Assembly: GCA_947643715.1 (NCBI GenBank)
Contig: CANRXB010000008.1
Coordinates: forward strand, 1 to 64,000
Length of the DNA: 64,000 bases
Direction: 5' to 3'
DNA from: an uncultured bacterium
Lineage (GTDB): Bacteria; Bacillota; Clostridia; Oscillospirales; Oscillospiraceae
How positions within the stretch are numbered: the first letter of the stretch is position 1; the number at the start of each line of letters is the position of its first letter. The translations under genes were made by a program, and so were the position numbers. The notes under the pieces are model-generated. The model was not told the DNA's origin and ran no database searches. It saw only the letters and a list, made by a program, of their open reading frames with translations. Positions 1 to 64,000 of the stretch are shown here, piece by piece.

Positions 1-1609
<1,609 letters not shown>

Positions 1610-1730
1610 GATCGATTTCCTCCTGTTATATGAAGTGTATTTTCAACTTTACGGCGCGAGCCTCGGGGCGATCTTCCCCTGCGTCGTGCCTGTTCCCGGG
1701 GCCGTGCCCAGGCTTATGGGACAGCAAGCC

Positions 1731-2321
1731 TCAGTTCGCGACCTTGACCATGGAGAAGCGGATCACCTTTTCTCCACAGAGGAAGCCCTGCTGGAACACC
1801 TCTACGATGGTGTTCTCTTCGGCTGCCTCGTCGTCTATGTGCATGACGGCGTTGTGGCGGTTGGGGTCGAAGGTCTCGCCCAGGGCGGGGATGAGCTCCA
1901 CTCCCAGCGTGCTCAGCGCGTCCTGGAGGCCCTTCATGGTCATCTCCACGCCCTTTCGGTACGCCTCGTCGGCAGTGGGCTGCTTGAGGGCCCGCTCCAG
2001 GTTGTCGTACACGGGGAGGAAGGCGGCCACGGTCTGGGCCTTGGCCTCGGTCCACGCGCTCTCCTTCTCCTTGGCGGTGCGCTTGCGGTAGTTGTCGTAT
2101 TCAGCGGCCAGCCGCAGGTATTTGTCCGCGGCCTCGGCCAAAAGCTGGCCCTGGTCCTTCTTGGGCCGCTCGGGGGCCTGTGGGGGCTGCTGTTCCTGGG
2201 CCTCCTGCGGCCCGGCGGTCTCCGGGGAGTCGTTGGTCTCGGGGACCTCCTGCTCGGGGACGGCCTCGGTCTCGGGCTGTGCCTGCTCAGGGGCGGGGGC
2301 TTTCTTCTTTTCCTTAGCCAT
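1731..2321 (-). CDS. grpE: GrpE nucleotide exchange factor
   Basis: 196 aa; LAAEYDNYRKRTAKEK... and C-terminal NTIVEVFQQGFLCGEKVIRFSMVKVAN typical of GrpE; between hrcA and dnaK. Confidence 0.96.
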   Translation of the reverse strand: MAKEKKKAPAPEQAQPETEAVPEQEVPETNDSPETAGPQEAQEQQPPQAPERPKKDQGQLLAEAADKYLRLAAEYDNYRKRTAKEKESAWTEAKAQTVAAFLPVYDNLERALKQPTADEAYRKGVEMTMKGLQDALSTLGVELIPALGETFDPNRHNAVMHIDDEAAEENTIVEVFQQGFLCGEKVIRFSMVKVAN

Positions 2322-2327
2322 GGGCGT

Positions 2328-3392
2328 TCATTCCTCCTTTTCCGGCGTGCCGGGGGGCAGTTCGGGCTGGCCGAACAGCTTGGACAGGCCGTCCGCCACG
2401 TAAGACAGCTTGGCTGCGACCTTGGCGTAGTCCATCCGGGTGGGGCCCACTACGCCGATGACCCCCTTCATGCCGTCTCCGATGTCGTAACTGGCCAGCA
2501 CGACGCTGGTGTCTTTCAGCTCATCGGCCACGTTCTCCGGACCGATGAGGATCTTGGTGTCGTCGCCGCTCAAGGCGGGCAGGGCCAGGGCCTGGGCCAA
2601 GGAGCGGTCCTCGGACAAGTAGCTCATCAGCTTCTGGGCCTTGCCCACGTCCTGGTACTCCGGATGGTCCAGGATATGGCTGGCTCCGGCGGTGTGGACC
2701 GCGCTGTTCTCCAGTTCGTCCAGCACCTCCATGGCGAAGGACACCACCAGGGAGATCAGTCCGTAGGAGCTCCCCGCGGCGTGTTCCGCCATGCGCATCA
2801 GCTCCGGAGTGAGCTGGTCCAGCGTCTTGCCCACGAAAGCGGTGTTCAGCAGGGTGGTGAGGAGCTGGAGCTGAGGCTCGCTCAGATCGGCGGGCAGACG
2901 GAAGAGCTTGTTCTTCACGACGCTGCTGTCCGTCATCACCACGGCGATGAACGAGGCGCAGTCCACCAGGATGAGGTCGAACCGGCGGATGGTCAACCGC
3001 CGCACCCCTTCGGCCAGGGCGAAGGCGGGGTAGTTGGTGAGCTGGGACACCATGCGCCCGGCCTGATCGATCACCTTGTCCAGCTCCCGCATCTTGAGGT
3101 GCAGGGCGTCGTTTATCTGTTTGGTCTCCTCCAGGCTCAGCCGCTGTTCCTCCATCAGCTCGTTGACGTACAGCCGGTAGCCTTTCGGGGAGGGGATCCG
3201 TCCGGCGGAAGTGTGGGGCTGCTCCAGATAGCCATGCTCCGTCAGGTCGGCCAGATCGTTGCGGATGGTGGCGGAGGAGACCTTCAGCCCCGCCAGCTCC
3301 GCCAGCGCCTTGGAGCCCACCGGCTCCGCCGTTTCGATGTAGCTTTCCACCACGGCGCGTAAGATCTTCTTTTTTCGTTCGGTCAACTCCAA
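2328..3392 (-). CDS. hrcA: Heat-inducible transcription repressor HrcA
   Basis: MELTERKKKILRAVVESYIETAEPVGSKALAE...SSATIRNDLADLTEHGYLEQPHTSAGRIPS; class I heat-shock operon position. Confidence 0.97.
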   Translation of the reverse strand: MELTERKKKILRAVVESYIETAEPVGSKALAELAGLKVSSATIRNDLADLTEHGYLEQPHTSAGRIPSPKGYRLYVNELMEEQRLSLEETKQINDALHLKMRELDKVIDQAGRMVSQLTNYPAFALAEGVRRLTIRRFDLILVDCASFIAVVMTDSSVVKNKLFRLPADLSEPQLQLLTTLLNTAFVGKTLDQLTPELMRMAEHAAGSSYGLISLVVSFAMEVLDELENSAVHTAGASHILDHPEYQDVGKAQKLMSYLSEDRSLAQALALPALSGDDTKILIGPENVADELKDTSVVLASYDIGDGMKGVIGVVGPTRMDYAKVAAKLSYVADGLSKLFGQPELPPGTPEKEE

Positions 3393-3416
3393 ACGAGCGG
3401 CCTCCTTTCCAAAAGC

Positions 3417-3443
3417 TTAGCACTCTTCTATCTGGAGTGCTAA
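3417..3443 (-). promoter_or_regulatory. CIRCE operator
   Basis: ttagcactc-ttctatctg-gagtgctaa: perfect 9-bp inverted repeat with 9-nt spacer, upstream of hrcA. Confidence 0.96.
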
Positions 3444-3641
3444 AGACAATGTACCACCACCCCCCGAAATTGTCAATAGCCCAGTTGTAAATTAAATGTG
3501 AATGGTGGGCGTTTGCCAAGGACAGGCCCCATCTTGGCACACCGTTGCTGAGATCGCCGGGGGCGTGCCGTTGCCCGGTCCTGTGCAAGAGGAAAAAAGG
3601 GGGCTTCCTTTTCCGGGCTTTTCGTAGTATGATACCAATGT

Positions 3642-5966
3642 ATGGGCAAGCAGCCCTGTCAACGGAAGGAACGCGCCCGGCGCGTGATGGAGGTCGCGAT
3701 GATAAATCTACTGGCTCTGACCGCCTCAGCTCCCGCTCTCCCGGAGCAGAGCGCTCCGCTCACCCTCCAGGGGACGTGGGACGCGGTGATGCACGGCGTG
3801 TCTTGGTTCTTTGGGAACCTGTCCCCCGCCTTTGCCTGGGCGATCCTGGGGATAGCGGTATGCGCCGCTTTTTTCATCTATTATTGGATGTGCCTTCGGC
3901 CCAGGCCCCACAGCCTGGAGTGGATCGCCATGGCGGAAGAGCGGTCCAAGCCCCGGCGCATGACCCTCACCCTGCCATGCCACCCCATGGAGCGGCGGGA
4001 CATCCTGCCCGTCGTGCTCATCACGGCGGTATATGCGGCCACCGCGTTTTTCATGCTGGGCGATCTGTCCGGGCCCCATAGCTGTGCCAAGCTCCAGCAA
4101 GGGGACAGCGTGGAGTTCTCCTATGACCGGCCGGAGACCGTGACCACGTTGTCCTTCTACACCTCCCTGGGCACCGGGCACTATACGTTGGAGTGGGAGG
4201 ACGAGGACGGGGACTGGCAGGGCATCAGGTTGGATCAGCCCTATAACAGCCTGTTCAAATGGCAGGTGCTGGAGCTGGACCAGGTGGACCGGGACGGCAA
4301 GGAGATCGGCGCGGAGAACGGGAACGAGGGCAAGGAGCCGGTGGGTCCCATCACCGCTTCCCGCTTCCGCCTCACCGCGTCCAACGCCCCCCGGGAGGAG
4401 GGGCTGTGGCTGGCGGAGCTGGCGCTATGGGATGGGATGCGGCCCGTGGTCCCCGCTCAGGCGGACGAAGGGGCCGGGCCCTTGTTCGACGAGCGGGAGG
4501 TGTGGTCTGCCAAGCCCACCTATATGGACTCGGCCTACTTCGATGAGATCTATCACCCGCGCACGGCCCTGGAGCATCTGAACGGCATCTACCCCTACGA
4601 GGTGTCCCACCCGCCCTTGGGCAAGCTGATCTTGTCGATCGGCATCGCCATATTCGGCATGGTCCCCTTCGGCTGGCGTTTCATGGGCACCCTGTTCGGG
4701 GTGCTGATGGTGCCGGTGCTGTATATCTTCCTGAAAAACCTCTTCGGCAAGACCCCTGTGGCGGTGTGCGGGACATGCCTGTTCACGTTCGATTTCATGC
4801 ACCTGGTGCAGACCCGCATCGCCACCATCGACACATATGGCGTGTTCTTCATCCTGGTATCATATCACTTCATGTACCGCTGGCTGACCGTCCCCGCGGG
4901 GAAGAAGCTGCGCTGGTACATCCTGCCCCTGTTCCTGTCCGGCCTGTTCTGGGGGATCGGCTGCGCCTGCAAGTGGACCGTGGTGTACGCCGGGGCGGGG
5001 CTGGCCGTGCTGTGGCTGTTGGGCCTCATCTTCAAGGCGGGGGATTGGCGGGAAGCGGAGCGTCAGGCCCGGCTGACCACCGCGCCCCCGGAGGTCCGTC
5101 AGGAGGTGGCGGAAGCCATGTTCCAGGAGACCACGCCCCCTTGGGAGCGGCCCCAGGCGGCCTCCTTCACCGTCCACGTGGTGGGGACCATCCTGCTGTC
5201 GGTGGCGTTCTTCGTGCTCGTCCCGGTGTGCATCTACACCATGTCCTACTTCCCCTATGCCGTAGCCAGGGGGAACGAGAGCGGCTTTTTCGGGATGCTT
5301 CAGGAGTCCGCCGCGTGGCCCTTCACCCGGCTCCCGCAGTATCTTTCCGCCATGGCGCAGCCCCTGGCGGACGGCACGAAGCAGGGCTTTTTCGACGCGA
5401 TCCCCGACGCCAGCAGCGACCCGGTGGACATCATGCTGCGCAACCAGCATTTCATGTTCACCTACCACCAGGGCGTGCACACCCCGCATCCTTATGAGTC
5501 GTATTGGTATCAATGGATCTTCGACGGCCGTCCGATTCTGTATTACCGGGACTTGGACGTGCCCGGGATGAAGAGCCTGTTCGCCTCCTTCAACGATCCT
5601 CTGGTGTCCTGGACGGGGCTGCTGGCTTTCGTGGCCGTGGCCATCCAGACCGTGCGGCGCAAGTGCGGCAGGGGGCTGTTCATCCTCGTGGCCATCCTGT
5701 CCCAGTTCGTGCCCTGGCTCCCGATCGGGCGCATCCTGTTCGCCTATCACTACTTCCCCACGGTGCTGTTCCTGTGCTTCGCCATCGCTTACCTCATGGA
5801 CGACATGATGACGCGCAGGCGCAAGGGATACCGGCTGGCGGTGTACGGCTTCACCGGCTGTACCGTGGTGCTGTATGCGGTGTTCTATCCGGAGCTCATC
5901 GGGATCTATGTGCCGGTCCAATATAGCCAGTATCTCCTGCGCTGGTTCCCGAGCTGGCCCCTCTAA
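3642..5966 (+). CDS. GT39-family (dolichyl-phosphate-mannose--protein mannosyltransferase-like) membrane glycosyltransferase
   Basis: Multi-TM; YFDEIYHPRTALEHLNGIYPYEVSHPPLGKL is the PMT/GT39 acceptor loop; DFMHLVQTRIATIDTYGVFF. Actual start may be an internal ATG around 3690-3700. Confidence 0.85.
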   Translation: MGKQPCQRKERARRVMEVAMINLLALTASAPALPEQSAPLTLQGTWDAVMHGVSWFFGNLSPAFAWAILGIAVCAAFFIYYWMCLRPRPHSLEWIAMAEERSKPRRMTLTLPCHPMERRDILPVVLITAVYAATAFFMLGDLSGPHSCAKLQQGDSVEFSYDRPETVTTLSFYTSLGTGHYTLEWEDEDGDWQGIRLDQPYNSLFKWQVLELDQVDRDGKEIGAENGNEGKEPVGPITASRFRLTASNAPREEGLWLAELALWDGMRPVVPAQADEGAGPLFDEREVWSAKPTYMDSAYFDEIYHPRTALEHLNGIYPYEVSHPPLGKLILSIGIAIFGMVPFGWRFMGTLFGVLMVPVLYIFLKNLFGKTPVAVCGTCLFTFDFMHLVQTRIATIDTYGVFFILVSYHFMYRWLTVPAGKKLRWYILPLFLSGLFWGIGCACKWTVVYAGAGLAVLWLLGLIFKAGDWREAERQARLTTAPPEVRQEVAEAMFQETTPPWERPQAASFTVHVVGTILLSVAFFVLVPVCIYTMSYFPYAVARGNESGFFGMLQESAAWPFTRLPQYLSAMAQPLADGTKQGFFDAIPDASSDPVDIMLRNQHFMFTYHQGVHTPHPYESYWYQWIFDGRPILYYRDLDVPGMKSLFASFNDPLVSWTGLLAFVAVAIQTVRRKCGRGLFILVAILSQFVPWLPIGRILFAYHYFPTVLFLCFAIAYLMDDMMTRRRKGYRLAVYGFTGCTVVLYAVFYPELIGIYVPVQYSQYLLRWFPSWPL

Positions 5967-5981
5967 GATCTACGGAAAGGG

Positions 5982-6806
5982 ATGACCGAAATGTATCTTT
6001 GCGATCTGCACAGCCATTCGAAGATCTCCCCCGACTGCGACGTCCCGCTGCGGGAGATGGTCCTGGCGGCTATAGACGCCGGGCTCCAGGAGTTTTGCGT
6101 CTCCGACCATCACGATCTGCTGGACTATGACGGCCTGCCGGCGACAGTGTTCGATTGGCCCGCCGCCAAGGCCCAATACCATGCGGTGAAGGAGGAGCTG
6201 GGGGACAGGCTCACGCTCCGGCTGGGGCTGGAGCTGGGCTCCGCACCCTATGACCCGGGAGCCGCCCGCATGGCCCTGGCCCAAGGGGGAGAAGAGCTGG
6301 ACTTCGTGCTGGGATCCCTGCACAACTGGATCGGCTTTCGGGACAACGGCCTGCTGGACATGACCAGCTACCGGGGCGACGAGGCCCTGGCGCGCTTGGC
6401 GATGGAGTCCACCCTGGACCACACCTGGACCCTGGTCGCTCAGATGCCCGACTGCTACGACAGCCTGGCCCACGTCAGCTATCCCCTGCGGTATATCCAC
6501 AACGATGGGATCGCGCTGTCGATGGAGGACTATGAAGAGCGGGTGCGGGCCATCTTCACCGAAGTGGCCAGGACGGACCACGCCATGGAGGTGAACGTCT
6601 GGCATGGGGCCGACCTGGACTCGTGGCCGACGCTGCTGGCGTGGTTCAAGGAGTGCGGCGGGAAGCTGGTGACAGTGGGGGCGGACGCCCATCGTCCCCA
6701 GGCCGTGGCCGCCGGGATCCCCCAGGCCCTGGAGATGATGAAGGCGGCGGGGTTCGACTATGTGACCACCTATGAGCGGCGCAAGCCGCTGCTCCATAAA
6801 TTATGA
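5982..6806 (+). CDS. PHP-domain phosphatase (histidinol-phosphatase type)
   Basis: MYLCDLHSHSKISPDCDVPL...VSDHHDLLDY; PHP metal-binding motifs. Confidence 0.85.
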   Translation: MTEMYLCDLHSHSKISPDCDVPLREMVLAAIDAGLQEFCVSDHHDLLDYDGLPATVFDWPAAKAQYHAVKEELGDRLTLRLGLELGSAPYDPGAARMALAQGGEELDFVLGSLHNWIGFRDNGLLDMTSYRGDEALARLAMESTLDHTWTLVAQMPDCYDSLAHVSYPLRYIHNDGIALSMEDYEERVRAIFTEVARTDHAMEVNVWHGADLDSWPTLLAWFKECGGKLVTVGADAHRPQAVAAGIPQALEMMKAAGFDYVTTYERRKPLLHKL

Positions 6807-6825
6807 TCGGAAAGGATCTGAGGAT

Positions 6826-7263
6826 ATGAAGATCTCCCTTGCCAGCGATCACGGGGCCTATGAGCTGAAAGAGCGGCTCAAGGCCCATATGGCCGAGCAG
6901 GGCCATGAGGTATTGGACCAGGGGACGTATGGTCCCGAGAGCTGCGACTATCCCGATTTCGGCCGTGCCGCCGCCCGTCTCGTGTCGGATGGGACCTGCG
7001 ACCGGGGAGTGGTGCTGTGCACCACCGGGATCGGTATGTCCATGGTGGCCAACAAGGTGGAAGGGGTGCGGTGCGCCCTGTGCCACGAGCCGCTGTCTGC
7101 GGAGATGACCCGCCGCCACAACGACGCGAACGTGCTGGCCATGGGCGCGGGGATGGTGGGGCCGGAGCTGGCGCGGCGCATCCTGGACGTGTTCCTGACT
7201 ACCCCCTTCGATGGCGGCCGGCACCAGCGCCGGGTGGACAAGATGATGGAAGAGGAGCGATGA
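6826..7263 (+). CDS. rpiB: Ribose-5-phosphate isomerase B / RpiB-LacA-LacB family
   Basis: MKISLASDHGAYELKERLKAHM...RGVVLCTTGIGMSMVANKVEGVRCALCHE; true start at 6826. Confidence 0.9.
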   Translation: MKISLASDHGAYELKERLKAHMAEQGHEVLDQGTYGPESCDYPDFGRAAARLVSDGTCDRGVVLCTTGIGMSMVANKVEGVRCALCHEPLSAEMTRRHNDANVLAMGAGMVGPELARRILDVFLTTPFDGGRHQRRVDKMMEEER

Positions 7264-7309
7264 CCGCGCCCGCCGGTGGGGGAGCCCGTTCGGGAGGGCA
7301 GGGACGGCC

Positions 7310-7951
7310 ATGAGGTTCGTCATGTCGTATAGCTGCGGCAAGGACAGTACCCTTGCCCTGCATAAGATGATAGAGGCAGGGCATACGCCCGTGTGCCTGC
7401 TGGTCATGGTGGATAAGGACGCCGATCGGTCCTATTTCCACGGAGCCGATCGGGAGATGCTCCAAAGGTACGAGCGGGCGCTGGGTCTGCCGCTGCTCCT
7501 GTGCCCGTCTGACGGGACGGATTATCCCACCGCCCTGGAGGATGGCCTGCGGGAAGCGAAGGGCCTGGGCGCGGAAGGAGCGGCCTTTGGGGACATCGAC
7601 CTGGAGGACAACAGGCGGTGGGAGGAGGCGCGGTGCCTCCATACGGACCTGGTCCCGTTCTTCCCGCTGTGGCAGTGCGGCCGGGAGGACAACGTGCGTG
7701 AGATCCTTCGCCTGGGCTACCGCTGCCTGATCAAGAGCGTCAACAACACCTTGCTGCCGGAGAGCCTGCTGGGAAGGTGCATCGACGAGGACGTGATATC
7801 CGTCATGAAGGACGCTGGGGTGGACATCTGCGGAGAGAACGGCGAATACCATACCCTGGTCATCGACGGGCCGGTCTTCAAAGCTCCGCTGGGGCACGAC
7901 CTGGGCGGTGTGCTGCGCTTCGGGGAGTATTCTGTCATCGATGTGAGGTAG
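7310..7951 (+). CDS. Dph6/MJ0570-type ATP pyrophosphatase (diphthine--ammonia ligase family)
   Basis: MRFVMSYSCGKDSTLALHKMIEAGH (PP-loop SGGKDS variant)...GENGEYHTLVIDGPVF signature. Confidence 0.85.
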   Translation: MRFVMSYSCGKDSTLALHKMIEAGHTPVCLLVMVDKDADRSYFHGADREMLQRYERALGLPLLLCPSDGTDYPTALEDGLREAKGLGAEGAAFGDIDLEDNRRWEEARCLHTDLVPFFPLWQCGREDNVREILRLGYRCLIKSVNNTLLPESLLGRCIDEDVISVMKDAGVDICGENGEYHTLVIDGPVFKAPLGHDLGGVLRFGEYSVIDVR

Positions 7952-7978
7952 GGTCCGAGCCCCTGCACATAGAGAACG

Positions 7979-8012
7979 GCCGACCGGCAAATGATGCCGG
8001 TCGGCCGCTGCT
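7979..8012. terminator. Bidirectional intrinsic terminator between convergent genes
   Basis: ggccgaccggcaaatgatgccggtcggcc hairpin between convergent 7310-7951(+) and 8012(-). Confidence 0.6.
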
Positions 8013-8560
8013 TATTCGTTTCCTGACGGCTGCTCCGTCTGACGGCCGCTCCGCATCCCGTGGTAGAGCCGTTCCAGCAAACGGCGCAACGGGACGAAGA
8101 GCAGGAGCGCGATCGCGAAATTGCCCACGCAGTGGAGGATGTCGAAGGGGATGCAGTTGATCCACCAGGTGACCCCTGCGGCCCAGCCTCCGGTGATGAA
8201 ATATACCGGGGCGCACAGCGTGCCGAACAGCAGCCCGAAGGTGGCGGACAGGATGGCCCAGCCCAGGGGACTGGTCATCCCCCGGAGCAGCCACGCGGCG
8301 ACGGCCAAGACCAGCCAGATGTACAGATAGTTGATGGACCACAGGTTCAGGCCGTAGAGCACGAACTCCAACGATACATAGACGTAGATCGGGTATAACG
8401 CCTTGCGTCCGAAGGTGACGGCGAACAGCATCACCATCAGGGAGACTGGCTCGATGTTGGGCAGGCCCGCCATGGCCACCTTGGCCGCGAAGGTCATCCC
8501 GCCCAGGACGCCGAACAGCGCCACTTCGGACAGGGTGACCCTGACCCGATGCTTATCCAA
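8012..8560 (-). CDS. ECF transporter S component-like integral membrane protein
   Basis: LSEVALFGVLGGMTFAAKVAMAGLPNIEPVSLMVMLFAVTFGRKALYPIYVYV...; 5-6 TM helices; probable TTG start at 8560 overlapping the upstream stop. Confidence 0.75.
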   Translation of the reverse strand: MDKHRVRVTLSEVALFGVLGGMTFAAKVAMAGLPNIEPVSLMVMLFAVTFGRKALYPIYVYVSLEFVLYGLNLWSINYLYIWLVLAVAAWLLRGMTSPLGWAILSATFGLLFGTLCAPVYFITGGWAAGVTWWINCIPFDILHCVGNFAIALLLFVPLRRLLERLYHGMRSGRQTEQPSGNE

Positions 8561-8948
8561 TGGTGTAGACCAGGGAGAAGCGGTCTCCGTCGTGGACGGG
8601 GACCTCGCTGGCGCCGGTGGCGGCAGCTTCCCCGTTCTGAGACAGGGACCAGTATGCGCCGTCCTCCTCATAGACCGCCTCTTCTCCGTCCACCTCCAGG
8701 ATATACAGGCCGTAAGGGCCCTGGTTGTCGGGCACCAGGCCCTCGCTCACCAATACCTCCGCCAGATACTCTTCGTCGGTGGTGTAGGTGAAGGACTTGG
8801 TGCTCTCGTCTTTGTGGACCACTTCCACAGTGATGGTCTTGCTGCCGGCGCTGGTGGCGGGCCGGGTGGAGAACCAGACGGCGGCCAGGACGACCAGGAG
8901 CACGGCCAGGACGGCCGCGCCGATGGCCACGGTTTTGTTGTTCTTCAT
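8553..8948 (-). CDS. DUF4430 (transcobalamin C-terminal-like) anchored protein
   Basis: N-terminal TM anchor then TITVEVVHKDESTKSFTYTTDEEYLAEVLVSEGLV...GLYILEVDGEEA...YWSLSQNGE: DUF4430 pattern. Confidence 0.75.
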   Translation of the reverse strand: MKNNKTVAIGAAVLAVLLVVLAAVWFSTRPATSAGSKTITVEVVHKDESTKSFTYTTDEEYLAEVLVSEGLVPDNQGPYGLYILEVDGEEAVYEEDGAYWSLSQNGEAAATGASEVPVHDGDRFSLVYTIG

Positions 8949-8997
8949 TCTCTATCTCTCCTTCCGAGCGGACGGACCGTTCGTTTTTCCTATTTCG

Positions 8998-9026
8998 ACT
9001 ATAGACAAAGGCCGGTGCGATGTCAA
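8998..9026 (-). promoter_or_regulatory. Sigma-A-type promoter for DUF4430-ECF pair
   Basis: Minus strand TTGACA-17 nt-TATAGT upstream of the 8948 start. Confidence 0.7.
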
Positions 9027-9145
9027 TCGTAATTATTTGCTGCGGCTGAAGGACGGCAAAAAAACACCAGGCGCGCGCACCTGCGTTCCAAAGCTGTCCC
9101 TGCGAAAAGCCGCCCGGCGGGCGTGGCCCGTCAGGCGGCTCTGGT

Positions 9146-9652
9146 TCAAAGCTGTCCGTATTTGTCGGAGAGGACGGTCCGCTGGCGGTTCGCCTCCTCC
9201 TCAGAGTCCCAGGGGAGCACGTCCCCCGGTTCCTTCAGGTAGTTGAGGATCTGCCAGATCCCTTTCCCCTTGTAGGCGCTCACATGGAAGATGGGCTGGC
9301 AGCCGGCCATCTCCAACCAACCGTGGGCCCGCTGGATATCGCCGTTCTCCCGGTCGATCTGGGTGACGATGCCGATGACGGGGCGGTTGCAGCAGGCCGC
9401 CACACAGGGGGGATAGAGGGAATAGGGCTCGATGGTGCTCAGCAGCAGCCCCACCACGTCCGCCTCATAGGAGTACAGTGCCAGGGCCCGGCCCAGGTTG
9501 GCGGTCTCGGCGTACTCCCCCGGCGTGTCGATCACCACGCTGTGGTGGTTGACATACTGGGTCTTGTGATACGCGATGGTGTCCCCCCGCAGCGCCTGGG
9601 TGAGCGTGGTCTTGCCGCACTCGCTGCGGCCCACGAACATGATCTTCTTCAT
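9146..9652 (-). CDS. pduV: EutP/PduV-type BMC-associated small GTPase
   Basis: MKKIMFVGRSECGKTTLTQALRGDTIAYHKTQYV...VIDTPGEYAE; start at 9652 rather than the longer 10048 ORF. Confidence 0.9.
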   Translation of the reverse strand: MKKIMFVGRSECGKTTLTQALRGDTIAYHKTQYVNHHSVVIDTPGEYAETANLGRALALYSYEADVVGLLLSTIEPYSLYPPCVAACCNRPVIGIVTQIDRENGDIQRAHGWLEMAGCQPIFHVSAYKGKGIWQILNYLKEPGDVLPWDSEEEANRQRTVLSDKYGQL

Positions 9653-10038
9653 GTCTTCGTGATATCGCACACGGTGAAGCCCAGCTTGTTTTGCAGGAAG
9701 CTCTGGATCCCGGCCATGGCCGACTGCACGTTGGAGATCCGCCCGGTGAAGATCAGCGTGCCGCTGAAGCGGTCGATGAAGCCCATCTCCACCTTGGAGG
9801 TCTTCAGGGCGATGTCCCCTGCGATGACCGCCGTCTCCGACGGGCACAGACACAGGATGCCGATGGCGGACTGCTTGTAGTCCAGGTTGGGGTCCAGGCC
9901 CAATTTTTTGTAGATGATCTCGTCCGGGCTGGCGATGATGTGGGCCAGGGTCACCTGCTTGCCTGGGACGGTCTCCTGGATGATGCGGAGTTTCCCTTCC
10001 GCGGACGCGCCGAGATTCAAAAGATCTTTGGCTTCCAT
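9649..10038 (-). CDS. pduU: BMC shell protein, EutS/PduU type (circularly permuted BMC-H)
   Basis: KLRIIQETVPGKQVTLAHIIASPDEIIYKKLGL...AIGILCLCPSETAVIAGDIALKTSKVEMGFIDRFSGTLIFTG. Confidence 0.92.
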   Translation of the reverse strand: MEAKDLLNLGASAEGKLRIIQETVPGKQVTLAHIIASPDEIIYKKLGLDPNLDYKQSAIGILCLCPSETAVIAGDIALKTSKVEMGFIDRFSGTLIFTGRISNVQSAMAGIQSFLQNKLGFTVCDITKT

Positions 10039-10115
10039 CGCCGTTCACGCTCCTTCACATTGCCGGACCTGGGTCCCTGCGTATCGTCCCGCCATCCAAT
10101 CATGACGGTCGGCCG

Positions 10116-10664
10116 TCATATCAGCTTCTCCAGCAGTCCCCGGTGGGGAGAGGGGATGACGCAGGTGCTGGTGATGTCCCCGGTGTCCGCGAGCTGGTTG
10201 AGGCAGGAGCCGATCGCCGACTTCACGGCGGACACCTCGCCGGTGAGGATGAGATATCCCTTGCCGCCCAGGCCCCGGGCCACCCGGACCTCCATCAAGG
10301 TGACGTTGGACGCCTTGGCGGCGATGTCCGCCGCACGAACGATGGTGAGGGCGGACATGGTCTCCACCATCCCCAGGGAGGCGATCTTCTCCACGTCGGC
10401 CGTGCCCACCAGGGCGCCGGGCACGGAGCTGTGCACGTTGTTTATGGTATGGTGGCAGATCAGGAACGTGCCCGCCGTCTGGCGGCCGGTCTCCATGGCG
10501 CTCTTCACGGCGCCGACCTGCCCGCTGATGATGATGATGTATTTGCCCGGGCAGATGGCGGTGGCCGTCAACAGCTCCACATTGGCGGCTTTCAGCATCT
10601 CATCGGCAGTCTGCACCCCTGCGGGGATGCTCTTCAGCTCGATCAATCCGATCGACTTTCCCAT
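10116..10664 (-). CDS. pduT: Tandem-BMC trimeric shell protein PduT
   Basis: Two BMC domains (GLIELKSIPAGVQTADEMLKAANVELL...; GMVETMSALTIVRAADIAAKASNVTLMEVR...) with CPG at the pore position (Fe-S type). Confidence 0.9.
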   Translation of the reverse strand: MGKSIGLIELKSIPAGVQTADEMLKAANVELLTATAICPGKYIIIISGQVGAVKSAMETGRQTAGTFLICHHTINNVHSSVPGALVGTADVEKIASLGMVETMSALTIVRAADIAAKASNVTLMEVRVARGLGGKGYLILTGEVSAVKSAIGSCLNQLADTGDITSTCVIPSPHRGLLEKLI

Positions 10665-10695
10665 AAGCGTCCTCTTTTCTTATGACTAGATTTCG

Positions 10696-12018
10696 TCACG
10701 CCTGGATGACGATGCTGCCGCCGTCGATGGCCGTGATGGTCCCGTCGATGCTGGCGTGGAGGCAGGAGCCCAGCTTGCCCTCCGGTATCCTGGCGATGAG
10801 GTCGCCTTTGGCCACCCTGGCGCCGGCCTCCACCACCGGCTGCGCCGGCGCGCCCGCGCCCTGCCGCAGAGGAAGGACCACCTTCTGATAAACAGGGACG
10901 TCCTCCTCCATCGGCGCGTCCACGTCGTAGGCGGACAGGCCGAGCTGGTGGATGAGCTTATGGACCGGATAGCGCTTGAGATCCCGGTAAGGGGCGGCGT
11001 GTCCCGGCTGGTCGTGCAGGCCGTTGCGGATGCCCTGTCCGGCCAGGATCTCCTTCATGTTCGCGTTCAGCTTCCAGGGCTGCAGGCCCATGACGCAGGC
11101 GTACTCGCACAAACGGCAGCCCACGCACAGATAGGCGTTCATCGGGGTCTGCTCCGGGTCGCACAGGCTCCCATATGCCGCCACCCGCATGAGCTTGTGG
11201 GGCTGGATCCGGTGGCCCAGCATCCCACGGGGGCACACCTCGGAGCACAAGGAACACTGCATACAGGCCGTGGCGGCAAGGCGGGTGGATCGCGTCACAG
11301 GCCGTTCCAGGCTCGCCAGCAGCGGATGCCCGGCGGGCACTGCGATGAGGCCCTTGGTGGTCTTGGTGACGGGGCTGTCCGGGGAGACCAGCTTGCCCAT
11401 CATGGGCCCGCCGTTCACCACCCGGAAGTCCGTCTCGGTGGGCCCGCCCGCCAGGGCCAGGGCCTGCGCCACGGTGATGCCCAGGGGGACCTTCACGGTC
11501 TTGGGCGTGCGTACCGCGCCGGTGAGGGTGACGTATTTCTCCACCACAGGCCTGCCTTGGGAGGCGTCCAGCACGTTGAGGGCGGTCTCCACATTGGTGA
11601 CCACCACGCCCACGTTCAAGGGGATGCCCCCCTCCGGGACGATCCGTCCGGTGACCTCATAGACGATGACCTGTTCGTCTCCCGCCGGATAGAATGCTCC
11701 CAGCAGGTGGACGCTCAGCCTGGGGTGGCCGGACAGCTCCCTGCGCAGGGAGGCCGCAGCGGCGTGGTAGTGCTCCTTCAGCGCCACCACGCCCTTTTCC
11801 GCGCCTACCTGGTCCACGATCAGCTCCAGGGCCTGGAGCAGCCGCTGCGCCTGCCGGTCCATGAGCTGCTGGTCCACCCGGAGCAAGGGCTCGCATTCCG
11901 CCCCGTTGATGATGACCGTGTCGGCCTTGGCGTCCAGCTTCACGTGGGTGGGGAAGCCCGCGCCCCCCGCGCCCACGACGCCGGCGTTTTGGACCAGGGC
12001 GATCAGATCCTTTTGCAT
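10696..12018 (-). CDS. pduS: PduS cobalamin reductase (RnfC-like, two 4Fe-4S)
   Basis: GVVGAGGAGFPTHVKL...CMQCSLCSEVCPRGMLGHRIQPHK...CVGCRLCEYACV. Confidence 0.92.
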   Translation of the reverse strand: MQKDLIALVQNAGVVGAGGAGFPTHVKLDAKADTVIINGAECEPLLRVDQQLMDRQAQRLLQALELIVDQVGAEKGVVALKEHYHAAAASLRRELSGHPRLSVHLLGAFYPAGDEQVIVYEVTGRIVPEGGIPLNVGVVVTNVETALNVLDASQGRPVVEKYVTLTGAVRTPKTVKVPLGITVAQALALAGGPTETDFRVVNGGPMMGKLVSPDSPVTKTTKGLIAVPAGHPLLASLERPVTRSTRLAATACMQCSLCSEVCPRGMLGHRIQPHKLMRVAAYGSLCDPEQTPMNAYLCVGCRLCEYACVMGLQPWKLNANMKEILAGQGIRNGLHDQPGHAAPYRDLKRYPVHKLIHQLGLSAYDVDAPMEEDVPVYQKVVLPLRQGAGAPAQPVVEAGARVAKGDLIARIPEGKLGSCLHASIDGTITAIDGGSIVIQA

Positions 12019-12035
12019 AAGCGCACCCCTTCCGA

Positions 12036-13454
12036 TCAGCGCACGTCCAGACCTCCGACCAGCACGCATCTGCGCCGCCGGGCGAAGGACTTGGCTGTGG
12101 TCAGCCCCTCTCCGGTGGGACCGGCGATGGTGAACGTCGTGCAGCCCTCGCCGCCCACGCCGATGCCGGCATAGGAGGGGCCGTTCTTCACGAAGATGGT
12201 GGTCTGGATCAGCTTGGCCATCTTGGTCAGCTTATCCACGTTCCGGGAGTGCATCATGGCGGTGTGGCGGTTGCCGTGCTCCACCCGGATGGCCATGTCG
12301 ATGGCGGCGTCCACATCGGGCACCCGCACGATGGGCAGGATGGGCATCATCAGCTCCACCTGCACGAAGGGATGGTCCTCGGTGGTCTCCATCATGATGA
12401 CCTTCACGTCGCTGCCCACGCTGACGCCCACTTTTTCCAGGATATATCTGGCGCTCTTGCCCACGAAGTCGGTGACGGGATGCTTGCCGTCCTGCTTCAC
12501 CACCAGCTTCGTCAGTTTGTCGATGAGGGCGGGATCCTTGAGCTCATATGCGCCGCTCTTCTTCATGTTGAACATGAGGTAATCGGCCACGCTGTCCACC
12601 ACGATGACCTCTTTTTCCGCGATGCAGGGCAGATTGTTGTCGAAGCTGCACCCGTCCACGATGTCCTGGGCGGCTTTCTCGATGTTGGCGGTCTCGTCCA
12701 CCACCACAGGGGGGTTGCCCGCGCCGGCGCCGATGGCCTTCTTGCCGCTGGACAGCACGGTCTTGACGATGGCGGGGCCGCCGGTGGCCACCAGCATACG
12801 CACCTTGGGGTGGCTCATCATCGCGTTGGTGTTCTCGATGGAGGGCTCGGACACGGTGACCACCAGGTTGGCGGGCGCGCCTGCCCGGGCCAGCGCCCGG
12901 TTGATGAGCTGGATCAGGTGCAGCGACACCATCTTGGCCCGGGGATGGGGGCTGAACACCACGCTGTTGCCCGCCGCCAGCATCCCGATGGAGTTGCAGA
13001 TGACGGTCTCGGTGGGGTTGGTGGTGGGAGTGATGGCCCCGATCACGCCGAAGGGGGAATACTCCACCAGGGTGAGGCCGTCGTCGCCGCTCATGGCGTC
13101 GGTGGTCAGGTCCTCGATGCCGGGGGACTTGGTGGCGGCCAGACGGTTCTTCACCAGCTTGTACTCATATCCGCCCATGCCGGTCTCCTCCACGGCCAGG
13201 CGGGAGATGTAGTCCAGGTTCTCCTCCTCCAGCACCACGTCCCGGATGGCCTGGACATACTTGGCCCGGTCGTGCATGGAGCAGTTCAGATATGCTTTCT
13301 GAGCGGCGGCGGCGGCCTCCACGGCGTCGTCCATACTCTCGAACACGCCCCAGTCGCCGCCGGCAGCGGCGCAGTTGGGCTCGGGGCTGCCCATATCGAC
13401 GCGGCTGAGCACCTGCCTGACGATGTTGGCCACCACTTGTTCATCGAAGCTCAT
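12036..13454 (-). CDS. pduP: CoA-acylating propionaldehyde dehydrogenase PduP (BMC-targeted)
   Basis: Amphipathic N-terminus MSFDEQVVANIVRQVLSRV; ALDH with FDNNLPCIAEKEVIVVDSVAD catalytic Cys. Confidence 0.94.
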   Translation of the reverse strand: MSFDEQVVANIVRQVLSRVDMGSPEPNCAAAGGDWGVFESMDDAVEAAAAAQKAYLNCSMHDRAKYVQAIRDVVLEEENLDYISRLAVEETGMGGYEYKLVKNRLAATKSPGIEDLTTDAMSGDDGLTLVEYSPFGVIGAITPTTNPTETVICNSIGMLAAGNSVVFSPHPRAKMVSLHLIQLINRALARAGAPANLVVTVSEPSIENTNAMMSHPKVRMLVATGGPAIVKTVLSSGKKAIGAGAGNPPVVVDETANIEKAAQDIVDGCSFDNNLPCIAEKEVIVVDSVADYLMFNMKKSGAYELKDPALIDKLTKLVVKQDGKHPVTDFVGKSARYILEKVGVSVGSDVKVIMMETTEDHPFVQVELMMPILPIVRVPDVDAAIDMAIRVEHGNRHTAMMHSRNVDKLTKMAKLIQTTIFVKNGPSYAGIGVGGEGCTTFTIAGPTGEGLTTAKSFARRRRCVLVGGLDVR

Positions 13455-13466
13455 TGCGGTTCCTCC

Positions 13467-14435
13467 TTAAATCAACATTGCGTGACGGGCGATCTCCATG
13501 TCCTGCTCCACCGTCCCGCCGGACACGCCGATCCCGCCGGCCACCTTTCCGTCCACCAGATAGGGGAAGCCGCCGCCGAACAGGACGATCCTGCCGGGAA
13601 CGGTGTTCTCGATCCCGTAGAGGGGGCCGTCCGGCCGGGAGGCCGCGCCCAATTCATGGGTGGGCATCTGGAAAGCGTAGGCGGTGTACGCTTTGCCCGC
13701 CGACACCTCCACGCTCCCCACCAGCGCGTCCTCCATCCGCTGGAGCAGCACCAGGTTGCCCCCCGCGTCCACAGCGGAGAACACCGAGGGGACGCCCAGC
13801 TCCGTGGACTTTTCCATGGCCCGGGCGGCCATGCGCTGGGCGAGCTCCAGGCTCATGGGCGGCAGGCCGCGGTCGGTCCGCTGCTCCATGGCCTGCTTCA
13901 CCATGTCCGTCACCGTTTCCCGCATCCGGGTCAAGTCCTCCTGGAGCCGGGCCATGGCGTAGATGGCGTCGGACAGCCGGTTGATATAACGCACCAGCAC
14001 CTCCCGCACAGGCAGCTCCACGACGCGCCGTTCCGCCCGCCGGACGATGGTGCGGGCCACATGGAGGGCCGCAGAGGCGGGGTCCACGCCGGGGATGACG
14101 AAGTGGGTCTGTTTGCCGGTGGTCTGGGTGCAGGTGTCCACTACCCGCTCCAGGAAGGCCACGTCCGCCTCGGAGATGTTGCCCTTCAGGCCGGCGGCGG
14201 TCTGCTCGCAGTCGCTGGCCAGCTCCGCGCCCACGGAGAACAGCCGCCCCTGGATGGCGCGCACCGTGGTGCGGATATACTCGTTGTCCGTCTGGGTATA
14301 GGCCAGGCCCAGCATGGAGTTGGCCTCGTCGATGGTGCCGTAGCATTCCACCCTGGGGTCGGATTTGCTCACCCGGCCGCCGCCCACCAGGCTGGTCTGC
14401 CCCTTGTCGCCGGTCTTGGTATAGAGGTTCGCCAT
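13467..14435 (-). CDS. pduO: PduO two-domain ATP:cob(I)alamin adenosyltransferase + heme-binding (GlcG-like) domain
   Basis: MANLYTKTGDKGQTSLVGGGRVSKSDPRVECYGTIDEANS...; C-terminal GIENTVPGRIVLFGGGFPYLVDGKVAGGIGVSGGTVEQD. Confidence 0.94.
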   Translation of the reverse strand: MANLYTKTGDKGQTSLVGGGRVSKSDPRVECYGTIDEANSMLGLAYTQTDNEYIRTTVRAIQGRLFSVGAELASDCEQTAAGLKGNISEADVAFLERVVDTCTQTTGKQTHFVIPGVDPASAALHVARTIVRRAERRVVELPVREVLVRYINRLSDAIYAMARLQEDLTRMRETVTDMVKQAMEQRTDRGLPPMSLELAQRMAARAMEKSTELGVPSVFSAVDAGGNLVLLQRMEDALVGSVEVSAGKAYTAYAFQMPTHELGAASRPDGPLYGIENTVPGRIVLFGGGFPYLVDGKVAGGIGVSGGTVEQDMEIARHAMLI

Positions 14436-14701
14436 CAGCCCACCTCCACCGTATCCACGATGCCCACGATGGACGTGTCGATGGGGGCCGAGCCGTTGCC
14501 GAACACGTAACGGGCCGAGCTGCCCTTACATACGATGACGATCTCACCGGTGCCTGCGCCTACGGAGTCCACCGCGATCTCGGTGCTGCCCTCCCGCTCC
14601 AGGCGTTCGGTGAGCTTCTCCACGATGAGCAGCTTCATCCCGACCAGATCCTGGTTCTTGCTGGTGGAGACCACGGTGCCGATCACTCTGCCTAGATACA
14701 T
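14435..14701 (-). CDS. pduN: BMC pentameric vertex protein (BMV; PduN/EutN/CcmL)
   Basis: MYLGRVIGTVVSTSKNQDLVGMKLLIVEKL...VDSVGAGTGEIVIVCKGSSAR. Confidence 0.95.
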   Translation of the reverse strand: MYLGRVIGTVVSTSKNQDLVGMKLLIVEKLTERLEREGSTEIAVDSVGAGTGEIVIVCKGSSARYVFGNGSAPIDTSIVGIVDTVEVG

Positions 14702-14719
14702 TTTGCTCCACCTTTCTCC

Positions 14720-15550
14720 TTATGGTTCGATTCGGATGGTCACGCCCCGCCTGCGGGCCTCGTCCGAGGCGAGCGCGGTGACGATAGTGCCTTTGGGTGC
14801 GATGATGACCGCGCCCTGGGGGGCGGTGTTCACCGCTTTCACGCTGAGGACCTTGCCCGTCATGGCGGGCCGGATCGTCGGATGCCCGCTGCCGGAAGAG
14901 GGTTCGGGCCCGGAGGGCTCCGCCGGGACCTGACCGCCGGGCAGGAAGCTGTGGATCGCCCGGAGGGCGTCCTCCTGGAGCCGGTCCGAGGTGGTCATGC
15001 GCGCTCCGTATGCCTGGAGCTTCTCCAGGTTGCCCCGGAGGGCGGCCTTCAAGGGCTGGGTCATGCGGAAGCCCCGGCGCGCCCGCTCCGGAGCGTCGGG
15101 ACAGGCACCGTCCACGGCGATGACCACGTTCTTGCCCTTCATCAAGCCGTCCAGGACGATCGCGGCGGCGGGGGTGTCCGCCATGCAGTTGGCCACATGG
15201 GCGGCAGTGTTCACCGTCAGGGTGGGCACCAGGATGGTGTCGTACCGGGTGGTCAGGACCTCCGGAGACTGTCCCGGCGTCTCCACCCAAAGCTCCTCCG
15301 GCGCCAGTGCGGCCCTGACCGGATCGGTGCCCAGGATGGCCGCGGCGCTGCGGGTCATGAGCGCGCGGTAGGTGAAGCCCTCCTCACGCAGCCCTTCCAG
15401 GCTGTGCAGCGCGGATCGGGCGCCCATGTCGGAGCCGGTGAACACCACCAGCGCACGCTTTTGCCGTTCCACCAGCTTTTGCACCACCCGCTCCGCCAGC
15501 TCGTCCGCCAGCAGGGTCAGGGCCAGGGCGTATCGTTCCTTTTCTGTCAA
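14720..15550 (-). CDS. BMC-locus flavoprotein-like protein
   Basis: VVFTGSDMGARSALHSLEGL...YDTILVPTLTVNTAAHVANCMADTPAAAIVLDGLMKGKNVVIAVDGACPD resembles flavoprotein (PF02441-like/DpaB) folds; C-terminal ~60 aa separate segment. Confidence 0.6.
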   Translation of the reverse strand: MTEKERYALALTLLADELAERVVQKLVERQKRALVVFTGSDMGARSALHSLEGLREEGFTYRALMTRSAAAILGTDPVRAALAPEELWVETPGQSPEVLTTRYDTILVPTLTVNTAAHVANCMADTPAAAIVLDGLMKGKNVVIAVDGACPDAPERARRGFRMTQPLKAALRGNLEKLQAYGARMTTSDRLQEDALRAIHSFLPGGQVPAEPSGPEPSSGSGHPTIRPAMTGKVLSVKAVNTAPQGAVIIAPKGTIVTALASDEARRRGVTIRIEP

Positions 15551-15565
15551 TGGTCGTCACCCGCC

Positions 15566-16399
15566 TTATTCGGTGCAGTTCATAGCGATCCCCAGCGGCG
15601 TCACCAGCAGCGGGGCCACCGGCTTCACCACGGGGACGTCCAGATATTTTTGGAACACGGTCTCGAACTCGGTGAAGCAGCATGCGCCCCCCACCACATA
15701 GACCGTGTCCACCGGGCATCTCGTCAGACAGCGCTTGACGATGTCGGCCATCTTCTCCACTACCGGTCGGATCACCGGGAACACGCTGTGTTCCTGGGCC
15801 GGATCTCGCTTCATCAGCTCGGCCTCCTGGGTGCTGCACCCATGGAAGCCCGCCAGCACCAGGGTCATATGGGTCCCGCCGGTGGGCTCGTCGTCCACAT
15901 GGATGACCTTGCCGTCCTTCAGGATGCTGATGCCTGTGGTGCCGCCGCCGACATCGACCACCGCCCCGTCCGTGATGCCCAATACGGAGGCGGCCGCGGT
16001 GGGCTCATCCACGGTGTTGGTCAGCCGGAACCCGGCCGCCTCCACCATGTTTCCAATGGCCTTGACGCTCCCCGACACGATGCCCGGGGGGATCGCACAG
16101 CCCCCCGCGTCCAAAACGGTCCCGAGCTGCTGCTCCAGCTCGGCCTTCAGCCGGGTGACGGTGCGGACGGCGCCCATGTAGTCCACCACGACGCCGTCGC
16201 GCACCACGGTGGACGGATAGGTGGTCCCGGCCACCGGCCGGCCCTCGCGGTCCACGACGGCCAGCACGATGTTGGCCGTGCCCAGATCCACCCCGGTGCG
16301 CAGGGGCCCCGTCCAAGGGGCGTTCTTATGCTCTTCGATGAGGCGTTGGAACTCCCGCAGGGTCTCGTTGCACGCCGTCATGTCATGGCTCATATCCAA
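15566..16399 (-). CDS. eutJ: EutJ-like actin/Hsp70-fold BMC-associated protein
   Basis: LRTGVDLGTANIVLAVVDREGRPVAG...AVVDVGGGTTGISILKDGKVI. Confidence 0.9.
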   Translation of the reverse strand: MDMSHDMTACNETLREFQRLIEEHKNAPWTGPLRTGVDLGTANIVLAVVDREGRPVAGTTYPSTVVRDGVVVDYMGAVRTVTRLKAELEQQLGTVLDAGGCAIPPGIVSGSVKAIGNMVEAAGFRLTNTVDEPTAAASVLGITDGAVVDVGGGTTGISILKDGKVIHVDDEPTGGTHMTLVLAGFHGCSTQEAELMKRDPAQEHSVFPVIRPVVEKMADIVKRCLTRCPVDTVYVVGGACCFTEFETVFQKYLDVPVVKPVAPLLVTPLGIAMNCTE

Positions 16400-16414
16400 A
16401 ACTCCATCCTAGAG

Positions 16415-17071
16415 CTATGCTCGATCTGCGATGATGTAGGCCCGGTCGCCGTTCTTCACGCCCAGGGCGTTGGCTTCCTCCACATCGATGTGCATCTCCG
16501 GGGCGAACTGCTCGGAGACGCGGATCAGGACGTTGTGGAGCACCGCGCCGCGCACGCCGCCGATCTCCACCTTCACGAGCTGTTTGTCCCGTACGCCGAT
16601 GCGCCGGGCATCCTCGGGGGTGAGATGGATGTGGCGCAGGGCGGCGATGGTGCCGGTGTCCTTCTCGATCCTTCCTTTGGGCCCGATGATGGCCACGCCC
16701 GGCGTGCCCTCCAGCTTCCCGGATTCCCGGATGGGGGGATGTACGCCCAGGGCGAAGCCGTCCGCGATGGATATCTCCACCTGGGACTCGCTCCGCAGGG
16801 GGCCGAGCACGCGCACGCGGCTCAGCTCCCCTTTGGGTCCATGGAGGGTAACGGTCTCTTCAGCAGCGTACTGGCCCGGTTGGCCCAGCTCTTTCTTGAA
16901 GGTCAGCTCGCTGTCCTGCCCGAACAGGATGTCCATGTCCGCCCGGTCCAGATGGATGTGGCGGTTGGAGACGCCGATGGGCACCGAGCGCTGGAAACGC
17001 TCCAGCTCCTCGATGACCAGCCGCGTGACCAGGCGGACGAACATCTCATAGGTCTGCTGGTTTCTCTCCAC
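16415..17071 (-). CDS. pduL: Phosphate propanoyltransferase PduL
   Basis: VPIGVSNRHIHLDRADMDILFG...RHIHLTPEDARRIGVRDKQLVKV...MHIDVEEANALGV (PduL His motifs). Confidence 0.95.
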   Translation of the reverse strand: MERNQQTYEMFVRLVTRLVIEELERFQRSVPIGVSNRHIHLDRADMDILFGQDSELTFKKELGQPGQYAAEETVTLHGPKGELSRVRVLGPLRSESQVEISIADGFALGVHPPIRESGKLEGTPGVAIIGPKGRIEKDTGTIAALRHIHLTPEDARRIGVRDKQLVKVEIGGVRGAVLHNVLIRVSEQFAPEMHIDVEEANALGVKNGDRAYIIADRA

Positions 17072-17087
17072 GGTCTATACCACCTTT

Positions 17088-17369
17088 TTACAGGTCTTTG
17101 GGCAGGATCTTCTCCACGTCGGTGTGGGGCCTGGGGATGACATGGACGGAGACGACCTCGCCGACCTTCTCGGCTGCGGCGGAACCGGCGTCCACAGACG
17201 CCTTGACGGCGCCCACGTCGCCCCGGACCATGACGGTGACCAGGCCGGAGCCGATCTTCTCATAGCCGACGAGGGAGACGTTGGCGGACTTGGTCATGGC
17301 GTCCGCGGCCTCGATGGCGCCCACCAGGCCCTTGGTCTCGACCATGCCGAGAGCTTCACCCATACTCAT
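17088..17369 (-). CDS. pduJ: BMC-H hexameric shell protein (PduJ/PduA)
   Basis: [58 protein letters not shown]. Confidence 0.95.
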
Positions 17370-17403
17370 AGTTACCTCCTAATGATGATCAGACCTTCTC
17401 AGG

Positions 17404-18060
17404 TCATTGTTTGCGCTTGACGCCCTTTTTCGCCGGGGCCCGCTTGGTCTGCTTGGGCTTGGCGGAAGCGGCCTCGGCGGTGTCCTCCGCCGGGAGGATC
17501 TCCTGCTCGGGCTCTTCCTGGACCGCCTCCGGCCCGGGCCCCGCCGGGACTCCGGGGTCCTGCTCGGGCTCCTGTTCTGAGGGTTCGGGGACGTCCTCAG
17601 CCTCCGGCTGAAGGTCCGCTCCCGCTTCGGGCGTTTCCGGTACCGCCTCAGGCGGGGCCGGCGTCTCGGCCTCCGGCGGCGGGGCGGCCTCTTCCTTTTC
17701 CGGCTCATCGGGGCCTGCGGGCGGCTGCGGGGGAGCGGGCGGTTCGGGCTCCGGCGGAGGCTTCGGGGGATCGTATCCCACCGTGTCCCCATTGCGGATG
17801 AGCATCGCCAGCCCATCGGCGGGCCGCGGGATCACCCGCGTGCTCACCACCCGGGAGACCTTGCCGGCGGCGATCCGGGCGGCGTCCACAGCGGCCTTCA
17901 CGGCCCCCACGTCGCCTTGGATCTTCACGGTGGTCCAGCCGCCGCCGCGGGTCAGCTCATAGCCGATCAGCTCCACGTTGGCCGACTTCACCGCCGCGTC
18001 TGCGGCCTCGATGCCGCCCGCCAGCCCCTGGGTCTCGATGAGTCCTAAACTTTTCTGCAT
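17404..18060 (-). CDS. BMC-H shell protein with long Pro/Glu-rich, Lys-terminated C-terminal extension (PduK-like)
   Basis: [60 protein letters not shown] followed by ~120 aa PPKPPPEPEPPAPPQPPAGPDEPEKEEA...KPKQTKRAPAKKGVKRKQ. Start at 18060. Confidence 0.88.
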   Translation of the reverse strand: MQKSLGLIETQGLAGGIEAADAAVKSANVELIGYELTRGGGWTTVKIQGDVGAVKAAVDAARIAAGKVSRVVSTRVIPRPADGLAMLIRNGDTVGYDPPKPPPEPEPPAPPQPPAGPDEPEKEEAAPPPEAETPAPPEAVPETPEAGADLQPEAEDVPEPSEQEPEQDPGVPAGPGPEAVQEEPEQEILPAEDTAEAASAKPKQTKRAPAKKGVKRKQ

Positions 18061-18071
18061 ACACGTACCTC

Positions 18072-18428
18072 CTAGTCCAGAGGTTTCAGCGGCAGCTTCT
18101 TCACCAGCCGCGCCGCGTTGGCCCCCAGGATTCGCACCTGGTCGGACTGACGGGCGGGGACGCGGTAAAGGGGCCGGTCCTGGCTCAGCTTGGAATAGTG
18201 CAGGACCACGAACTGGCGATCCAGTCCCAGGCCCACTTCCAGACGGGAAGCCTGTGCGGCCTCCCAAGCCAGGTCCAGCGCGTCCATCCCTCCCTTGGGA
18301 GCCTCCTCCCAGGGGATGCCCTCCTCCTCCATCCCATAGGTAAGCTGCCGCAGGGCCGACTGGGGAGCGTCAGGGGACATGAGGATGTGGACGCTGGGCT
18401 TCGTCATCTCGAGCTGTATGGCGGGCAT
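18072..18428 (-). CDS. pduH: Diol dehydratase reactivase small subunit
   Basis: KPSVHILMSPDAPQSALRQLTYGMEEEGIPWE...LHYSKLSQDRPLYRV; follows pduG. Confidence 0.88.
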   Translation of the reverse strand: MPAIQLEMTKPSVHILMSPDAPQSALRQLTYGMEEEGIPWEEAPKGGMDALDLAWEAAQASRLEVGLGLDRQFVVLHYSKLSQDRPLYRVPARQSDQVRILGANAARLVKKLPLKPLD

Positions 18429-18429
18429 A

Positions 18430-20250
18430 TCAGGCCCCTCCTTCCAGCGCGGAGAGCACCAGGCCGGTGGCCACTGCGTTGCGCGGCCCCTCGGTGCCCC
18501 GGATGTTGCCCCGTCCGGCCACCACCTTGTACTGGGACAAAGCGTCGGTGACCATCTGAGGCACCTCGAAGTCCAGGGCGGAGCCGCCCACCAGCACCAC
18601 GAACCGGATGTCCCGGACGCTGCCCGTGGGGCTGACCCGGGTCAGGGCACGGATGGCGTTGGTCACGAACACCTTCTGCTTGGCCTGGCGGCGGATCAGA
18701 CGGATCTTTTCCATAGACCAGTCGCCCTCCAGGGGGAGCATCTTCCCTTCCTTCAGGATGACGACCTTCGCGAAGATATTGGGGTCCAGCGGGGTGGGGA
18801 AGAATTCCACCGTGCCGTTCTCATGGCGGATGTGGAACAGGCTCTCCACCTTGGCCAAGGGGTACTTCTTCACGTCTTCCGCCGTGTCGAAGTCGCTCAG
18901 GCCCATCTCCGACTGGATGAGGAGGGTGACCATGTTGCCCGCTCCCGCCAGATGGATGGAGTGGATGGTCCCGTCCTCGCTGATGATGGACGCGTCGGTG
19001 GAACCGGCGCCCATGTCCAGGATGGCCAGGGGCTTGTTGGTGCCCGGGGTGGTGAGGGCGCCCCGGATGGCCATGTCGGCCTCCACGCCCCCGACCTCCA
19101 CAGGCACGCCGATCTGCTCGCCGAACTGCTTGGCGATGGCCTCCATCTGGAGGCGGTCGGCCTTGACCATGGCGGCGATGCCCACGGCGTTCTCCTGGGA
19201 GAACTCGTTGGCCAGGCCGCCCTGGACCTTTTGCGGGGTGAACGTGTCCACCGCCAGCAGATCCTGGATGTGGATGTCCCGGGGGTGCTGGCCGGTGAGG
19301 TTGGCCATCACCTGGCGTACCTTCTCCAACATCCCGCCCGCGTTGGTGCCCGGTTCGCCCCGGACGTCCTCCAGGACGGGGATGGACTCCACGGCCTTCA
19401 TGATCTTTTCCGCCCCGTCGTCCACGTCCACCTTCACGGTGCGCATGGCGCCCTTCAGCTCCATGGCGCCGGCGGGGATCTTGCGCTCCTTCACGTCGCC
19501 GCTGGGGGTCTTGATGACCACCGCCGAGCGGTTGCCGATCAGGGCGCGGGCGATGGGCACCACCTGCCGGGTCTCCTCAGAGGACAGGCCGAACAGGGTG
19601 GCGATGCCGTAGGGGTTGGAGAGCACCTCCACCACGCCGCCCACCGGGGCCACCTCCACCGCCGAGCGCATCCCCAGGGGGACCTTGTCCACCAGGGCCA
19701 CCTCGTCCACGATGGGGATCTTGCGGTGCAGGCGGTTGTGGATGAGCACGCCGTCGTCCCGCTGCACGATGGCGGCGGTGACTTGCCTGGTCCCGGAGGA
19801 CCCTTGGTCGATGAGCCGCGCGGCATCCTCGAAATCCACGCTGGCGGGGATGACGGCGATATAGTCCTTGCCCCCGGGGACCTCCTCCAGCTCGGTCACC
19901 AGGACGGTCTCCCCCACGCCGACGCCCATGCCGCCTGGCGTGGAGGGATCGTGGCCGATCATGGTGGACTCTGTGATGATGGTCTCGGTGATGGTCTCCA
20001 TGGCGACGTCGCCAATGACCGGGGCCGCTTCGTTCAAGCGCACCTCGGCGAGATCCTTCACCTCCAGCCCCGCCTGCTCCAAGGCGCGGGTCAAGGAGTG
20101 GAAGATGCCGTTGATGTTCTGCCGGGTCCCCTTGATCCCTGTGGTGGGCACCGTGCCGCTGGCCAGGAACTCGAGCCTGTCCCCGTCCAGCCGTGCCAGG
20201 GCGGTTTCCGTTGTCGCGTTGCCGATGTCGATGCCTGCAACGATCTTCAT
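18430..20250 (-). CDS. pduG: Diol dehydratase reactivase large (ATPase) subunit
   Basis: MKIVAGIDIGNATTETALARLDGDRLEFLASGTVPTTGIKGTRQNI...; 606 aa, DdrA/PduG. Confidence 0.96.
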   Translation of the reverse strand: MKIVAGIDIGNATTETALARLDGDRLEFLASGTVPTTGIKGTRQNINGIFHSLTRALEQAGLEVKDLAEVRLNEAAPVIGDVAMETITETIITESTMIGHDPSTPGGMGVGVGETVLVTELEEVPGGKDYIAVIPASVDFEDAARLIDQGSSGTRQVTAAIVQRDDGVLIHNRLHRKIPIVDEVALVDKVPLGMRSAVEVAPVGGVVEVLSNPYGIATLFGLSSEETRQVVPIARALIGNRSAVVIKTPSGDVKERKIPAGAMELKGAMRTVKVDVDDGAEKIMKAVESIPVLEDVRGEPGTNAGGMLEKVRQVMANLTGQHPRDIHIQDLLAVDTFTPQKVQGGLANEFSQENAVGIAAMVKADRLQMEAIAKQFGEQIGVPVEVGGVEADMAIRGALTTPGTNKPLAILDMGAGSTDASIISEDGTIHSIHLAGAGNMVTLLIQSEMGLSDFDTAEDVKKYPLAKVESLFHIRHENGTVEFFPTPLDPNIFAKVVILKEGKMLPLEGDWSMEKIRLIRRQAKQKVFVTNAIRALTRVSPTGSVRDIRFVVLVGGSALDFEVPQMVTDALSQYKVVAGRGNIRGTEGPRNAVATGLVLSALEGGA

Positions 20251-20278
20251 GAGCGGGGCCTCCTGACTCCTAAGGTGA

Positions 20279-20779
20279 TCAGAACTTCTTCAGCCGGTCG
20301 CGCTGCTCGTAGACCTGGGCGGCCTCGCGCACCAGGCCGGCGGCGGTCTTGGCGCCGTACTTCTGGTCCAGTTCGTTGGCGATGTCCAGCAGCTCCTGCT
20401 TGGTGGAGCGGTAGGGGCGCAGGGCGTTGTAGATCTCCAGCAGGCGGTCGTCGGGCACGGCGATCAGCTCGGCGGCGCGGCGCAGGTTGCCCGCGAAAGC
20501 CTCGCGGTTGACCGATTCCGCCACCTGGGCCTGATATTCCAGGGTCTCGGGGGAGATGCGCATGTCGTCGGCAGTGAGCTCGCCGCTGAGCACCTTCTCA
20601 TAGCTCAGGCTGCTGAACGGCTTGCCGGTGGGGGTCTTGATCTTGCCGGACTCCTTCTCGGCCAAGGGATAGTTGGCGGCGGTCATCCTGCCGCCGGGCG
20701 CGGCGGGAGCGGGAACACCTTTGCTCATGGCGTTCATGACCTGCTCCACGATCTGCTTCATCAAGAGTTCCTGATCCAT
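20279..20779 (-). CDS. pduE: Propanediol dehydratase small subunit
   Basis: MDQELLMKQIVEQVMNAM...YPLAEKESGKIKTPTGKPFSSLSYEKVLSGELTADDMRISPETLEYQAQVAE; start at 20779. Confidence 0.94.
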   Translation of the reverse strand: MDQELLMKQIVEQVMNAMSKGVPAPAAPGGRMTAANYPLAEKESGKIKTPTGKPFSSLSYEKVLSGELTADDMRISPETLEYQAQVAESVNREAFAGNLRRAAELIAVPDDRLLEIYNALRPYRSTKQELLDIANELDQKYGAKTAAGLVREAAQVYEQRDRLKKF

Positions 20780-20793
20780 GTTCCTGCCTCCCT

Positions 20794-21459
20794 TTATTTG
20801 AACGAAACGGTGACGGCCTGAGGCTTCTTGTCCCGGTCGCAGTGCTCGGTCTCCTTGATGTGGAGCAGCGCGGCGATGGCCTGATAGGTGGGGCGGGCCA
20901 TCTGATCGTTGCGCACGGGCACCGGAGTGGGGGCCTCGCCCTTGGCGTACTTGGCGGCGTTCTTGCCGATCTGACGGAAGGTGTCCATCTCGATCAGCGG
21001 CGCCTGAGAGAACAGCTCCAGGTTGCTCAGGGGGGGCAGATCCTTCTGATGGATGACCGTGGTCCCCTTGGACTGGATGCCGATGCCGATGCCGGAGCCA
21101 GAGTACTCGGCGGCGTCGTGGGCGATGAAGGACACGTCGGAGGTGCGGAACACCCGGATCAGGCGCCACTTCATGCCCTCTTCCTCGATGCCGGCGATGA
21201 TCTCCCGCAGCACCTTGCTGTGGGGCTGGTGGATGATGGTCTCATGCTGGTACACGCCGAAGGCGGGGGCCAGGCCGATGACCACCTCGTCGGGGGCCAC
21301 GCCCTTGGCGGCCTCGCCGGTGTCGGCCAGGGACATCTCGCCCGCCTGCAGGGTGCTGACGGCGGGAGCGGCCTTGGCGGCGGGAGCGGTCGAGGCGGCG
21401 CCCATCTCCTTGAGGACCTCTTCGATCACACTGCGAAGCATATTTTCATCAAAATTCAT
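20794..21459 (-). CDS. pduD: Propanediol dehydratase medium subunit
   Basis: [61 protein letters not shown]. Confidence 0.95.
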
Positions 21460-21477
21460 AGTTCGACCCTCCCTCTG

Positions 21478-23139
21478 TCAGATGTCTTCCGGGCGGATGG
21501 CGTTGGGGATGTTCTTGATCTGCTCCCAGCGCTCCTCGCTGAGCTGATAGCCGGTCATGGGACCATGATAGTCGTTGGGGGCGTTCACGCCGGAATAGAC
21601 GTGGAAGTCCTTGTCGAAGATGGAGGCGGTGTGCAGATAGTCGCCGGCCACCTTCTGTCGTAGCATGTTGTAGATGTTCTGGGCCACGTCGGGGAAGCCG
21701 GCCCGGTCCAGCGCCTTGACGAAGTCCACGCCGGTGACTTTCCGGGCCATCATGTCCTCGATGGCCTTCAGGTCCTCGTTGACGTTGCGGTCGGGCATGT
21801 CCTCGGAACCGCGGGCATAGGTGGCGGCCTCCACTTCCTCGTCGGTGATGGGGGGCAGGCCCAGCTCGCGGAACATCCCCTGGAGGGCGCGGGCGGCCTT
21901 GTTGCGGGCCTTGATCACGTCGTCCTCCTTGACGGGCTGCAGGCCGCCGTCGATCCTCATGTCGCGCTGGATGATGTTCCAGTCGTCGTAGTCGTCGGCG
22001 TCCCAGTTGGAGCCCGCGAACATGTTGTCGTAGTTGGGGGTGGCGGAGTAGCCGGAGCAGATGTAGTCGGTGCCGGAGAAGAGCTGGGGCACGCTGCGGG
22101 CCACCCGGCGCAGGTCGGAATGGGTGAAGGTCTGGTCGTTGGAGGTGGTGGACTCCAGATCCAGCAGCATGGCGATCAGGTTCTCGGCGGCGATGGCGCG
22201 GATGCCGCCGGGCACGCCCGCGGGCACGCCCACGCAGGACACGGAGCCGTTCTGGGTGCCCTGCACGCCGGCGCCCTTGGTGACGGCCAGGCAGCGGGCC
22301 TCCAGGTACAGCATGGACTTGCCCTCGGCATAGCCCATCTGGACCTCGGAGCCGGTGCCGGAGGTGAAGCGCATCTTCAGGCCGCGGCTGGCGTAGCAGC
22401 TGGCCAGGAACGCCTTGGAGTAGGGGGTGTCGTCGCCGTCCATGAACACGGGCTCGGTGCCGTAGACGGAGATGGTCTCGGCGTAGGTGGTGAAGCCGCG
22501 CATACCGAGCTGGAGCTCGGTGGCTTCTTCCAGGGCGCACTGGGTCATGATGCCGGGACGGCCCGCCTGAGCGCCCACGAACAGGGCCATGGCGTTGAAG
22601 GGGGCGTAACGGGCGATGCCCACGGTGGTCTCCATCTCGGCGAAGCCGCGCACGGCGGCCTCGGCGGCGTCGGCGGCGATCTGGACGGGATTGTCCTTCA
22701 CGTTGGTGACGTGGCACTGGTTGGCCGGCATCAGGCGGGCGCGCATCTTGGTCATGCCCATCATGATCTCCACGATGGTCAGCTTGCCCACGATCTCGGT
22801 CAGCTTGGCGGGGGTGACAGACAGCGTGATGTCCAGGATCTCGTCCCGGGAGACGTTGATGTCCACGATCTTCCGGGCGATCTCCAGGGAATCGATGGAC
22901 ATGGCCTTCTCCGCGTTGTCCAGCCGGATGGCGTGGTCGGCGATGAAGGTGTCCAGCATGTCGAAGTCGGCGCGGCGCTTGCCGTCCATCTCCACCACGC
23001 GGCCGTTCTCGATCTTGATGCTGGGCTTGGGGTCGAAGGGGCTGTTCATGGCGATCAGGCCGACCTCAGGCCACTCCTGTACGTACCCGTCCTGGTTGAC
23101 CGGGCGGGCTGCCAGAGCTTCAAAACGCTTAGATTTCAT
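21478..23139 (-). CDS. pduC: Propanediol dehydratase large subunit (B12-dependent)
   Basis: MKSKRFEALAARPVNQDGYVQEWPEVGLIAMNSPFDPKPSIKIENGRVVEMDGK...; 553 aa. Confidence 0.97.
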   Translation of the reverse strand: MKSKRFEALAARPVNQDGYVQEWPEVGLIAMNSPFDPKPSIKIENGRVVEMDGKRRADFDMLDTFIADHAIRLDNAEKAMSIDSLEIARKIVDINVSRDEILDITLSVTPAKLTEIVGKLTIVEIMMGMTKMRARLMPANQCHVTNVKDNPVQIAADAAEAAVRGFAEMETTVGIARYAPFNAMALFVGAQAGRPGIMTQCALEEATELQLGMRGFTTYAETISVYGTEPVFMDGDDTPYSKAFLASCYASRGLKMRFTSGTGSEVQMGYAEGKSMLYLEARCLAVTKGAGVQGTQNGSVSCVGVPAGVPGGIRAIAAENLIAMLLDLESTTSNDQTFTHSDLRRVARSVPQLFSGTDYICSGYSATPNYDNMFAGSNWDADDYDDWNIIQRDMRIDGGLQPVKEDDVIKARNKAARALQGMFRELGLPPITDEEVEAATYARGSEDMPDRNVNEDLKAIEDMMARKVTGVDFVKALDRAGFPDVAQNIYNMLRQKVAGDYLHTASIFDKDFHVYSGVNAPNDYHGPMTGYQLSEERWEQIKNIPNAIRPEDI

Positions 23140-23164
23140 AGCTTATGCTCCTTCCCGGCTGATC

Positions 23165-23974
23165 TCAAATGATGTAGGGGGTAGTGGTGGACTTGAGCTC
23201 CTCGTCGGGGGCCAGGGTCTTGAGGAGCTGGATGCCCACGTCGCGGGCGGCGATGATGGCCTGCTTCACGGCGCCGGAGTCGCCGGAGAAGAAGAAGTTG
23301 ACCTCGTTGGAATAGCTGGTGCCGCCGTTGCCGGGGGTGGCGATGGCCACCGCGTCGATGGTAGCGGCCTTGGCGGCGGTATCGGCCAGGACGATGCCGA
23401 TGCCGGCGGGGGCGCCCACGGTGATGCCGAAGCTCTTGCCGATGGGGGCGCCGAAGGCTTTGTTCAGGGCGTAGGAGGCCCGGGCGGTGTACTGGAACTC
23501 CAGATGGCCGGCGCTGTTGCCGTACACGTCGCCGAAGGTGCGCTCCAGCTCGCGCAGGGCGACCTCGACGGCCCGGCGCACGTCGGAAACGTCCTCAGCG
23601 CCGAACACGATCAGGGAGCCGTGGCCCGCGCCGCCCTCGGTGTCGCGGGGGCACTCGATCATCAGGATCTCGCTGTTGGTGGCCTTGACGGCCTCATCGG
23701 CGGCGAACACCTGAGGGCCGGCGCCGGTGCGGTCGCTGAGGATGCCGATGGCGCGGTATTTGGGATCGATCTTCAGCGCCTCGTGCACCTGATGGTCCAC
23801 GTTGGCGATGACCAGACCGATGGTGTGGCCGATGGCGGTGCCGACATACTCGGTCAGGTTGCAGGAAGGGGCGGCTTTCTCGCAGCACTGCGGGGCGGGG
23901 GCGGAGGAGCCGATCTTCTTCATGACCTCGTCCATGACCTTGCTGACCAATTCATCCATGTGTTTTCCCTCCAT
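23165..23974 (-). CDS. pduB: Tandem-BMC shell protein PduB
   Basis: MDELVSKVMDEVMKKIG N-terminal helix; EYVGTAIGHTIGLVIANVDHQVHEALKIDPKYRAIGILSDRTGAGPQVFAADEAVKATN. Confidence 0.95.
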   Translation of the reverse strand: MEGKHMDELVSKVMDEVMKKIGSSAPAPQCCEKAAPSCNLTEYVGTAIGHTIGLVIANVDHQVHEALKIDPKYRAIGILSDRTGAGPQVFAADEAVKATNSEILMIECPRDTEGGAGHGSLIVFGAEDVSDVRRAVEVALRELERTFGDVYGNSAGHLEFQYTARASYALNKAFGAPIGKSFGITVGAPAGIGIVLADTAAKAATIDAVAIATPGNGGTSYSNEVNFFFSGDSGAVKQAIIAARDVGIQLLKTLAPDEELKSTTTPYII

Positions 23975-24031
23975 ATGATATCGTTATATCGTCGTTATGA
24001 TCTGGGGCGTATGCTGGGGGAGCGGTCCGCA

Positions 24032-24310
24032 TCATTCCATGTGGGGCAGGATCTTCTCCACGTCGGTGTGGGGCCTGGGGATGACATGGACGGAGACGAC
24101 CTCGCCCACCTTCTCTGCGGCCACGGAGCCGGCGTCCACGGACGCTTTCACCGCGCCCACGTCGCCGCGGACCATCACGGTGACCAGGCCGGAGCCGATC
24201 TTCTCGTACCCCACCAAAGCCACGTTGGCGGATTTCACCATAGCGTCAGCGGCCTCGATGGCGCCGACCAGGCCCTTCGTCTCGACCATGCCCAGAGCTT
24301 CCTTCTGCAT
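24032..24310 (-). CDS. pduA: BMC-H hexameric shell protein PduA
   Basis: [58 protein letters not shown]; first gene of the shell/enzyme operon. Confidence 0.95.
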
Positions 24311-24526
24311 AATGCTGCCTCCTTCGATTTTTTGATGGCCTGCGGCGTATCCTGCCGCCCTCGGGCAGCTTCGGCATACGCGGGCCTACCATGTTACATT
24401 ATACAGAAGGGCGCACGTCGTTTTCTTGACCCCAGCAGGTACTTTTTTGTCCATTCTCTCTAAACGAAAAATCGGCCTGTCCGCGCAGATCCGACGTTTC
24501 CGCCAAGATCTTTTGGCGAAACGCCG

Positions 24527-24558
24527 CGCAGCCCTGCCGCGTGCGCGGCAGGGCTGCG
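24527..24558 (-). terminator. Hairpin downstream of pduQ
   Basis: cgcagccctgccgcg-tg-cgcggcagggctgcg near-perfect inverted repeat between pduQ and pduA; no strong U-tract. Confidence 0.5.
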
Positions 24559-24615
24559 TCCAAAAGTCCCGATCTCGGGCGTTCTTTCGCTTTTCTTGGG
24601 CAGATCGGCGTGGAT

Positions 24616-25755
24616 TCATTCCATGATCTGAGCCAGCAGCTTCTCCACCTGGGCCGCCTCCACGGGCCTTGGATTGGTGGCGGTGGTGGCGTCGGCCAGG
24701 GCGGCGTCCACCAGCTCCCCGCGCAGCTCCTTGACTTTGGACAGGTCCACGCCCTGCTCCTTCAGGGTGGCGGGGATCTTGATCTTCCGGTTGAGCCGCT
24801 CCACCTCGCGGATGAGGTTGGTGACCCCCAGGCGCACGTTGGGAGCGGGCAGGTCCAGCACCTTGGCCATGCGCTGGTATTTCCTCGCCGCCACGCAGTA
24901 CTCGCCCTTGTGCACGGTGGTCAGGTCCGCGTTGAAAGCCAAGATCTTGGGCAGGAGGATGGCGTTGATCCGCCCGTGGGCGATGTGCAGCTTGCCGCCG
25001 ATGGCGTGGGCCATGCCGTGGTTCAGCCCAAGCCCGGCGGAGTTGAACGCCAGCCCCGCCATGCAGGAGGCGTTGTGCATCTTCTCCCGGGCCAGCAGGT
25101 CGGCGCCGTCGGCCACGGCCAGGGGCAGGAAGCGGAACACCAGGGACACCGCTTTCTCACACATGGCGTCGGAGAAATCGTTATAGCCGGTGGACACATA
25201 GGCTTCCAGGGCGTGGGTGAGCACGTCCATCCCCGCGTCGGCAGTGACCGCGGGGGGAGCGGAGACGGTGAGCTCCGGGTCCAGTATGGCCACCATGGGC
25301 CGCAGGGCCTGGCTGTTCAAGGGATACTTGACGCCCCGGGCCTTGTCGGTGATGACGGCGTAGTCCGTCACTTCCGACCCGGTGCCGCTGGTGGTGGGGA
25401 CGGCGAAGCACTCCATCTTGTCGGTGTCCACGTCCAGCGCTTGCTTGGCCACCGCGCGGATGGCCTTGGCCGCGTCGATGGTGGAGCCGCCGCCCACAGC
25501 GATCACCGCCTGGGCCTGGCAGGCGCGGAACGCCTCCACCCCCGCGGTCACCACCTCGATGGGAGGGTCGGGCACCACGCCGTCGAAAACGCTCGCCGTG
25601 CAGCGCGTGAGGTAGGAAGCCACTTTGTCCGCCACTCCGAGCTGGGCCATGAAGCGGTCCGTCACGATCAGGACCCGCTTGTCCTCCACCCTGCGAAGAC
25701 GTTCCAGGGCGCCCTCTCCGAAAAAGATCCTGGTACTGAAGCTGAATTCCTGCAT
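24616..25755 (-). CDS. pduQ: Iron-containing alcohol dehydrogenase (PduQ-type)
   Basis: FSTRIFFGEGALERL...AVGGGSTIDAAKAI...PTTSGTGSEVTDYAVITDK...GLNHGMAHAIGG. Confidence 0.9.
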   Translation of the reverse strand: MQEFSFSTRIFFGEGALERLRRVEDKRVLIVTDRFMAQLGVADKVASYLTRCTASVFDGVVPDPPIEVVTAGVEAFRACQAQAVIAVGGGSTIDAAKAIRAVAKQALDVDTDKMECFAVPTTSGTGSEVTDYAVITDKARGVKYPLNSQALRPMVAILDPELTVSAPPAVTADAGMDVLTHALEAYVSTGYNDFSDAMCEKAVSLVFRFLPLAVADGADLLAREKMHNASCMAGLAFNSAGLGLNHGMAHAIGGKLHIAHGRINAILLPKILAFNADLTTVHKGEYCVAARKYQRMAKVLDLPAPNVRLGVTNLIREVERLNRKIKIPATLKEQGVDLSKVKELRGELVDAALADATTATNPRPVEAAQVEKLLAQIME

Positions 25756-25786
25756 AATGACCCTCCATGCTCCGGAGGGCAGGGCT

Positions 25787-26875
25787 TCAATGCGGGAGCC
25801 CTCCGTCCCCCGCGAAAGCCGGCCTCCGGTCTTGTTGGTGCCGCTCCCGGTATTCCGTGGGGGTGAGCCCCACCTTCTTCTTGAACGCCTTGCCGAAATA
25901 GTTGGTCTCGCTGTAGGACAGTTCGTAGGCGATGTTGATCACCGGCATGTCCGTGTCCGTGAGCATACACTTAGCGGCGCTGATCTTGCCGTCCATCATG
26001 TAGGTGATGAAGTTCACCCCGGTGATCCGCTTGAAGAACTTGCTGAAATAGCTGGAGCTCATGCTGGCGTACTCCGCCGCCTCATCCAGACCGATGCCCT
26101 CCTTGATGTTCCGGTCCACATAGTTGAGCACCCGCTGTTCGTCGCTGACGTGATAGCCCCGGTCCTCGTCGATGGCGTCGAAGATGATGCCCCACATCTT
26201 CTCGAAGACGGAGAAGCTGTCGTGCTTGCGGCCCTGCTGGTCAAACCTGAGCCGGAAGCGTTCGATGACGGCGGACAGCTTGAGCTGGGCGGAGGGACCC
26301 AGGGGGCTGCCCAGCCGGGCCAGGCCCTCGGCGAAGGAGGCCGCGCTGAAGCGTATCACATCTATATCATCCGTTCCCTGATAGAGAGAATCAAGGTAAT
26401 CTTTTGTGGTGTTGATGCACTTTTTGTAGCAGAAGGACTGCATATGCTCGGTGGCCAGCTTCAAGTACCGCTCCCGGTGTTCCTTCTCCCACTCGCCGGC
26501 CGGCTTGGAGCCCGGCTGCATCATGACCGCCGCCGCCGCGATCAGCCAGGCGGGCCGGTAAGGCTTGAGCAGATAGTCCTGCACCCCCAGCCGCCACACG
26601 TTGGCCACGATGTCGCTGCGCCGCCCCGTGGAGGTGACCAGGATCGGCAGGTCGGGGGCCAGCTCCTTGGCGGACATGATCGTGTTGCAGTGGTCCGCGT
26701 CGAACCAGGGCACGTCCGCGATGAGCAGGCAGAACAGGCCCTGCCCCAGCAGGTCCAGGGCCTGCCGGGGGACGGTCGCCGGGACGACCTCCGTCTTTGG
26801 CAGCCCGTCGGACAGGATCTTGCGGATGTTCTCCCGCTCCAGGCGGTTCTCGTTCAAGATCAGGATGCGGCTCAT
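25787..26875 (-). CDS. Response regulator with AraC-type DNA-binding domain
   Basis: MSRILILNENRLERENIRKIL receiver; C-terminal YASMSSSYFSKFFKRITGVNFITYMMDGKISAAKCMLTDTDMPVINIAYELSYSETNYFGKAFKKKVGLTPTEYR. Confidence 0.92.
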   Translation of the reverse strand: MSRILILNENRLERENIRKILSDGLPKTEVVPATVPRQALDLLGQGLFCLLIADVPWFDADHCNTIMSAKELAPDLPILVTSTGRRSDIVANVWRLGVQDYLLKPYRPAWLIAAAAVMMQPGSKPAGEWEKEHRERYLKLATEHMQSFCYKKCINTTKDYLDSLYQGTDDIDVIRFSAASFAEGLARLGSPLGPSAQLKLSAVIERFRLRFDQQGRKHDSFSVFEKMWGIIFDAIDEDRGYHVSDEQRVLNYVDRNIKEGIGLDEAAEYASMSSSYFSKFFKRITGVNFITYMMDGKISAAKCMLTDTDMPVINIAYELSYSETNYFGKAFKKKVGLTPTEYRERHQQDRRPAFAGDGGLPH

Positions 26876-26915
26876 TTTTTTGACACGCCCCTCCCATCGT
26901 TGTGGACGCCGGCCC

Positions 26916-28112
26916 TCACCGCCATTTCAGCGGCAGCTTCAGCCGGATGGCATAGCCGGCCTGTCCGTCGCTCCTGTGGCCGATGGTCAGGTCGCAGCGT
27001 TTGCCCATGACCCGTTTCAAACTCCTGTTGAGATCGCGCAGGGAAACGTGCTCCTTCGCCAGATATTCGTCCGCCCGGTTCTCCATCTCCTCCGGGGTCA
27101 CGCTCTCGCTGTTGGCCTGCACCTGGACGAGCAGGTCCTTCCCGCTCTCCTCCGCGAAGATGTCGATCCTGCGCCGGTCCTCCTCGCCCCGGAAGGACTG
27201 GAGGGTCATCTCGATGATGGGACGGAAGACCAGGAAGGGGCAGTTGGCGCCCCAATACTGCTTGGCCACCGATCGGCTGTGCTCCAGGGTCTCCCCCCAC
27301 CACGCCTTTTGGATGCGCAGCAGCGCCTCAGCGTAATCCAGTTCCTCGCCCAAGGTGGACAGCTTGCGGTCGGTGTCGCTGGTGTAGCGGATGATGTCCG
27401 AGAAATCCAAGGCGACGGCCCCGGTGCGGTCCGCGCCCTCTTGGTAGGCGAGCTGGGTGATGAGGTTCATGATGAAAAAGAACTGGTCGGATCCCTCCTG
27501 GAAGAGCACGGCACCGTGCTCCGGCCTGCGCACGGCCTGCTCCGGATCGGGCCGGGCCGCACGCTCCTCCTGCTCCGCATCGCAGCCCTCCCCCTGGCCG
27601 CGGCGGTCCCGCATGGCGTAGAGGATCATGTCCCGCACCACCTGGACCGAGGCCAGCAGCTTGTCGTAGGTGAACTCCCGCACCTGACGGTACGCGTCCG
27701 CCATGGCCTCGTCCTTGTGCCAGTTGGCCCGGGGCAGGATGTATTCCAGCTCCCGTTCCTCCGCGTCCGTCAGCCGCACCTGCCCGCCCATCACCGAGCC
27801 CAGGTAGTTATCGTCCAGGATCAGGGGCACGGCGAAGTCCACCAGATCCGCATGACAACGGTATATGTAGGGCTGGCCTGTGATGGCGGAGTGGAGGCCG
27901 CCGTGGGCGTCGCACTGCTCGCACATCTCGGAGAAGCCCTGTAGCTCCCGGCCCAGGGCGCAGTGGTCGGTGAAGCCGCTGTATCTGGTGATGGGGCGTC
28001 CTTTATAGTCCACCGTGACGAAGGCCAGCCCCATGGCCTTGGAGCACTTGTCCTGGATGGACTGGAGCAGCTCGATGTTGACCTGATCGGATATCCGTTT
28101 GAACTCTCCCAC
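26916..28112 (-). CDS. PocR-domain sensor histidine kinase
   Basis: N-terminal PocR ligand domain (LLQSIQDKCSKAMGLAFVTVDYKGRPITRYSGFTDHCALGRELQGFSEMCEQCDAHGGLHSA) plus kinase-like C-terminus; adjacent to AraC-type regulator and pduQ. Confidence 0.85.
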   Translation of the reverse strand: MGEFKRISDQVNIELLQSIQDKCSKAMGLAFVTVDYKGRPITRYSGFTDHCALGRELQGFSEMCEQCDAHGGLHSAITGQPYIYRCHADLVDFAVPLILDDNYLGSVMGGQVRLTDAEERELEYILPRANWHKDEAMADAYRQVREFTYDKLLASVQVVRDMILYAMRDRRGQGEGCDAEQEERAARPDPEQAVRRPEHGAVLFQEGSDQFFFIMNLITQLAYQEGADRTGAVALDFSDIIRYTSDTDRKLSTLGEELDYAEALLRIQKAWWGETLEHSRSVAKQYWGANCPFLVFRPIIEMTLQSFRGEEDRRRIDIFAEESGKDLLVQVQANSESVTPEEMENRADEYLAKEHVSLRDLNRSLKRVMGKRCDLTIGHRSDGQAGYAIRLKLPLKWR

Positions 28113-28343
28113 GATCTTTCACTCCTCGGGACATGCCCACGCGCCGTTCGTCTGCCGGATATGGACAGACCACCTCTATGATATGAGTCCATTATAGCAA
28201 AATAATACCCACAGGCAATGGCTTTTTTTGTAGGCGGATGGAAATATTTTGTCATATAGGGCTTTTTTTGACTCGAACGTGAAATTGACAAAAACGGCGC
28301 GGCCTTTGGGGGGCCGCGCCGTCCACGGGCGCAAAGATCTGGT

Positions 28344-29327
28344 TCAAAGTGATGCGTCGTCATGCCGCGCGGTCCCTTCCGCGCCCTGTTTTTCCTGTGC
28401 CATTTCCGGTGGGACGGCCTTTTCGTGGCTTTGCCCGACCTCCACGAGTTCTCGATAAGCCCGGCGCTCCAGGGCCGGACGGATCCGTTCCCGGCCGGAC
28501 TGAATCGCGTTTCGGATGCCGCCCGCCCGGTAGGACACCGCGGCCCCGGCGGTGAGCCCGCCGATGACCACGCCACCCGCGATGCCGATCGCGGGGTTCA
28601 CCGCCAGCAGGCCCCCGAACATGAAGTTCAAGGCCACCGCAGCCAGGGACACGAGGCTGAGCAGGCGGGTGTTGCGGTTGATGTTGTTGTTGATGATGGA
28701 GGTATAGGTGTCCAGGTCCTTTATCACGGTGTTCCTGATCAGCTCGTACCGTTCTTCCAGGAACCGGAACTCCAGGGCCACCTGCCCCTGGAGGACGTAG
28801 CTGTTCTGCATCTGCATGGGGAAATAGCCCTTGTCGATGCGGGTGAGGATCTCCTTCATCGCGATGACATGGTCGCCGTATTCGGTGTACTTCCGGCGGA
28901 AGTCCAGGATCTGATAGGTGCCGCTGTTGTCGATGTGGCGGTCCAGCGTGTCCTCCAGCAGCTTCATGTCCTCCATGCCCCGTTCGACGAGGGCGGACAA
29001 ATCGGCGATCTTGAACTGGAGGGCGTACATCAGCGCTTGTCCCAGGTATTTGACGCTGCGCTCCTCCAGGAACTCCCGGAACAGGCCATGGGAGGATTCC
29101 TCGATCACCAGATTGCTCCCGGCCTGCCGCAGCCGCAGCTCTCCCGGTAGGGCGTCGCCCCCATAGGTCAGCTCCAGGGTCAGGCTCTCCTCGTCCCCGA
29201 AGATGCGCTGACGGGACACCGGCTCCCGAATGGGGCCGTGAAAGATGCAGTATCCGCTCTCCTCCAGGCCGGCCCCCTCGGGGTGGCGGCCCCGGTTCAT
29301 GCACTGTAAAAAGATGAGCTCGTCCAT
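28344..29327 (-). CDS. Membrane protein with CorA-like helical architecture
   Basis: Long helical domain then NNNINRNTRLLSLVSLAAVALNFMFGGLLAVNPAIGIAGGVVIGG two TM segments. Confidence 0.45.
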   Translation of the reverse strand: MDELIFLQCMNRGRHPEGAGLEESGYCIFHGPIREPVSRQRIFGDEESLTLELTYGGDALPGELRLRQAGSNLVIEESSHGLFREFLEERSVKYLGQALMYALQFKIADLSALVERGMEDMKLLEDTLDRHIDNSGTYQILDFRRKYTEYGDHVIAMKEILTRIDKGYFPMQMQNSYVLQGQVALEFRFLEERYELIRNTVIKDLDTYTSIINNNINRNTRLLSLVSLAAVALNFMFGGLLAVNPAIGIAGGVVIGGLTAGAAVSYRAGGIRNAIQSGRERIRPALERRAYRELVEVGQSHEKAVPPEMAQEKQGAEGTARHDDASL

Positions 29328-29522
29328 GGGACACCTATGCAGGAACACTGACGCGATCCCTGTGCTTTCTCCCGATTATGGGATAACCTGATCGTGGACA
29401 ATATCATGATCCACCCAAAATGATACGTCAAAAGACCTCCCGGCGCAAGGGATTTTTTTGCCGGCGGGACATCTTTTTCTTCCAGCGCGTGGAGCTTATG
29501 AGGGACGCGGGCCGCAGGGCAT

Positions 29523-29554
29523 GAGAAAGGCCCCGCCGCAGCGGGGCCTTTCTC
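29523..29554 (-). terminator. Intrinsic terminator of NCS2 permease
   Basis: gagaaaggccccgc-cgca-gcggggcctttctc hairpin directly after stop at 29560. Confidence 0.75.
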
Positions 29555-29559
29555 GCAGG

Positions 29560-30984
29560 TCACACGATGAGGAAGAACTTGATCAGGAACAGCGCGGAGA
29601 TGACGTAGGTGAGCACGGAGACGTCCTTGGCCTTGCCGGTGAACACCTTGATGACGGTATAGGAGATGAGGCCCAGGCCGATGGCGTGGCCGATGGAGCT
29701 GGAGATGGGCATGGCGATGAGCATCAGCGCCACGGGGACCATCTGGTCCAGATCGTCGAACTTCACGTTCTTCAGGCCCTGGAGCATCAGCACGCCCACG
29801 TAGATCAGGGCGGCGGAGGTGGCGGCGGCGGGGATGATGGCCGCGATGGGGGCGATGAAGATGCAGGCCAGGAACAGGATGCCGCAGGTCAGGGCGGTCA
29901 GGCCGGTGCGGCCGCCGGCCTCCACGCCGGAGGCGGACTCCACGAAGGTGGTGACGGTGGAGGTGCCGGTGCAGGAGCCGGCCACGGTGCCCACTGCGTC
30001 GGCCAGCAGGGCCTCCCTCATGTTGGGCATGTTGCCGTGCTCGTCCACCATGCCGGCCCGGGAGGCGGTGCCCACCAGGGTGCCGATGGTGTCGAACATG
30101 TCGATCATGCAGAAGGTGATGACCAGAGTGACGATGGTGAACCAGCCGATGTCCAAGAAGCCCTGGAAGTTGAACTTGAACAGGGTGGTGCTGACCATGT
30201 CGGCGAAGGGGGGCAGGAAGTTGGCGGTGGCCAGGGAGGCGAAGGGATCGGTCCCCAGGAAGAGGAAGGAGCCGGCCCAGTTGACCACGGAAGCGGCCAG
30301 CATCCCGATGAGCACCGCGCCCTTGACGCCGCGCTTGGCCAGCAGGACGATGACGAACAGGCCGATGAACATGGTGACCACGGACAGCACCATGGTGGGA
30401 TAGGCGCTGCCCATCGTGTCCCGGGCGGCGGTGGCGGTGAGAGCGCCGAAGAAGTCCTTCATCACGAAGAACTGGTTGAAGTTCTCATCGGCGATGTAGA
30501 CGTTGGAACCGAAGCCGATGTTCATCAGCATCAGGCCGATGGCGGGGGCGATGCCCAGGCGCACCCCCAAGGGGATGGCTTCCACGATCTTTTCCCGGAC
30601 GTTGAACACGGACAGCGCGATGAACACGATGCCCTCGATGAGGATGATGACCAGAGCGGCCTGGAAGCTGGCCACATAGGTCATGCCGGTGATGCTCACG
30701 ACATTGGCCACCACGATGGCGAAGAAGCTGTTCAGGCCCATGCCGGGGGCCAGACAGAAAGGCTTGTTGGCGGCGAAAGCCATGACGAACATGGCCACGG
30801 CGGAGGCGATGCAGGTGGCCAGGAACACGCCGTTCCAGAGGTCCTGCCCGCCCGCGCCATAGCCGGTCAGGATGTTGGGGTTCAAGGCGATGATGTAGGC
30901 CATCGTCATGAACGTAGTGAGTCCGGCCACGATCTCGGTGCGCACTGTGGTGCCGTTCTCATCGAGCTTGAAGATCTTCTCCAT
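29560..30984 (-). CDS. NCS2 family purine permease (AzgA-like)
   Basis: MEKIFKLDENGTTVRTEIVAGLTTFMTMAYIIALNPNIL...CLAPGMGLNSFFA. Confidence 0.93.
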   Translation of the reverse strand: MEKIFKLDENGTTVRTEIVAGLTTFMTMAYIIALNPNILTGYGAGGQDLWNGVFLATCIASAVAMFVMAFAANKPFCLAPGMGLNSFFAIVVANVVSITGMTYVASFQAALVIILIEGIVFIALSVFNVREKIVEAIPLGVRLGIAPAIGLMLMNIGFGSNVYIADENFNQFFVMKDFFGALTATAARDTMGSAYPTMVLSVVTMFIGLFVIVLLAKRGVKGAVLIGMLAASVVNWAGSFLFLGTDPFASLATANFLPPFADMVSTTLFKFNFQGFLDIGWFTIVTLVITFCMIDMFDTIGTLVGTASRAGMVDEHGNMPNMREALLADAVGTVAGSCTGTSTVTTFVESASGVEAGGRTGLTALTCGILFLACIFIAPIAAIIPAAATSAALIYVGVLMLQGLKNVKFDDLDQMVPVALMLIAMPISSSIGHAIGLGLISYTVIKVFTGKAKDVSVLTYVISALFLIKFFLIV

Positions 30985-31289
30985 GTAAAGACTCCCTCTC
31001 CAGAATTTCCTCCTGCGCCGCCGGGGCGGAGGGACGAGACCAGCCCGGGAGCGGATGATCTCCTCGCCCGGACCCATGTCCGCCGCCGCTGCCGGCCGGA
31101 CAGACCCTTGGACCTGCCCGGTCCCGATCGTGCCGGAGGATGTCGGATCGACAGGATATATGATATCACAAGGACTGGAAGGATTCTACAGATTTTTTTC
31201 CATTGGGAAAAACTTCATTAGATTTTGACAAGGGCGGCCAAGGATAGTATAATGGCTCTCGTACAATTTACAACTGGAGATGAGCTGTT

Positions 31290-31844
31290 ATGACCTATGA
31301 AATGACCGTAGCGGGCCTGGAACGCCGACTCCCGCTGTGCCCCATCAGCGACGAGCTGATGATCGGCGCGTTCGTCATCTTCGGCGACGTGGAGCTCACC
31401 TGCGCCTGCGCCCGGGAGCTGCTGAAGATCGCTCCGGACTTCGACTACATGGTGGCCCCCGAGGCCAAGGCCATCCCGCTGGTCCATGAGATGGCCAGGC
31501 AGAGCGGCCGGAACGAGTACTTCCTGGTCCGAAAGGCCCCCAAGCTGTACATGGACGGGGTGTTCGAGGCGGTGGACCGCTCCATCACCACCAAGGGCGA
31601 GCAGAAGCTGTACATGGACGGAGCGGACGCGAAGAAGATCTCCGGCAAGCGCATCCTCATCCTGGACGACGTGATCTCCACCGGCGGGTCGCTGGCGGCG
31701 GTGGAGAGCCTGGTGGATCAGGCGGGCGGACAGGTGGTGGGCCGGATGGCCATCCTGGCCGAAGGGGGCGCCGCTGAGCGGGAGGACATCCTGTTCCTGG
31801 AGCGCCTGCCCCTGTTCTCTGCCAAGGGGGAGCCGCTGGGGTGA
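31290..31844 (+). CDS. Phosphoribosyltransferase (adenine PRTase-like)
   Basis: VAPEAKAIPLVHEMARQSGRNEYFLVRKAPKLYM...KRILILDDVISTGGSLAAVE (PRPP-binding motif). Confidence 0.85.
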   Translation: MTYEMTVAGLERRLPLCPISDELMIGAFVIFGDVELTCACARELLKIAPDFDYMVAPEAKAIPLVHEMARQSGRNEYFLVRKAPKLYMDGVFEAVDRSITTKGEQKLYMDGADAKKISGKRILILDDVISTGGSLAAVESLVDQAGGQVVGRMAILAEGGAAEREDILFLERLPLFSAKGEPLG

Positions 31845-31940
31845 AGCGGAGGACGCCGGAGCTGACCAGCTCCGGCGTCCTTTTGCGCTCGTGCAGACGT
31901 AAAAACAGCGCCCCGGCCCACGGAGCGCTGTTTCCACGAC

Positions 31941-32126
31941 TCAATAGAATTTCTTGCTGCGGTTCTTCCGGGCAGCCTCGCTCTTCTTGCGGCGTTTGAC
32001 GCTGGGGCTGTCGTAATACTCGCGCTTACGCACCTCGGCCAGCACGCCGGACTTGGCGCAGCTCCGCTTGAAACGCTTCAGCGCGTTCTCCAGAGACTCG
32101 CCCTCGCGGACATGAACTTCGGACAT
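31941..32126 (-). CDS. rpsU: 30S ribosomal protein S21
   Basis: [61 protein letters not shown]. Confidence 0.97.
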
Positions 32127-32270
32127 CTATGATTTCCCTCCCTCCGAGGCATCCGGTTGTTTCCAGGATGCTTTAAGGGCCATTGGCGATGGCTTCAACA
32201 GCTCTATTATATGTGAAAACCAGACTCTTGTCAACCGAAAATTTTAGAAGCGCCGGGCCTCTGCGGGCGG

Positions 32271-34703
32271 TCACGCCTGGGGCTTCACGATGAGGTTCAC
32301 CAGCCGCCCCGGCACCACGATGTTTTTGACCAGCGCCATGCCTGCGGTGAACTTCTGCACCTTGGGGTCGGCCATGGCGGAGGCCACGATGACGGCGGCG
32401 TCCGCGTCCGCCGGGACGACGATGTTGGCCCGCACCTTGCCGTTCACCTGGACGGCCATCTGGACGGTGTCGGCCACGGTCTTGCTCTCGTCGTAGGCGG
32501 GCCAGGGCTGCCGGCACACGAAGCCGTCGCCGCCCAGCATCTCCCACAGCTCCTCCGCCACGTGGGGGGCGAAGGGGGAGAGCATGGTGACCAGGGTCCT
32601 CATGTCCCCTTTGGAGCAGCCGTTCTTCTGGAAGTCGCCCACCAGGGCCATCATGGCGGCGATGGCGGTGTTGAACTTCATGGCCTCGATGTCGTCGGCC
32701 ACCTTCTTGATGCACTTGTGGATGCCCGCCTCGTTGGCAGGGGTGTGCTCCAGGCTGTCCGAGCAGCTCTCGGCCAGGTTCCACACTTTGTCCAGGAACC
32801 GCTTGCAGCCCTTCACGGCGTTGTCCGACCAGACTGCGGCCTGCTCGAAGTCGCCGATGAACATGATATACAGCCGAAGGGTGTCCGCGCCGTAAGCGTC
32901 CACGATGTCGTTGGGGTTGACCACGTTGCCCCGGGACTTGGACATCTTCTCCCCGCCCTCGCCCAGGATCATGCCGTGGCTGGTGCGCTTCTGGTAAGGC
33001 TCCTTGGTGGGTACCACTCCGATGTCGTACAGGAACTTGTGCCAGAACCGAGAGTAGAGCAGGTGGAGGGTGGTGTGCTCCATGCCGCCGTTGTACCAGT
33101 CCACCGGGGACCAGTAGTCCAGGGCCTCTTTCGAGGCCAGGGCTTCCCCGTCATGGGGGTCCATATACCGCAGGAAATACCAGGAGGACCCGGCCCATTG
33201 GGGCATGGTGTCCGTCTCCCGGCGGGCGGGCCCGCCGCAGCAGGGACAGGTGGTGGACACCCAGTCGGTCATCTTGCTGAGGGGGGACTCCCCGTCGTCG
33301 GTGGGCTCGTAGGACCCCACTTCGGGCAGGAGCAGGGGCAATTCGCTCTCAGGCAGGGGCTGCCAGCCGCATCTCTCGCAGTGGACCATGGGGATGGGCT
33401 CGCCCCAGTACCGCTGGCGGGAGAACACCCAGTCCCGGAGCTTGTAGTTCACCTTCGCCGTGCCGACGCCCTTCTCCTCCAGCCATTTGGTGATGACGGG
33501 GATGGCGTCCTTGACGGTGAGGCCGTCGAGGAAGTCGGAGTTGACCAGGATACCGGTGTCGTCCTTGGCAGTGAAGGGGGCCTTCTGCACGTCCTCGCCG
33601 CCGGACACCACCTCGACGATCTCACAGCCGAACTTCTTGGCGAACTCCCAGTCCCGGTCGTCGTGGGCGGGGACGGCCATGATGGCCCCGGTGCCGTAGG
33701 TGGACAGCACGTAGTCGGAGATGAAGATGGGGATCTCCCGGCCGTTCACCGGGTCGATGCCCTTCACGCCGTCCAGGCGCACGCCGGTCTTTTCCTTGTT
33801 CAGCTCGGTGCGCTCCAGGTCGGACTTGGAGGCCGCGGCCTTCTGGTAGGCCGTCACCTCGTCCGCGTTGGCCAGCCTGCCCGCCTCCAGCCAGCTCTTC
33901 ACCAGCTCGTGCTCCGGGGAGAGCACCATATACGTGGCGCCGAAGAGGGTGTCGGGCCGGGTGGTAAACACCACGATGTCGTCCCCGGCGGTGCTCTTGA
34001 AGGTGACCTCCGCGCCGGTGGAGCGGCCGATCCAGTTGCGCTGCTGGATCTTCACCCGCTCGATGAAGTCCAGATCGTCCAGGTCGTCGATGAGCCGCTG
34101 GGCGTATTCGGTGATCTTCAGCATCCACTGGGACTTCTCCTTGCGGACCACAGGGGAGCCGCACCGTTCGCACACGCCCTCCACCACCTCTTCGTTGGCC
34201 AGCACGCACTTGCAGGAGGTGCACCAATTCACAGGCATGGTGGCCTTATAGGCCAGGCCCTTCTTGTAGAGCTGGAGGAAGATCCATTGGGTCCATTTGT
34301 AATAGCTGGGGTCGGTGGTGTCCACCACCCGGTCCCAGTCGAAGCCGAAGCCCAGCATCTTGAGCTGGCTGGTGAAGTTCCGGATGTTGTCCCGGGTCAC
34401 CTTGGCGGGGTGGACGTGGTTCTTGATGGCGTAGTTCTCCGTGGGCAGGCCGAAGGCGTCGAAGCCGATGGGGAACAACACGTTGTAGCCGTCCATCCGC
34501 TTTTTCCGCGTGACGATGTCCATGGCGGTATAGGGCCGGGGATGGCCCACGTGGAGCCCCTGTCCGGAGGGATAGGGGAACTCGACGAGGCCGTAGAACT
34601 TGGGCTTGTCGCTGTGGTCCTCGGCGGCGTATACCTTGGCCTGTTCCCAGCGCTGCTGCCACTTGGGTTCGATGGCTGCGAAATCATATCTCAATGTGAA
34701 CAC
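32271..34703 (-). CDS. leuS: Leucyl-tRNA synthetase
   Basis: [22 protein letters not shown] (HIGH), [12 protein letters not shown]; 810 aa. Confidence 0.97.
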
Positions 34704-34810
34704 TTCCTCATGCTGACGGCGCGGGGCCGCGTGATGATCTTTCGAGTCATGATATTATATAAGAGATCGGGCGCGATTGCAAGGGCCTGGCGGCAAAAGG
34801 CAGGAGAAAA

Positions 34811-34842
34811 GGCCCCCGGCGCATATGCCGGGGGCCTTCGGA
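34811..34842 (-). terminator. Intrinsic terminator downstream of hydrogenase-like gene
   Basis: aggcccccggcgcatatgccgggggcct hairpin after the 34866 stop. Confidence 0.6.
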
Positions 34843-34865
34843 CGGTAAGATCTGGCGGCGCGGCC

Positions 34866-36332
34866 TCACTTCTTGGCGGCCGCGGGCTCTTTCGCCTCGC
34901 TCTGCGCGGGGGCGCTGGCGTCCTTCACCGCGCCGTTGATGGTGCGCTCGCCCGCCTGCTTGGCGTGCTTGGCCACCTCGGCCTTGTTCTTGGGGCTGCG
35001 CATGATCACGGCCGGGCCCTGGACGCAGCCGCCCTGACAGGCCATGCCCTCGATGAAGTTCTCCGGCAGCAGGCCCTTGGACATCTTCAGCAGGGCGATC
35101 TTGCATTCCTCGATGCCGCTGCACGGCAGGGTGCGGGCCTCCACGGCGCTGCCCTTCTCCTTCAGCGCCTGGCCCACCGCCGCCGCCACGCCGCCGCCGG
35201 CGGCGAAGCTGCGGCCGAAGCCGCTGGCATGGTCCAGGGGGAGCTCCTTCATCTTGGAAAGCTCGATGCCCTTGGCCGTGAGCATGGCGTACAGCTCTTC
35301 GAAGGTGATGGTCAGGTCGATGGCGGCGCGGGTGCGGCCGAGCTGGAACTCCCGCTTCTTGGCCACGCAGGGGCCGATGAACACCACCTTGGCCAAGGGG
35401 TCGCGGTCCTTGATGTGCCGGCCCAGCATCACCATGGGGGAGGGGGTGTGGGACACGAGATGGGCCTGGTCCGGCATGTGCTTCTCCACGAAGGCCACGA
35501 ATGCGGGACAGCAGGAGGAGGTCATGGGTTCGCCGCCCCGCTCCTCGAACTCAGCGGCCTCGTGCACGGCGGTGAGGTCCGCCCCCAGGGCCACCTCGGC
35601 CACGTCATAGAAGCCCATCTCTTTGAGGGCCGCGGCCATCTGGCCGGGAGTGCCCTCGAACTGGCCGACGAAGGAGGGGGCCAGGGCGGCGTAGACGTGG
35701 TAGCCCCACTTGTCCGCGCCCATGAGGAGCTGGATGACGTCCACGATGTAGGATTTGTCCATGATGGCGCCGAAGGGGCACTGCACCACGCACTCGCCGC
35801 AGGCGATGCACTTGTTCACGTCGATGCTGGCCTTGCGGTCAGGGCCCATGGTGATGGCCTTCACCGGGCAGCCGCGCTCGCAGGGGCGCATGTTCTTGGT
35901 GATCGCGCCATAGGGGCAGGCGGCCACACATTTGCCGCACAGGATGCACTTGGAGTGGTCGATGACGGAGCGGTGGTCCTGGATGGTGATGGCCCCCTTG
36001 GGGCAAGCCTCGGCGCAGCGGTGGGCGATGCAGCCGCGGCAGGTGGGGCCCACGCTGATCTCGGTGACGGGGCACTCGTCACAGGCGATGGGCAGCACCT
36101 CCACCATGGCGGGGTTGGCCCGGTCGCCGCCCATGGCCATCTTCACCCGGCTACCGATGATGGCCCGCTCCTTGTAGATACAGCAGCGCATCTGGGCCTC
36201 GGGACCGGGGATGATCTGCTCGGGGATGTCCATGACCTCGGCGCTCTGGAGCTTGTCGTTCCAGGCCAGGCGGGCCACGGCGGTAAGTACCTTGTCCTTC
36301 AGCTCCTGGACGGAAGTTTCGTAATGACGCAT
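34866..36332 (-). CDS. Monomeric FeFe hydrogenase (group B-like) with N-terminal ferredoxin domains
   Basis: Multiple 4Fe-4S motifs, then H-cluster-like motifs TSSCCPAFVAF, IGPCVAKKREF, EGMACQGGCVQGP. Confidence 0.8.
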   Translation of the reverse strand: MRHYETSVQELKDKVLTAVARLAWNDKLQSAEVMDIPEQIIPGPEAQMRCCIYKERAIIGSRVKMAMGGDRANPAMVEVLPIACDECPVTEISVGPTCRGCIAHRCAEACPKGAITIQDHRSVIDHSKCILCGKCVAACPYGAITKNMRPCERGCPVKAITMGPDRKASIDVNKCIACGECVVQCPFGAIMDKSYIVDVIQLLMGADKWGYHVYAALAPSFVGQFEGTPGQMAAALKEMGFYDVAEVALGADLTAVHEAAEFEERGGEPMTSSCCPAFVAFVEKHMPDQAHLVSHTPSPMVMLGRHIKDRDPLAKVVFIGPCVAKKREFQLGRTRAAIDLTITFEELYAMLTAKGIELSKMKELPLDHASGFGRSFAAGGGVAAAVGQALKEKGSAVEARTLPCSGIEECKIALLKMSKGLLPENFIEGMACQGGCVQGPAVIMRSPKNKAEVAKHAKQAGERTINGAVKDASAPAQSEAKEPAAAKK

Positions 36333-36704
36333 GGCAGCTCCTCCTCTGATGTATTGACGATGATGACTCGTTAAAAAATTGTCATTTCTTTCTCGATTAC
36401 GAATTATATCGTGTATCTTCCCTCGCGTCAAGGCATAAAGCGACAGATCTTATGATAAAATGATCGGTGGATCTGGTAAGAGCCGGATATGGCCCTCCAG
36501 GGTCCCGCGCCCGCCGGGGAGGAGGGGAGGGGGGACGGACGATCCTGCCCCAAGAAGCGGGACGGGCCGGGAAGGGGCGCGGCAGGCTGTTTTCCCTTGA
36601 CATCGGCACCTCGATATGCTATGGTTTTTTCAAAGGATACAGCGTGTCCGGCCGGAGGCCGGGGGCCTCCTCCGGACCCGCTGAGACGAAGGAGGGCGGA
36701 GGCT

Positions 36705-37469
36705 GTGGGGCTGTTCCCCAGGTTCGACCCGGACGGCCCTGATGCGCCCCGAAAGACCGGACGGCCCCGGCTGTGGGAGCTGGCCGGCCGGTACGTGTGG
36801 AACGATCTCCGGGCGGGCTTCCTGGCCCTGATCGGGTGCTTGCCCTTCGCCGCGGGGCTGATCTTCTCCTGCGGGGCCCATTCCTTGGCCGCGGCGCCGG
36901 TGCTGGGGCTCATCGGAGGGGCTGTGGCCGGGCCGGAGCTGTGCTGCCTGGCGGACACCATCCTGCGGGGCCTGCGGGACGAACAGGGCCCCTGGTGGCG
37001 GGCCTACCGCAAGGCGTGGACGCGCAGCGCGCGGGCCGCCCTGCTGCCCGGCGCTTTGGGCGGGGGACTGCTGTCCACGCAGGTGTTCGTCCTGGTCCAT
37101 GCCCAGGTGCTCCAGGTCGATGCGGTGGCAGGGACCGCGCTGGTGCTGGGGATGCTGCTCCTGCTGGGGCTGTCCCTCTATCTGTGGCCGCAGATGGCGC
37201 TGATGGACCTGTCTCTGGGCCAGCTCATCAAGAATTCTGTTTTGCTGTTCATTGGGCAGCTCCCCAGGAGCGCGGCGGCGGTGGCGCTCCTGACGGCGTA
37301 CATCGTGGTCTCGCTGCGGTTCTTCGCCGTGGCGCTCAGCCTGCTGCCCGTTACCAACCTCTGGCTGCCGGCACTGCCGGCGCTGCTGCTCATCTATCCG
37401 GGGCTGGACGAGGCGTTCGGGATCGGAGCGGAGTCCCGGGCGGACCGAGAGCCTCCGGAGGACGGATAG
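36705..37469 (+). CDS. DUF624-like integral membrane protein
   Basis: GTG start with upstream ggaggg; multiple TM helices LRAGFLALIGCLPFAAGLIFSCGAHSLAAAPVLGLIGGAVAGPELCCLADTILRGLRDEQGPWWRAYRKAW. Confidence 0.55.
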   Translation: MGLFPRFDPDGPDAPRKTGRPRLWELAGRYVWNDLRAGFLALIGCLPFAAGLIFSCGAHSLAAAPVLGLIGGAVAGPELCCLADTILRGLRDEQGPWWRAYRKAWTRSARAALLPGALGGGLLSTQVFVLVHAQVLQVDAVAGTALVLGMLLLLGLSLYLWPQMALMDLSLGQLIKNSVLLFIGQLPRSAAAVALLTAYIVVSLRFFAVALSLLPVTNLWLPALPALLLIYPGLDEAFGIGAESRADREPPEDG

Positions 37470-37716
37470 TCTTTGCCCCACCTGTCTCGATGGACCTGGC
37501 GGCGTCGGCCGCCTTTCCATACCAGCGCTTTCGGGCGCGAGTCGACGGGCCGCGCGCTACTCCATCACAATAGTGCGCGGCACTGAAAAAAAGGAGGAAG
37601 AACCACCGCTTCGGCTTGCGGTGCGGCAGTGTGGAGACCTGTCGCAAGGTCCCGGGGACCCAGCGCCCCGGGGCGAGGTGGAGATGGCGGAGGCCGCTCC
37701 ATCAAAGCCGGGTACT

Positions 37717-38904
<1,188 letters not shown>

Positions 38905-38925
38905 TCGGAACAAGGAACGAAACGG

Positions 38926-38962
38926 CCCGCAGACCTGGATGGAGGTCTGCGGGCCCCTTTTC
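38926..38962 (+). terminator. Intrinsic terminator after MsmK/UgpC gene
   Basis: ggcccgcagacctggatggaggtctgcgggccccttttcg. Confidence 0.75.
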
Positions 38963-39106
38963 GTCTCGAGCGGGCCCTCTGCGGGCCGGACGTGCCTCTG
39001 GGCGGGATCGATGCGGGGGCGCTCCCCGCCGAGAGCGCCGTACCGAGCTATGACGGCATGGACGGGCCCCGCAGGCCGTCTCGGCCTGCGGGGCCCGCTG
39101 TCTATG

Positions 39107-40648
39107 TCATTTTTCCGTGGCCTCGGGCGCCTCGCCGGCCGGAGCCTTGGGTTTGGCCTTGGTCTTAGGCTTGGGCAGCCGCTGGTAGACCTTCGTCTCC
39201 CGGCGCAGCCGCCGGGCCAGGGCCGGGGTGAACACGCCGGGCAGGGCCCGCCACTTCCAGTTCTCCCCAAGCGTGGAGGGGACGTTCATGCGCGCCTCGC
39301 TGCCCAGGCCCAACAGGTCCTGGGCCTGCATCACGGCAAGGGCGGCGGGGGAGGCCCAGGCCGCACGCATCATCCCCCAGTGGTAGCCCTCCCGGCTGGT
39401 GAGCCGGAGGTATTCCTTGGCGTAGGCCACGTCCTTCCGGGGGGCGCTGGCCATCCAGCCCTGGATGGTGTCGTTGTCATGGGTGCCGGTGTACACCACG
39501 CAGTGCGGGGGATAGCAGTGGGGCAGGTAGTCGCTGCCGTCGTCCCGGCTGTCGAAGGCGAACTCCAGCACCTTCATGCCGGGGAAGCCCGTGTCCTCCA
39601 GCAGCTTGCGCACCGAATCGGTGAGGAAGCCCAGGTCCTCGGCGATGATGTCCCGCCGGCCCAGCTCCCGCTCCACGGTCCGGAAGAAGTCCAGGCCGGG
39701 GCCGGGACGCCAGCGGCCGTTGCGGGCGGTGTCGTCCCCGTAGGGGATGGCGTAATAGGCGTCGAAGCCCCGGAAGTGGTCGATGCGCAGCACATCGTAG
39801 ATGGTGAACTGGAACGCGATGCGCTTGAGCCACCAGCGGTAGCCGTCCCGCTTCATCCGGTCCCAGCGGAACAAGGGGTTGCCCCAGAGCTGGCCGTCGG
39901 CGGAGAAGCCGTCGGGAGGACAGCCCGCCACCTCGGTGGGGATGCCGTGCTCGTCCAATTGGAACTGGTCCGGCTCGGCCCACACGTCGGCGCTGTCGCC
40001 GGACACGTAGATGGGGATGTCGCCGATGATATATACGCCCTTTCCGTTGGCGTAGGCCTTCAGGGCCTCCCACTGACGGAAGAACAGGAACTGCACCGCT
40101 TTCCAGAACTGGACCTCGTCGGCCAGCTCCCGCTTGGCGTTGGAAAGGGCGCGGGCCTGGCGCAGCCGGATCTCCTCGGGCCAGGTGGACCAGGACGCGC
40201 CGCCGTGCCGGTCCTTCAGGGCCATGAACAGGGCATAGTCGTCCAGCCAGCCCGAAGCCTTGCAGAACGCGGTATACCCGGCGGGCGGATCGGCCAGCAG
40301 CCGCTGGGCGGCTTTTTTCAGCACAGGGTAGCGGGTGGTGTACATCAGGCCGTAGTCCACCCTGGACGGATCGTCCCCCCAGTCCAGGCCCTGGTATTCC
40401 TCGGGCTGCAAGAGGCCGTCCGCCGCCAGATCGTCCAGGTCGATGAGGTAGGGGTTCCCGGCGTAGGAGGAGAAGGACTGGTAAGGGGAGTCGCCGTAGC
40501 TGGTGGGGCAGATCGGCAGGAGCTGCCAGCAGGTCTGCCCCCCGGCGGCGAGGAAGTCCGCGAACTCCCGGGCGGCGGCGCCCAATGTGCCGATGCCATA
40601 GGGAGAAGGCAGAGAGGAGACGGGCATCAGGATGCCGGAACATCTCAT
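39107..40648 (-). CDS. malQ: 4-alpha-glucanotransferase
   Basis: MRCSGILMPVSSLPSPYGIGTLGAAAREFADFLAAGGQTCWQLLPICPTSYGDSPYQSFSSYAGNPYLID. Confidence 0.96.
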   Translation of the reverse strand: MRCSGILMPVSSLPSPYGIGTLGAAAREFADFLAAGGQTCWQLLPICPTSYGDSPYQSFSSYAGNPYLIDLDDLAADGLLQPEEYQGLDWGDDPSRVDYGLMYTTRYPVLKKAAQRLLADPPAGYTAFCKASGWLDDYALFMALKDRHGGASWSTWPEEIRLRQARALSNAKRELADEVQFWKAVQFLFFRQWEALKAYANGKGVYIIGDIPIYVSGDSADVWAEPDQFQLDEHGIPTEVAGCPPDGFSADGQLWGNPLFRWDRMKRDGYRWWLKRIAFQFTIYDVLRIDHFRGFDAYYAIPYGDDTARNGRWRPGPGLDFFRTVERELGRRDIIAEDLGFLTDSVRKLLEDTGFPGMKVLEFAFDSRDDGSDYLPHCYPPHCVVYTGTHDNDTIQGWMASAPRKDVAYAKEYLRLTSREGYHWGMMRAAWASPAALAVMQAQDLLGLGSEARMNVPSTLGENWKWRALPGVFTPALARRLRRETKVYQRLPKPKTKAKPKAPAGEAPEATEK

Positions 40649-41727
40649 GAGGGGTCCCACCTTTCATGGAGTCTGCCGCCCTCATTGGGACGGGCGGTCT
40701 CTCCGTTCGGATTTTGGATCCAGGCTCGGGGAGGAGCCACGCTCTCCCCGGGGAGGAGCTGGAAGGGCGCCACGCTGTGGACAGGGGGGCGCCTGCGCTG
40801 GAGGCCGCCCAGCAGGAGGTCCACCCCCTGCTCCGCCAGCCGCTGGGTGTCCTGGCGCACGGTGGTCAGCCGGGGGACGCAGAACCGGGACAGGAGGATG
40901 CCGTCGAACCCCACCACGGACACGTCGCCGGGCACCTGACGCCCCAGGTCCCGGATGGCCCGGATCGCACCGATCGCCATCACGTCGCTGATGCAGAACA
41001 GGGCGGTGAGCTCCGGGCAGCGCGCCAGCAGGCGTTTGGTGGTGTCGTAGGCGTCCGTGAAGGAGTAGCGGCAGGGCTCGCACCGCTGAGCGTCGAAGGG
41101 CAGGCCGAGCCGATCGAAGGCCCGCTGGCAGCCCTGGACCCGGCGGTAGCCGATCTGAGTGCAGGACCAGTTGCCGCCCAGCACGCCGATGTGCCTGTGG
41201 CCCCGGTCCGCCAGGAAGCGGATGACCTGATAGGCCGCCTCTTCGTCGTCGGTGGTGACGGAGGAGAGGTTGGGGAAGGGGAGCTCGCTGGCGGAGTTGG
41301 TGAGCAGCACGCAGGGCACGGAGATGTGCCCGAACTGCGCCTGGAAATACTCCAAGTCGCCCCCCAGGAACAGGATGCCCAGGGGCTTTCGTTCCCGGCA
41401 GAGCCGGAGGGCATAGGCCACCTCGTTGGCGTCCTCGTCCAGATAATAGACGGCGGCGTCCCGGCCCGCGTCCTGCAAGAGCTGCTGGCAGCGTTCCACC
41501 AGGTCGGCGAAGAGCATGTTCATGGTGCCCTTGACGATGATGGCGATGGAGGTGCTGGACGGCTGCTTGAGATGCTTGGCGTTGGCGTTGGGCTGGAAGC
41601 CCTGCTCGGCCACCACGGCCAGCACCTTGCGGCGGGTCTCCTGGGACACGTCCGGGTGGTCGTTGAGCACCCGGGACACGGTGGCCACGCCTACGCCGGA
41701 CAGACGGGCGATATCCTTGATGGTCAT
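40645..41727 (-). CDS. LacI-family transcriptional regulator
   Basis: MTIKDIARLSGVGVATVSRVLNDHPDVSQETRRKVLAVVAEQGFQPNANAKHLK; overlaps malQ start. Confidence 0.95.
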   Translation of the reverse strand: MTIKDIARLSGVGVATVSRVLNDHPDVSQETRRKVLAVVAEQGFQPNANAKHLKQPSSTSIAIIVKGTMNMLFADLVERCQQLLQDAGRDAAVYYLDEDANEVAYALRLCRERKPLGILFLGGDLEYFQAQFGHISVPCVLLTNSASELPFPNLSSVTTDDEEAAYQVIRFLADRGHRHIGVLGGNWSCTQIGYRRVQGCQRAFDRLGLPFDAQRCEPCRYSFTDAYDTTKRLLARCPELTALFCISDVMAIGAIRAIRDLGRQVPGDVSVVGFDGILLSRFCVPRLTTVRQDTQRLAEQGVDLLLGGLQRRRPPVHSVAPFQLLPGESVAPPRAWIQNPNGETARPNEGGRLHERWDPS

Positions 41728-41946
41728 TCGCGCCCCTCCCCTCCTGACCGAATCATTTTACCCTTTCAGTGCCAAAGCCGCAACCCCTTTTTCGATATTT
41801 TTCTCTCGGCCGCGCCCTTGCTGGGGGGATCTGCCGCTCTGCGCGATCTTTCGTGGGGGGTCTCCAGGCCGATGAGGTGGGTCCCATAGCGCGAAAAAGA
41901 TCCCCCGGCTCCCAACGAGGGGCCGGGGGACGAGAGGACAGAGACG

Positions 41947-42546
41947 TCAATAGCGGCGGACGACGGCCACGACCCGGCCCAGGATGGAGCAGCCGGTGCC
42001 GTCGATGGGCTGATACTCCGGGCTGGAGTTCTCGGGATAGAGCCAGATGTGGCCGCCGTCCCGGCGGAAGGTCTTGACGGTGGCCTCGTCTCCGAACAAG
42101 GCCACGACGATGTCGCCGTTCAGGGCCACGGACTGCTGGTGGACGATCACCAGGTCGCCGGGGAGTATGCCCGCGTCGAGCATGGACTCCCCGCGCACCT
42201 TCAGAGCGAAGTGTTCTCCGCTCAGGCCGTTGGTGTCGAAGGTGAGGTACTCCTCGATGTTCTCTTGGGCCAGGATGGGACTGCCCGCCGCGACATAGCC
42301 CAGCAGGGGGACCTGGTCCTTGCGGTCGTATTTGGGCGCGGTGATGGTGATGGCCCGAGTCTTGCCCTCGGCCTGGGCGATGACGCCGGCTTCCCGCAAG
42401 CCCTTCATATGGAAATGGACGGTGGCGGGGGATTTCAGCCCGATGGCTTCGGCGATCTCGCGCACGGAGGGGGGATAACCGTGTTCCTCTGAGAAAGCCA
42501 GGATGTAGTCATAGATTTGCTGCTGTTTCTGGGTCAGTTTAGCCAT
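41947..42546 (-). CDS. lexA: LexA SOS repressor
   Basis: MAKLTQKQQQIYDYILAFSEEHGYPPSVREIAEAIGLKSPATVHFHMKGL...LKVRGESMLDAGILPGDLVIVHQQ. Confidence 0.95.
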   Translation of the reverse strand: MAKLTQKQQQIYDYILAFSEEHGYPPSVREIAEAIGLKSPATVHFHMKGLREAGVIAQAEGKTRAITITAPKYDRKDQVPLLGYVAAGSPILAQENIEEYLTFDTNGLSGEHFALKVRGESMLDAGILPGDLVIVHQQSVALNGDIVVALFGDEATVKTFRRDGGHIWLYPENSSPEYQPIDGTGCSILGRVVAVVRRY

Positions 42547-42664
42547 GGCACATGCTCCTTCCAAAAGTCGTCCCAGGCGGTGGGGACGCTGAACGTTTCT
42601 GGCTATGCAGTGACAGGGGCGTTGGATCTTCCCCTATATCATATCATAGGATGTTCGAAATGTC

Positions 42665-42676
42665 AAACGTTCGTTC
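42665..42676 (-). promoter_or_regulatory. Candidate LexA/SOS box upstream of lexA
   Basis: Minus strand GAACGAACGTTT, one mismatch to GAACNNNNGTTC. Confidence 0.4.
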
Positions 42677-43362
42677 TAAGTTTTTTCCAGTTTGGAGTGG
42701 ACGCCCTCAGAGCGCCTCGACCGGGTGAGATCGAACACGATGAGGCCGGCGCAGCCCGATATGAGGAGGACGAGGATGAGCACGGCGCAGTTGCGGAAGA
42801 ACGCCTGAGGCAGGATGGTGATGATCTGGTCCACGGCGGGGTCGAACAGCCAGTCGTCCTTGCCGGGGAAGAACAGGGCGTGGAACGCCACGAAGGCCCG
42901 GTCGAAGTCCAGAGCGGCCAGGACCCCTATGGTCAGGAAGGCGCTGCCCAGCCCGGCCCCCGCCCAAAAGGCGGGGCCGCGGCCCAGCAGGAGCGCGGGC
43001 CGCTGCCGTCCCCGGAGGGTGAGGACGGCCAGCGCCGCAAGCAGCCCCAAGGCGCAGGCCAGCGCCTGGAGGTCGAACTGGAAGAGGGAGCGCACGTCGG
43101 TGAAGTGGCTCTTCCCGCTGTCCGACCAGCGCAGCACGCCAGTGGAGAAGTCCTCGGCCCCGAGGCAGTAATCCAGCATCTCGTCATAGGCGGTGCGGAT
43201 CTCCTCCCAGGTGAGGCCGGTGGAACGCTCCAGCTCCAACGGGCCGATGTGGGCGTAATAGAAGGGGCGGCACAGGATGGGCACGGCGATGGCGGCGCAC
43301 AGCAGCGCCAAGGCCATGACGGCGGAGAGGAACACGGTGAGCGGCTTACTGGTGGTTTTCAT
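42676..43362 (-). CDS. TIGR01906-type integral membrane protein
   Basis: LERSTGLTWEEIRTAYDEMLDYCLGAEDFSTGVLRWSDSGKSHFTDVRSLFQ. Confidence 0.75.
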   Translation of the reverse strand: MKTTSKPLTVFLSAVMALALLCAAIAVPILCRPFYYAHIGPLELERSTGLTWEEIRTAYDEMLDYCLGAEDFSTGVLRWSDSGKSHFTDVRSLFQFDLQALACALGLLAALAVLTLRGRQRPALLLGRGPAFWAGAGLGSAFLTIGVLAALDFDRAFVAFHALFFPGKDDWLFDPAVDQIITILPQAFFRNCAVLILVLLISGCAGLIVFDLTRSRRSEGVHSKLEKT

Positions 43363-44020
43363 GAGCTTCCTCCTTTTCGGGCAGGGCGGACAGGGCGATG
43401 AGGACCTGAGAGGGCAGGTAGAACAGCCACATCCCCACCGATACGGCGTGATACAGGACGGGATCGGTCACCGGGGCGTTGAACAGCCCCACGCACAGAT
43501 CGCACCCGGCGAACAGCGTCAGGCCCAGGGCGGACCGCCGCCAGCGGTGGCCCGGAAGGGTCCAGGAGAGGGCGGCGTTGACCAGGAGCTGGGCGTAATA
43601 CACCGCGGCCAGCAGCTCCAGCGCAGCGGCCAGCCCCAGGGCCCACACCGCCAGCCCGGCCGCCCCGGCCAGACCGGCCCGGAGGGGCCATGCGCTGCCC
43701 GCCCCGGCGCGGCGCAGCCGGACGAGGTAGATGCCCTGGACGCCCAGGAACAGGGCGACGCCCAGGACGAGGTGGTCCCCACGGACCAGCAGGAACCAGT
43801 CTGCGGCTGCGGTGAGGGCCAGGGCGGCGGGGACCAGACGGTCCCCGCCCCGCGTGGCCCACAGCAGAGCGAACGCCAGACACAGCAGGATGCCGGCGTA
43901 TTTGATCGGGATGGTCCGACCGCCCCGGCCGGTGAGGTCCAGGAAGAGGAACGCGGCATACAGCGGCGCTTCCACCGCGAGGAAGGCCGCGGCGGACCGG
44001 GGCAGGCGGCGCTCAGCCAT
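43346..44020 (-). CDS. Polytopic membrane protein, YhhN/lysoplasmalogenase-like
   Basis: [63 protein letters not shown]. Confidence 0.55.
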
Positions 44021-45005
44021 CTTCGGGCCCTGGGTCGGCCAGGTCCCGCCGGATCCCGGCCAGCGTCCGATAGAACTCCTCCCGGTCTTGGACCTTGCAG
44101 GCCCGCTCCTTCCAATAGGAGGCATAGGGTACGCCCTTGAGATACCAGGCCAGATGCTTGCGCATCTCCAGGCAGGCGATCTTCTCCCCCTTTTGGTCCA
44201 GGACCAGCTCGAACTGGCGCTGGACCGTGTCCATCCGCTCGGACAAGGGGGGCGGGGACGGGACCTCTTCGCCCGCCAGGGCGGCGGCGCACCGCGCCAG
44301 CAGCCAGGGGTCGCCGAAGGCCCCCCGGCCCACCATGGCCATGTCCGCGCCGGTATAGCGCAGGATGCGCACGGCGTCCTTCGCGCTGAACACGTCCCCG
44401 TTGGCGATGACCGGGATGGACACCGCCTGCTTCACCTCCCGGATCAGGTCCCAGTTGGCGGAGCCGGAGTACATCTGGGTCTTGGTACGGCCGTGGACCG
44501 CCACAGCGGCCGCGCCCGCGTCCTCCATGCGTCGGGCGAACTCCACGCAGTTGATGCTGCCCTTGTCCCAGCCCAGGCGGAACTTCACGGTGACCGGCGT
44601 CCCGGCCGCGCCCCGGACCACCGCCCGGACCACCCGCTCCGCCTTGTCTGGGTCGCGCATGAGGGCGGAGCCGTCCCCGGAGTTGGCTATCTTGGGGACG
44701 GGGCAGCCCATGTTGATATCGATGACGTCCGCCCCGGACCGCTCCAGGGCTAAGGCGGCGCCCTTCTCCATGAAGGGCTCGTCGCTGCCGAAGATCTGGA
44801 CGGCGGCGGGGTGCTCGTCCTTCCCCAGCTCCAGCAGGACGGGGGTCTTTTTGTCGCCGTAGCACAGGGCCTTGGCGCTCACCATCTCGGACACGGTGTA
44901 ACAGCCGGACATCTCCCGGCACACGGTTCGGAAGGCCAGGTCGGTGACCCCGGCCATGGGGCCCAGGGCCAGCTTGGTGTCCAGCTCCACATTGCCGATC
45001 TTCAT
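44013..45005 (-). CDS. dusB: tRNA-dihydrouridine synthase
   Basis: [36 protein letters not shown]...[24 protein letters not shown]. Confidence 0.93.
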
Positions 45006-45301
45006 ATACGGCGCTCCTCCCAGGGGGTATGATATCGATCCCCTATCTTAACATATCTTGGGGCAGGAATGCAAGGTGCGGCAGGCATAGTCACTTTTAC
45101 CTTCCATGTCGTCAGCCTGAAGATCTGGCGATCTCACGGATCGCGGCTTGAAACTCAAGGCTGGTCATGATACAATCGCAGTGACAGACCGGGATCTGAG
45201 GAGCGCGATGGGGGCAAGCCCGTCAGTCTGTACAAAAGTATTCACTGAAAGGGGGCATCCATACGAAAACAAGGATCCTGCGCGAACTGAAAAGCTCTTT
45301 A

Positions 45302-45745
45302 TTGCTGTTCCTGTGGCTGCTGCTGGCGCAGACGATAGCTGCTTTGTTCTCCGTGCTCGTCATGCTGGTCGTGCTCATCCTGCTGGCTATGGGTATCCAG
45401 CTCCAACTGTTGGGGCACACACCGTTGTGGGAGTGGATAGCCTGCGGCGTGCCGATCTGTCTGTACTGGCTGGCGATGGGGCGGATCGCCCCCTATGCTG
45501 CCCGGCCGGGGCCTGTTGGGATCGTGGCCGTGCTGACGGTGTGGGGCATACTGACGTCCCTGATGCGCAACATGTATCTAATCCTTTTCGTCCAAAGGAC
45601 CTGCGGCGGGATGCTGGAAGAGATCTTGGGCTGCGAAGGAGGGCTGGCCCTGACCATCGCCTGCTTCCTGCTGCCGGCAGCGCTCGGGATGGGCCTGCTC
45701 CTGGGGCGGGGAGAAAAGAAAGGATTGACGATCGGCTGGAAATAG
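45302..45745 (+). CDS. Small polytopic membrane protein, unknown function
   Basis: 147 aa with four hydrophobic segments (LFLWLLLAQTIAALFSVLVMLVVLILLAMGIQLQLLG...). Confidence 0.45.
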   Translation: MLFLWLLLAQTIAALFSVLVMLVVLILLAMGIQLQLLGHTPLWEWIACGVPICLYWLAMGRIAPYAARPGPVGIVAVLTVWGILTSLMRNMYLILFVQRTCGGMLEEILGCEGGLALTIACFLLPAALGMGLLLGRGEKKGLTIGWK

Positions 45746-45935
45746 GATATATATTGGAGTATCAAAGGGAGTAGCCTGCATGGACCAGTCTGTGTTCACC
45801 GTGCCGTCAGTACGATCTCACGATTCGGTCCGGTGATGAAGTGGCGAGACTTTGCTGCGGGAACGACAGCAAAGCCTCGTTTTTTTGTCTCCCGCCATGA
45901 TATCCTGGAAAATACGATAGAAACGAGGGGATCGG

Positions 45936-47558
45936 ATGGACCTTGCGCGATTATCGATGTTCATCGTCAAGCTGCTGGCCGGGACGGGAGTGTTCCTGGT
46001 AGGCGTGCACCAGCTCACCGCCAACATCGAGCAGCTCGCCACAGGGAAGATCAAGGAGCTGTTCGGAAGGACGGCGGACAAGCGTCTGGTGAACGTGGGG
46101 ATCGGCGCTGCGGCCACGGCGCTGATCCAAAGCTCCGGCGTGACCACGGTGCTCATCGTGGGCTTCGTCAACGTGGGCGTCATGGATCTGTATCAGGCGG
46201 CGGCCATGATCATGGGCGCCAACATCGGCACCACCGTCACCGCACAGATCGCCGCGTTGAGCGCGTTCCCCGTCACCACCTATATCCAGATCCTGGTGTT
46301 CGTGGGGATCATGATGAGCATGGTATGCAAGCGGGACGGCCTGAAAAAGACCGGGGCCATCCTATCCGGCCTGGGGCTGATCTTCATCGGACTGGCCCTG
46401 ATGTCGGACGCCATGAAAGTCAACCGGGACGCCATCCAGGGCCTGTTCGAAGTGGTCACCGACCCGTTCCTGCTGTTCCTCATCGGCATCTTCCTCACCG
46501 CGCTGGTCCAGTCCAGTTCGGCCACCACCTCGGTGATCATCGCCATGTCGGTGGCCGGGTTGACCATCGGCTCCGGCGGCAACGAGGTGCTGTATATCGT
46601 CCTGGGCACCAACATCGGCTCCTGCGTCACCGCCCTGATGTCCTCCGCCACCGCCGGGACCAACGCACGGCGGGCGGGACTGATCCATCTGATGTTCAAC
46701 ACGCTGGGATCGGCGATCTTCTTCGTGGTGCTGCTGTTCTGGCCGAGCTTCATGGAGGTCACCTTCCGGCAGTGGTTCCCCGCGCCCGCCACCCAGATCG
46801 CCATGTTCCACACCTTCTTCAACGTCACCGGCACCATCCTGTTCCTGCCGCTGTGCAGGGGGTTCGTCAAGGTGTCGGAGCTGCTCATCCGGGAGAAGCA
46901 GGCCGAGCCCGTCCCCACCTACCTGGACGAGCGTATGCTGTCCTCCGCGTCCCTGGCCATCTCCCAGCTCGAGAAGGAGCAGGTCCGGCTGTCCGACACC
47001 GCTATGGAGGCGTTCCGCACCGGCTACCGCTCCTTCGCGGGGAAGGACAAGGCCCTCATCGCCCCCACCCACCAGCTCATCGACCGGGCCAACGGCATCA
47101 GCCAGGCCATGACGGACTATCTGATCCGCCTGTCCGCCAAGAGCAAGCTGGCCGACGAGCGGAGCATATCCAACCTCCACAGCAACCTGGGCGACATCAT
47201 GCGTGTGGCGGAGATCGCGGACAACCTCACCAAGTACGCCCAGCGGTCCATCGACGGCGGCCTGGACTTTTCCGACAGCGTGAAGGAGGAGCTCGACGTG
47301 ATGGTGGAGCGCATCGAGACGCTGTACACGCTCACCAAACGGGCGGTGCTGGAGCGGGACGCGGGACTGCTGCCCCAGATCGACCAGATGGAGGAAGAGG
47401 TGGACGCCATGCGCAAGCGCCTCATCGACCGCCACATCCAGCGGCTGAACCAGGGGGAGTGCCGGGCGGAGTCCAGTGGGGTGTTCATCAACCTGGTGTC
47501 CAACCTGGAGCGTCTGGGCGATCACCTCACCTATATCGCCTATACGGTCCAGGAGTGA
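45936..47558 (+). CDS. Na+/Pi-cotransporter (NptA family) with PhoU-like C-terminus
   Basis: GVFLVGVHQLTANIEQLATGKIKELFGR...AALIQSSGVTTVLIVGFVNVG...LVQSSSATTSVIIAMS. Confidence 0.93.
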   Translation: MDLARLSMFIVKLLAGTGVFLVGVHQLTANIEQLATGKIKELFGRTADKRLVNVGIGAAATALIQSSGVTTVLIVGFVNVGVMDLYQAAAMIMGANIGTTVTAQIAALSAFPVTTYIQILVFVGIMMSMVCKRDGLKKTGAILSGLGLIFIGLALMSDAMKVNRDAIQGLFEVVTDPFLLFLIGIFLTALVQSSSATTSVIIAMSVAGLTIGSGGNEVLYIVLGTNIGSCVTALMSSATAGTNARRAGLIHLMFNTLGSAIFFVVLLFWPSFMEVTFRQWFPAPATQIAMFHTFFNVTGTILFLPLCRGFVKVSELLIREKQAEPVPTYLDERMLSSASLAISQLEKEQVRLSDTAMEAFRTGYRSFAGKDKALIAPTHQLIDRANGISQAMTDYLIRLSAKSKLADERSISNLHSNLGDIMRVAEIADNLTKYAQRSIDGGLDFSDSVKEELDVMVERIETLYTLTKRAVLERDAGLLPQIDQMEEEVDAMRKRLIDRHIQRLNQGECRAESSGVFINLVSNLERLGDHLTYIAYTVQE

Positions 47559-47568
47559 GAAAGAAAGA

Positions 47569-47607
47569 GCGTCCGCCCGCAGCGATCTGCGGACGGACGC
47601 TTTTTTT
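47569..47607 (+). terminator. Intrinsic terminator after Na/Pi cotransporter gene
   Basis: gcgtccgcccgcagcgatctgcggacggacgcttttttt. Confidence 0.85.
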
Positions 47608-47624
47608 GTGGGCCGGGGCCCGGA

Positions 47625-48569
47625 TCAGCCCATATGCTTGGCCAGGAACGCCTCCACGGTGGACCAGTACAGCTCCGGGTCGGCGGAGGCCGCCTCGCCG
47701 TGGGCCGCGCCGGGGACGGACAGCCGCTCTTTTTCCGGGCTGGCGCAGGCGCCGTACACCACGTCCAGCATGGAGTAGGGGACGAACGCGTCCTCCTCCC
47801 CGTGGATGAAGAGCATGGGCAGGGAGGCTTTTTCCAACTGCTCCACGGCCGACGCCTGCTTGAAGCTGTAGCCCGCCCTGATCTGGCACACCAGGGAAGC
47901 CGCGTCCAGCACAGGGAAGGTGGGCAGGCCGAACATGTCCTGGAGCTGGACGGCGAACTCGTCCCATACGGAGGAGTAACCGCAGTCCTCGATGATGCAC
48001 TTCACATTGGCGGGCAGCTCCTCCCCGGCGGTCATCATCACCGTGGCCCCGCCCATGGAGATGCCGAACAGCACGATCTCGGCCTGCGGGTCCTGGGCCG
48101 TGATGGTGCCCACCCAGTCCACGATGTCCTCGCGCTCCAGCCAGCCCATGCTGACATATCTGCCTTCGCTGCGTCCATGGGCCCGGGCGGCGGGGGCCAG
48201 GACGTGGAAGCCCATGTCGTGGAAGCGGACGGCGCTGGCGCCCATGGTCTGGGGGACGCTGCCGTAGCCGTGGCACAGCACGGCGTACCGGTGGCTGCCC
48301 TCCTGGGGGACGTAGAGCCCATGGAGGGTCAGGCCGTCCCGGCTGGTGAGCCAGCGGTCCTCGCTGCTGTCCTGGAGCCATGCGGCGTCTCCCTCCAGCA
48401 CCGATCCCTGGTCCCCGCCGATCATGCCGCCGGGGGCGTGGGGATCCAGGGCGAAGGTGAACATGTAGTTCCCGGCGAAAGCCAGGGCCCCTAGAGCCAG
48501 TACCAGCAAGACGGCCAGGACGGCCAGGACGATCTTTACGGCGGGGCTCCGTTCCAAGGATCTTGCCAT
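47625..48569 (-). CDS. Alpha/beta hydrolase with N-terminal TM anchor
   Basis: YAVLCHGYGSVPQTMGASAVRFHDMGFHVLAPAARAHGRSEGRYVSMG...IVLFGISMGGATVMM. Confidence 0.85.
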   Translation of the reverse strand: MARSLERSPAVKIVLAVLAVLLVLALGALAFAGNYMFTFALDPHAPGGMIGGDQGSVLEGDAAWLQDSSEDRWLTSRDGLTLHGLYVPQEGSHRYAVLCHGYGSVPQTMGASAVRFHDMGFHVLAPAARAHGRSEGRYVSMGWLEREDIVDWVGTITAQDPQAEIVLFGISMGGATVMMTAGEELPANVKCIIEDCGYSSVWDEFAVQLQDMFGLPTFPVLDAASLVCQIRAGYSFKQASAVEQLEKASLPMLFIHGEEDAFVPYSMLDVVYGACASPEKERLSVPGAAHGEAASADPELYWSTVEAFLAKHMG

Positions 48570-48808
48570 CAGGATCACGACCTTTCGCTCATGATATCGT
48601 CCCGCAGCCTGCGGCCGCAGGGCCCTCATCATATCACACCGGGCGCGCTTTGTCCACGGCCAGGGGACGCCGGTCCCCGCCCTCCCCTGGGTGGGGAGGA
48701 CGTATTTTGACTTGCCGAGCGGGCCGTATTGTGCTAAGATTCAAAGGAGCGAGCAGGAAGAGAGGGGGAAGGGGGACGCGGCTCGGCGCGATGCGGCCCC
48801 GAAACATC

Positions 48809-50296
48809 ATGTCAAACAAGATCGGATTCGACAATCAACGGTATCTGGACACGCAGTCCGCCAAGATCCGGGAGCGCATCGCCCAGTTCGGGGGCAAGCT
48901 GTACCTGGAGTTCGGCGGCAAGCTGTTCGACGACAACCACGCCGCCCGGGTGCTGCCCGGCTTCGCTCCGGACAGCAAGATCAGGATGCTGATGGAGCTG
49001 CGGGACAGCGTGGAGGTGGTGGTGGCCATCAACGCCACCGCCATCCAGGAGAACAAGCTCCGGGGGGACTTGGGCATCACATACGACGAGGACGTGCTGC
49101 GCCTCATCGACGAGTTCCAGGGGAAGGGGCTGTACGTGGGCGGCGTGGTGATCACCCAGTACGCCGGGCAGAGCGCGGCGGACGCCTTCCGGCGGCGGCT
49201 GGACGCGCTGGGGGTGAAGGTGTACCTCCACTACCCCATCCCCGGTTATCCCCACGACGTGGAGCGGATCATGTCCGACGAAGGCTTCGGCCGCAACGAC
49301 TATATCGACACCGCCCGGCCCCTGGTGGTGGTCACGGCCCCCGGGCCCGGCTCGGGGAAGATGGCCACCTGCCTGTCCCAGCTCTACCACCACCACAAGC
49401 GGGGCGTTCGGGCAGGGTACGCCAAGTTCGAGACCTTCCCCGTCTGGGACCTGCCGCTGAAGCACCCTGTGAACCTGGCCTATGAGGCGGCCACCGCCGA
49501 CCTGAACGACGTGAACATGATCGATCCCTTCCACCTCCAGGCGTATGGGGAGACCACGGTGAACTATAACCGGGACGTGGAGGTGTTCCCGGTGCTCCAG
49601 GCCATGTTCCGGGAGATCATGGGGGAGAGCCCCTACCGGTCCCCCACGGACATGGGGGTGAACATGGCCGGGCGGTGCATCGTGGACGGCGAGGCGGTGT
49701 GCGACGCCGCCCGGCAGGAGATCGTCCGGCGGTATCACGCCGCTTTGTGCGACCGCCGCCGGGGGCAGGGCAGCGACGAGATCGTCTACAAGCTGGAGCT
49801 GCTGATGAAGCAGGCCCAGGCCGGGCCCGAGCTGCGCCCCGTCATCGCCGCGGCCGAGGAGCGCGCGGAGCAGACGGGAGAGCCCGCCGCCGCCATCCAG
49901 CTCCCGGATGGGCGGGTCATCGCGGGCAAGACCTCCGACCTCATGGGGGCCGCCGCAGCGGCCCTGCTGGACGCGCTGAAGATGCTGGCGGGGATCGACG
50001 ACGCGGTCCACCTCATCTCCCGGGAGGCCATCGAGCCGATCCAGGCCCTGAAGGTGGGGCACTTGGGGAGCCGAAACCCCCGGCTGCACAGCGATGAGGT
50101 CCTCATCGCCCTGGCCATCTCCACCGCCACGGTGCCCCTGGCGGCGCAGGCGCTGGACAGCCTGGAGCTGCTCCGGGACTGCGAGGCCCACTCCTCCGTC
50201 ATCCTAACCGCTGCGGACAGCTCCACCTACGCCAAGCTGGGCCTGCGCCTGACCTGCACGCCGCGGTATCAGAGCAACCAGCTCTATCACAAATAA
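48809..50296 (+). CDS. DUF1846 family protein
   Basis: MSNKIGFDNQRYLDTQSAKIRERIAQFGGKLYLEFGGKLFDDNHAARVLPGFAPDSKIRMLMELRD. Confidence 0.92.
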   Translation: MSNKIGFDNQRYLDTQSAKIRERIAQFGGKLYLEFGGKLFDDNHAARVLPGFAPDSKIRMLMELRDSVEVVVAINATAIQENKLRGDLGITYDEDVLRLIDEFQGKGLYVGGVVITQYAGQSAADAFRRRLDALGVKVYLHYPIPGYPHDVERIMSDEGFGRNDYIDTARPLVVVTAPGPGSGKMATCLSQLYHHHKRGVRAGYAKFETFPVWDLPLKHPVNLAYEAATADLNDVNMIDPFHLQAYGETTVNYNRDVEVFPVLQAMFREIMGESPYRSPTDMGVNMAGRCIVDGEAVCDAARQEIVRRYHAALCDRRRGQGSDEIVYKLELLMKQAQAGPELRPVIAAAEERAEQTGEPAAAIQLPDGRVIAGKTSDLMGAAAAALLDALKMLAGIDDAVHLISREAIEPIQALKVGHLGSRNPRLHSDEVLIALAISTATVPLAAQALDSLELLRDCEAHSSVILTAADSSTYAKLGLRLTCTPRYQSNQLYHK

Positions 50297-50443
50297 GGGC
50301 CGGACGGGACCGGGATCGGCCCGCCGGGGGCGGGAGCGGAGAAAAAGGGACTTGCAATCCGGGACCGGGTGTGGTATCATATCTAACACCTGTGCGGGCA
50401 CTGCCCGCTGATACGACGTCATCACCGAAAGGATCTGAGTCAA

Positions 50444-50695
50444 ATGACCACGCCCCAGCTCATTCTGTCCATCATCTATTTCATCGTGGCCTTGGTCCTC
50501 ATCGCCATCGTGATGCTCCAGTCCGGGAAGAGCGCCGGCCTGTCCGGAGCCATCGCCGGCGGCGCAGACACGTTCCTGTCCAAGAACAAAGCCAAGTCCG
50601 CAGACGCACGCCTGGCCAAGATGACCAAATGGGTGGCCATCGTGTTCATGGTCCTCACCCTGGTGATCTGCCTTCTGCCCGGCGCTGCCGCCTGA
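50444..50695 (+). CDS. secG: Preprotein translocase subunit SecG
   Basis: IIYFIVALVLIAIVMLQSGKSAGLSGAIAGGADTFLSKNKAKSADARLAKMTKWVAIVF. Confidence 0.92.
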   Translation: MTTPQLILSIIYFIVALVLIAIVMLQSGKSAGLSGAIAGGADTFLSKNKAKSADARLAKMTKWVAIVFMVLTLVICLLPGAAA

Positions 50696-50703
50696 ACATG
50701 AAA

Positions 50704-50745
50704 AGACGCTCCCCCTGCCGTGACGGCGGGGGGAGCGCTTTTTTC
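50704..50745 (+). terminator. Intrinsic terminator of secG
   Basis: gacgctccccctgccgtgacggcggggggagcgcttttttc. Confidence 0.85.
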
Positions 50746-50761
50746 GTCGTGAGCACCGCCC

Positions 50762-51402
50762 TCAGATCCTGAGGTGTTCCGGGGGCCGGTATTGCAGCGC
50801 CTCCGCCAGATGGTGGACGGCGATGTCCGCCTCCCCATCCAGGTCGGCGATGGTGCGGGCCACCCGCAGGATGCGGTCGTGCCCCCGGGCGGTGAGGCCC
50901 AGACGCTCGAAGGCGCCGCGGATGAGCTGCTGGCAGGGCCCGTCCAGCTTGCAGTGGTCCCGCAGCTCGCGGGGGCCGAGCTGGGCGTTGCAGGCGGGGC
51001 CGTCCGGCCCGAACCGGGCGGTCTGGACCGCCCGGGCGGCGTTCACCCGCGCCCGGATGACGGCAGAGCTCTCCGCCGGAGCGCCCGCGCCGGACAGCTC
51101 GTCGTAATCCAAAGCGGGCACGTCCACGCAGATGTCGATGCGGTCCAGCATGGGCCCGGACAGCCGGGACAGGTAGCGGCGCACCGACTGCTCCGAGCAG
51201 GTGCACCGGCCCGACGGATGGCCGTACCAGCCGCATCTGCAAGGGTTCATGGCGCACACCAGCATGAACCGGCTGGGGTAGGTCACCGAGCCGGACACCC
51301 TGGAGATCTGGGCCTCCCCGTCCTCCAGGGGCTGGCGCAGGACCTCCAGCACGTCGGAATGGAACTCGGGCAGCTCGTCCAGGAACAACACCCCCGCCTA
51401 AC
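50762..51402 (-). pseudogene. comM: comM/yifB (Mg-chelatase-like AAA ATPase), 3' fragment; 5' part separated by inserted element
   Basis: Reading frame GVLFLDELPEFHSDVLEVLRQPLEDGEAQISRVSGSVTYPSRFMLVCAMNPCRCGW... is the Walker-B onward half of ComM; in-frame TAG immediately upstream at the junction with AT-richer foreign DNA. Confidence 0.88.
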
Positions 51403-51459
51403 TCTGCATGAGATACCAATTAGCAAAACGCCTGTGGCAGCACCGAGCCGGGGACTTTA

Positions 51460-51473
51460 CCCCCCCCCCCCCC
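51460..51473. repeat. Poly-C homopolymer (14 nt)
   Basis: cccccccccccccc directly read at 51460-51473, 6 nt from the stop of the 517-aa ORF and ~60 nt from the comM junction. Confidence 0.9.
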
Positions 51474-51479
51474 TCGTTT

Positions 51480-53033
51480 TCACATGACATAGGCAATTTT
51501 GTTGACCCCAACTACACCGCGTTTCATCACCTTGATGCTTATTGTGCTGTATTCAACCTTGCCTATAGAGACACGCTCTAAAGATACCCTTGGGATTTCA
51601 CAACGCGCAATATCCTTTTCCTTAATTTTGATAACATCTAAGCCTATGTACTCCAGAATATCGGGCGGCAATTCGTAATTCTGGTCAACAAGCCCGAAAC
51701 AGGTGAAGCCGGAATCCGCGCAGAAGGATAAAAACACCTTTTCGCCTACCTCAAGTGTGACGCTCGCTGCAACACTGCCAAGGAAGCTCCCTAACAGATA
51801 ACCGACCACGGGGATTACTGGCTGGAGAGCAAGCCCTCCACCGATAGCCGCAGCGGAAACTATGACTTCTTTGGTCAATGCGTAGCCCATCTGTCCAGGA
51901 GTGCTTTTCCCGCAGGCAACATTAAAGCTGTATTTCATGGCATCCATAACTATGACAGTTATTGCACCAATTACTGTGCTATCAGCACCCATGAATGCTT
52001 TGCCAAGTTTTCCCGCTTGGCAGGCGATGGTCAAGCCAGATGAAACGGAGCCTCGGATAAACCCTGTTGCGGAAGCCGATATAGCTGTCCAGCCAGACCG
52101 CTTAAGCTGGGCAATATCTATCTCGCCATTTTTTATCAGGTAGTCAATGGCTTTGAATATCTCAGGAGCCATTTGAAGGACAAACGTAATGACGGCAGAC
52201 GTATAACCTGCTTTAAGGGCCTGCTTAAAAATGTACTCTCTGGTAATCAAATCTAAGCTGATTCCAAAATTTGCAGCATCAAAGTCCTCTTCTTTTGCCA
52301 GGGCAGCAATAGCCTCGGATTCATCCTTCGTCAAAGGAATGGACTCCGTGCCATCACTGGCTTTGATCCTGTCACTTAGCCTTTCGAGGGTTTCTTTATA
52401 GTTCTGGTAGACAGCAGCACGATTCGGTCCTTCTTTGCCAAGTTCCTCATTCATTTTCCGGGTGAGGTAGGCAATCGCATCATCCATTTGATCTGAAGGA
52501 ATGATGCGACCTTGCCCATAATAGACGGATTTGAGTAACTCTTGAGTCTCATTGGGGTAGCCGTATCGTGCGATGTACTCCTCAAAAGTCATCGGGCTTC
52601 CAGCTCTGGGTTTGCTTAAGTACTCATGATAGGCTTCGATCACATTTTTGGCCTGCATTGCGGCTGAACCCTTAGAGCCCTTCCCGCTGCCATAATATTT
52701 CAGACTAAAGGGGACCTTTGATCCGTCAGCCGCATGAAGGGTAACATCAACAGAAGCGTGACCGTTATCGCCCTCCCTAACGGCTTTAGCTACAGAATCT
52801 CGCAAAGCGGCATTTATGTTAAAGGTTCCGCTATGCCATGCCTCGGCTATGAATCCTTTTAGTTGTTCTGCCGCTTGATTGTTTGTTGAGAAAGCGTTAA
52901 TCTCATCGTTTAGGGCTTGGATGGCATCTTCTACTCGTCCAACGTATGCAGCTCCGGCATCGGCACCCACTGCGGCTCCCCCATACTTAGAATAGAAATC
53001 CCAGCCCTCTTTCACCGCTTCAGTAACAACCAT
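51480..53033 (-). CDS. Uncharacterised 517-aa protein with hydrophobic Gly/Ala-rich C-terminal segments
   Basis: Long ORF with non-shadow codon usage; helical N-terminus; AAAIGGGLALQPVIPVVGYLLGSFLGSVAASVTLEVGEKVFLSF; starts 3 nt after stop of 196-aa ORF. Confidence 0.8.
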   Translation of the reverse strand: MVVTEAVKEGWDFYSKYGGAAVGADAGAAYVGRVEDAIQALNDEINAFSTNNQAAEQLKGFIAEAWHSGTFNINAALRDSVAKAVREGDNGHASVDVTLHAADGSKVPFSLKYYGSGKGSKGSAAMQAKNVIEAYHEYLSKPRAGSPMTFEEYIARYGYPNETQELLKSVYYGQGRIIPSDQMDDAIAYLTRKMNEELGKEGPNRAAVYQNYKETLERLSDRIKASDGTESIPLTKDESEAIAALAKEEDFDAANFGISLDLITREYIFKQALKAGYTSAVITFVLQMAPEIFKAIDYLIKNGEIDIAQLKRSGWTAISASATGFIRGSVSSGLTIACQAGKLGKAFMGADSTVIGAITVIVMDAMKYSFNVACGKSTPGQMGYALTKEVIVSAAAIGGGLALQPVIPVVGYLLGSFLGSVAASVTLEVGEKVFLSFCADSGFTCFGLVDQNYELPPDILEYIGLDVIKIKEKDIARCEIPRVSLERVSIGKVEYSTISIKVMKRGVVGVNKIAYVM

Positions 53034-53036
53034 GGC

Positions 53037-53627
53037 TTATCCCTTCAAAAATTGGTCGAGGTGGTTGTAGTACAGCTCATTCATGCCAAGCATCAGCATT
53101 TGCTGGCGAACGATTTTCCCATCATCAAACCCGTCTTTTATCAAGCTGGCAGCGAAAGCTGGCCAGACAAAAGGCAAGAAAGCGGTCGCTAATCCCTTCC
53201 CCACGGTTCGTTTATTTAACCCCAGCTTCTTTTCCTTCTTGGTCACCCCATTTTTAACTTTAGTGCGTAATTCAGCCAAGAATTTCTCGTAGTTCTCTTT
53301 CTTCTTTAGGGCTTTTTCATCAATCGTCAAAAGAGCCTGAGAACCCGCCCAACCGTAGATGATGCCATATTTGTCATACTTAATGTCCATTATAGGCGAC
53401 AACTGGTCACTACCCTTAATATCATCAATGAGCAAGACCTTAGACTTTATCGTTCCCGCCTCCTTATTTTGAATCCAGACTTTCTCGGTCCACGGCACGA
53501 TTTCGACACTACCATCTTCGACACCGACAATCCTATCTTCATGGTCATCATCGGTTTCCAATAGCTTGCGAAGCTGGTTGATTGCCATTTCATCCCTGTT
53601 CTTGTAAACGACAATAAGTGTTTGCAT
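53037..53627 (-). CDS. Uncharacterised 196-aa protein, coupled with downstream 517-aa ORF
   Basis: MQTLIVVYKNRDEMAINQLRKLLETDDDHEDRIVGVEDGSVEIVPWTEKVWIQ...KVLLIDDIKGSDQL; alternating beta/alpha pattern plus hydrophobic C-terminal segment. Confidence 0.78.
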   Translation of the reverse strand: MQTLIVVYKNRDEMAINQLRKLLETDDDHEDRIVGVEDGSVEIVPWTEKVWIQNKEAGTIKSKVLLIDDIKGSDQLSPIMDIKYDKYGIIYGWAGSQALLTIDEKALKKKENYEKFLAELRTKVKNGVTKKEKKLGLNKRTVGKGLATAFLPFVWPAFAASLIKDGFDDGKIVRQQMLMLGMNELYYNHLDQFLKG

Positions 53628-53866
53628 AGCTTCTTTTCTCCTTCCAATCTATGATGTCAGTGCATATATGAGAGAATGTGTACTATGGTTAGACAATAGT
53701 CAGCTAATTATAGCACAACCTATCATAAAAAGTCAAAACTTCTGAGGCCGTGGAAACGGCTTTTTTTCTTTTGTGGAAGGCCCCCTTCCCTTCCGTCAAG
53801 TATAATAAACAGGCGCATTTTTGCGCCCCTACGCATCGGTTTATATGCGGGGAGGGAGGTGATTGA

Positions 53867-55045
53867 ATGAAAGGGAAAAAGAAGGGGAAGACCGCAGGGC
53901 CGTCCAAGCAGGAGCGAAAGGACGCAGTACGCAAAAAGGTCCAGGAGGCGTTCTCTGGCGAGGTGAAGGTCGAAATCATACCAGCGACTTATGATCTTGA
54001 GCCGGAGGTGCCAAGGGTGCTGCGTGTGGCTGCTTACTGCCGCGTCAGCACCGACCAGGCCAGCCAGACCGGGAGCTACGAGTTGCAGGTGCAGTATTAT
54101 GAGAATTACATCCAAAACCACCCCGGCTGGGAGTATGTAGGCACTTTTGCAGACGAGGGCATTTCTGGTACGAGTGTCGCCAAGAGGAAACAGTTCAAGG
54201 AGATGATCGAGGCTTGCAAGGAGGGAAGAATCGACCTCATCATCACGAAGGACATCCGCCGCTTTGCGAGGAACACCCTCGATTGCCTGTCCTACATCCG
54301 GCAGCTTAAGAAACTCGACCCGCCAGTTGGAATCCTCTTTGAGGACGAGCATCTGAACACACTGGATAGGGGCATTGACGCCATGCTTGCCCTGTTGAGC
54401 AGCGTTGCACAGGGTGAGTCGGAAAACAAGTCGGAGGCCATCAAATGGTCGTACAAGAGGCGTTTTGCCAAAGGCATGACGCTTGCTCCGACCTGGGCCT
54501 TGCTCGGCTATGACACCGATGAGAAAGGGAATATGTTCATTGTGCCGGACGAGGCTGATACCGTGAGATTCATCTACGCCAACTACCTTGACGGGGTATC
54601 GGTGAAAGAAATCGCCGCTATGCTGACCGCCGCCCAGGTGCCGACCGTGAAGGGCCTTGAGGTGTGGCCAGTAGGGAGCGTTTACAACATCCTCCGAAAT
54701 GAAAAATACTGTGGGGATGTTATCAATCAGAAGACCGTCACCCCAGATTTCCTCGACCATAAGGTGGTCAAGAACCGGGGCCAGGAGCGGAAGTACATCG
54801 TCCGCGACCACCACCCCGCCATCATCGAGCGGAGCGATTGGGACAAGGTGCAAGCCATGCTCTCTGACCGCAGCCGCAGGCGCGGGCGGACGAGGAAGGA
54901 CAAGCCCATCGAGCGGCTGGCAATCACCACTATCAAGCGGGGACGTTTGAAGGGCTTTGTCGTCCTTGACCCCCACTGGAGCCGAAAGGACTGGACGAAG
55001 GTCCTGTCCGCACTGAACATTCAAAGCGAAGAAAAGGAGAATTGA
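53867..55045 (+). CDS. Serine recombinase (LSR family; short, without recognisable zinc ribbon)
   Basis: LRVAAYCRVSTDQASQTGSYELQVQYYENYIQNHPGWEYVGTFADEGISGTS...DLIITKDIRRFARNTLDCLSYIRQLK; ends LKGFVVLDPHWSRKDWTKVLSALN. Confidence 0.95.
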   Translation: MKGKKKGKTAGPSKQERKDAVRKKVQEAFSGEVKVEIIPATYDLEPEVPRVLRVAAYCRVSTDQASQTGSYELQVQYYENYIQNHPGWEYVGTFADEGISGTSVAKRKQFKEMIEACKEGRIDLIITKDIRRFARNTLDCLSYIRQLKKLDPPVGILFEDEHLNTLDRGIDAMLALLSSVAQGESENKSEAIKWSYKRRFAKGMTLAPTWALLGYDTDEKGNMFIVPDEADTVRFIYANYLDGVSVKEIAAMLTAAQVPTVKGLEVWPVGSVYNILRNEKYCGDVINQKTVTPDFLDHKVVKNRGQERKYIVRDHHPAIIERSDWDKVQAMLSDRSRRRGRTRKDKPIERLAITTIKRGRLKGFVVLDPHWSRKDWTKVLSALNIQSEEKEN

Positions 55046-55479
55046 TTATGTCCATGTTGAGCAAGTTCGAGGTCATCGAGATCGTGAAGCACGTCCCACC
55101 CATGTCCCTCATCATCGAGCCGACCAAGCTCCGGCAGACGCGGGGCATCGTGGAGGCGTTGGAGTACGCGCCGTTCGTCCACTACCTGCTGGACAGCGGC
55201 TCCAAGAAGCTGGCCATCCAGGTGACCACCGAGAAGGACCCGCAGAAGGTCGCCTTCTCCAAGGAGAAGGACGAGCAGGGCGCGTTGGCGGTGCTGTACC
55301 AGAACAGCAAGCTGGTGGAGACCATCCGGGCGGTCATGCCGGAGTGGGACCCCAGCAAGAAATACAAGGTCCCCGGCACCTACAGCAAGACGGACAAGGC
55401 CATCATCTTCGACTTGAAGAAGGGTGTGCCGTATGCCCGTGGGGAGCATAAGAAAAAGGGCGAGGCCACTGAGGAGTAA
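55042..55479 (+). CDS. Small uncharacterised protein co-transcribed with serine recombinase
   Basis: 145 aa; start overlaps the recombinase stop (55042-55045). Confidence 0.75.
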   Translation: MIMSMLSKFEVIEIVKHVPPMSLIIEPTKLRQTRGIVEALEYAPFVHYLLDSGSKKLAIQVTTEKDPQKVAFSKEKDEQGALAVLYQNSKLVETIRAVMPEWDPSKKYKVPGTYSKTDKAIIFDLKKGVPYARGEHKKKGEATEE

Positions 55480-55521
55480 GCGAGGCAGGCCCGGATGAGA
55501 GGGGGCTGATAACGAAGAAAA

Positions 55522-55558
55522 GGGGGCGACCGCCAGCGTTGAACTGGTAGGTCGCCCC
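55522..55558 (-). terminator. Terminator hairpin, copy 1 of duplicated 37-nt element
   Basis: gggggcgaccgccagcgttgaactggtaggtcgcccc; followed on minus strand by CTTTTCTTCG; downstream of the radical SAM gene. Confidence 0.75.
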
Positions 55559-55577
55559 ATTGCTGTGATTACACTTG

Positions 55578-56684
55578 TTAGTATCCCTTATTTGAGATAA
55601 GGCGCCTAATCATCGGGTTAGCTTGTCGGTCAGCCAAACGGTGATCTTCGGAGTCTGAGAGATAGGTCTTAATGTATGAATAAATCCCTTTGGTAATCTT
55701 GCAGGTTGAACCGCCGTTTTCGGTAATTCCGCCCTCGTTTAACGCCACATTGTTGCAACCACCAGCACAGAAAGGAAACACTTCACAGTTTTGGCATTTG
55801 TATCGCCGTTCGATTGCGCCCTCAAGAAGGCGGCGAAAACCATCGGATTGGAACGCATCGGATAATTTGTCGTAATCCCAAATGCTCCCCAGGCCAAACT
55901 CATCCGGAAAGTATCGATTACATGGAACAATGCTTCCATCATATCTTATGCCTAACCACTTGCCAAGACATGACGTATATTTACAAACACTCTTTTTCCC
56001 AAAAATGATGAATTTAAGGATTCTTTCAAAGTAGTCCACATGGACGTTGCATTTTGCATCTGCAATCCAGTAATCAAAGAATTCTTGTAGCCGCTGAATT
56101 GTATGTGATGCATCCAGAGCCAATTCAGAATCATTCACTGCTGTAGTGTGAACATAGGGGTTGATACTATAATTGGCGTTTAGACGTTTAAATAATTCAT
56201 AACTTTCAATGAGAGTGTCCACATTTTTTCGGGACAAAACCATGATGAAACCGCAGGCTTTCCCGCGGCTCAGAAGTTTTTCCCGTCCAGCTAATATCCT
56301 TTCGGAGTCTCCTCTTAAATACTCATTGTTTATCCCATCAAATGAGCTCCCCACCCCGATATGGCTGCTACATAGAAAATCTGCCATATCATCGGTAAGA
56401 AGAGTCAAATTGCTCTGCATCCGATTTATTACATGAACACCAGGGTATGACGTTTGTAGCTGTAAGGCTTCTTCAAAAAAAGATTTACCCATGCAGAGAG
56501 GTTCTCCGCCATGCCAAATGATGAGCACATTTTGATAGCAGGCAAAAGTAATGTCATACAACCTACGTAGTGTCTCACCACTCATTCTTCCCTCTTTTTC
56601 GTGGAAACTACTATGGAAACAATAAACGCAATTCATGTTACAGCAATCCGTGGGCATTACCAAGAGATTAATTTTATTCTTCAT
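55578..56684 (-). CDS. Radical SAM/SPASM peptide maturase
   Basis: DCCNMNCVYCFHSSF (CxxxCxxC), WHGGEPLCMG, SPASM Cys pattern CKYTSC...GSIVPCNRYFPDEFGLGSIWD...CQNCEVFPFCAGGCNN. Confidence 0.93.
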   Translation of the reverse strand: MKNKINLLVMPTDCCNMNCVYCFHSSFHEKEGRMSGETLRRLYDITFACYQNVLIIWHGGEPLCMGKSFFEEALQLQTSYPGVHVINRMQSNLTLLTDDMADFLCSSHIGVGSSFDGINNEYLRGDSERILAGREKLLSRGKACGFIMVLSRKNVDTLIESYELFKRLNANYSINPYVHTTAVNDSELALDASHTIQRLQEFFDYWIADAKCNVHVDYFERILKFIIFGKKSVCKYTSCLGKWLGIRYDGSIVPCNRYFPDEFGLGSIWDYDKLSDAFQSDGFRRLLEGAIERRYKCQNCEVFPFCAGGCNNVALNEGGITENGGSTCKITKGIYSYIKTYLSDSEDHRLADRQANPMIRRLISNKGY

Positions 56685-56693
56685 TCCAGGGCC

Positions 56694-56999
56694 TCAGTAG
56701 TCATCGTGCGAATCCTCGTGCTTTGTATCGGTGTAATCATCGTAGTCATCATGGGTATCTTCGTGTTGAGTATCCGTATAGTCATCATGGTCTTCATGGT
56801 CGTCATACCAATCATCATCTGTGTGGGTATCACGGCAATACCAATCATCATCGTGATCATTACCTTCATCAGTATGGCGATTCCTGCAAGAATAGTCATC
56901 GTCATAATCGCTACCTCTATCTGTGTGATCATCATAACCGTAGGAAGATGAATACCCGGTTTGGCTCTCATACTCGGAAAACAGTTCATCGATGCTCAT
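56694..56999 (-). CDS. Candidate RiPP precursor: repetitive Asp/His/Tyr-rich peptide
   Basis: 101 aa MSIDELFSEYESQTGYSSSYGYDDHTDRGSDYDDDYSCRNRHTDEGNDHDDDWYCRDTHTDDDWYDDHEDHDDYTDTQHEDTHDDYDDYTDTKHEDSHDDY; 9 nt upstream of the radical SAM start, same strand. Confidence 0.8.
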   Translation of the reverse strand: MSIDELFSEYESQTGYSSSYGYDDHTDRGSDYDDDYSCRNRHTDEGNDHDDDWYCRDTHTDDDWYDDHEDHDDYTDTQHEDTHDDYDDYTDTKHEDSHDDY

Positions 57000-57167
57000 C
57001 AGCGCCCACCCCCAGTGAAGAGATATGGAATAATTCTACCATCCAGCGTTAATCAATCATATCACCGCACAAAGGTCATGTCAAGGCCAGTGCAACCACA
57101 CAAATCCAGCCCTTATTGATTCAATTTCATGCCCAGAACCAAATACTGAAAAGGCTGACAGCAAAAC

Positions 57168-57204
57168 GGGGGCGACCGCCAGCGTTGCACTGGAAGGTCG
57201 CCCC
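57168..57204 (-). terminator. Terminator hairpin, copy 2 of duplicated 37-nt element
   Basis: gggggcgaccgccagcgttgcactggaaggtcgcccc (35/37 identical to 55522-55558); downstream of the 57223 stop, followed on minus strand by CCGTTTTGCTG. Confidence 0.7.
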
Positions 57205-57222
57205 CGTCTTGGGTTGCTGGTG

Positions 57223-58653
57223 TCAGGTTATGTCCTTGGCCCGAAGCTCGGTGCCATCGAGCAGGAAGAAGTCGATGCTCCCGTCAGGGTGAACGAGGCA
57301 GCGTTCCAGCACCTTGTTCACGATGGCGGTGTCAAGCCCGGTCAGTGGCTCGGCATCGGCGGTGAGGTTAATGAGCTGCTCTGCGCGGTAGGCCAGGAGT
57401 GCGTTCTCATCGGCGCACTCGACTGTCCGCTCCCACTCCGGGAGGTACTTCTCCCTGTATGCCAGGAGATAGTTCCAGGCATCCACGAAGGCTTGATGTA
57501 AGGCCCGCTCCTCGATCTTCTCACAGCCGCAACCAGGCACTCCCTTCACCTCATAGTAACTGGAACACATCCAGACGATTTTCTTGGCGTTGAGGCGGGT
57601 CAGCGTCCGTCTGCGGAAAAGCCGACCACACTTTCCGCAGAACACCTTGGTGGAGAAGGGCTGCTCGTCCGTGTAGCGACCACTGGTTCGGAGCTGCCCA
57701 GCGTCCAGGTAAAGGCTCCGCCGCTCGATCTCCATCTGGACGATGTCCCACAAATCCTTGGGGATGATGGCCTCGTGGTTGTGCTTGACCCAAACCTGGT
57801 CAACCTCGCCATTATTCTTGACTGTCTTTTTACTGAGGTAGTCGGCGGTATAGGTCTTTTGGAGTAACGCATCGCCGGTGTACTTCTCATTGCGGAGGAT
57901 GCCCATGATGGTGGACACACACCACTTCGGCTCTCCCATGACTCCGGGAACTCCCTCCTCCCGGAGCCGCCGAGCAATCACCCCAGGGCCGTTGCCGTCC
58001 ATGAACTCAGCGTAGATGCGGCGAACAATAGCGGCCTGCTCCGGGTTTACCACCAGCCTCCCATCCTTGTCCTTGTCATAGCCGAGGAAGCGGTTGGTGT
58101 TGAGATGCAGCACCCCTTGGGTGAACAGGTAGCGGATACCCCAGGTGGTGTTCTCCGAGATGGAGCGGCTCTCGTCCTGGGCCAGCGAGGAGAGGATCGT
58201 GAAAAGCAACTCGCCGGAGCCGTCCAGGGTGTTGATTCCCTCCTTCTCAAACACCACCCCGATGCCCAGGTCTTTGAGCAGCCGTGTGTACTTTAGGCAA
58301 TCCTGGGTGTTCCGGGCGAACCGGCTAATCGACTTCGTAATGACCATGTCAATTTTTCCGGCCTTGCAGTCGGCAATCATGCGGTGGAACTCCTCTCGGT
58401 GGCGGGTGTTCGTGCCGGTAATGCCACGGTCGGGGTAGATGTCCACCAGTTCATACTCCGGGTGCCGCCGAGCATAGTCGAGGAAATACTCCTTCTGGTT
58501 TTCAAAACTCAGGAGCTGATCCTCTTGCTCAGTGGAAACGCGGCAGTAGGCAGCAAGGCGGATTCTGTGCTGTCGGGTGGCGGCACGGTTGCGGGTTTCT
58601 GGCCTCGCAGGGATGTGAAGGACTTCTCTGGTTGGTGTGCTTACTCTTGGCAT
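57223..58653 (-). CDS. Large serine recombinase with zinc-ribbon domain
   Basis: IRLAAYCRVSTEQEDQLLSFENQKEYFLDYARRHPEYELVDIYPDRGITGTN...FCGKCGRLFRRRTLTR...CSSYYEVKGVPGCGCEKI. Confidence 0.96.
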   Translation of the reverse strand: MPRVSTPTREVLHIPARPETRNRAATRQHRIRLAAYCRVSTEQEDQLLSFENQKEYFLDYARRHPEYELVDIYPDRGITGTNTRHREEFHRMIADCKAGKIDMVITKSISRFARNTQDCLKYTRLLKDLGIGVVFEKEGINTLDGSGELLFTILSSLAQDESRSISENTTWGIRYLFTQGVLHLNTNRFLGYDKDKDGRLVVNPEQAAIVRRIYAEFMDGNGPGVIARRLREEGVPGVMGEPKWCVSTIMGILRNEKYTGDALLQKTYTADYLSKKTVKNNGEVDQVWVKHNHEAIIPKDLWDIVQMEIERRSLYLDAGQLRTSGRYTDEQPFSTKVFCGKCGRLFRRRTLTRLNAKKIVWMCSSYYEVKGVPGCGCEKIEERALHQAFVDAWNYLLAYREKYLPEWERTVECADENALLAYRAEQLINLTADAEPLTGLDTAIVNKVLERCLVHPDGSIDFFLLDGTELRAKDIT

Positions 58654-59888
58654 AAATCATCTTCCTTTCCATATTGGCACTCGCTGAATGCCTCGTATTC
58701 GTCTTTGGGGAGGGCGGTGAACCGATGCATCCCGAACTCGTCATCGTAGGGGATAACGGTCACTGGCTCATCGAACTCCCCCCAAGCTAACGTAACCTCC
58801 GCTGGGAGCCAGATGCCCTTGCAGGCCGCAGCCGACACCTTGATGTTGGTCTTGCAAGCCCAATACTCCCGGCGACCGTTGCTCCATTTGTGGATAAGCC
58901 TCTCGCCGCAGTAAGGGCAGAACAGTTTCCCGGTCATGGGGTAGTGGGTGCGGCAGGAGCGGGGTTGAGAAGGAGGGGGAGGTAGAGGGTTGTCCAGGTG
59001 TTCTCTCCGCTGGGCAAGGACGGCCTGGACTTCATCCCAGAGATCGGGAGGGACGATGGCATCGTGGTTGTGCTTGATGTACCACTGGTCTTGCTCCCCA
59101 CGGTTCGGATGGCTGATGCGGCGGCTGTCTTTGACCGTTTTCTGCAAAACTAAATCGCCCTTGTACATCTCATTCCGAAGTACACGGGCGACACCAGTAT
59201 CATCCCATTTCCCACCTTTGGGGGCCGGGATATTATTTTTGTTGAGATAGGCTTTGATTTTCGAGGCCCACACTCCCCTCGCAGCGAGGTCGAACATCAG
59301 CCTCACCACTTGGGCCTCGTCCTCTTTGACACAGAGGTTTCCCGCCCTGTCAGCGCAGAAGCCGTAGGTGCGCTCCGAAGCGGCTGTGCGAATCTGCTGG
59401 GCGAATTTGTGCCGGTACATCATCCTTGCGCCCTGGCTGGCACTCTCGCTCTCAGCCTGGGCGAAGGCCCCCTTGATGGTGAGCATCAACTCCCCGGAGG
59501 CGGAGAGGGTGTCGATATTCTGTAACTCGAAGAACACCGAGATACCCAGGGCCTTCAACTCGCGTGTGGCATCCAGCAGGGTGTAGGTGTTTCTGGCAAA
59601 CCGAGAGATGCTCTTGACCAGCACCATGTCGAACTTCCCGCGCCGTGCATCTTGGAGCATCTGCTGAAAACCAGGGCGGTTTTCTTTATAGCCCGTTATC
59701 CCTTCGTCACTGTACACCCCAGCGAACTCCCAAGCAGGGTTATCGCTGATGAGCTGCTGGTAGTATGCGGTCTGGTTCACCAGTGAATCCTCCTGCTCCT
59801 CGGTAGCTGTGGACACGCGGGCGTAGGCACAAACTCGGAGCCGTTTGCCGGAATTTCGGTTTTTTCTGGGAATAATACGGATGCGCAT
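58641..59888 (-). CDS. Large serine recombinase, overlaps preceding one by 13 nt
   Basis: LRVCAYARVSTATEEQEDSLVNQTAYYQQLISDNPAWEFAGVYSDEGITGYKENRPGF...FCPYCGERLIHKWSNGRREYWACKT. Confidence 0.96.
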   Translation of the reverse strand: MRIRIIPRKNRNSGKRLRVCAYARVSTATEEQEDSLVNQTAYYQQLISDNPAWEFAGVYSDEGITGYKENRPGFQQMLQDARRGKFDMVLVKSISRFARNTYTLLDATRELKALGISVFFELQNIDTLSASGELMLTIKGAFAQAESESASQGARMMYRHKFAQQIRTAASERTYGFCADRAGNLCVKEDEAQVVRLMFDLAARGVWASKIKAYLNKNNIPAPKGGKWDDTGVARVLRNEMYKGDLVLQKTVKDSRRISHPNRGEQDQWYIKHNHDAIVPPDLWDEVQAVLAQRREHLDNPLPPPPSQPRSCRTHYPMTGKLFCPYCGERLIHKWSNGRREYWACKTNIKVSAAACKGIWLPAEVTLAWGEFDEPVTVIPYDDEFGMHRFTALPKDEYEAFSECQYGKEDDLCQE

Positions 59889-59966
59889 GGGCCATCCTCC
59901 TTTCCTTTCGGGGTAGTCTATCTATCACTCTAAAGGGCCGATTAGTCAAGTAAAAGGTTGCGATTT

Positions 59967-59983
59967 TTTGAGTAATTCTCAAA
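59967..59983. repeat. 17-bp palindrome upstream of recombinase pair (candidate operator)
   Basis: tttgag-taatt-ctcaaa. Confidence 0.4.
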
Positions 59984-59986
59984 GGC

Positions 59987-60020
59987 AAAAAAGGAAGGCC
60001 GGACTGATTTTGTCCGGCCC
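59987..60020 (-). terminator. Intrinsic terminator of the EEP-RT operon
   Basis: Minus strand GGGCCGGACAAAATCAGTCCGGCCTTCCTTTTTT just after the RT stop. Confidence 0.85.
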
Positions 60021-60037
60021 ATTCTGGGGTTGAATGG

Positions 60038-62113
60038 TTAAAGCTGGTACTTTTTGATGATGTAGGCCATGTGCTGCTGTAACTCGAAAACTGCATTGTC
60101 TGGTAACTTCTGTGATGTCAGGGCTTTGGGAATCTCCAGTTTTGAGCGGCCCAGCTCATCCCGGACCAGTTGGATTTTGCCCTTTTCAAAGTTGATGTAC
60201 TTGAGCGAATAGCCCTCGGTCAGCCATGCCTCCGCCATCATGTTGCAGTTCTGCCGTGGATACCACCAGTCCTTATTCTTCCTTGCGGATGCTGGCAGTG
60301 GTCTACCATCAATTTTTTCAATTTCCTTGAATGTCAGAGTTACCGAGGCAGCAGTACAGGCAGCAAAATACTGCTTCAGTTTAATATGCTTCCAGTTCTC
60401 CGGGATTTCCTTCTTTTGCCTCGTCCCCTTTGGCGGAGCCGCCTCGATTTCTCCCAGAGCTGCCATAACGTCATAGGGTGTCATGGCTCCAATATCCTCC
60501 ATCGTCCTATAAACCTCAAAACTGCTCTGCTCACAGATTTTGTGGATATAAGCGGAGTTTTTTATCGATGGAGGCCGGGAGAGGTCTATCTGCACCACCG
60601 TGCGGGGTTGGTCTACCAAAATCGGGCGACCGCAGTAGAAACAGATGCCACCCTGCCGCTCCCACACGGCCCGATACTTCCCATTAACATTCCTGATATC
60701 GCTGGCATGGGTGCGGTGGTCAATGTAGTCCGTATCAAGGAATGGATTTGCATTTGTTTTGATTTTTGCGTGTTCCAGAAGCAGGGTGTCCGCCAGCCGG
60801 ATGACACGGACGCTTTTATCTTCCGGCAAAGCATAGCAGTGGCGACCATCTGCCTCTTTGTACCAGTATCTGTCGATTACCTTTTTTTTCGCCAGCTTGG
60901 GGTGTTTAGCGAAAGCGGCCTCAAGCAGAGCGGCTTGCACGGCGGCATCGACCCGTTTGAATGCGTCTCGTGCATCGCTGTAACGATGGTAATTTGCCCA
61001 GCCACGCAGTTTTTGATTGACCAGAATGATAAGGTCACGCTGGGACTTCCGAAAGGTCTGAATCGTCTCTTTCAAGTTGGTGATGATCCTTTGGACGGCC
61101 CGCTCTGAAGGGTAAGAATAGATAAAGCCGTTCTTCTTGATGAACGTCTGCCCAAGGAAATCAAAGCCCTCGTCAACAGTGCGGATGTGTGTTTTCTCCT
61201 TGGAGAGTGTCAGGCCCCGTTCAGCAAGAAAGCTGGAGAGCAATTCGATGACCCTTTCCGCATCAGTACGGGTGCGTACCGTTATGAGGATATCATCCGC
61301 AAACCTAATCAGATTTCCGTTTGCAAAGTCATCTGGGTATTCTGTTCCAAACAGCCCGCGGTAGATGTATTTTTGCAGACCATCCAGCACATAATTCCCC
61401 AGATATGGGGATAGGTTGGCTCCCTCAGAGATACCTTCGCCCTCTGCTGGGAACAGCTCTCCGGCAAACACTATCCCAACGGAGAGCAGCTCCCGCAGCA
61501 CCTTCTTGTCCATCGGAACATTTTCTAAGAGCCAAGAATGGTGAATATGCGAAAAGTATGCCTTGATGTCCCCGCAGACCACCACGCTCGGCGCATTGTT
61601 TCCTTTGAGGCTCTCCAGCACATAGGCTTGGGCATCTTGCGTTGAGCGGCCCGGACGGAAAGCAAAGGACTTCCTCTCTGCCTGGGCCTCTGCCACGGGG
61701 ATGAAGGAGTATCCATAGAGGACATTAATGGCCCGGTCAAAGTAGGTCGGTATCCCGGACTTGCGCTCCTTGCCCGTGTTCTTCGATATGATGTTGATCT
61801 GGCGCAAAGGCTGTGCATGGTAGTCCTTTGAGGTCAGGCGCATTGCCGCCCTCATCATCTGGCCTGGGGTGCGCCATCGAACACCGTCCACCCCAGGGCC
61901 GGAGCCTGAGTTGGCAACGTGCCGGACAGCGAGGCACTTGATGTCCATGTCTCTGACGATGCGTTTTTGTATGTCGCCCACGGCTTTACTGTCCTTGCGA
62001 AAAGCCGCCTTTGTCAACTCCCCCTGCCAGCGTCTCAGCTTTTCCTCGGCAGCGGGCCAGTCGATATCGTCCCACAGTTTTCCCAACTGCTCATCTGTGA
62101 ATTCAATGCCCAT
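60038..62113 (-). CDS. Group-II-intron-like reverse transcriptase with maturase/thumb, degenerate HNH-like zinc finger and extra C-terminal domain
   Basis: RT motifs SGPGVDGVRW, GIPTYFDRAINVLYGYSFIPVAEAQAERKSFAFRPGRSTQDA, CGDIKAYFSHIHHSWLL, EGISEGANLSPYLGNYVLDGL, NLIRFADDILI, LSKEKTHI..GFDFLGQTF, QKLRGWANYHR; HNH-like RQGGICFYCGRPIL. Confidence 0.95.
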   Translation of the reverse strand: MGIEFTDEQLGKLWDDIDWPAAEEKLRRWQGELTKAAFRKDSKAVGDIQKRIVRDMDIKCLAVRHVANSGSGPGVDGVRWRTPGQMMRAAMRLTSKDYHAQPLRQINIISKNTGKERKSGIPTYFDRAINVLYGYSFIPVAEAQAERKSFAFRPGRSTQDAQAYVLESLKGNNAPSVVVCGDIKAYFSHIHHSWLLENVPMDKKVLRELLSVGIVFAGELFPAEGEGISEGANLSPYLGNYVLDGLQKYIYRGLFGTEYPDDFANGNLIRFADDILITVRTRTDAERVIELLSSFLAERGLTLSKEKTHIRTVDEGFDFLGQTFIKKNGFIYSYPSERAVQRIITNLKETIQTFRKSQRDLIILVNQKLRGWANYHRYSDARDAFKRVDAAVQAALLEAAFAKHPKLAKKKVIDRYWYKEADGRHCYALPEDKSVRVIRLADTLLLEHAKIKTNANPFLDTDYIDHRTHASDIRNVNGKYRAVWERQGGICFYCGRPILVDQPRTVVQIDLSRPPSIKNSAYIHKICEQSSFEVYRTMEDIGAMTPYDVMAALGEIEAAPPKGTRQKKEIPENWKHIKLKQYFAACTAASVTLTFKEIEKIDGRPLPASARKNKDWWYPRQNCNMMAEAWLTEGYSLKYINFEKGKIQLVRDELGRSKLEIPKALTSQKLPDNAVFELQQHMAYIIKKYQL

Positions 62114-62868
62114 TATAGGTCAAGCTCCATCAGAATTGGGCAGTGGTCGGAGCCAAGAATGTCCGTCAGGTGTGCTACATCGACCAGCCGCGAGACAAGC
62201 CCATCTGAGAGGAAGAAGTAGTCGAGCCGCCAGCCGCGATTCTGCTCCCGTTTTTTCAGTCGGTTGCTCCACCAGGTGTAAGCCCCTTCCCTGTCAGGGT
62301 AAAGGTAACGAAAGGCATCGGTGAAACCGCTCTCCATCAGGGTTTCGAGGTTAGACCGCTCATCAGACGCATATCCCATCTGCGCCCAATACTGCCGAAG
62401 ATTTTCTGGGTAAATGTCAATGTCCGACATAGCCACATTGAAGTCTCCACAGGCGACAACAGGCTTTTCCTCCGCCAGACTGCACACATACCCCCTGAAC
62501 GCTTCATCCCATTCGGTGCGGAACTGGTGCCGTTGCAGATTCTTTTGCGAATTTGGTGCGTAGGCGTTCACAATAAATAGTTTAGGAAATTCCAGAGTGA
62601 CCACTCGCCCTTCGCAGTCAAGGGCTTCCACGCCGAGACCCCTAATCTCACAGATTGGGGCTTTGCGGGTCATGGTGAGGGTACCAGAGTAGCCATCCCT
62701 CTCGCTGGGATTCCAGAAGTGCTGATACCCAGCCATGACCTGCGTTTGCTGCTTTGTTCTGATCTCCTGGCAACACACCACATCAGCTCCGAGAGCCTCG
62801 ATAGCTTGAAATGAGTTGTGCTTCACACAGGACAACAGGCCGTTCAAATTCCAAGAAATGATTTTCAT
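62113..62868 (-). CDS. Exonuclease III / AP-endonuclease (EEP) family nuclease
   Basis: MKIISWNLNGLLSCVKHNSFQAIEALGADVVCCQEIRT...VNAYAPNSQ...VVACGDFNVA...TWWSNR...RLDYFFLSD...LGSDHCPILMELDL; full catalytic set; true start 62868 with GGAGGT RBS. 1-nt overlap (TAATG) with RT start. Confidence 0.95.
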   Translation of the reverse strand: MKIISWNLNGLLSCVKHNSFQAIEALGADVVCCQEIRTKQQTQVMAGYQHFWNPSERDGYSGTLTMTRKAPICEIRGLGVEALDCEGRVVTLEFPKLFIVNAYAPNSQKNLQRHQFRTEWDEAFRGYVCSLAEEKPVVACGDFNVAMSDIDIYPENLRQYWAQMGYASDERSNLETLMESGFTDAFRYLYPDREGAYTWWSNRLKKREQNRGWRLDYFFLSDGLVSRLVDVAHLTDILGSDHCPILMELDL

Positions 62869-62887
62869 TTCAGACACCTCCGCGCCC

Positions 62888-62916
62888 ATTATACTGATTT
62901 CTCACTTGGAACGCAA
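62888..62916 (-). promoter_or_regulatory. Sigma-A-type promoter of EEP-RT operon
   Basis: Minus strand TTGCGT-17 nt-TATAAT ending ~20 nt before the EEP start codon. Confidence 0.75.
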
Positions 62917-62921
62917 AGGGG

Positions 62922-62954
62922 CACCCCGCTGGCCTTGATGAGACCAGCGGGGTG
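62922..62954 (-). terminator. Hairpin between endolysin and EEP-RT operon
   Basis: caccccgctgg-ccttgatgaga-ccagcggggtg perfect 11-bp stem. Confidence 0.6.
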
Positions 62955-62967
62955 TAGACACGACGGC

Positions 62968-64000
62968 TTAGATTTTCTGTGCGTAGTCGAGTGCAATCCA
63001 GCCTGCGCCGGACTTCAGCCTACCCCAACCCTTGGCAGAGCCAGGGCCGTTCTTGACCTCGGTGATGGTGAACACCCCGGCCCCGGTGAACTTCCCGGTC
63101 ATGGCGGTGTCGGTGCCAGGGCCAGTGCGAATACGGAGGTCGGTGGCAGTGACCCTCACCTTGAAGGGAACGGCGGCAGGAGCCGGAGAAGCTCCGCCAG
63201 CGGTGGCGAGGATAGCCTTGAGGATGGTGACGATCTTCGCCCCGTATCCCGCGCCGGTGGCCCAGCCCTTGCCCTGGGGATTCTCTTTCTGGCCCAGCCA
63301 CTCCACCACCTCGGCGCAGCCCCGCGCCACATACTTGAACCGGGGGTCGATACACTCGTTCTTCAGCGGCTCGGTGGAGGCGTAGGCTTTGAGGTGCTGC
63401 ACCTGCGCCCGGATGCCAAGCTGGGGCGTGTCGAAGGAGTTACCTTTCAGCCCATTGGCGGTGACGCCCATGCCGCAGAAGTTGTTCTGCTCCAGCGTGA
63501 CGGCGGAGCCAGCGAAACCGAAGTTCCCGGTTTCCAGACAGGACTGCGCAAAAGCGATGTCGCCCCGCACACCCTCCGCTGCCCCCTCGGACAGATAGAG
63601 CGGCACCATGTCCAGAACGTTCTGGGCGACCTTCGGATTTTTGGCCTTGATGTAGGCTTTCATCTGCTCCGCAGTAGCCACCGCCGCACCCATGATCTTC
63701 GTGCCGGACACACCGCCGGGGGCAGCGGCCCCACCGCCCATTGCGGCCTTGACCGCCTTGCGGAAGGTGTCCATGGTGTAGGGCAGGCCGAGCTGCGTCC
63801 AGAGATGCTCCGGGTCACCGTGGTTGGAGGCGATGCCCCGCTTGCAGCCCTCCTTGTGGCTGACGATGACCCCATCCCCCAGCGGGTCGAGGGAGAACTT
63901 CCGGCTGAGCATGGCGAACAGCTCCACCGCCGCCTGATAGGTGCGCTTGGCAACGGCCTGGGCGGTGGCAAGGTCAGAGCAGGTGAAAGTGGCCCCACCC
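62968..64000 (-). CDS. Phage-type endolysin: N-terminal amidase-like, central glucosaminidase-like, C-terminal SH3b; truncated at window end
   Basis: VSHKEGCKRGIASNHGDPEHLWTQLGLPYTMDTFRKAVKAAM (phage amidase C-terminus); DIAFAQSCLETGNFGFAGSAVTLEQNNFCGMG; VTATDLRIRTGPGTDTAMTGKFTGAGVFTITEVKN SH3b. Frame stays open to base 64000. Confidence 0.85.
   Translation of the reverse strand, partial: GGATFTCSDLATAQAVAKRTYQAAVELFAMLSRKFSLDPLGDGVIVSHKEGCKRGIASNHGDPEHLWTQLGLPYTMDTFRKAVKAAMGGGAAAPGGVSGTKIMGAAVATAEQMKAYIKAKNPKVAQNVLDMVPLYLSEGAAEGVRGDIAFAQSCLETGNFGFAGSAVTLEQNNFCGMGVTANGLKGNSFDTPQLGIRAQVQHLKAYASTEPLKNECIDPRFKYVARGCAEVVEWLGQKENPQGKGWATGAGYGAKIVTILKAILATAGGASPAPAAVPFKVRVTATDLRIRTGPGTDTAMTGKFTGAGVFTITEVKNGPGSAKGWGRLKSGAGWIALDYAQKI

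Follow-up and report, generated by a model that had tools for sequence, protein, structure and literature searches.

Organization of the locus

Two open reading frames lie on the reverse strand of the window, the 64,000-nucleotide stretch that was analyzed from a contig of an uncultured member of the Oscillospiraceae. They encode an EEP nuclease and a reverse transcriptase (RT), and the features of the region are as follows.

57223..59888, reverse strand: two large serine recombinases, the prophage integrases (Pfam Resolvase, Recombinase and Zn_ribbon_recom)
59996..60020, reverse strand: intrinsic-terminator-like hairpin 3' of the RT gene (9-bp stem with 7 G-C pairs, T tail)
60038..62113, reverse strand: RT of group II intron descent, 691 aa (open reading frame and domain models)
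60188..60382, reverse strand: DUF7662 domain, RT residues 578-642 (Pfam PF24698, 32.1 bits against a cut-off of 26)
60533..60643, reverse strand: HNH-derived zinc region, CFYC...HKIC (zinc ligands present, catalytic His-His absent)
60863..61096, reverse strand: GIIM maturase/thumb domain, RT residues 340-417 (Pfam PF08388)
61142..61789, reverse strand: RT palm and fingers, residues 109-324 (Pfam PF00078; FADD at 61292-61303)
61835..62074, reverse strand: RVT_N, the N-terminal RT domain, residues 14-93 (Pfam PF13655)
62113..62868, reverse strand: EEP nuclease of the ExoIII/ExoA type, 251 aa (TIGR00633, 243.7 bits, and catalytic residues)
62968..63999, reverse strand: prophage endolysin with glucosaminidase and SH3 domain matches, extending past the window end

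The initial annotation had described both reading frames at 60038-62868 as intact and joined by a TAATG stop/start overlap, with FADD at the RT active site and a group II-type thumb. All of these features are present: FADD occupies residues 271-274, and the thumb corresponds to the GIIM domain. The DUF7662 domain is an additional feature absent from that description. The EEP gene starts with the ATG at 62868, which has GGAGG just upstream. The proposed transcription signals held in part. The downstream terminator at 60020-59996 was recovered by a terminator scan, but the upstream hairpin at about 62922-62954 lacks a T-run. Similarly, TATAAT can be read at a 17-nt spacing from a -35 element, but this element, TTGCGT, matches at only 3 of 6 positions, and the promoter scan was empty. 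The intergenic space next to the pair measures 99 bp on the upstream side and 149 bp on the downstream side, with hairpins in both.

The pair lies within a prophage, with the endolysin on one side and the two serine integrases on the other; the tail genes of this prophage are found past the window. The setting of L012/L013 resembles that of the pair. The same prophage, past the window end, contains a 209-aa gene without a Pfam match, located between the tape measure and tail assembly genes (L049 8433-9062, contig about 72433-73062). Just outside the integrases, a radical SAM/SPASM protein (55578-56684, reverse strand) lies beside a 101-aa repetitive peptide rich in Asp, His and Tyr (56694-56999, reverse strand), and the two look like a RiPP maturase and its putative precursor. 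Elsewhere in the window, a malK-I cis-regulatory RNA was matched at 37542-37722 on the forward strand (Rfam RF03069, 154 bits).

Conservation of the nuclease-RT pairing

The pairing of EEP and RT is real and old. Relatives were defined as loci sharing the C-terminal part of the RT and were drawn from bacterial genomes and viral contigs. As the initial annotation had suggested, the gene neighborhoods of these homologues were compared, and the EEP was conserved in every one of the 14 distinct loci whose flanks were long enough to show it. It is an adjacent gene in six of them (the window, L030, L011, L012, L042 and L107) and is fused in frame in the other eight (L002, L025, L029, L014, L015, L016, L108 and L111), giving proteins of about 940-970 aa. 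Because the pairing recurs in every one of these loci, a chance pairing is excluded, and the eight fusions likewise rule out chance neighbors. Outside the 14, three further loci are consistent with the pairing: a frameshifted fusion (L003), a near-copy of L016 (L017), and a locus in which an IS-like insertion interrupts the nuclease gene (L109). Another three (L028, L031 and L038) were left out because the contig ended or broke before the possible position of the nuclease.

Seventeen loci of ordinary group II RTs, some with short flanks, were also inspected, and all lacked an EEP neighbor. When the search of viral contigs was reversed and started from the EEP, 14 loci were recovered; the best-scoring six were linked to an RT and the rest lacked one. 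The fused and split forms interleave on the RT tree, with at least two changes of state. Additionally, distances among the EEPs track those among the RTs (Mantel r 0.77, 0 of 5000 permutations), a correlation to which close pairs contribute. Between the fused proteins of L002 and L025, dN/dS is 0.16 for the nuclease, 0.13 for the RT, 0.16 for the thumb, 0.23 for the HNH-like region and 0.13 for DUF7662; every domain is, by this measure, under purifying selection.

The nuclease

In a profile search, the EEP of the window scored 243.7 bits to TIGR00633 (xth), for which the cut-off is 99. An alignment of 10 homologues revealed that N7, E35, Y103, D142, N144, D216, D241 and H242 are invariant, and these correspond to the ExoIII/APE1 catalytic positions. 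The EEP thus carries the full catalytic set of ExoA/ExoIII enzymes such as B. subtilis ExoA (5cfe), the H. pylori enzyme (8igi) and human APE1. Its similarity is 332 bits to the ExoA type versus 57 bits to the LINE-1 endonuclease, and in the predicted model of the fused L002 protein, the EEP part superimposes on B. subtilis ExoA with a TM of 0.84.

The linked EEP is a dedicated second copy rather than the host's own xth. That identity was ruled out because a separate ExoA is encoded in the window's genome and in all five of the other host genomes checked. Phylogenetically, 12 of 14 linked EEPs form a clade apart from the housekeeping ExoAs (support 91/88). The exceptions are the EEP of L042, which groups among the housekeeping ExoAs, and that of L014, whose placement is weak; the EEP partner may thus have arisen more than once.

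Descent of the reverse transcriptase

The EEP-paired RTs fall in a single clade (support 100/100) inside the group II intron RTs; the stem leading to it is long, at 0.91 changes per site. The window RT matches RVT_1 and GIIM above their cut-offs, and its nearest solved protein is a group IIB maturase (6me0, E 4.6e-85). The L002 fused model (mean pLDDT 74) aligns with group II RT structures at TM 0.86-0.89. The active site is FADD or YADD in all members. Despite this descent, the intron RNA is gone. A ribozyme in the immediate flanks, which the initial annotation had named as the sign of an ordinary intron, was looked for with Rfam, and no group II RNA was matched in any EEP-RT locus scanned, while the control recovered it in 9 of 9 ordinary relatives. 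The sister introns L022 and L036 still possess theirs. Consequently, little can be said for an ordinary mobile group II intron with a missed ribozyme and an unrelated nuclease gene nearby: its RT, thumb and HNH-derived region are all of the group II type, but given the absent intron RNA and a score of 244 bits (244.4) to the NCBI equivalog TIGR04416, below the cut-off of 300, this identity was rejected as extremely improbable.

The En+ group II lineages from which the RT descends carry a catalytic HNH endonuclease. In EEP-RT, the catalytic His-His of the HNH region is missing in 12 of 12 members aligned, but the zinc ligands are kept. The same His-His is also degenerate in some ordinary Clostridial introns, sister introns among them, so the gain of the EEP need not have replaced the HNH, and the idea that this gain caused the HNH loss is weakened. 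A Foldseek search of the C-terminal part returned weak HNH and winged-helix matches only (E >= 0.04). By these comparisons, the RT is demonstrably the descendant of a group II intron protein that lost its ribozyme and whose HNH catalytic histidines are gone.

The DUF7662 domain also occurs in other proteins. It stands nearly alone in L058 (84 aa), lies behind an apparent GIY-YIG domain in L059 (read by eye), and is found in a plasmid hit (H92) whose protein is annotated with an HNH signature. From these settings, DUF7662 could be a module with which nucleases bind DNA.

Hosts and genetic context

The EEP-RT loci are carried by mobile elements of gut bacteria, namely prophages, conjugative elements and large replicons of the Oscillospirales. 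The gene is accessory, with a prevalence of about 1% of the sampled genomes in the order, and no full-length members were found in samples of the wider class or phylum. One genome, G1643 (7% contamination), contains four distinct EEP-RT loci in differing contexts (L107, L108, L109 and L111).

Several neighbors are associated with defence. BREX genes and a relaxase occur in the vicinity of L029, and a helicase and a BrxP-like gene in that of L014. A type I methylase is close to L011. L111 precedes a type IIG restriction gene, and L012 adjoins an FRG-domain gene. YpsA/SLOG genes are close to L002, L011, L015, L016, L108 and L111. Other neighbors could relate to repair. Y-family polymerases occur near L014, L029 and L109, the one at L029 read by eye, and ligase-like or clamp-like genes, also read by eye, occur in the large replicons (L015-L017, L030, L003 and L038). 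Because elements of this kind often carry defence genes in any case, the neighbors are weak evidence of purpose. An NYN-domain protein of about 480-500 aa adjoins the fused genes of L002 (10251-11687) and L111 (10024-11538) and is a possible extra partner.

Relation to known systems

Individual properties of EEP-RT are found in several known proteins. The protein of the group IIB intron T.el4h (6me0, 8fli) can be aligned through the RT, thumb and C-terminal region over about 500 aa. In contrast, EEP-RT is without the intron RNA and the HNH His-His and has acquired an EEP partner and DUF7662. RT-Cas1 of CRISPR likewise combines, in one fusion, a group II-related RT and an enzyme that acts on DNA; the partner in EEP-RT, however, is an AP-endonuclease-type nuclease, and no cas genes were seen nearby.

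The closest precedent in kind is the domesticated G2L4 RT. In Pseudomonas aeruginosa, this group II-like enzyme functions in double-strand-break end joining, and it is described without a nuclease partner (PMC12337344). Like EEP-RT, it is free-standing, domesticated and without intron RNA. The two differ in the active site, which is YIDD in G2L4 (PMC12337344, PMC4244168) and FADD or YADD in EEP-RT, and EEP-RT additionally possesses the nuclease partner, the HNH-derived region and DUF7662 and resides on mobile elements.

LINE-1 ORF2p also joins an N-terminal APE-fold endonuclease to an RT. The fusion in eight loci follows the arrangement of APE-type LINEs, whereas the window has a separate overlapping gene. 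Moreover, unlike in LINE-1, the RT is of group II intron descent and the EEP is of the ExoA type, and no target-site duplication, UTR or tail was found. As both halves are of bacterial descent, EEP-RT may act like a LINE protein without being one.

Proposed function and alternatives

The conserved pairing and fusion, the group II descent, the loss of the RNA and of the HNH histidines, the intact catalytic residues of EEP and RT, and the selection on them are all established at the level of sequence comparison. The reading that we consider somewhat probable is that of a domesticated, ribozyme-less group II intron RT that works with a dedicated ExoA/APE1-type endonuclease, either separate or fused. 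The EEP would either cut DNA at abasic sites, lesions or positions marked in some other way, or trim a blocked 3' end, leaving a 3'-OH. The tethered RT would then extend this 3'-OH, copying either DNA or RNA, and the zinc region and DUF7662 would keep the DNA in place. In the window, the EEP would be a separate, co-translated subunit, and in the relatives with fusions, a single polypeptide would perform both steps. The hand-over from nick to RT is inferred from the fusion, the co-inheritance and the intact active sites. Phages and conjugative elements may carry such a pair as an accessory module that protects genomes.

The initial annotation had suggested that the two genes could be a nick-and-prime, repair or anti-phage system. 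With the EEP neighbor conserved and the ribozyme absent, nick-and-prime coupling remains a plausible reading of what seems to be an undescribed gene pair. Nothing, however, favors autonomous target-primed retrotransposition: no target-site duplication or conserved UTR was found, and neither the RT nor the EEP is of the LINE type. In its boldest form, EEP-RT would be a new prokaryotic class in which an element-borne AP-endonuclease cut primes DNA or cDNA synthesis, either to counter competing phages or, with lower likelihood, to transpose itself, and which evolved from group II introns in parallel to the eukaryotic APE-type LINEs. This form is possible but less likely than not.

With regard to purpose, both defence and repair fit the sequence evidence. 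Anti-phage defence is a serious possibility whose likelihood approaches even. Repair of lesions or breaks is a reasonable possibility, although doubtful. A purpose other than these or self-mobility is unlikely, and self-mobility itself is distinctly unlikely.

If repair rather than defence were the role, the EEP would open or clean ends and the RT would fill or join them, as in the microhomology-mediated end joining of G2L4. This is conceivable, if far from assured. The EEP is of the AP-endonuclease type with all catalytic residues present, group II-like RTs are able to function in the repair of double-strand breaks (PMC12337344), and the polymerase, ligase-like and clamp-like neighbors would suit such a role. 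The hosts, however, already possess ExoA, the gene is rare and accessory, and several loci have defence genes as direct neighbors.

An autonomous bacterial LINE-like retrotransposon, in which the EEP nicks the target and the RT copies its own mRNA there, is improbable. The order of APE-type nuclease and RT is that of LINE-1 ORF2p (PMC12503042), and in two pairs of relatives (L002/L025 and window/L030) the coding unit alone is shared within unrelated flanks, indicating that the unit has moved. Nevertheless, a common-substring test of 11 loci detected no target-site duplication above shuffled flanks, and no conserved UTR or tail was found at EEP-RT loci. Many copies are another mark of APE-type LINEs, beside target-site duplications and a 3' tail. 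At EEP-RT, usually one copy is present per genome, and although G584 and G1643 (the latter with 7% contamination) contain several, the incomplete copies in G584 have degenerated and their interiors have been replaced. The short copies in G584 were considered as LINE-like 5' truncations and rejected, as L026 retains the beginning of the EEP and the end of the RT, separated by unrelated genes. Further, L015 and L016 occupy the same place in one element type at saturated dS, and the components themselves derive from group II introns and from the ExoA type (332 bits, against 57 to the LINE-1 endonuclease). Overall, autonomous LINE-like mobility of EEP-RT is not supported.

Less probable still is a DRT- or retron-like defence system in which a dedicated non-coding RNA is the template and the EEP is the effector nuclease. 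Defence genes adjoin EEP-RT loci, and RT-based defence systems are known (PMC12489045, PMC11100668). Retrons, DRT2, DRT3 and DRT9 have a non-coding RNA next to the RT. Yet the 99 and 149 bp around the window pair leave little space and bear hairpins. No conserved non-coding flank was found between the relatives of the pairs L002/L025 and window/L030; their flanks are unrelated and therefore share no conserved RNA. The RT is also of the wrong class, scoring at most 76 bits to DRT-class models and 244 to the group II model, and this candidate was rejected.

Significance

No description of EEP-RT was found in the openly accessible literature searched, including a large RT survey that tabulates neighboring domains (PMC8934634). 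The initial annotation likewise knew of no described system with this gene pair, and its novelty is provisional. If EEP-RT is a defence or repair system, it would represent a new type of partner among the domesticated RTs.

The replacement of ribozyme-guided insertion by a protein endonuclease is the step usually invoked in the path from group II introns to eukaryotic LINEs. Bacteria display that LINE-like endpoint, reached independently: a ribozyme-less group II RT with a disabled HNH and a joined APE-type nuclease. If nick-primed synthesis proves true, EEP-RT would provide a tractable bacterial model of target-primed synthesis and possibly a compact nick-and-extend enzyme in a single polypeptide.
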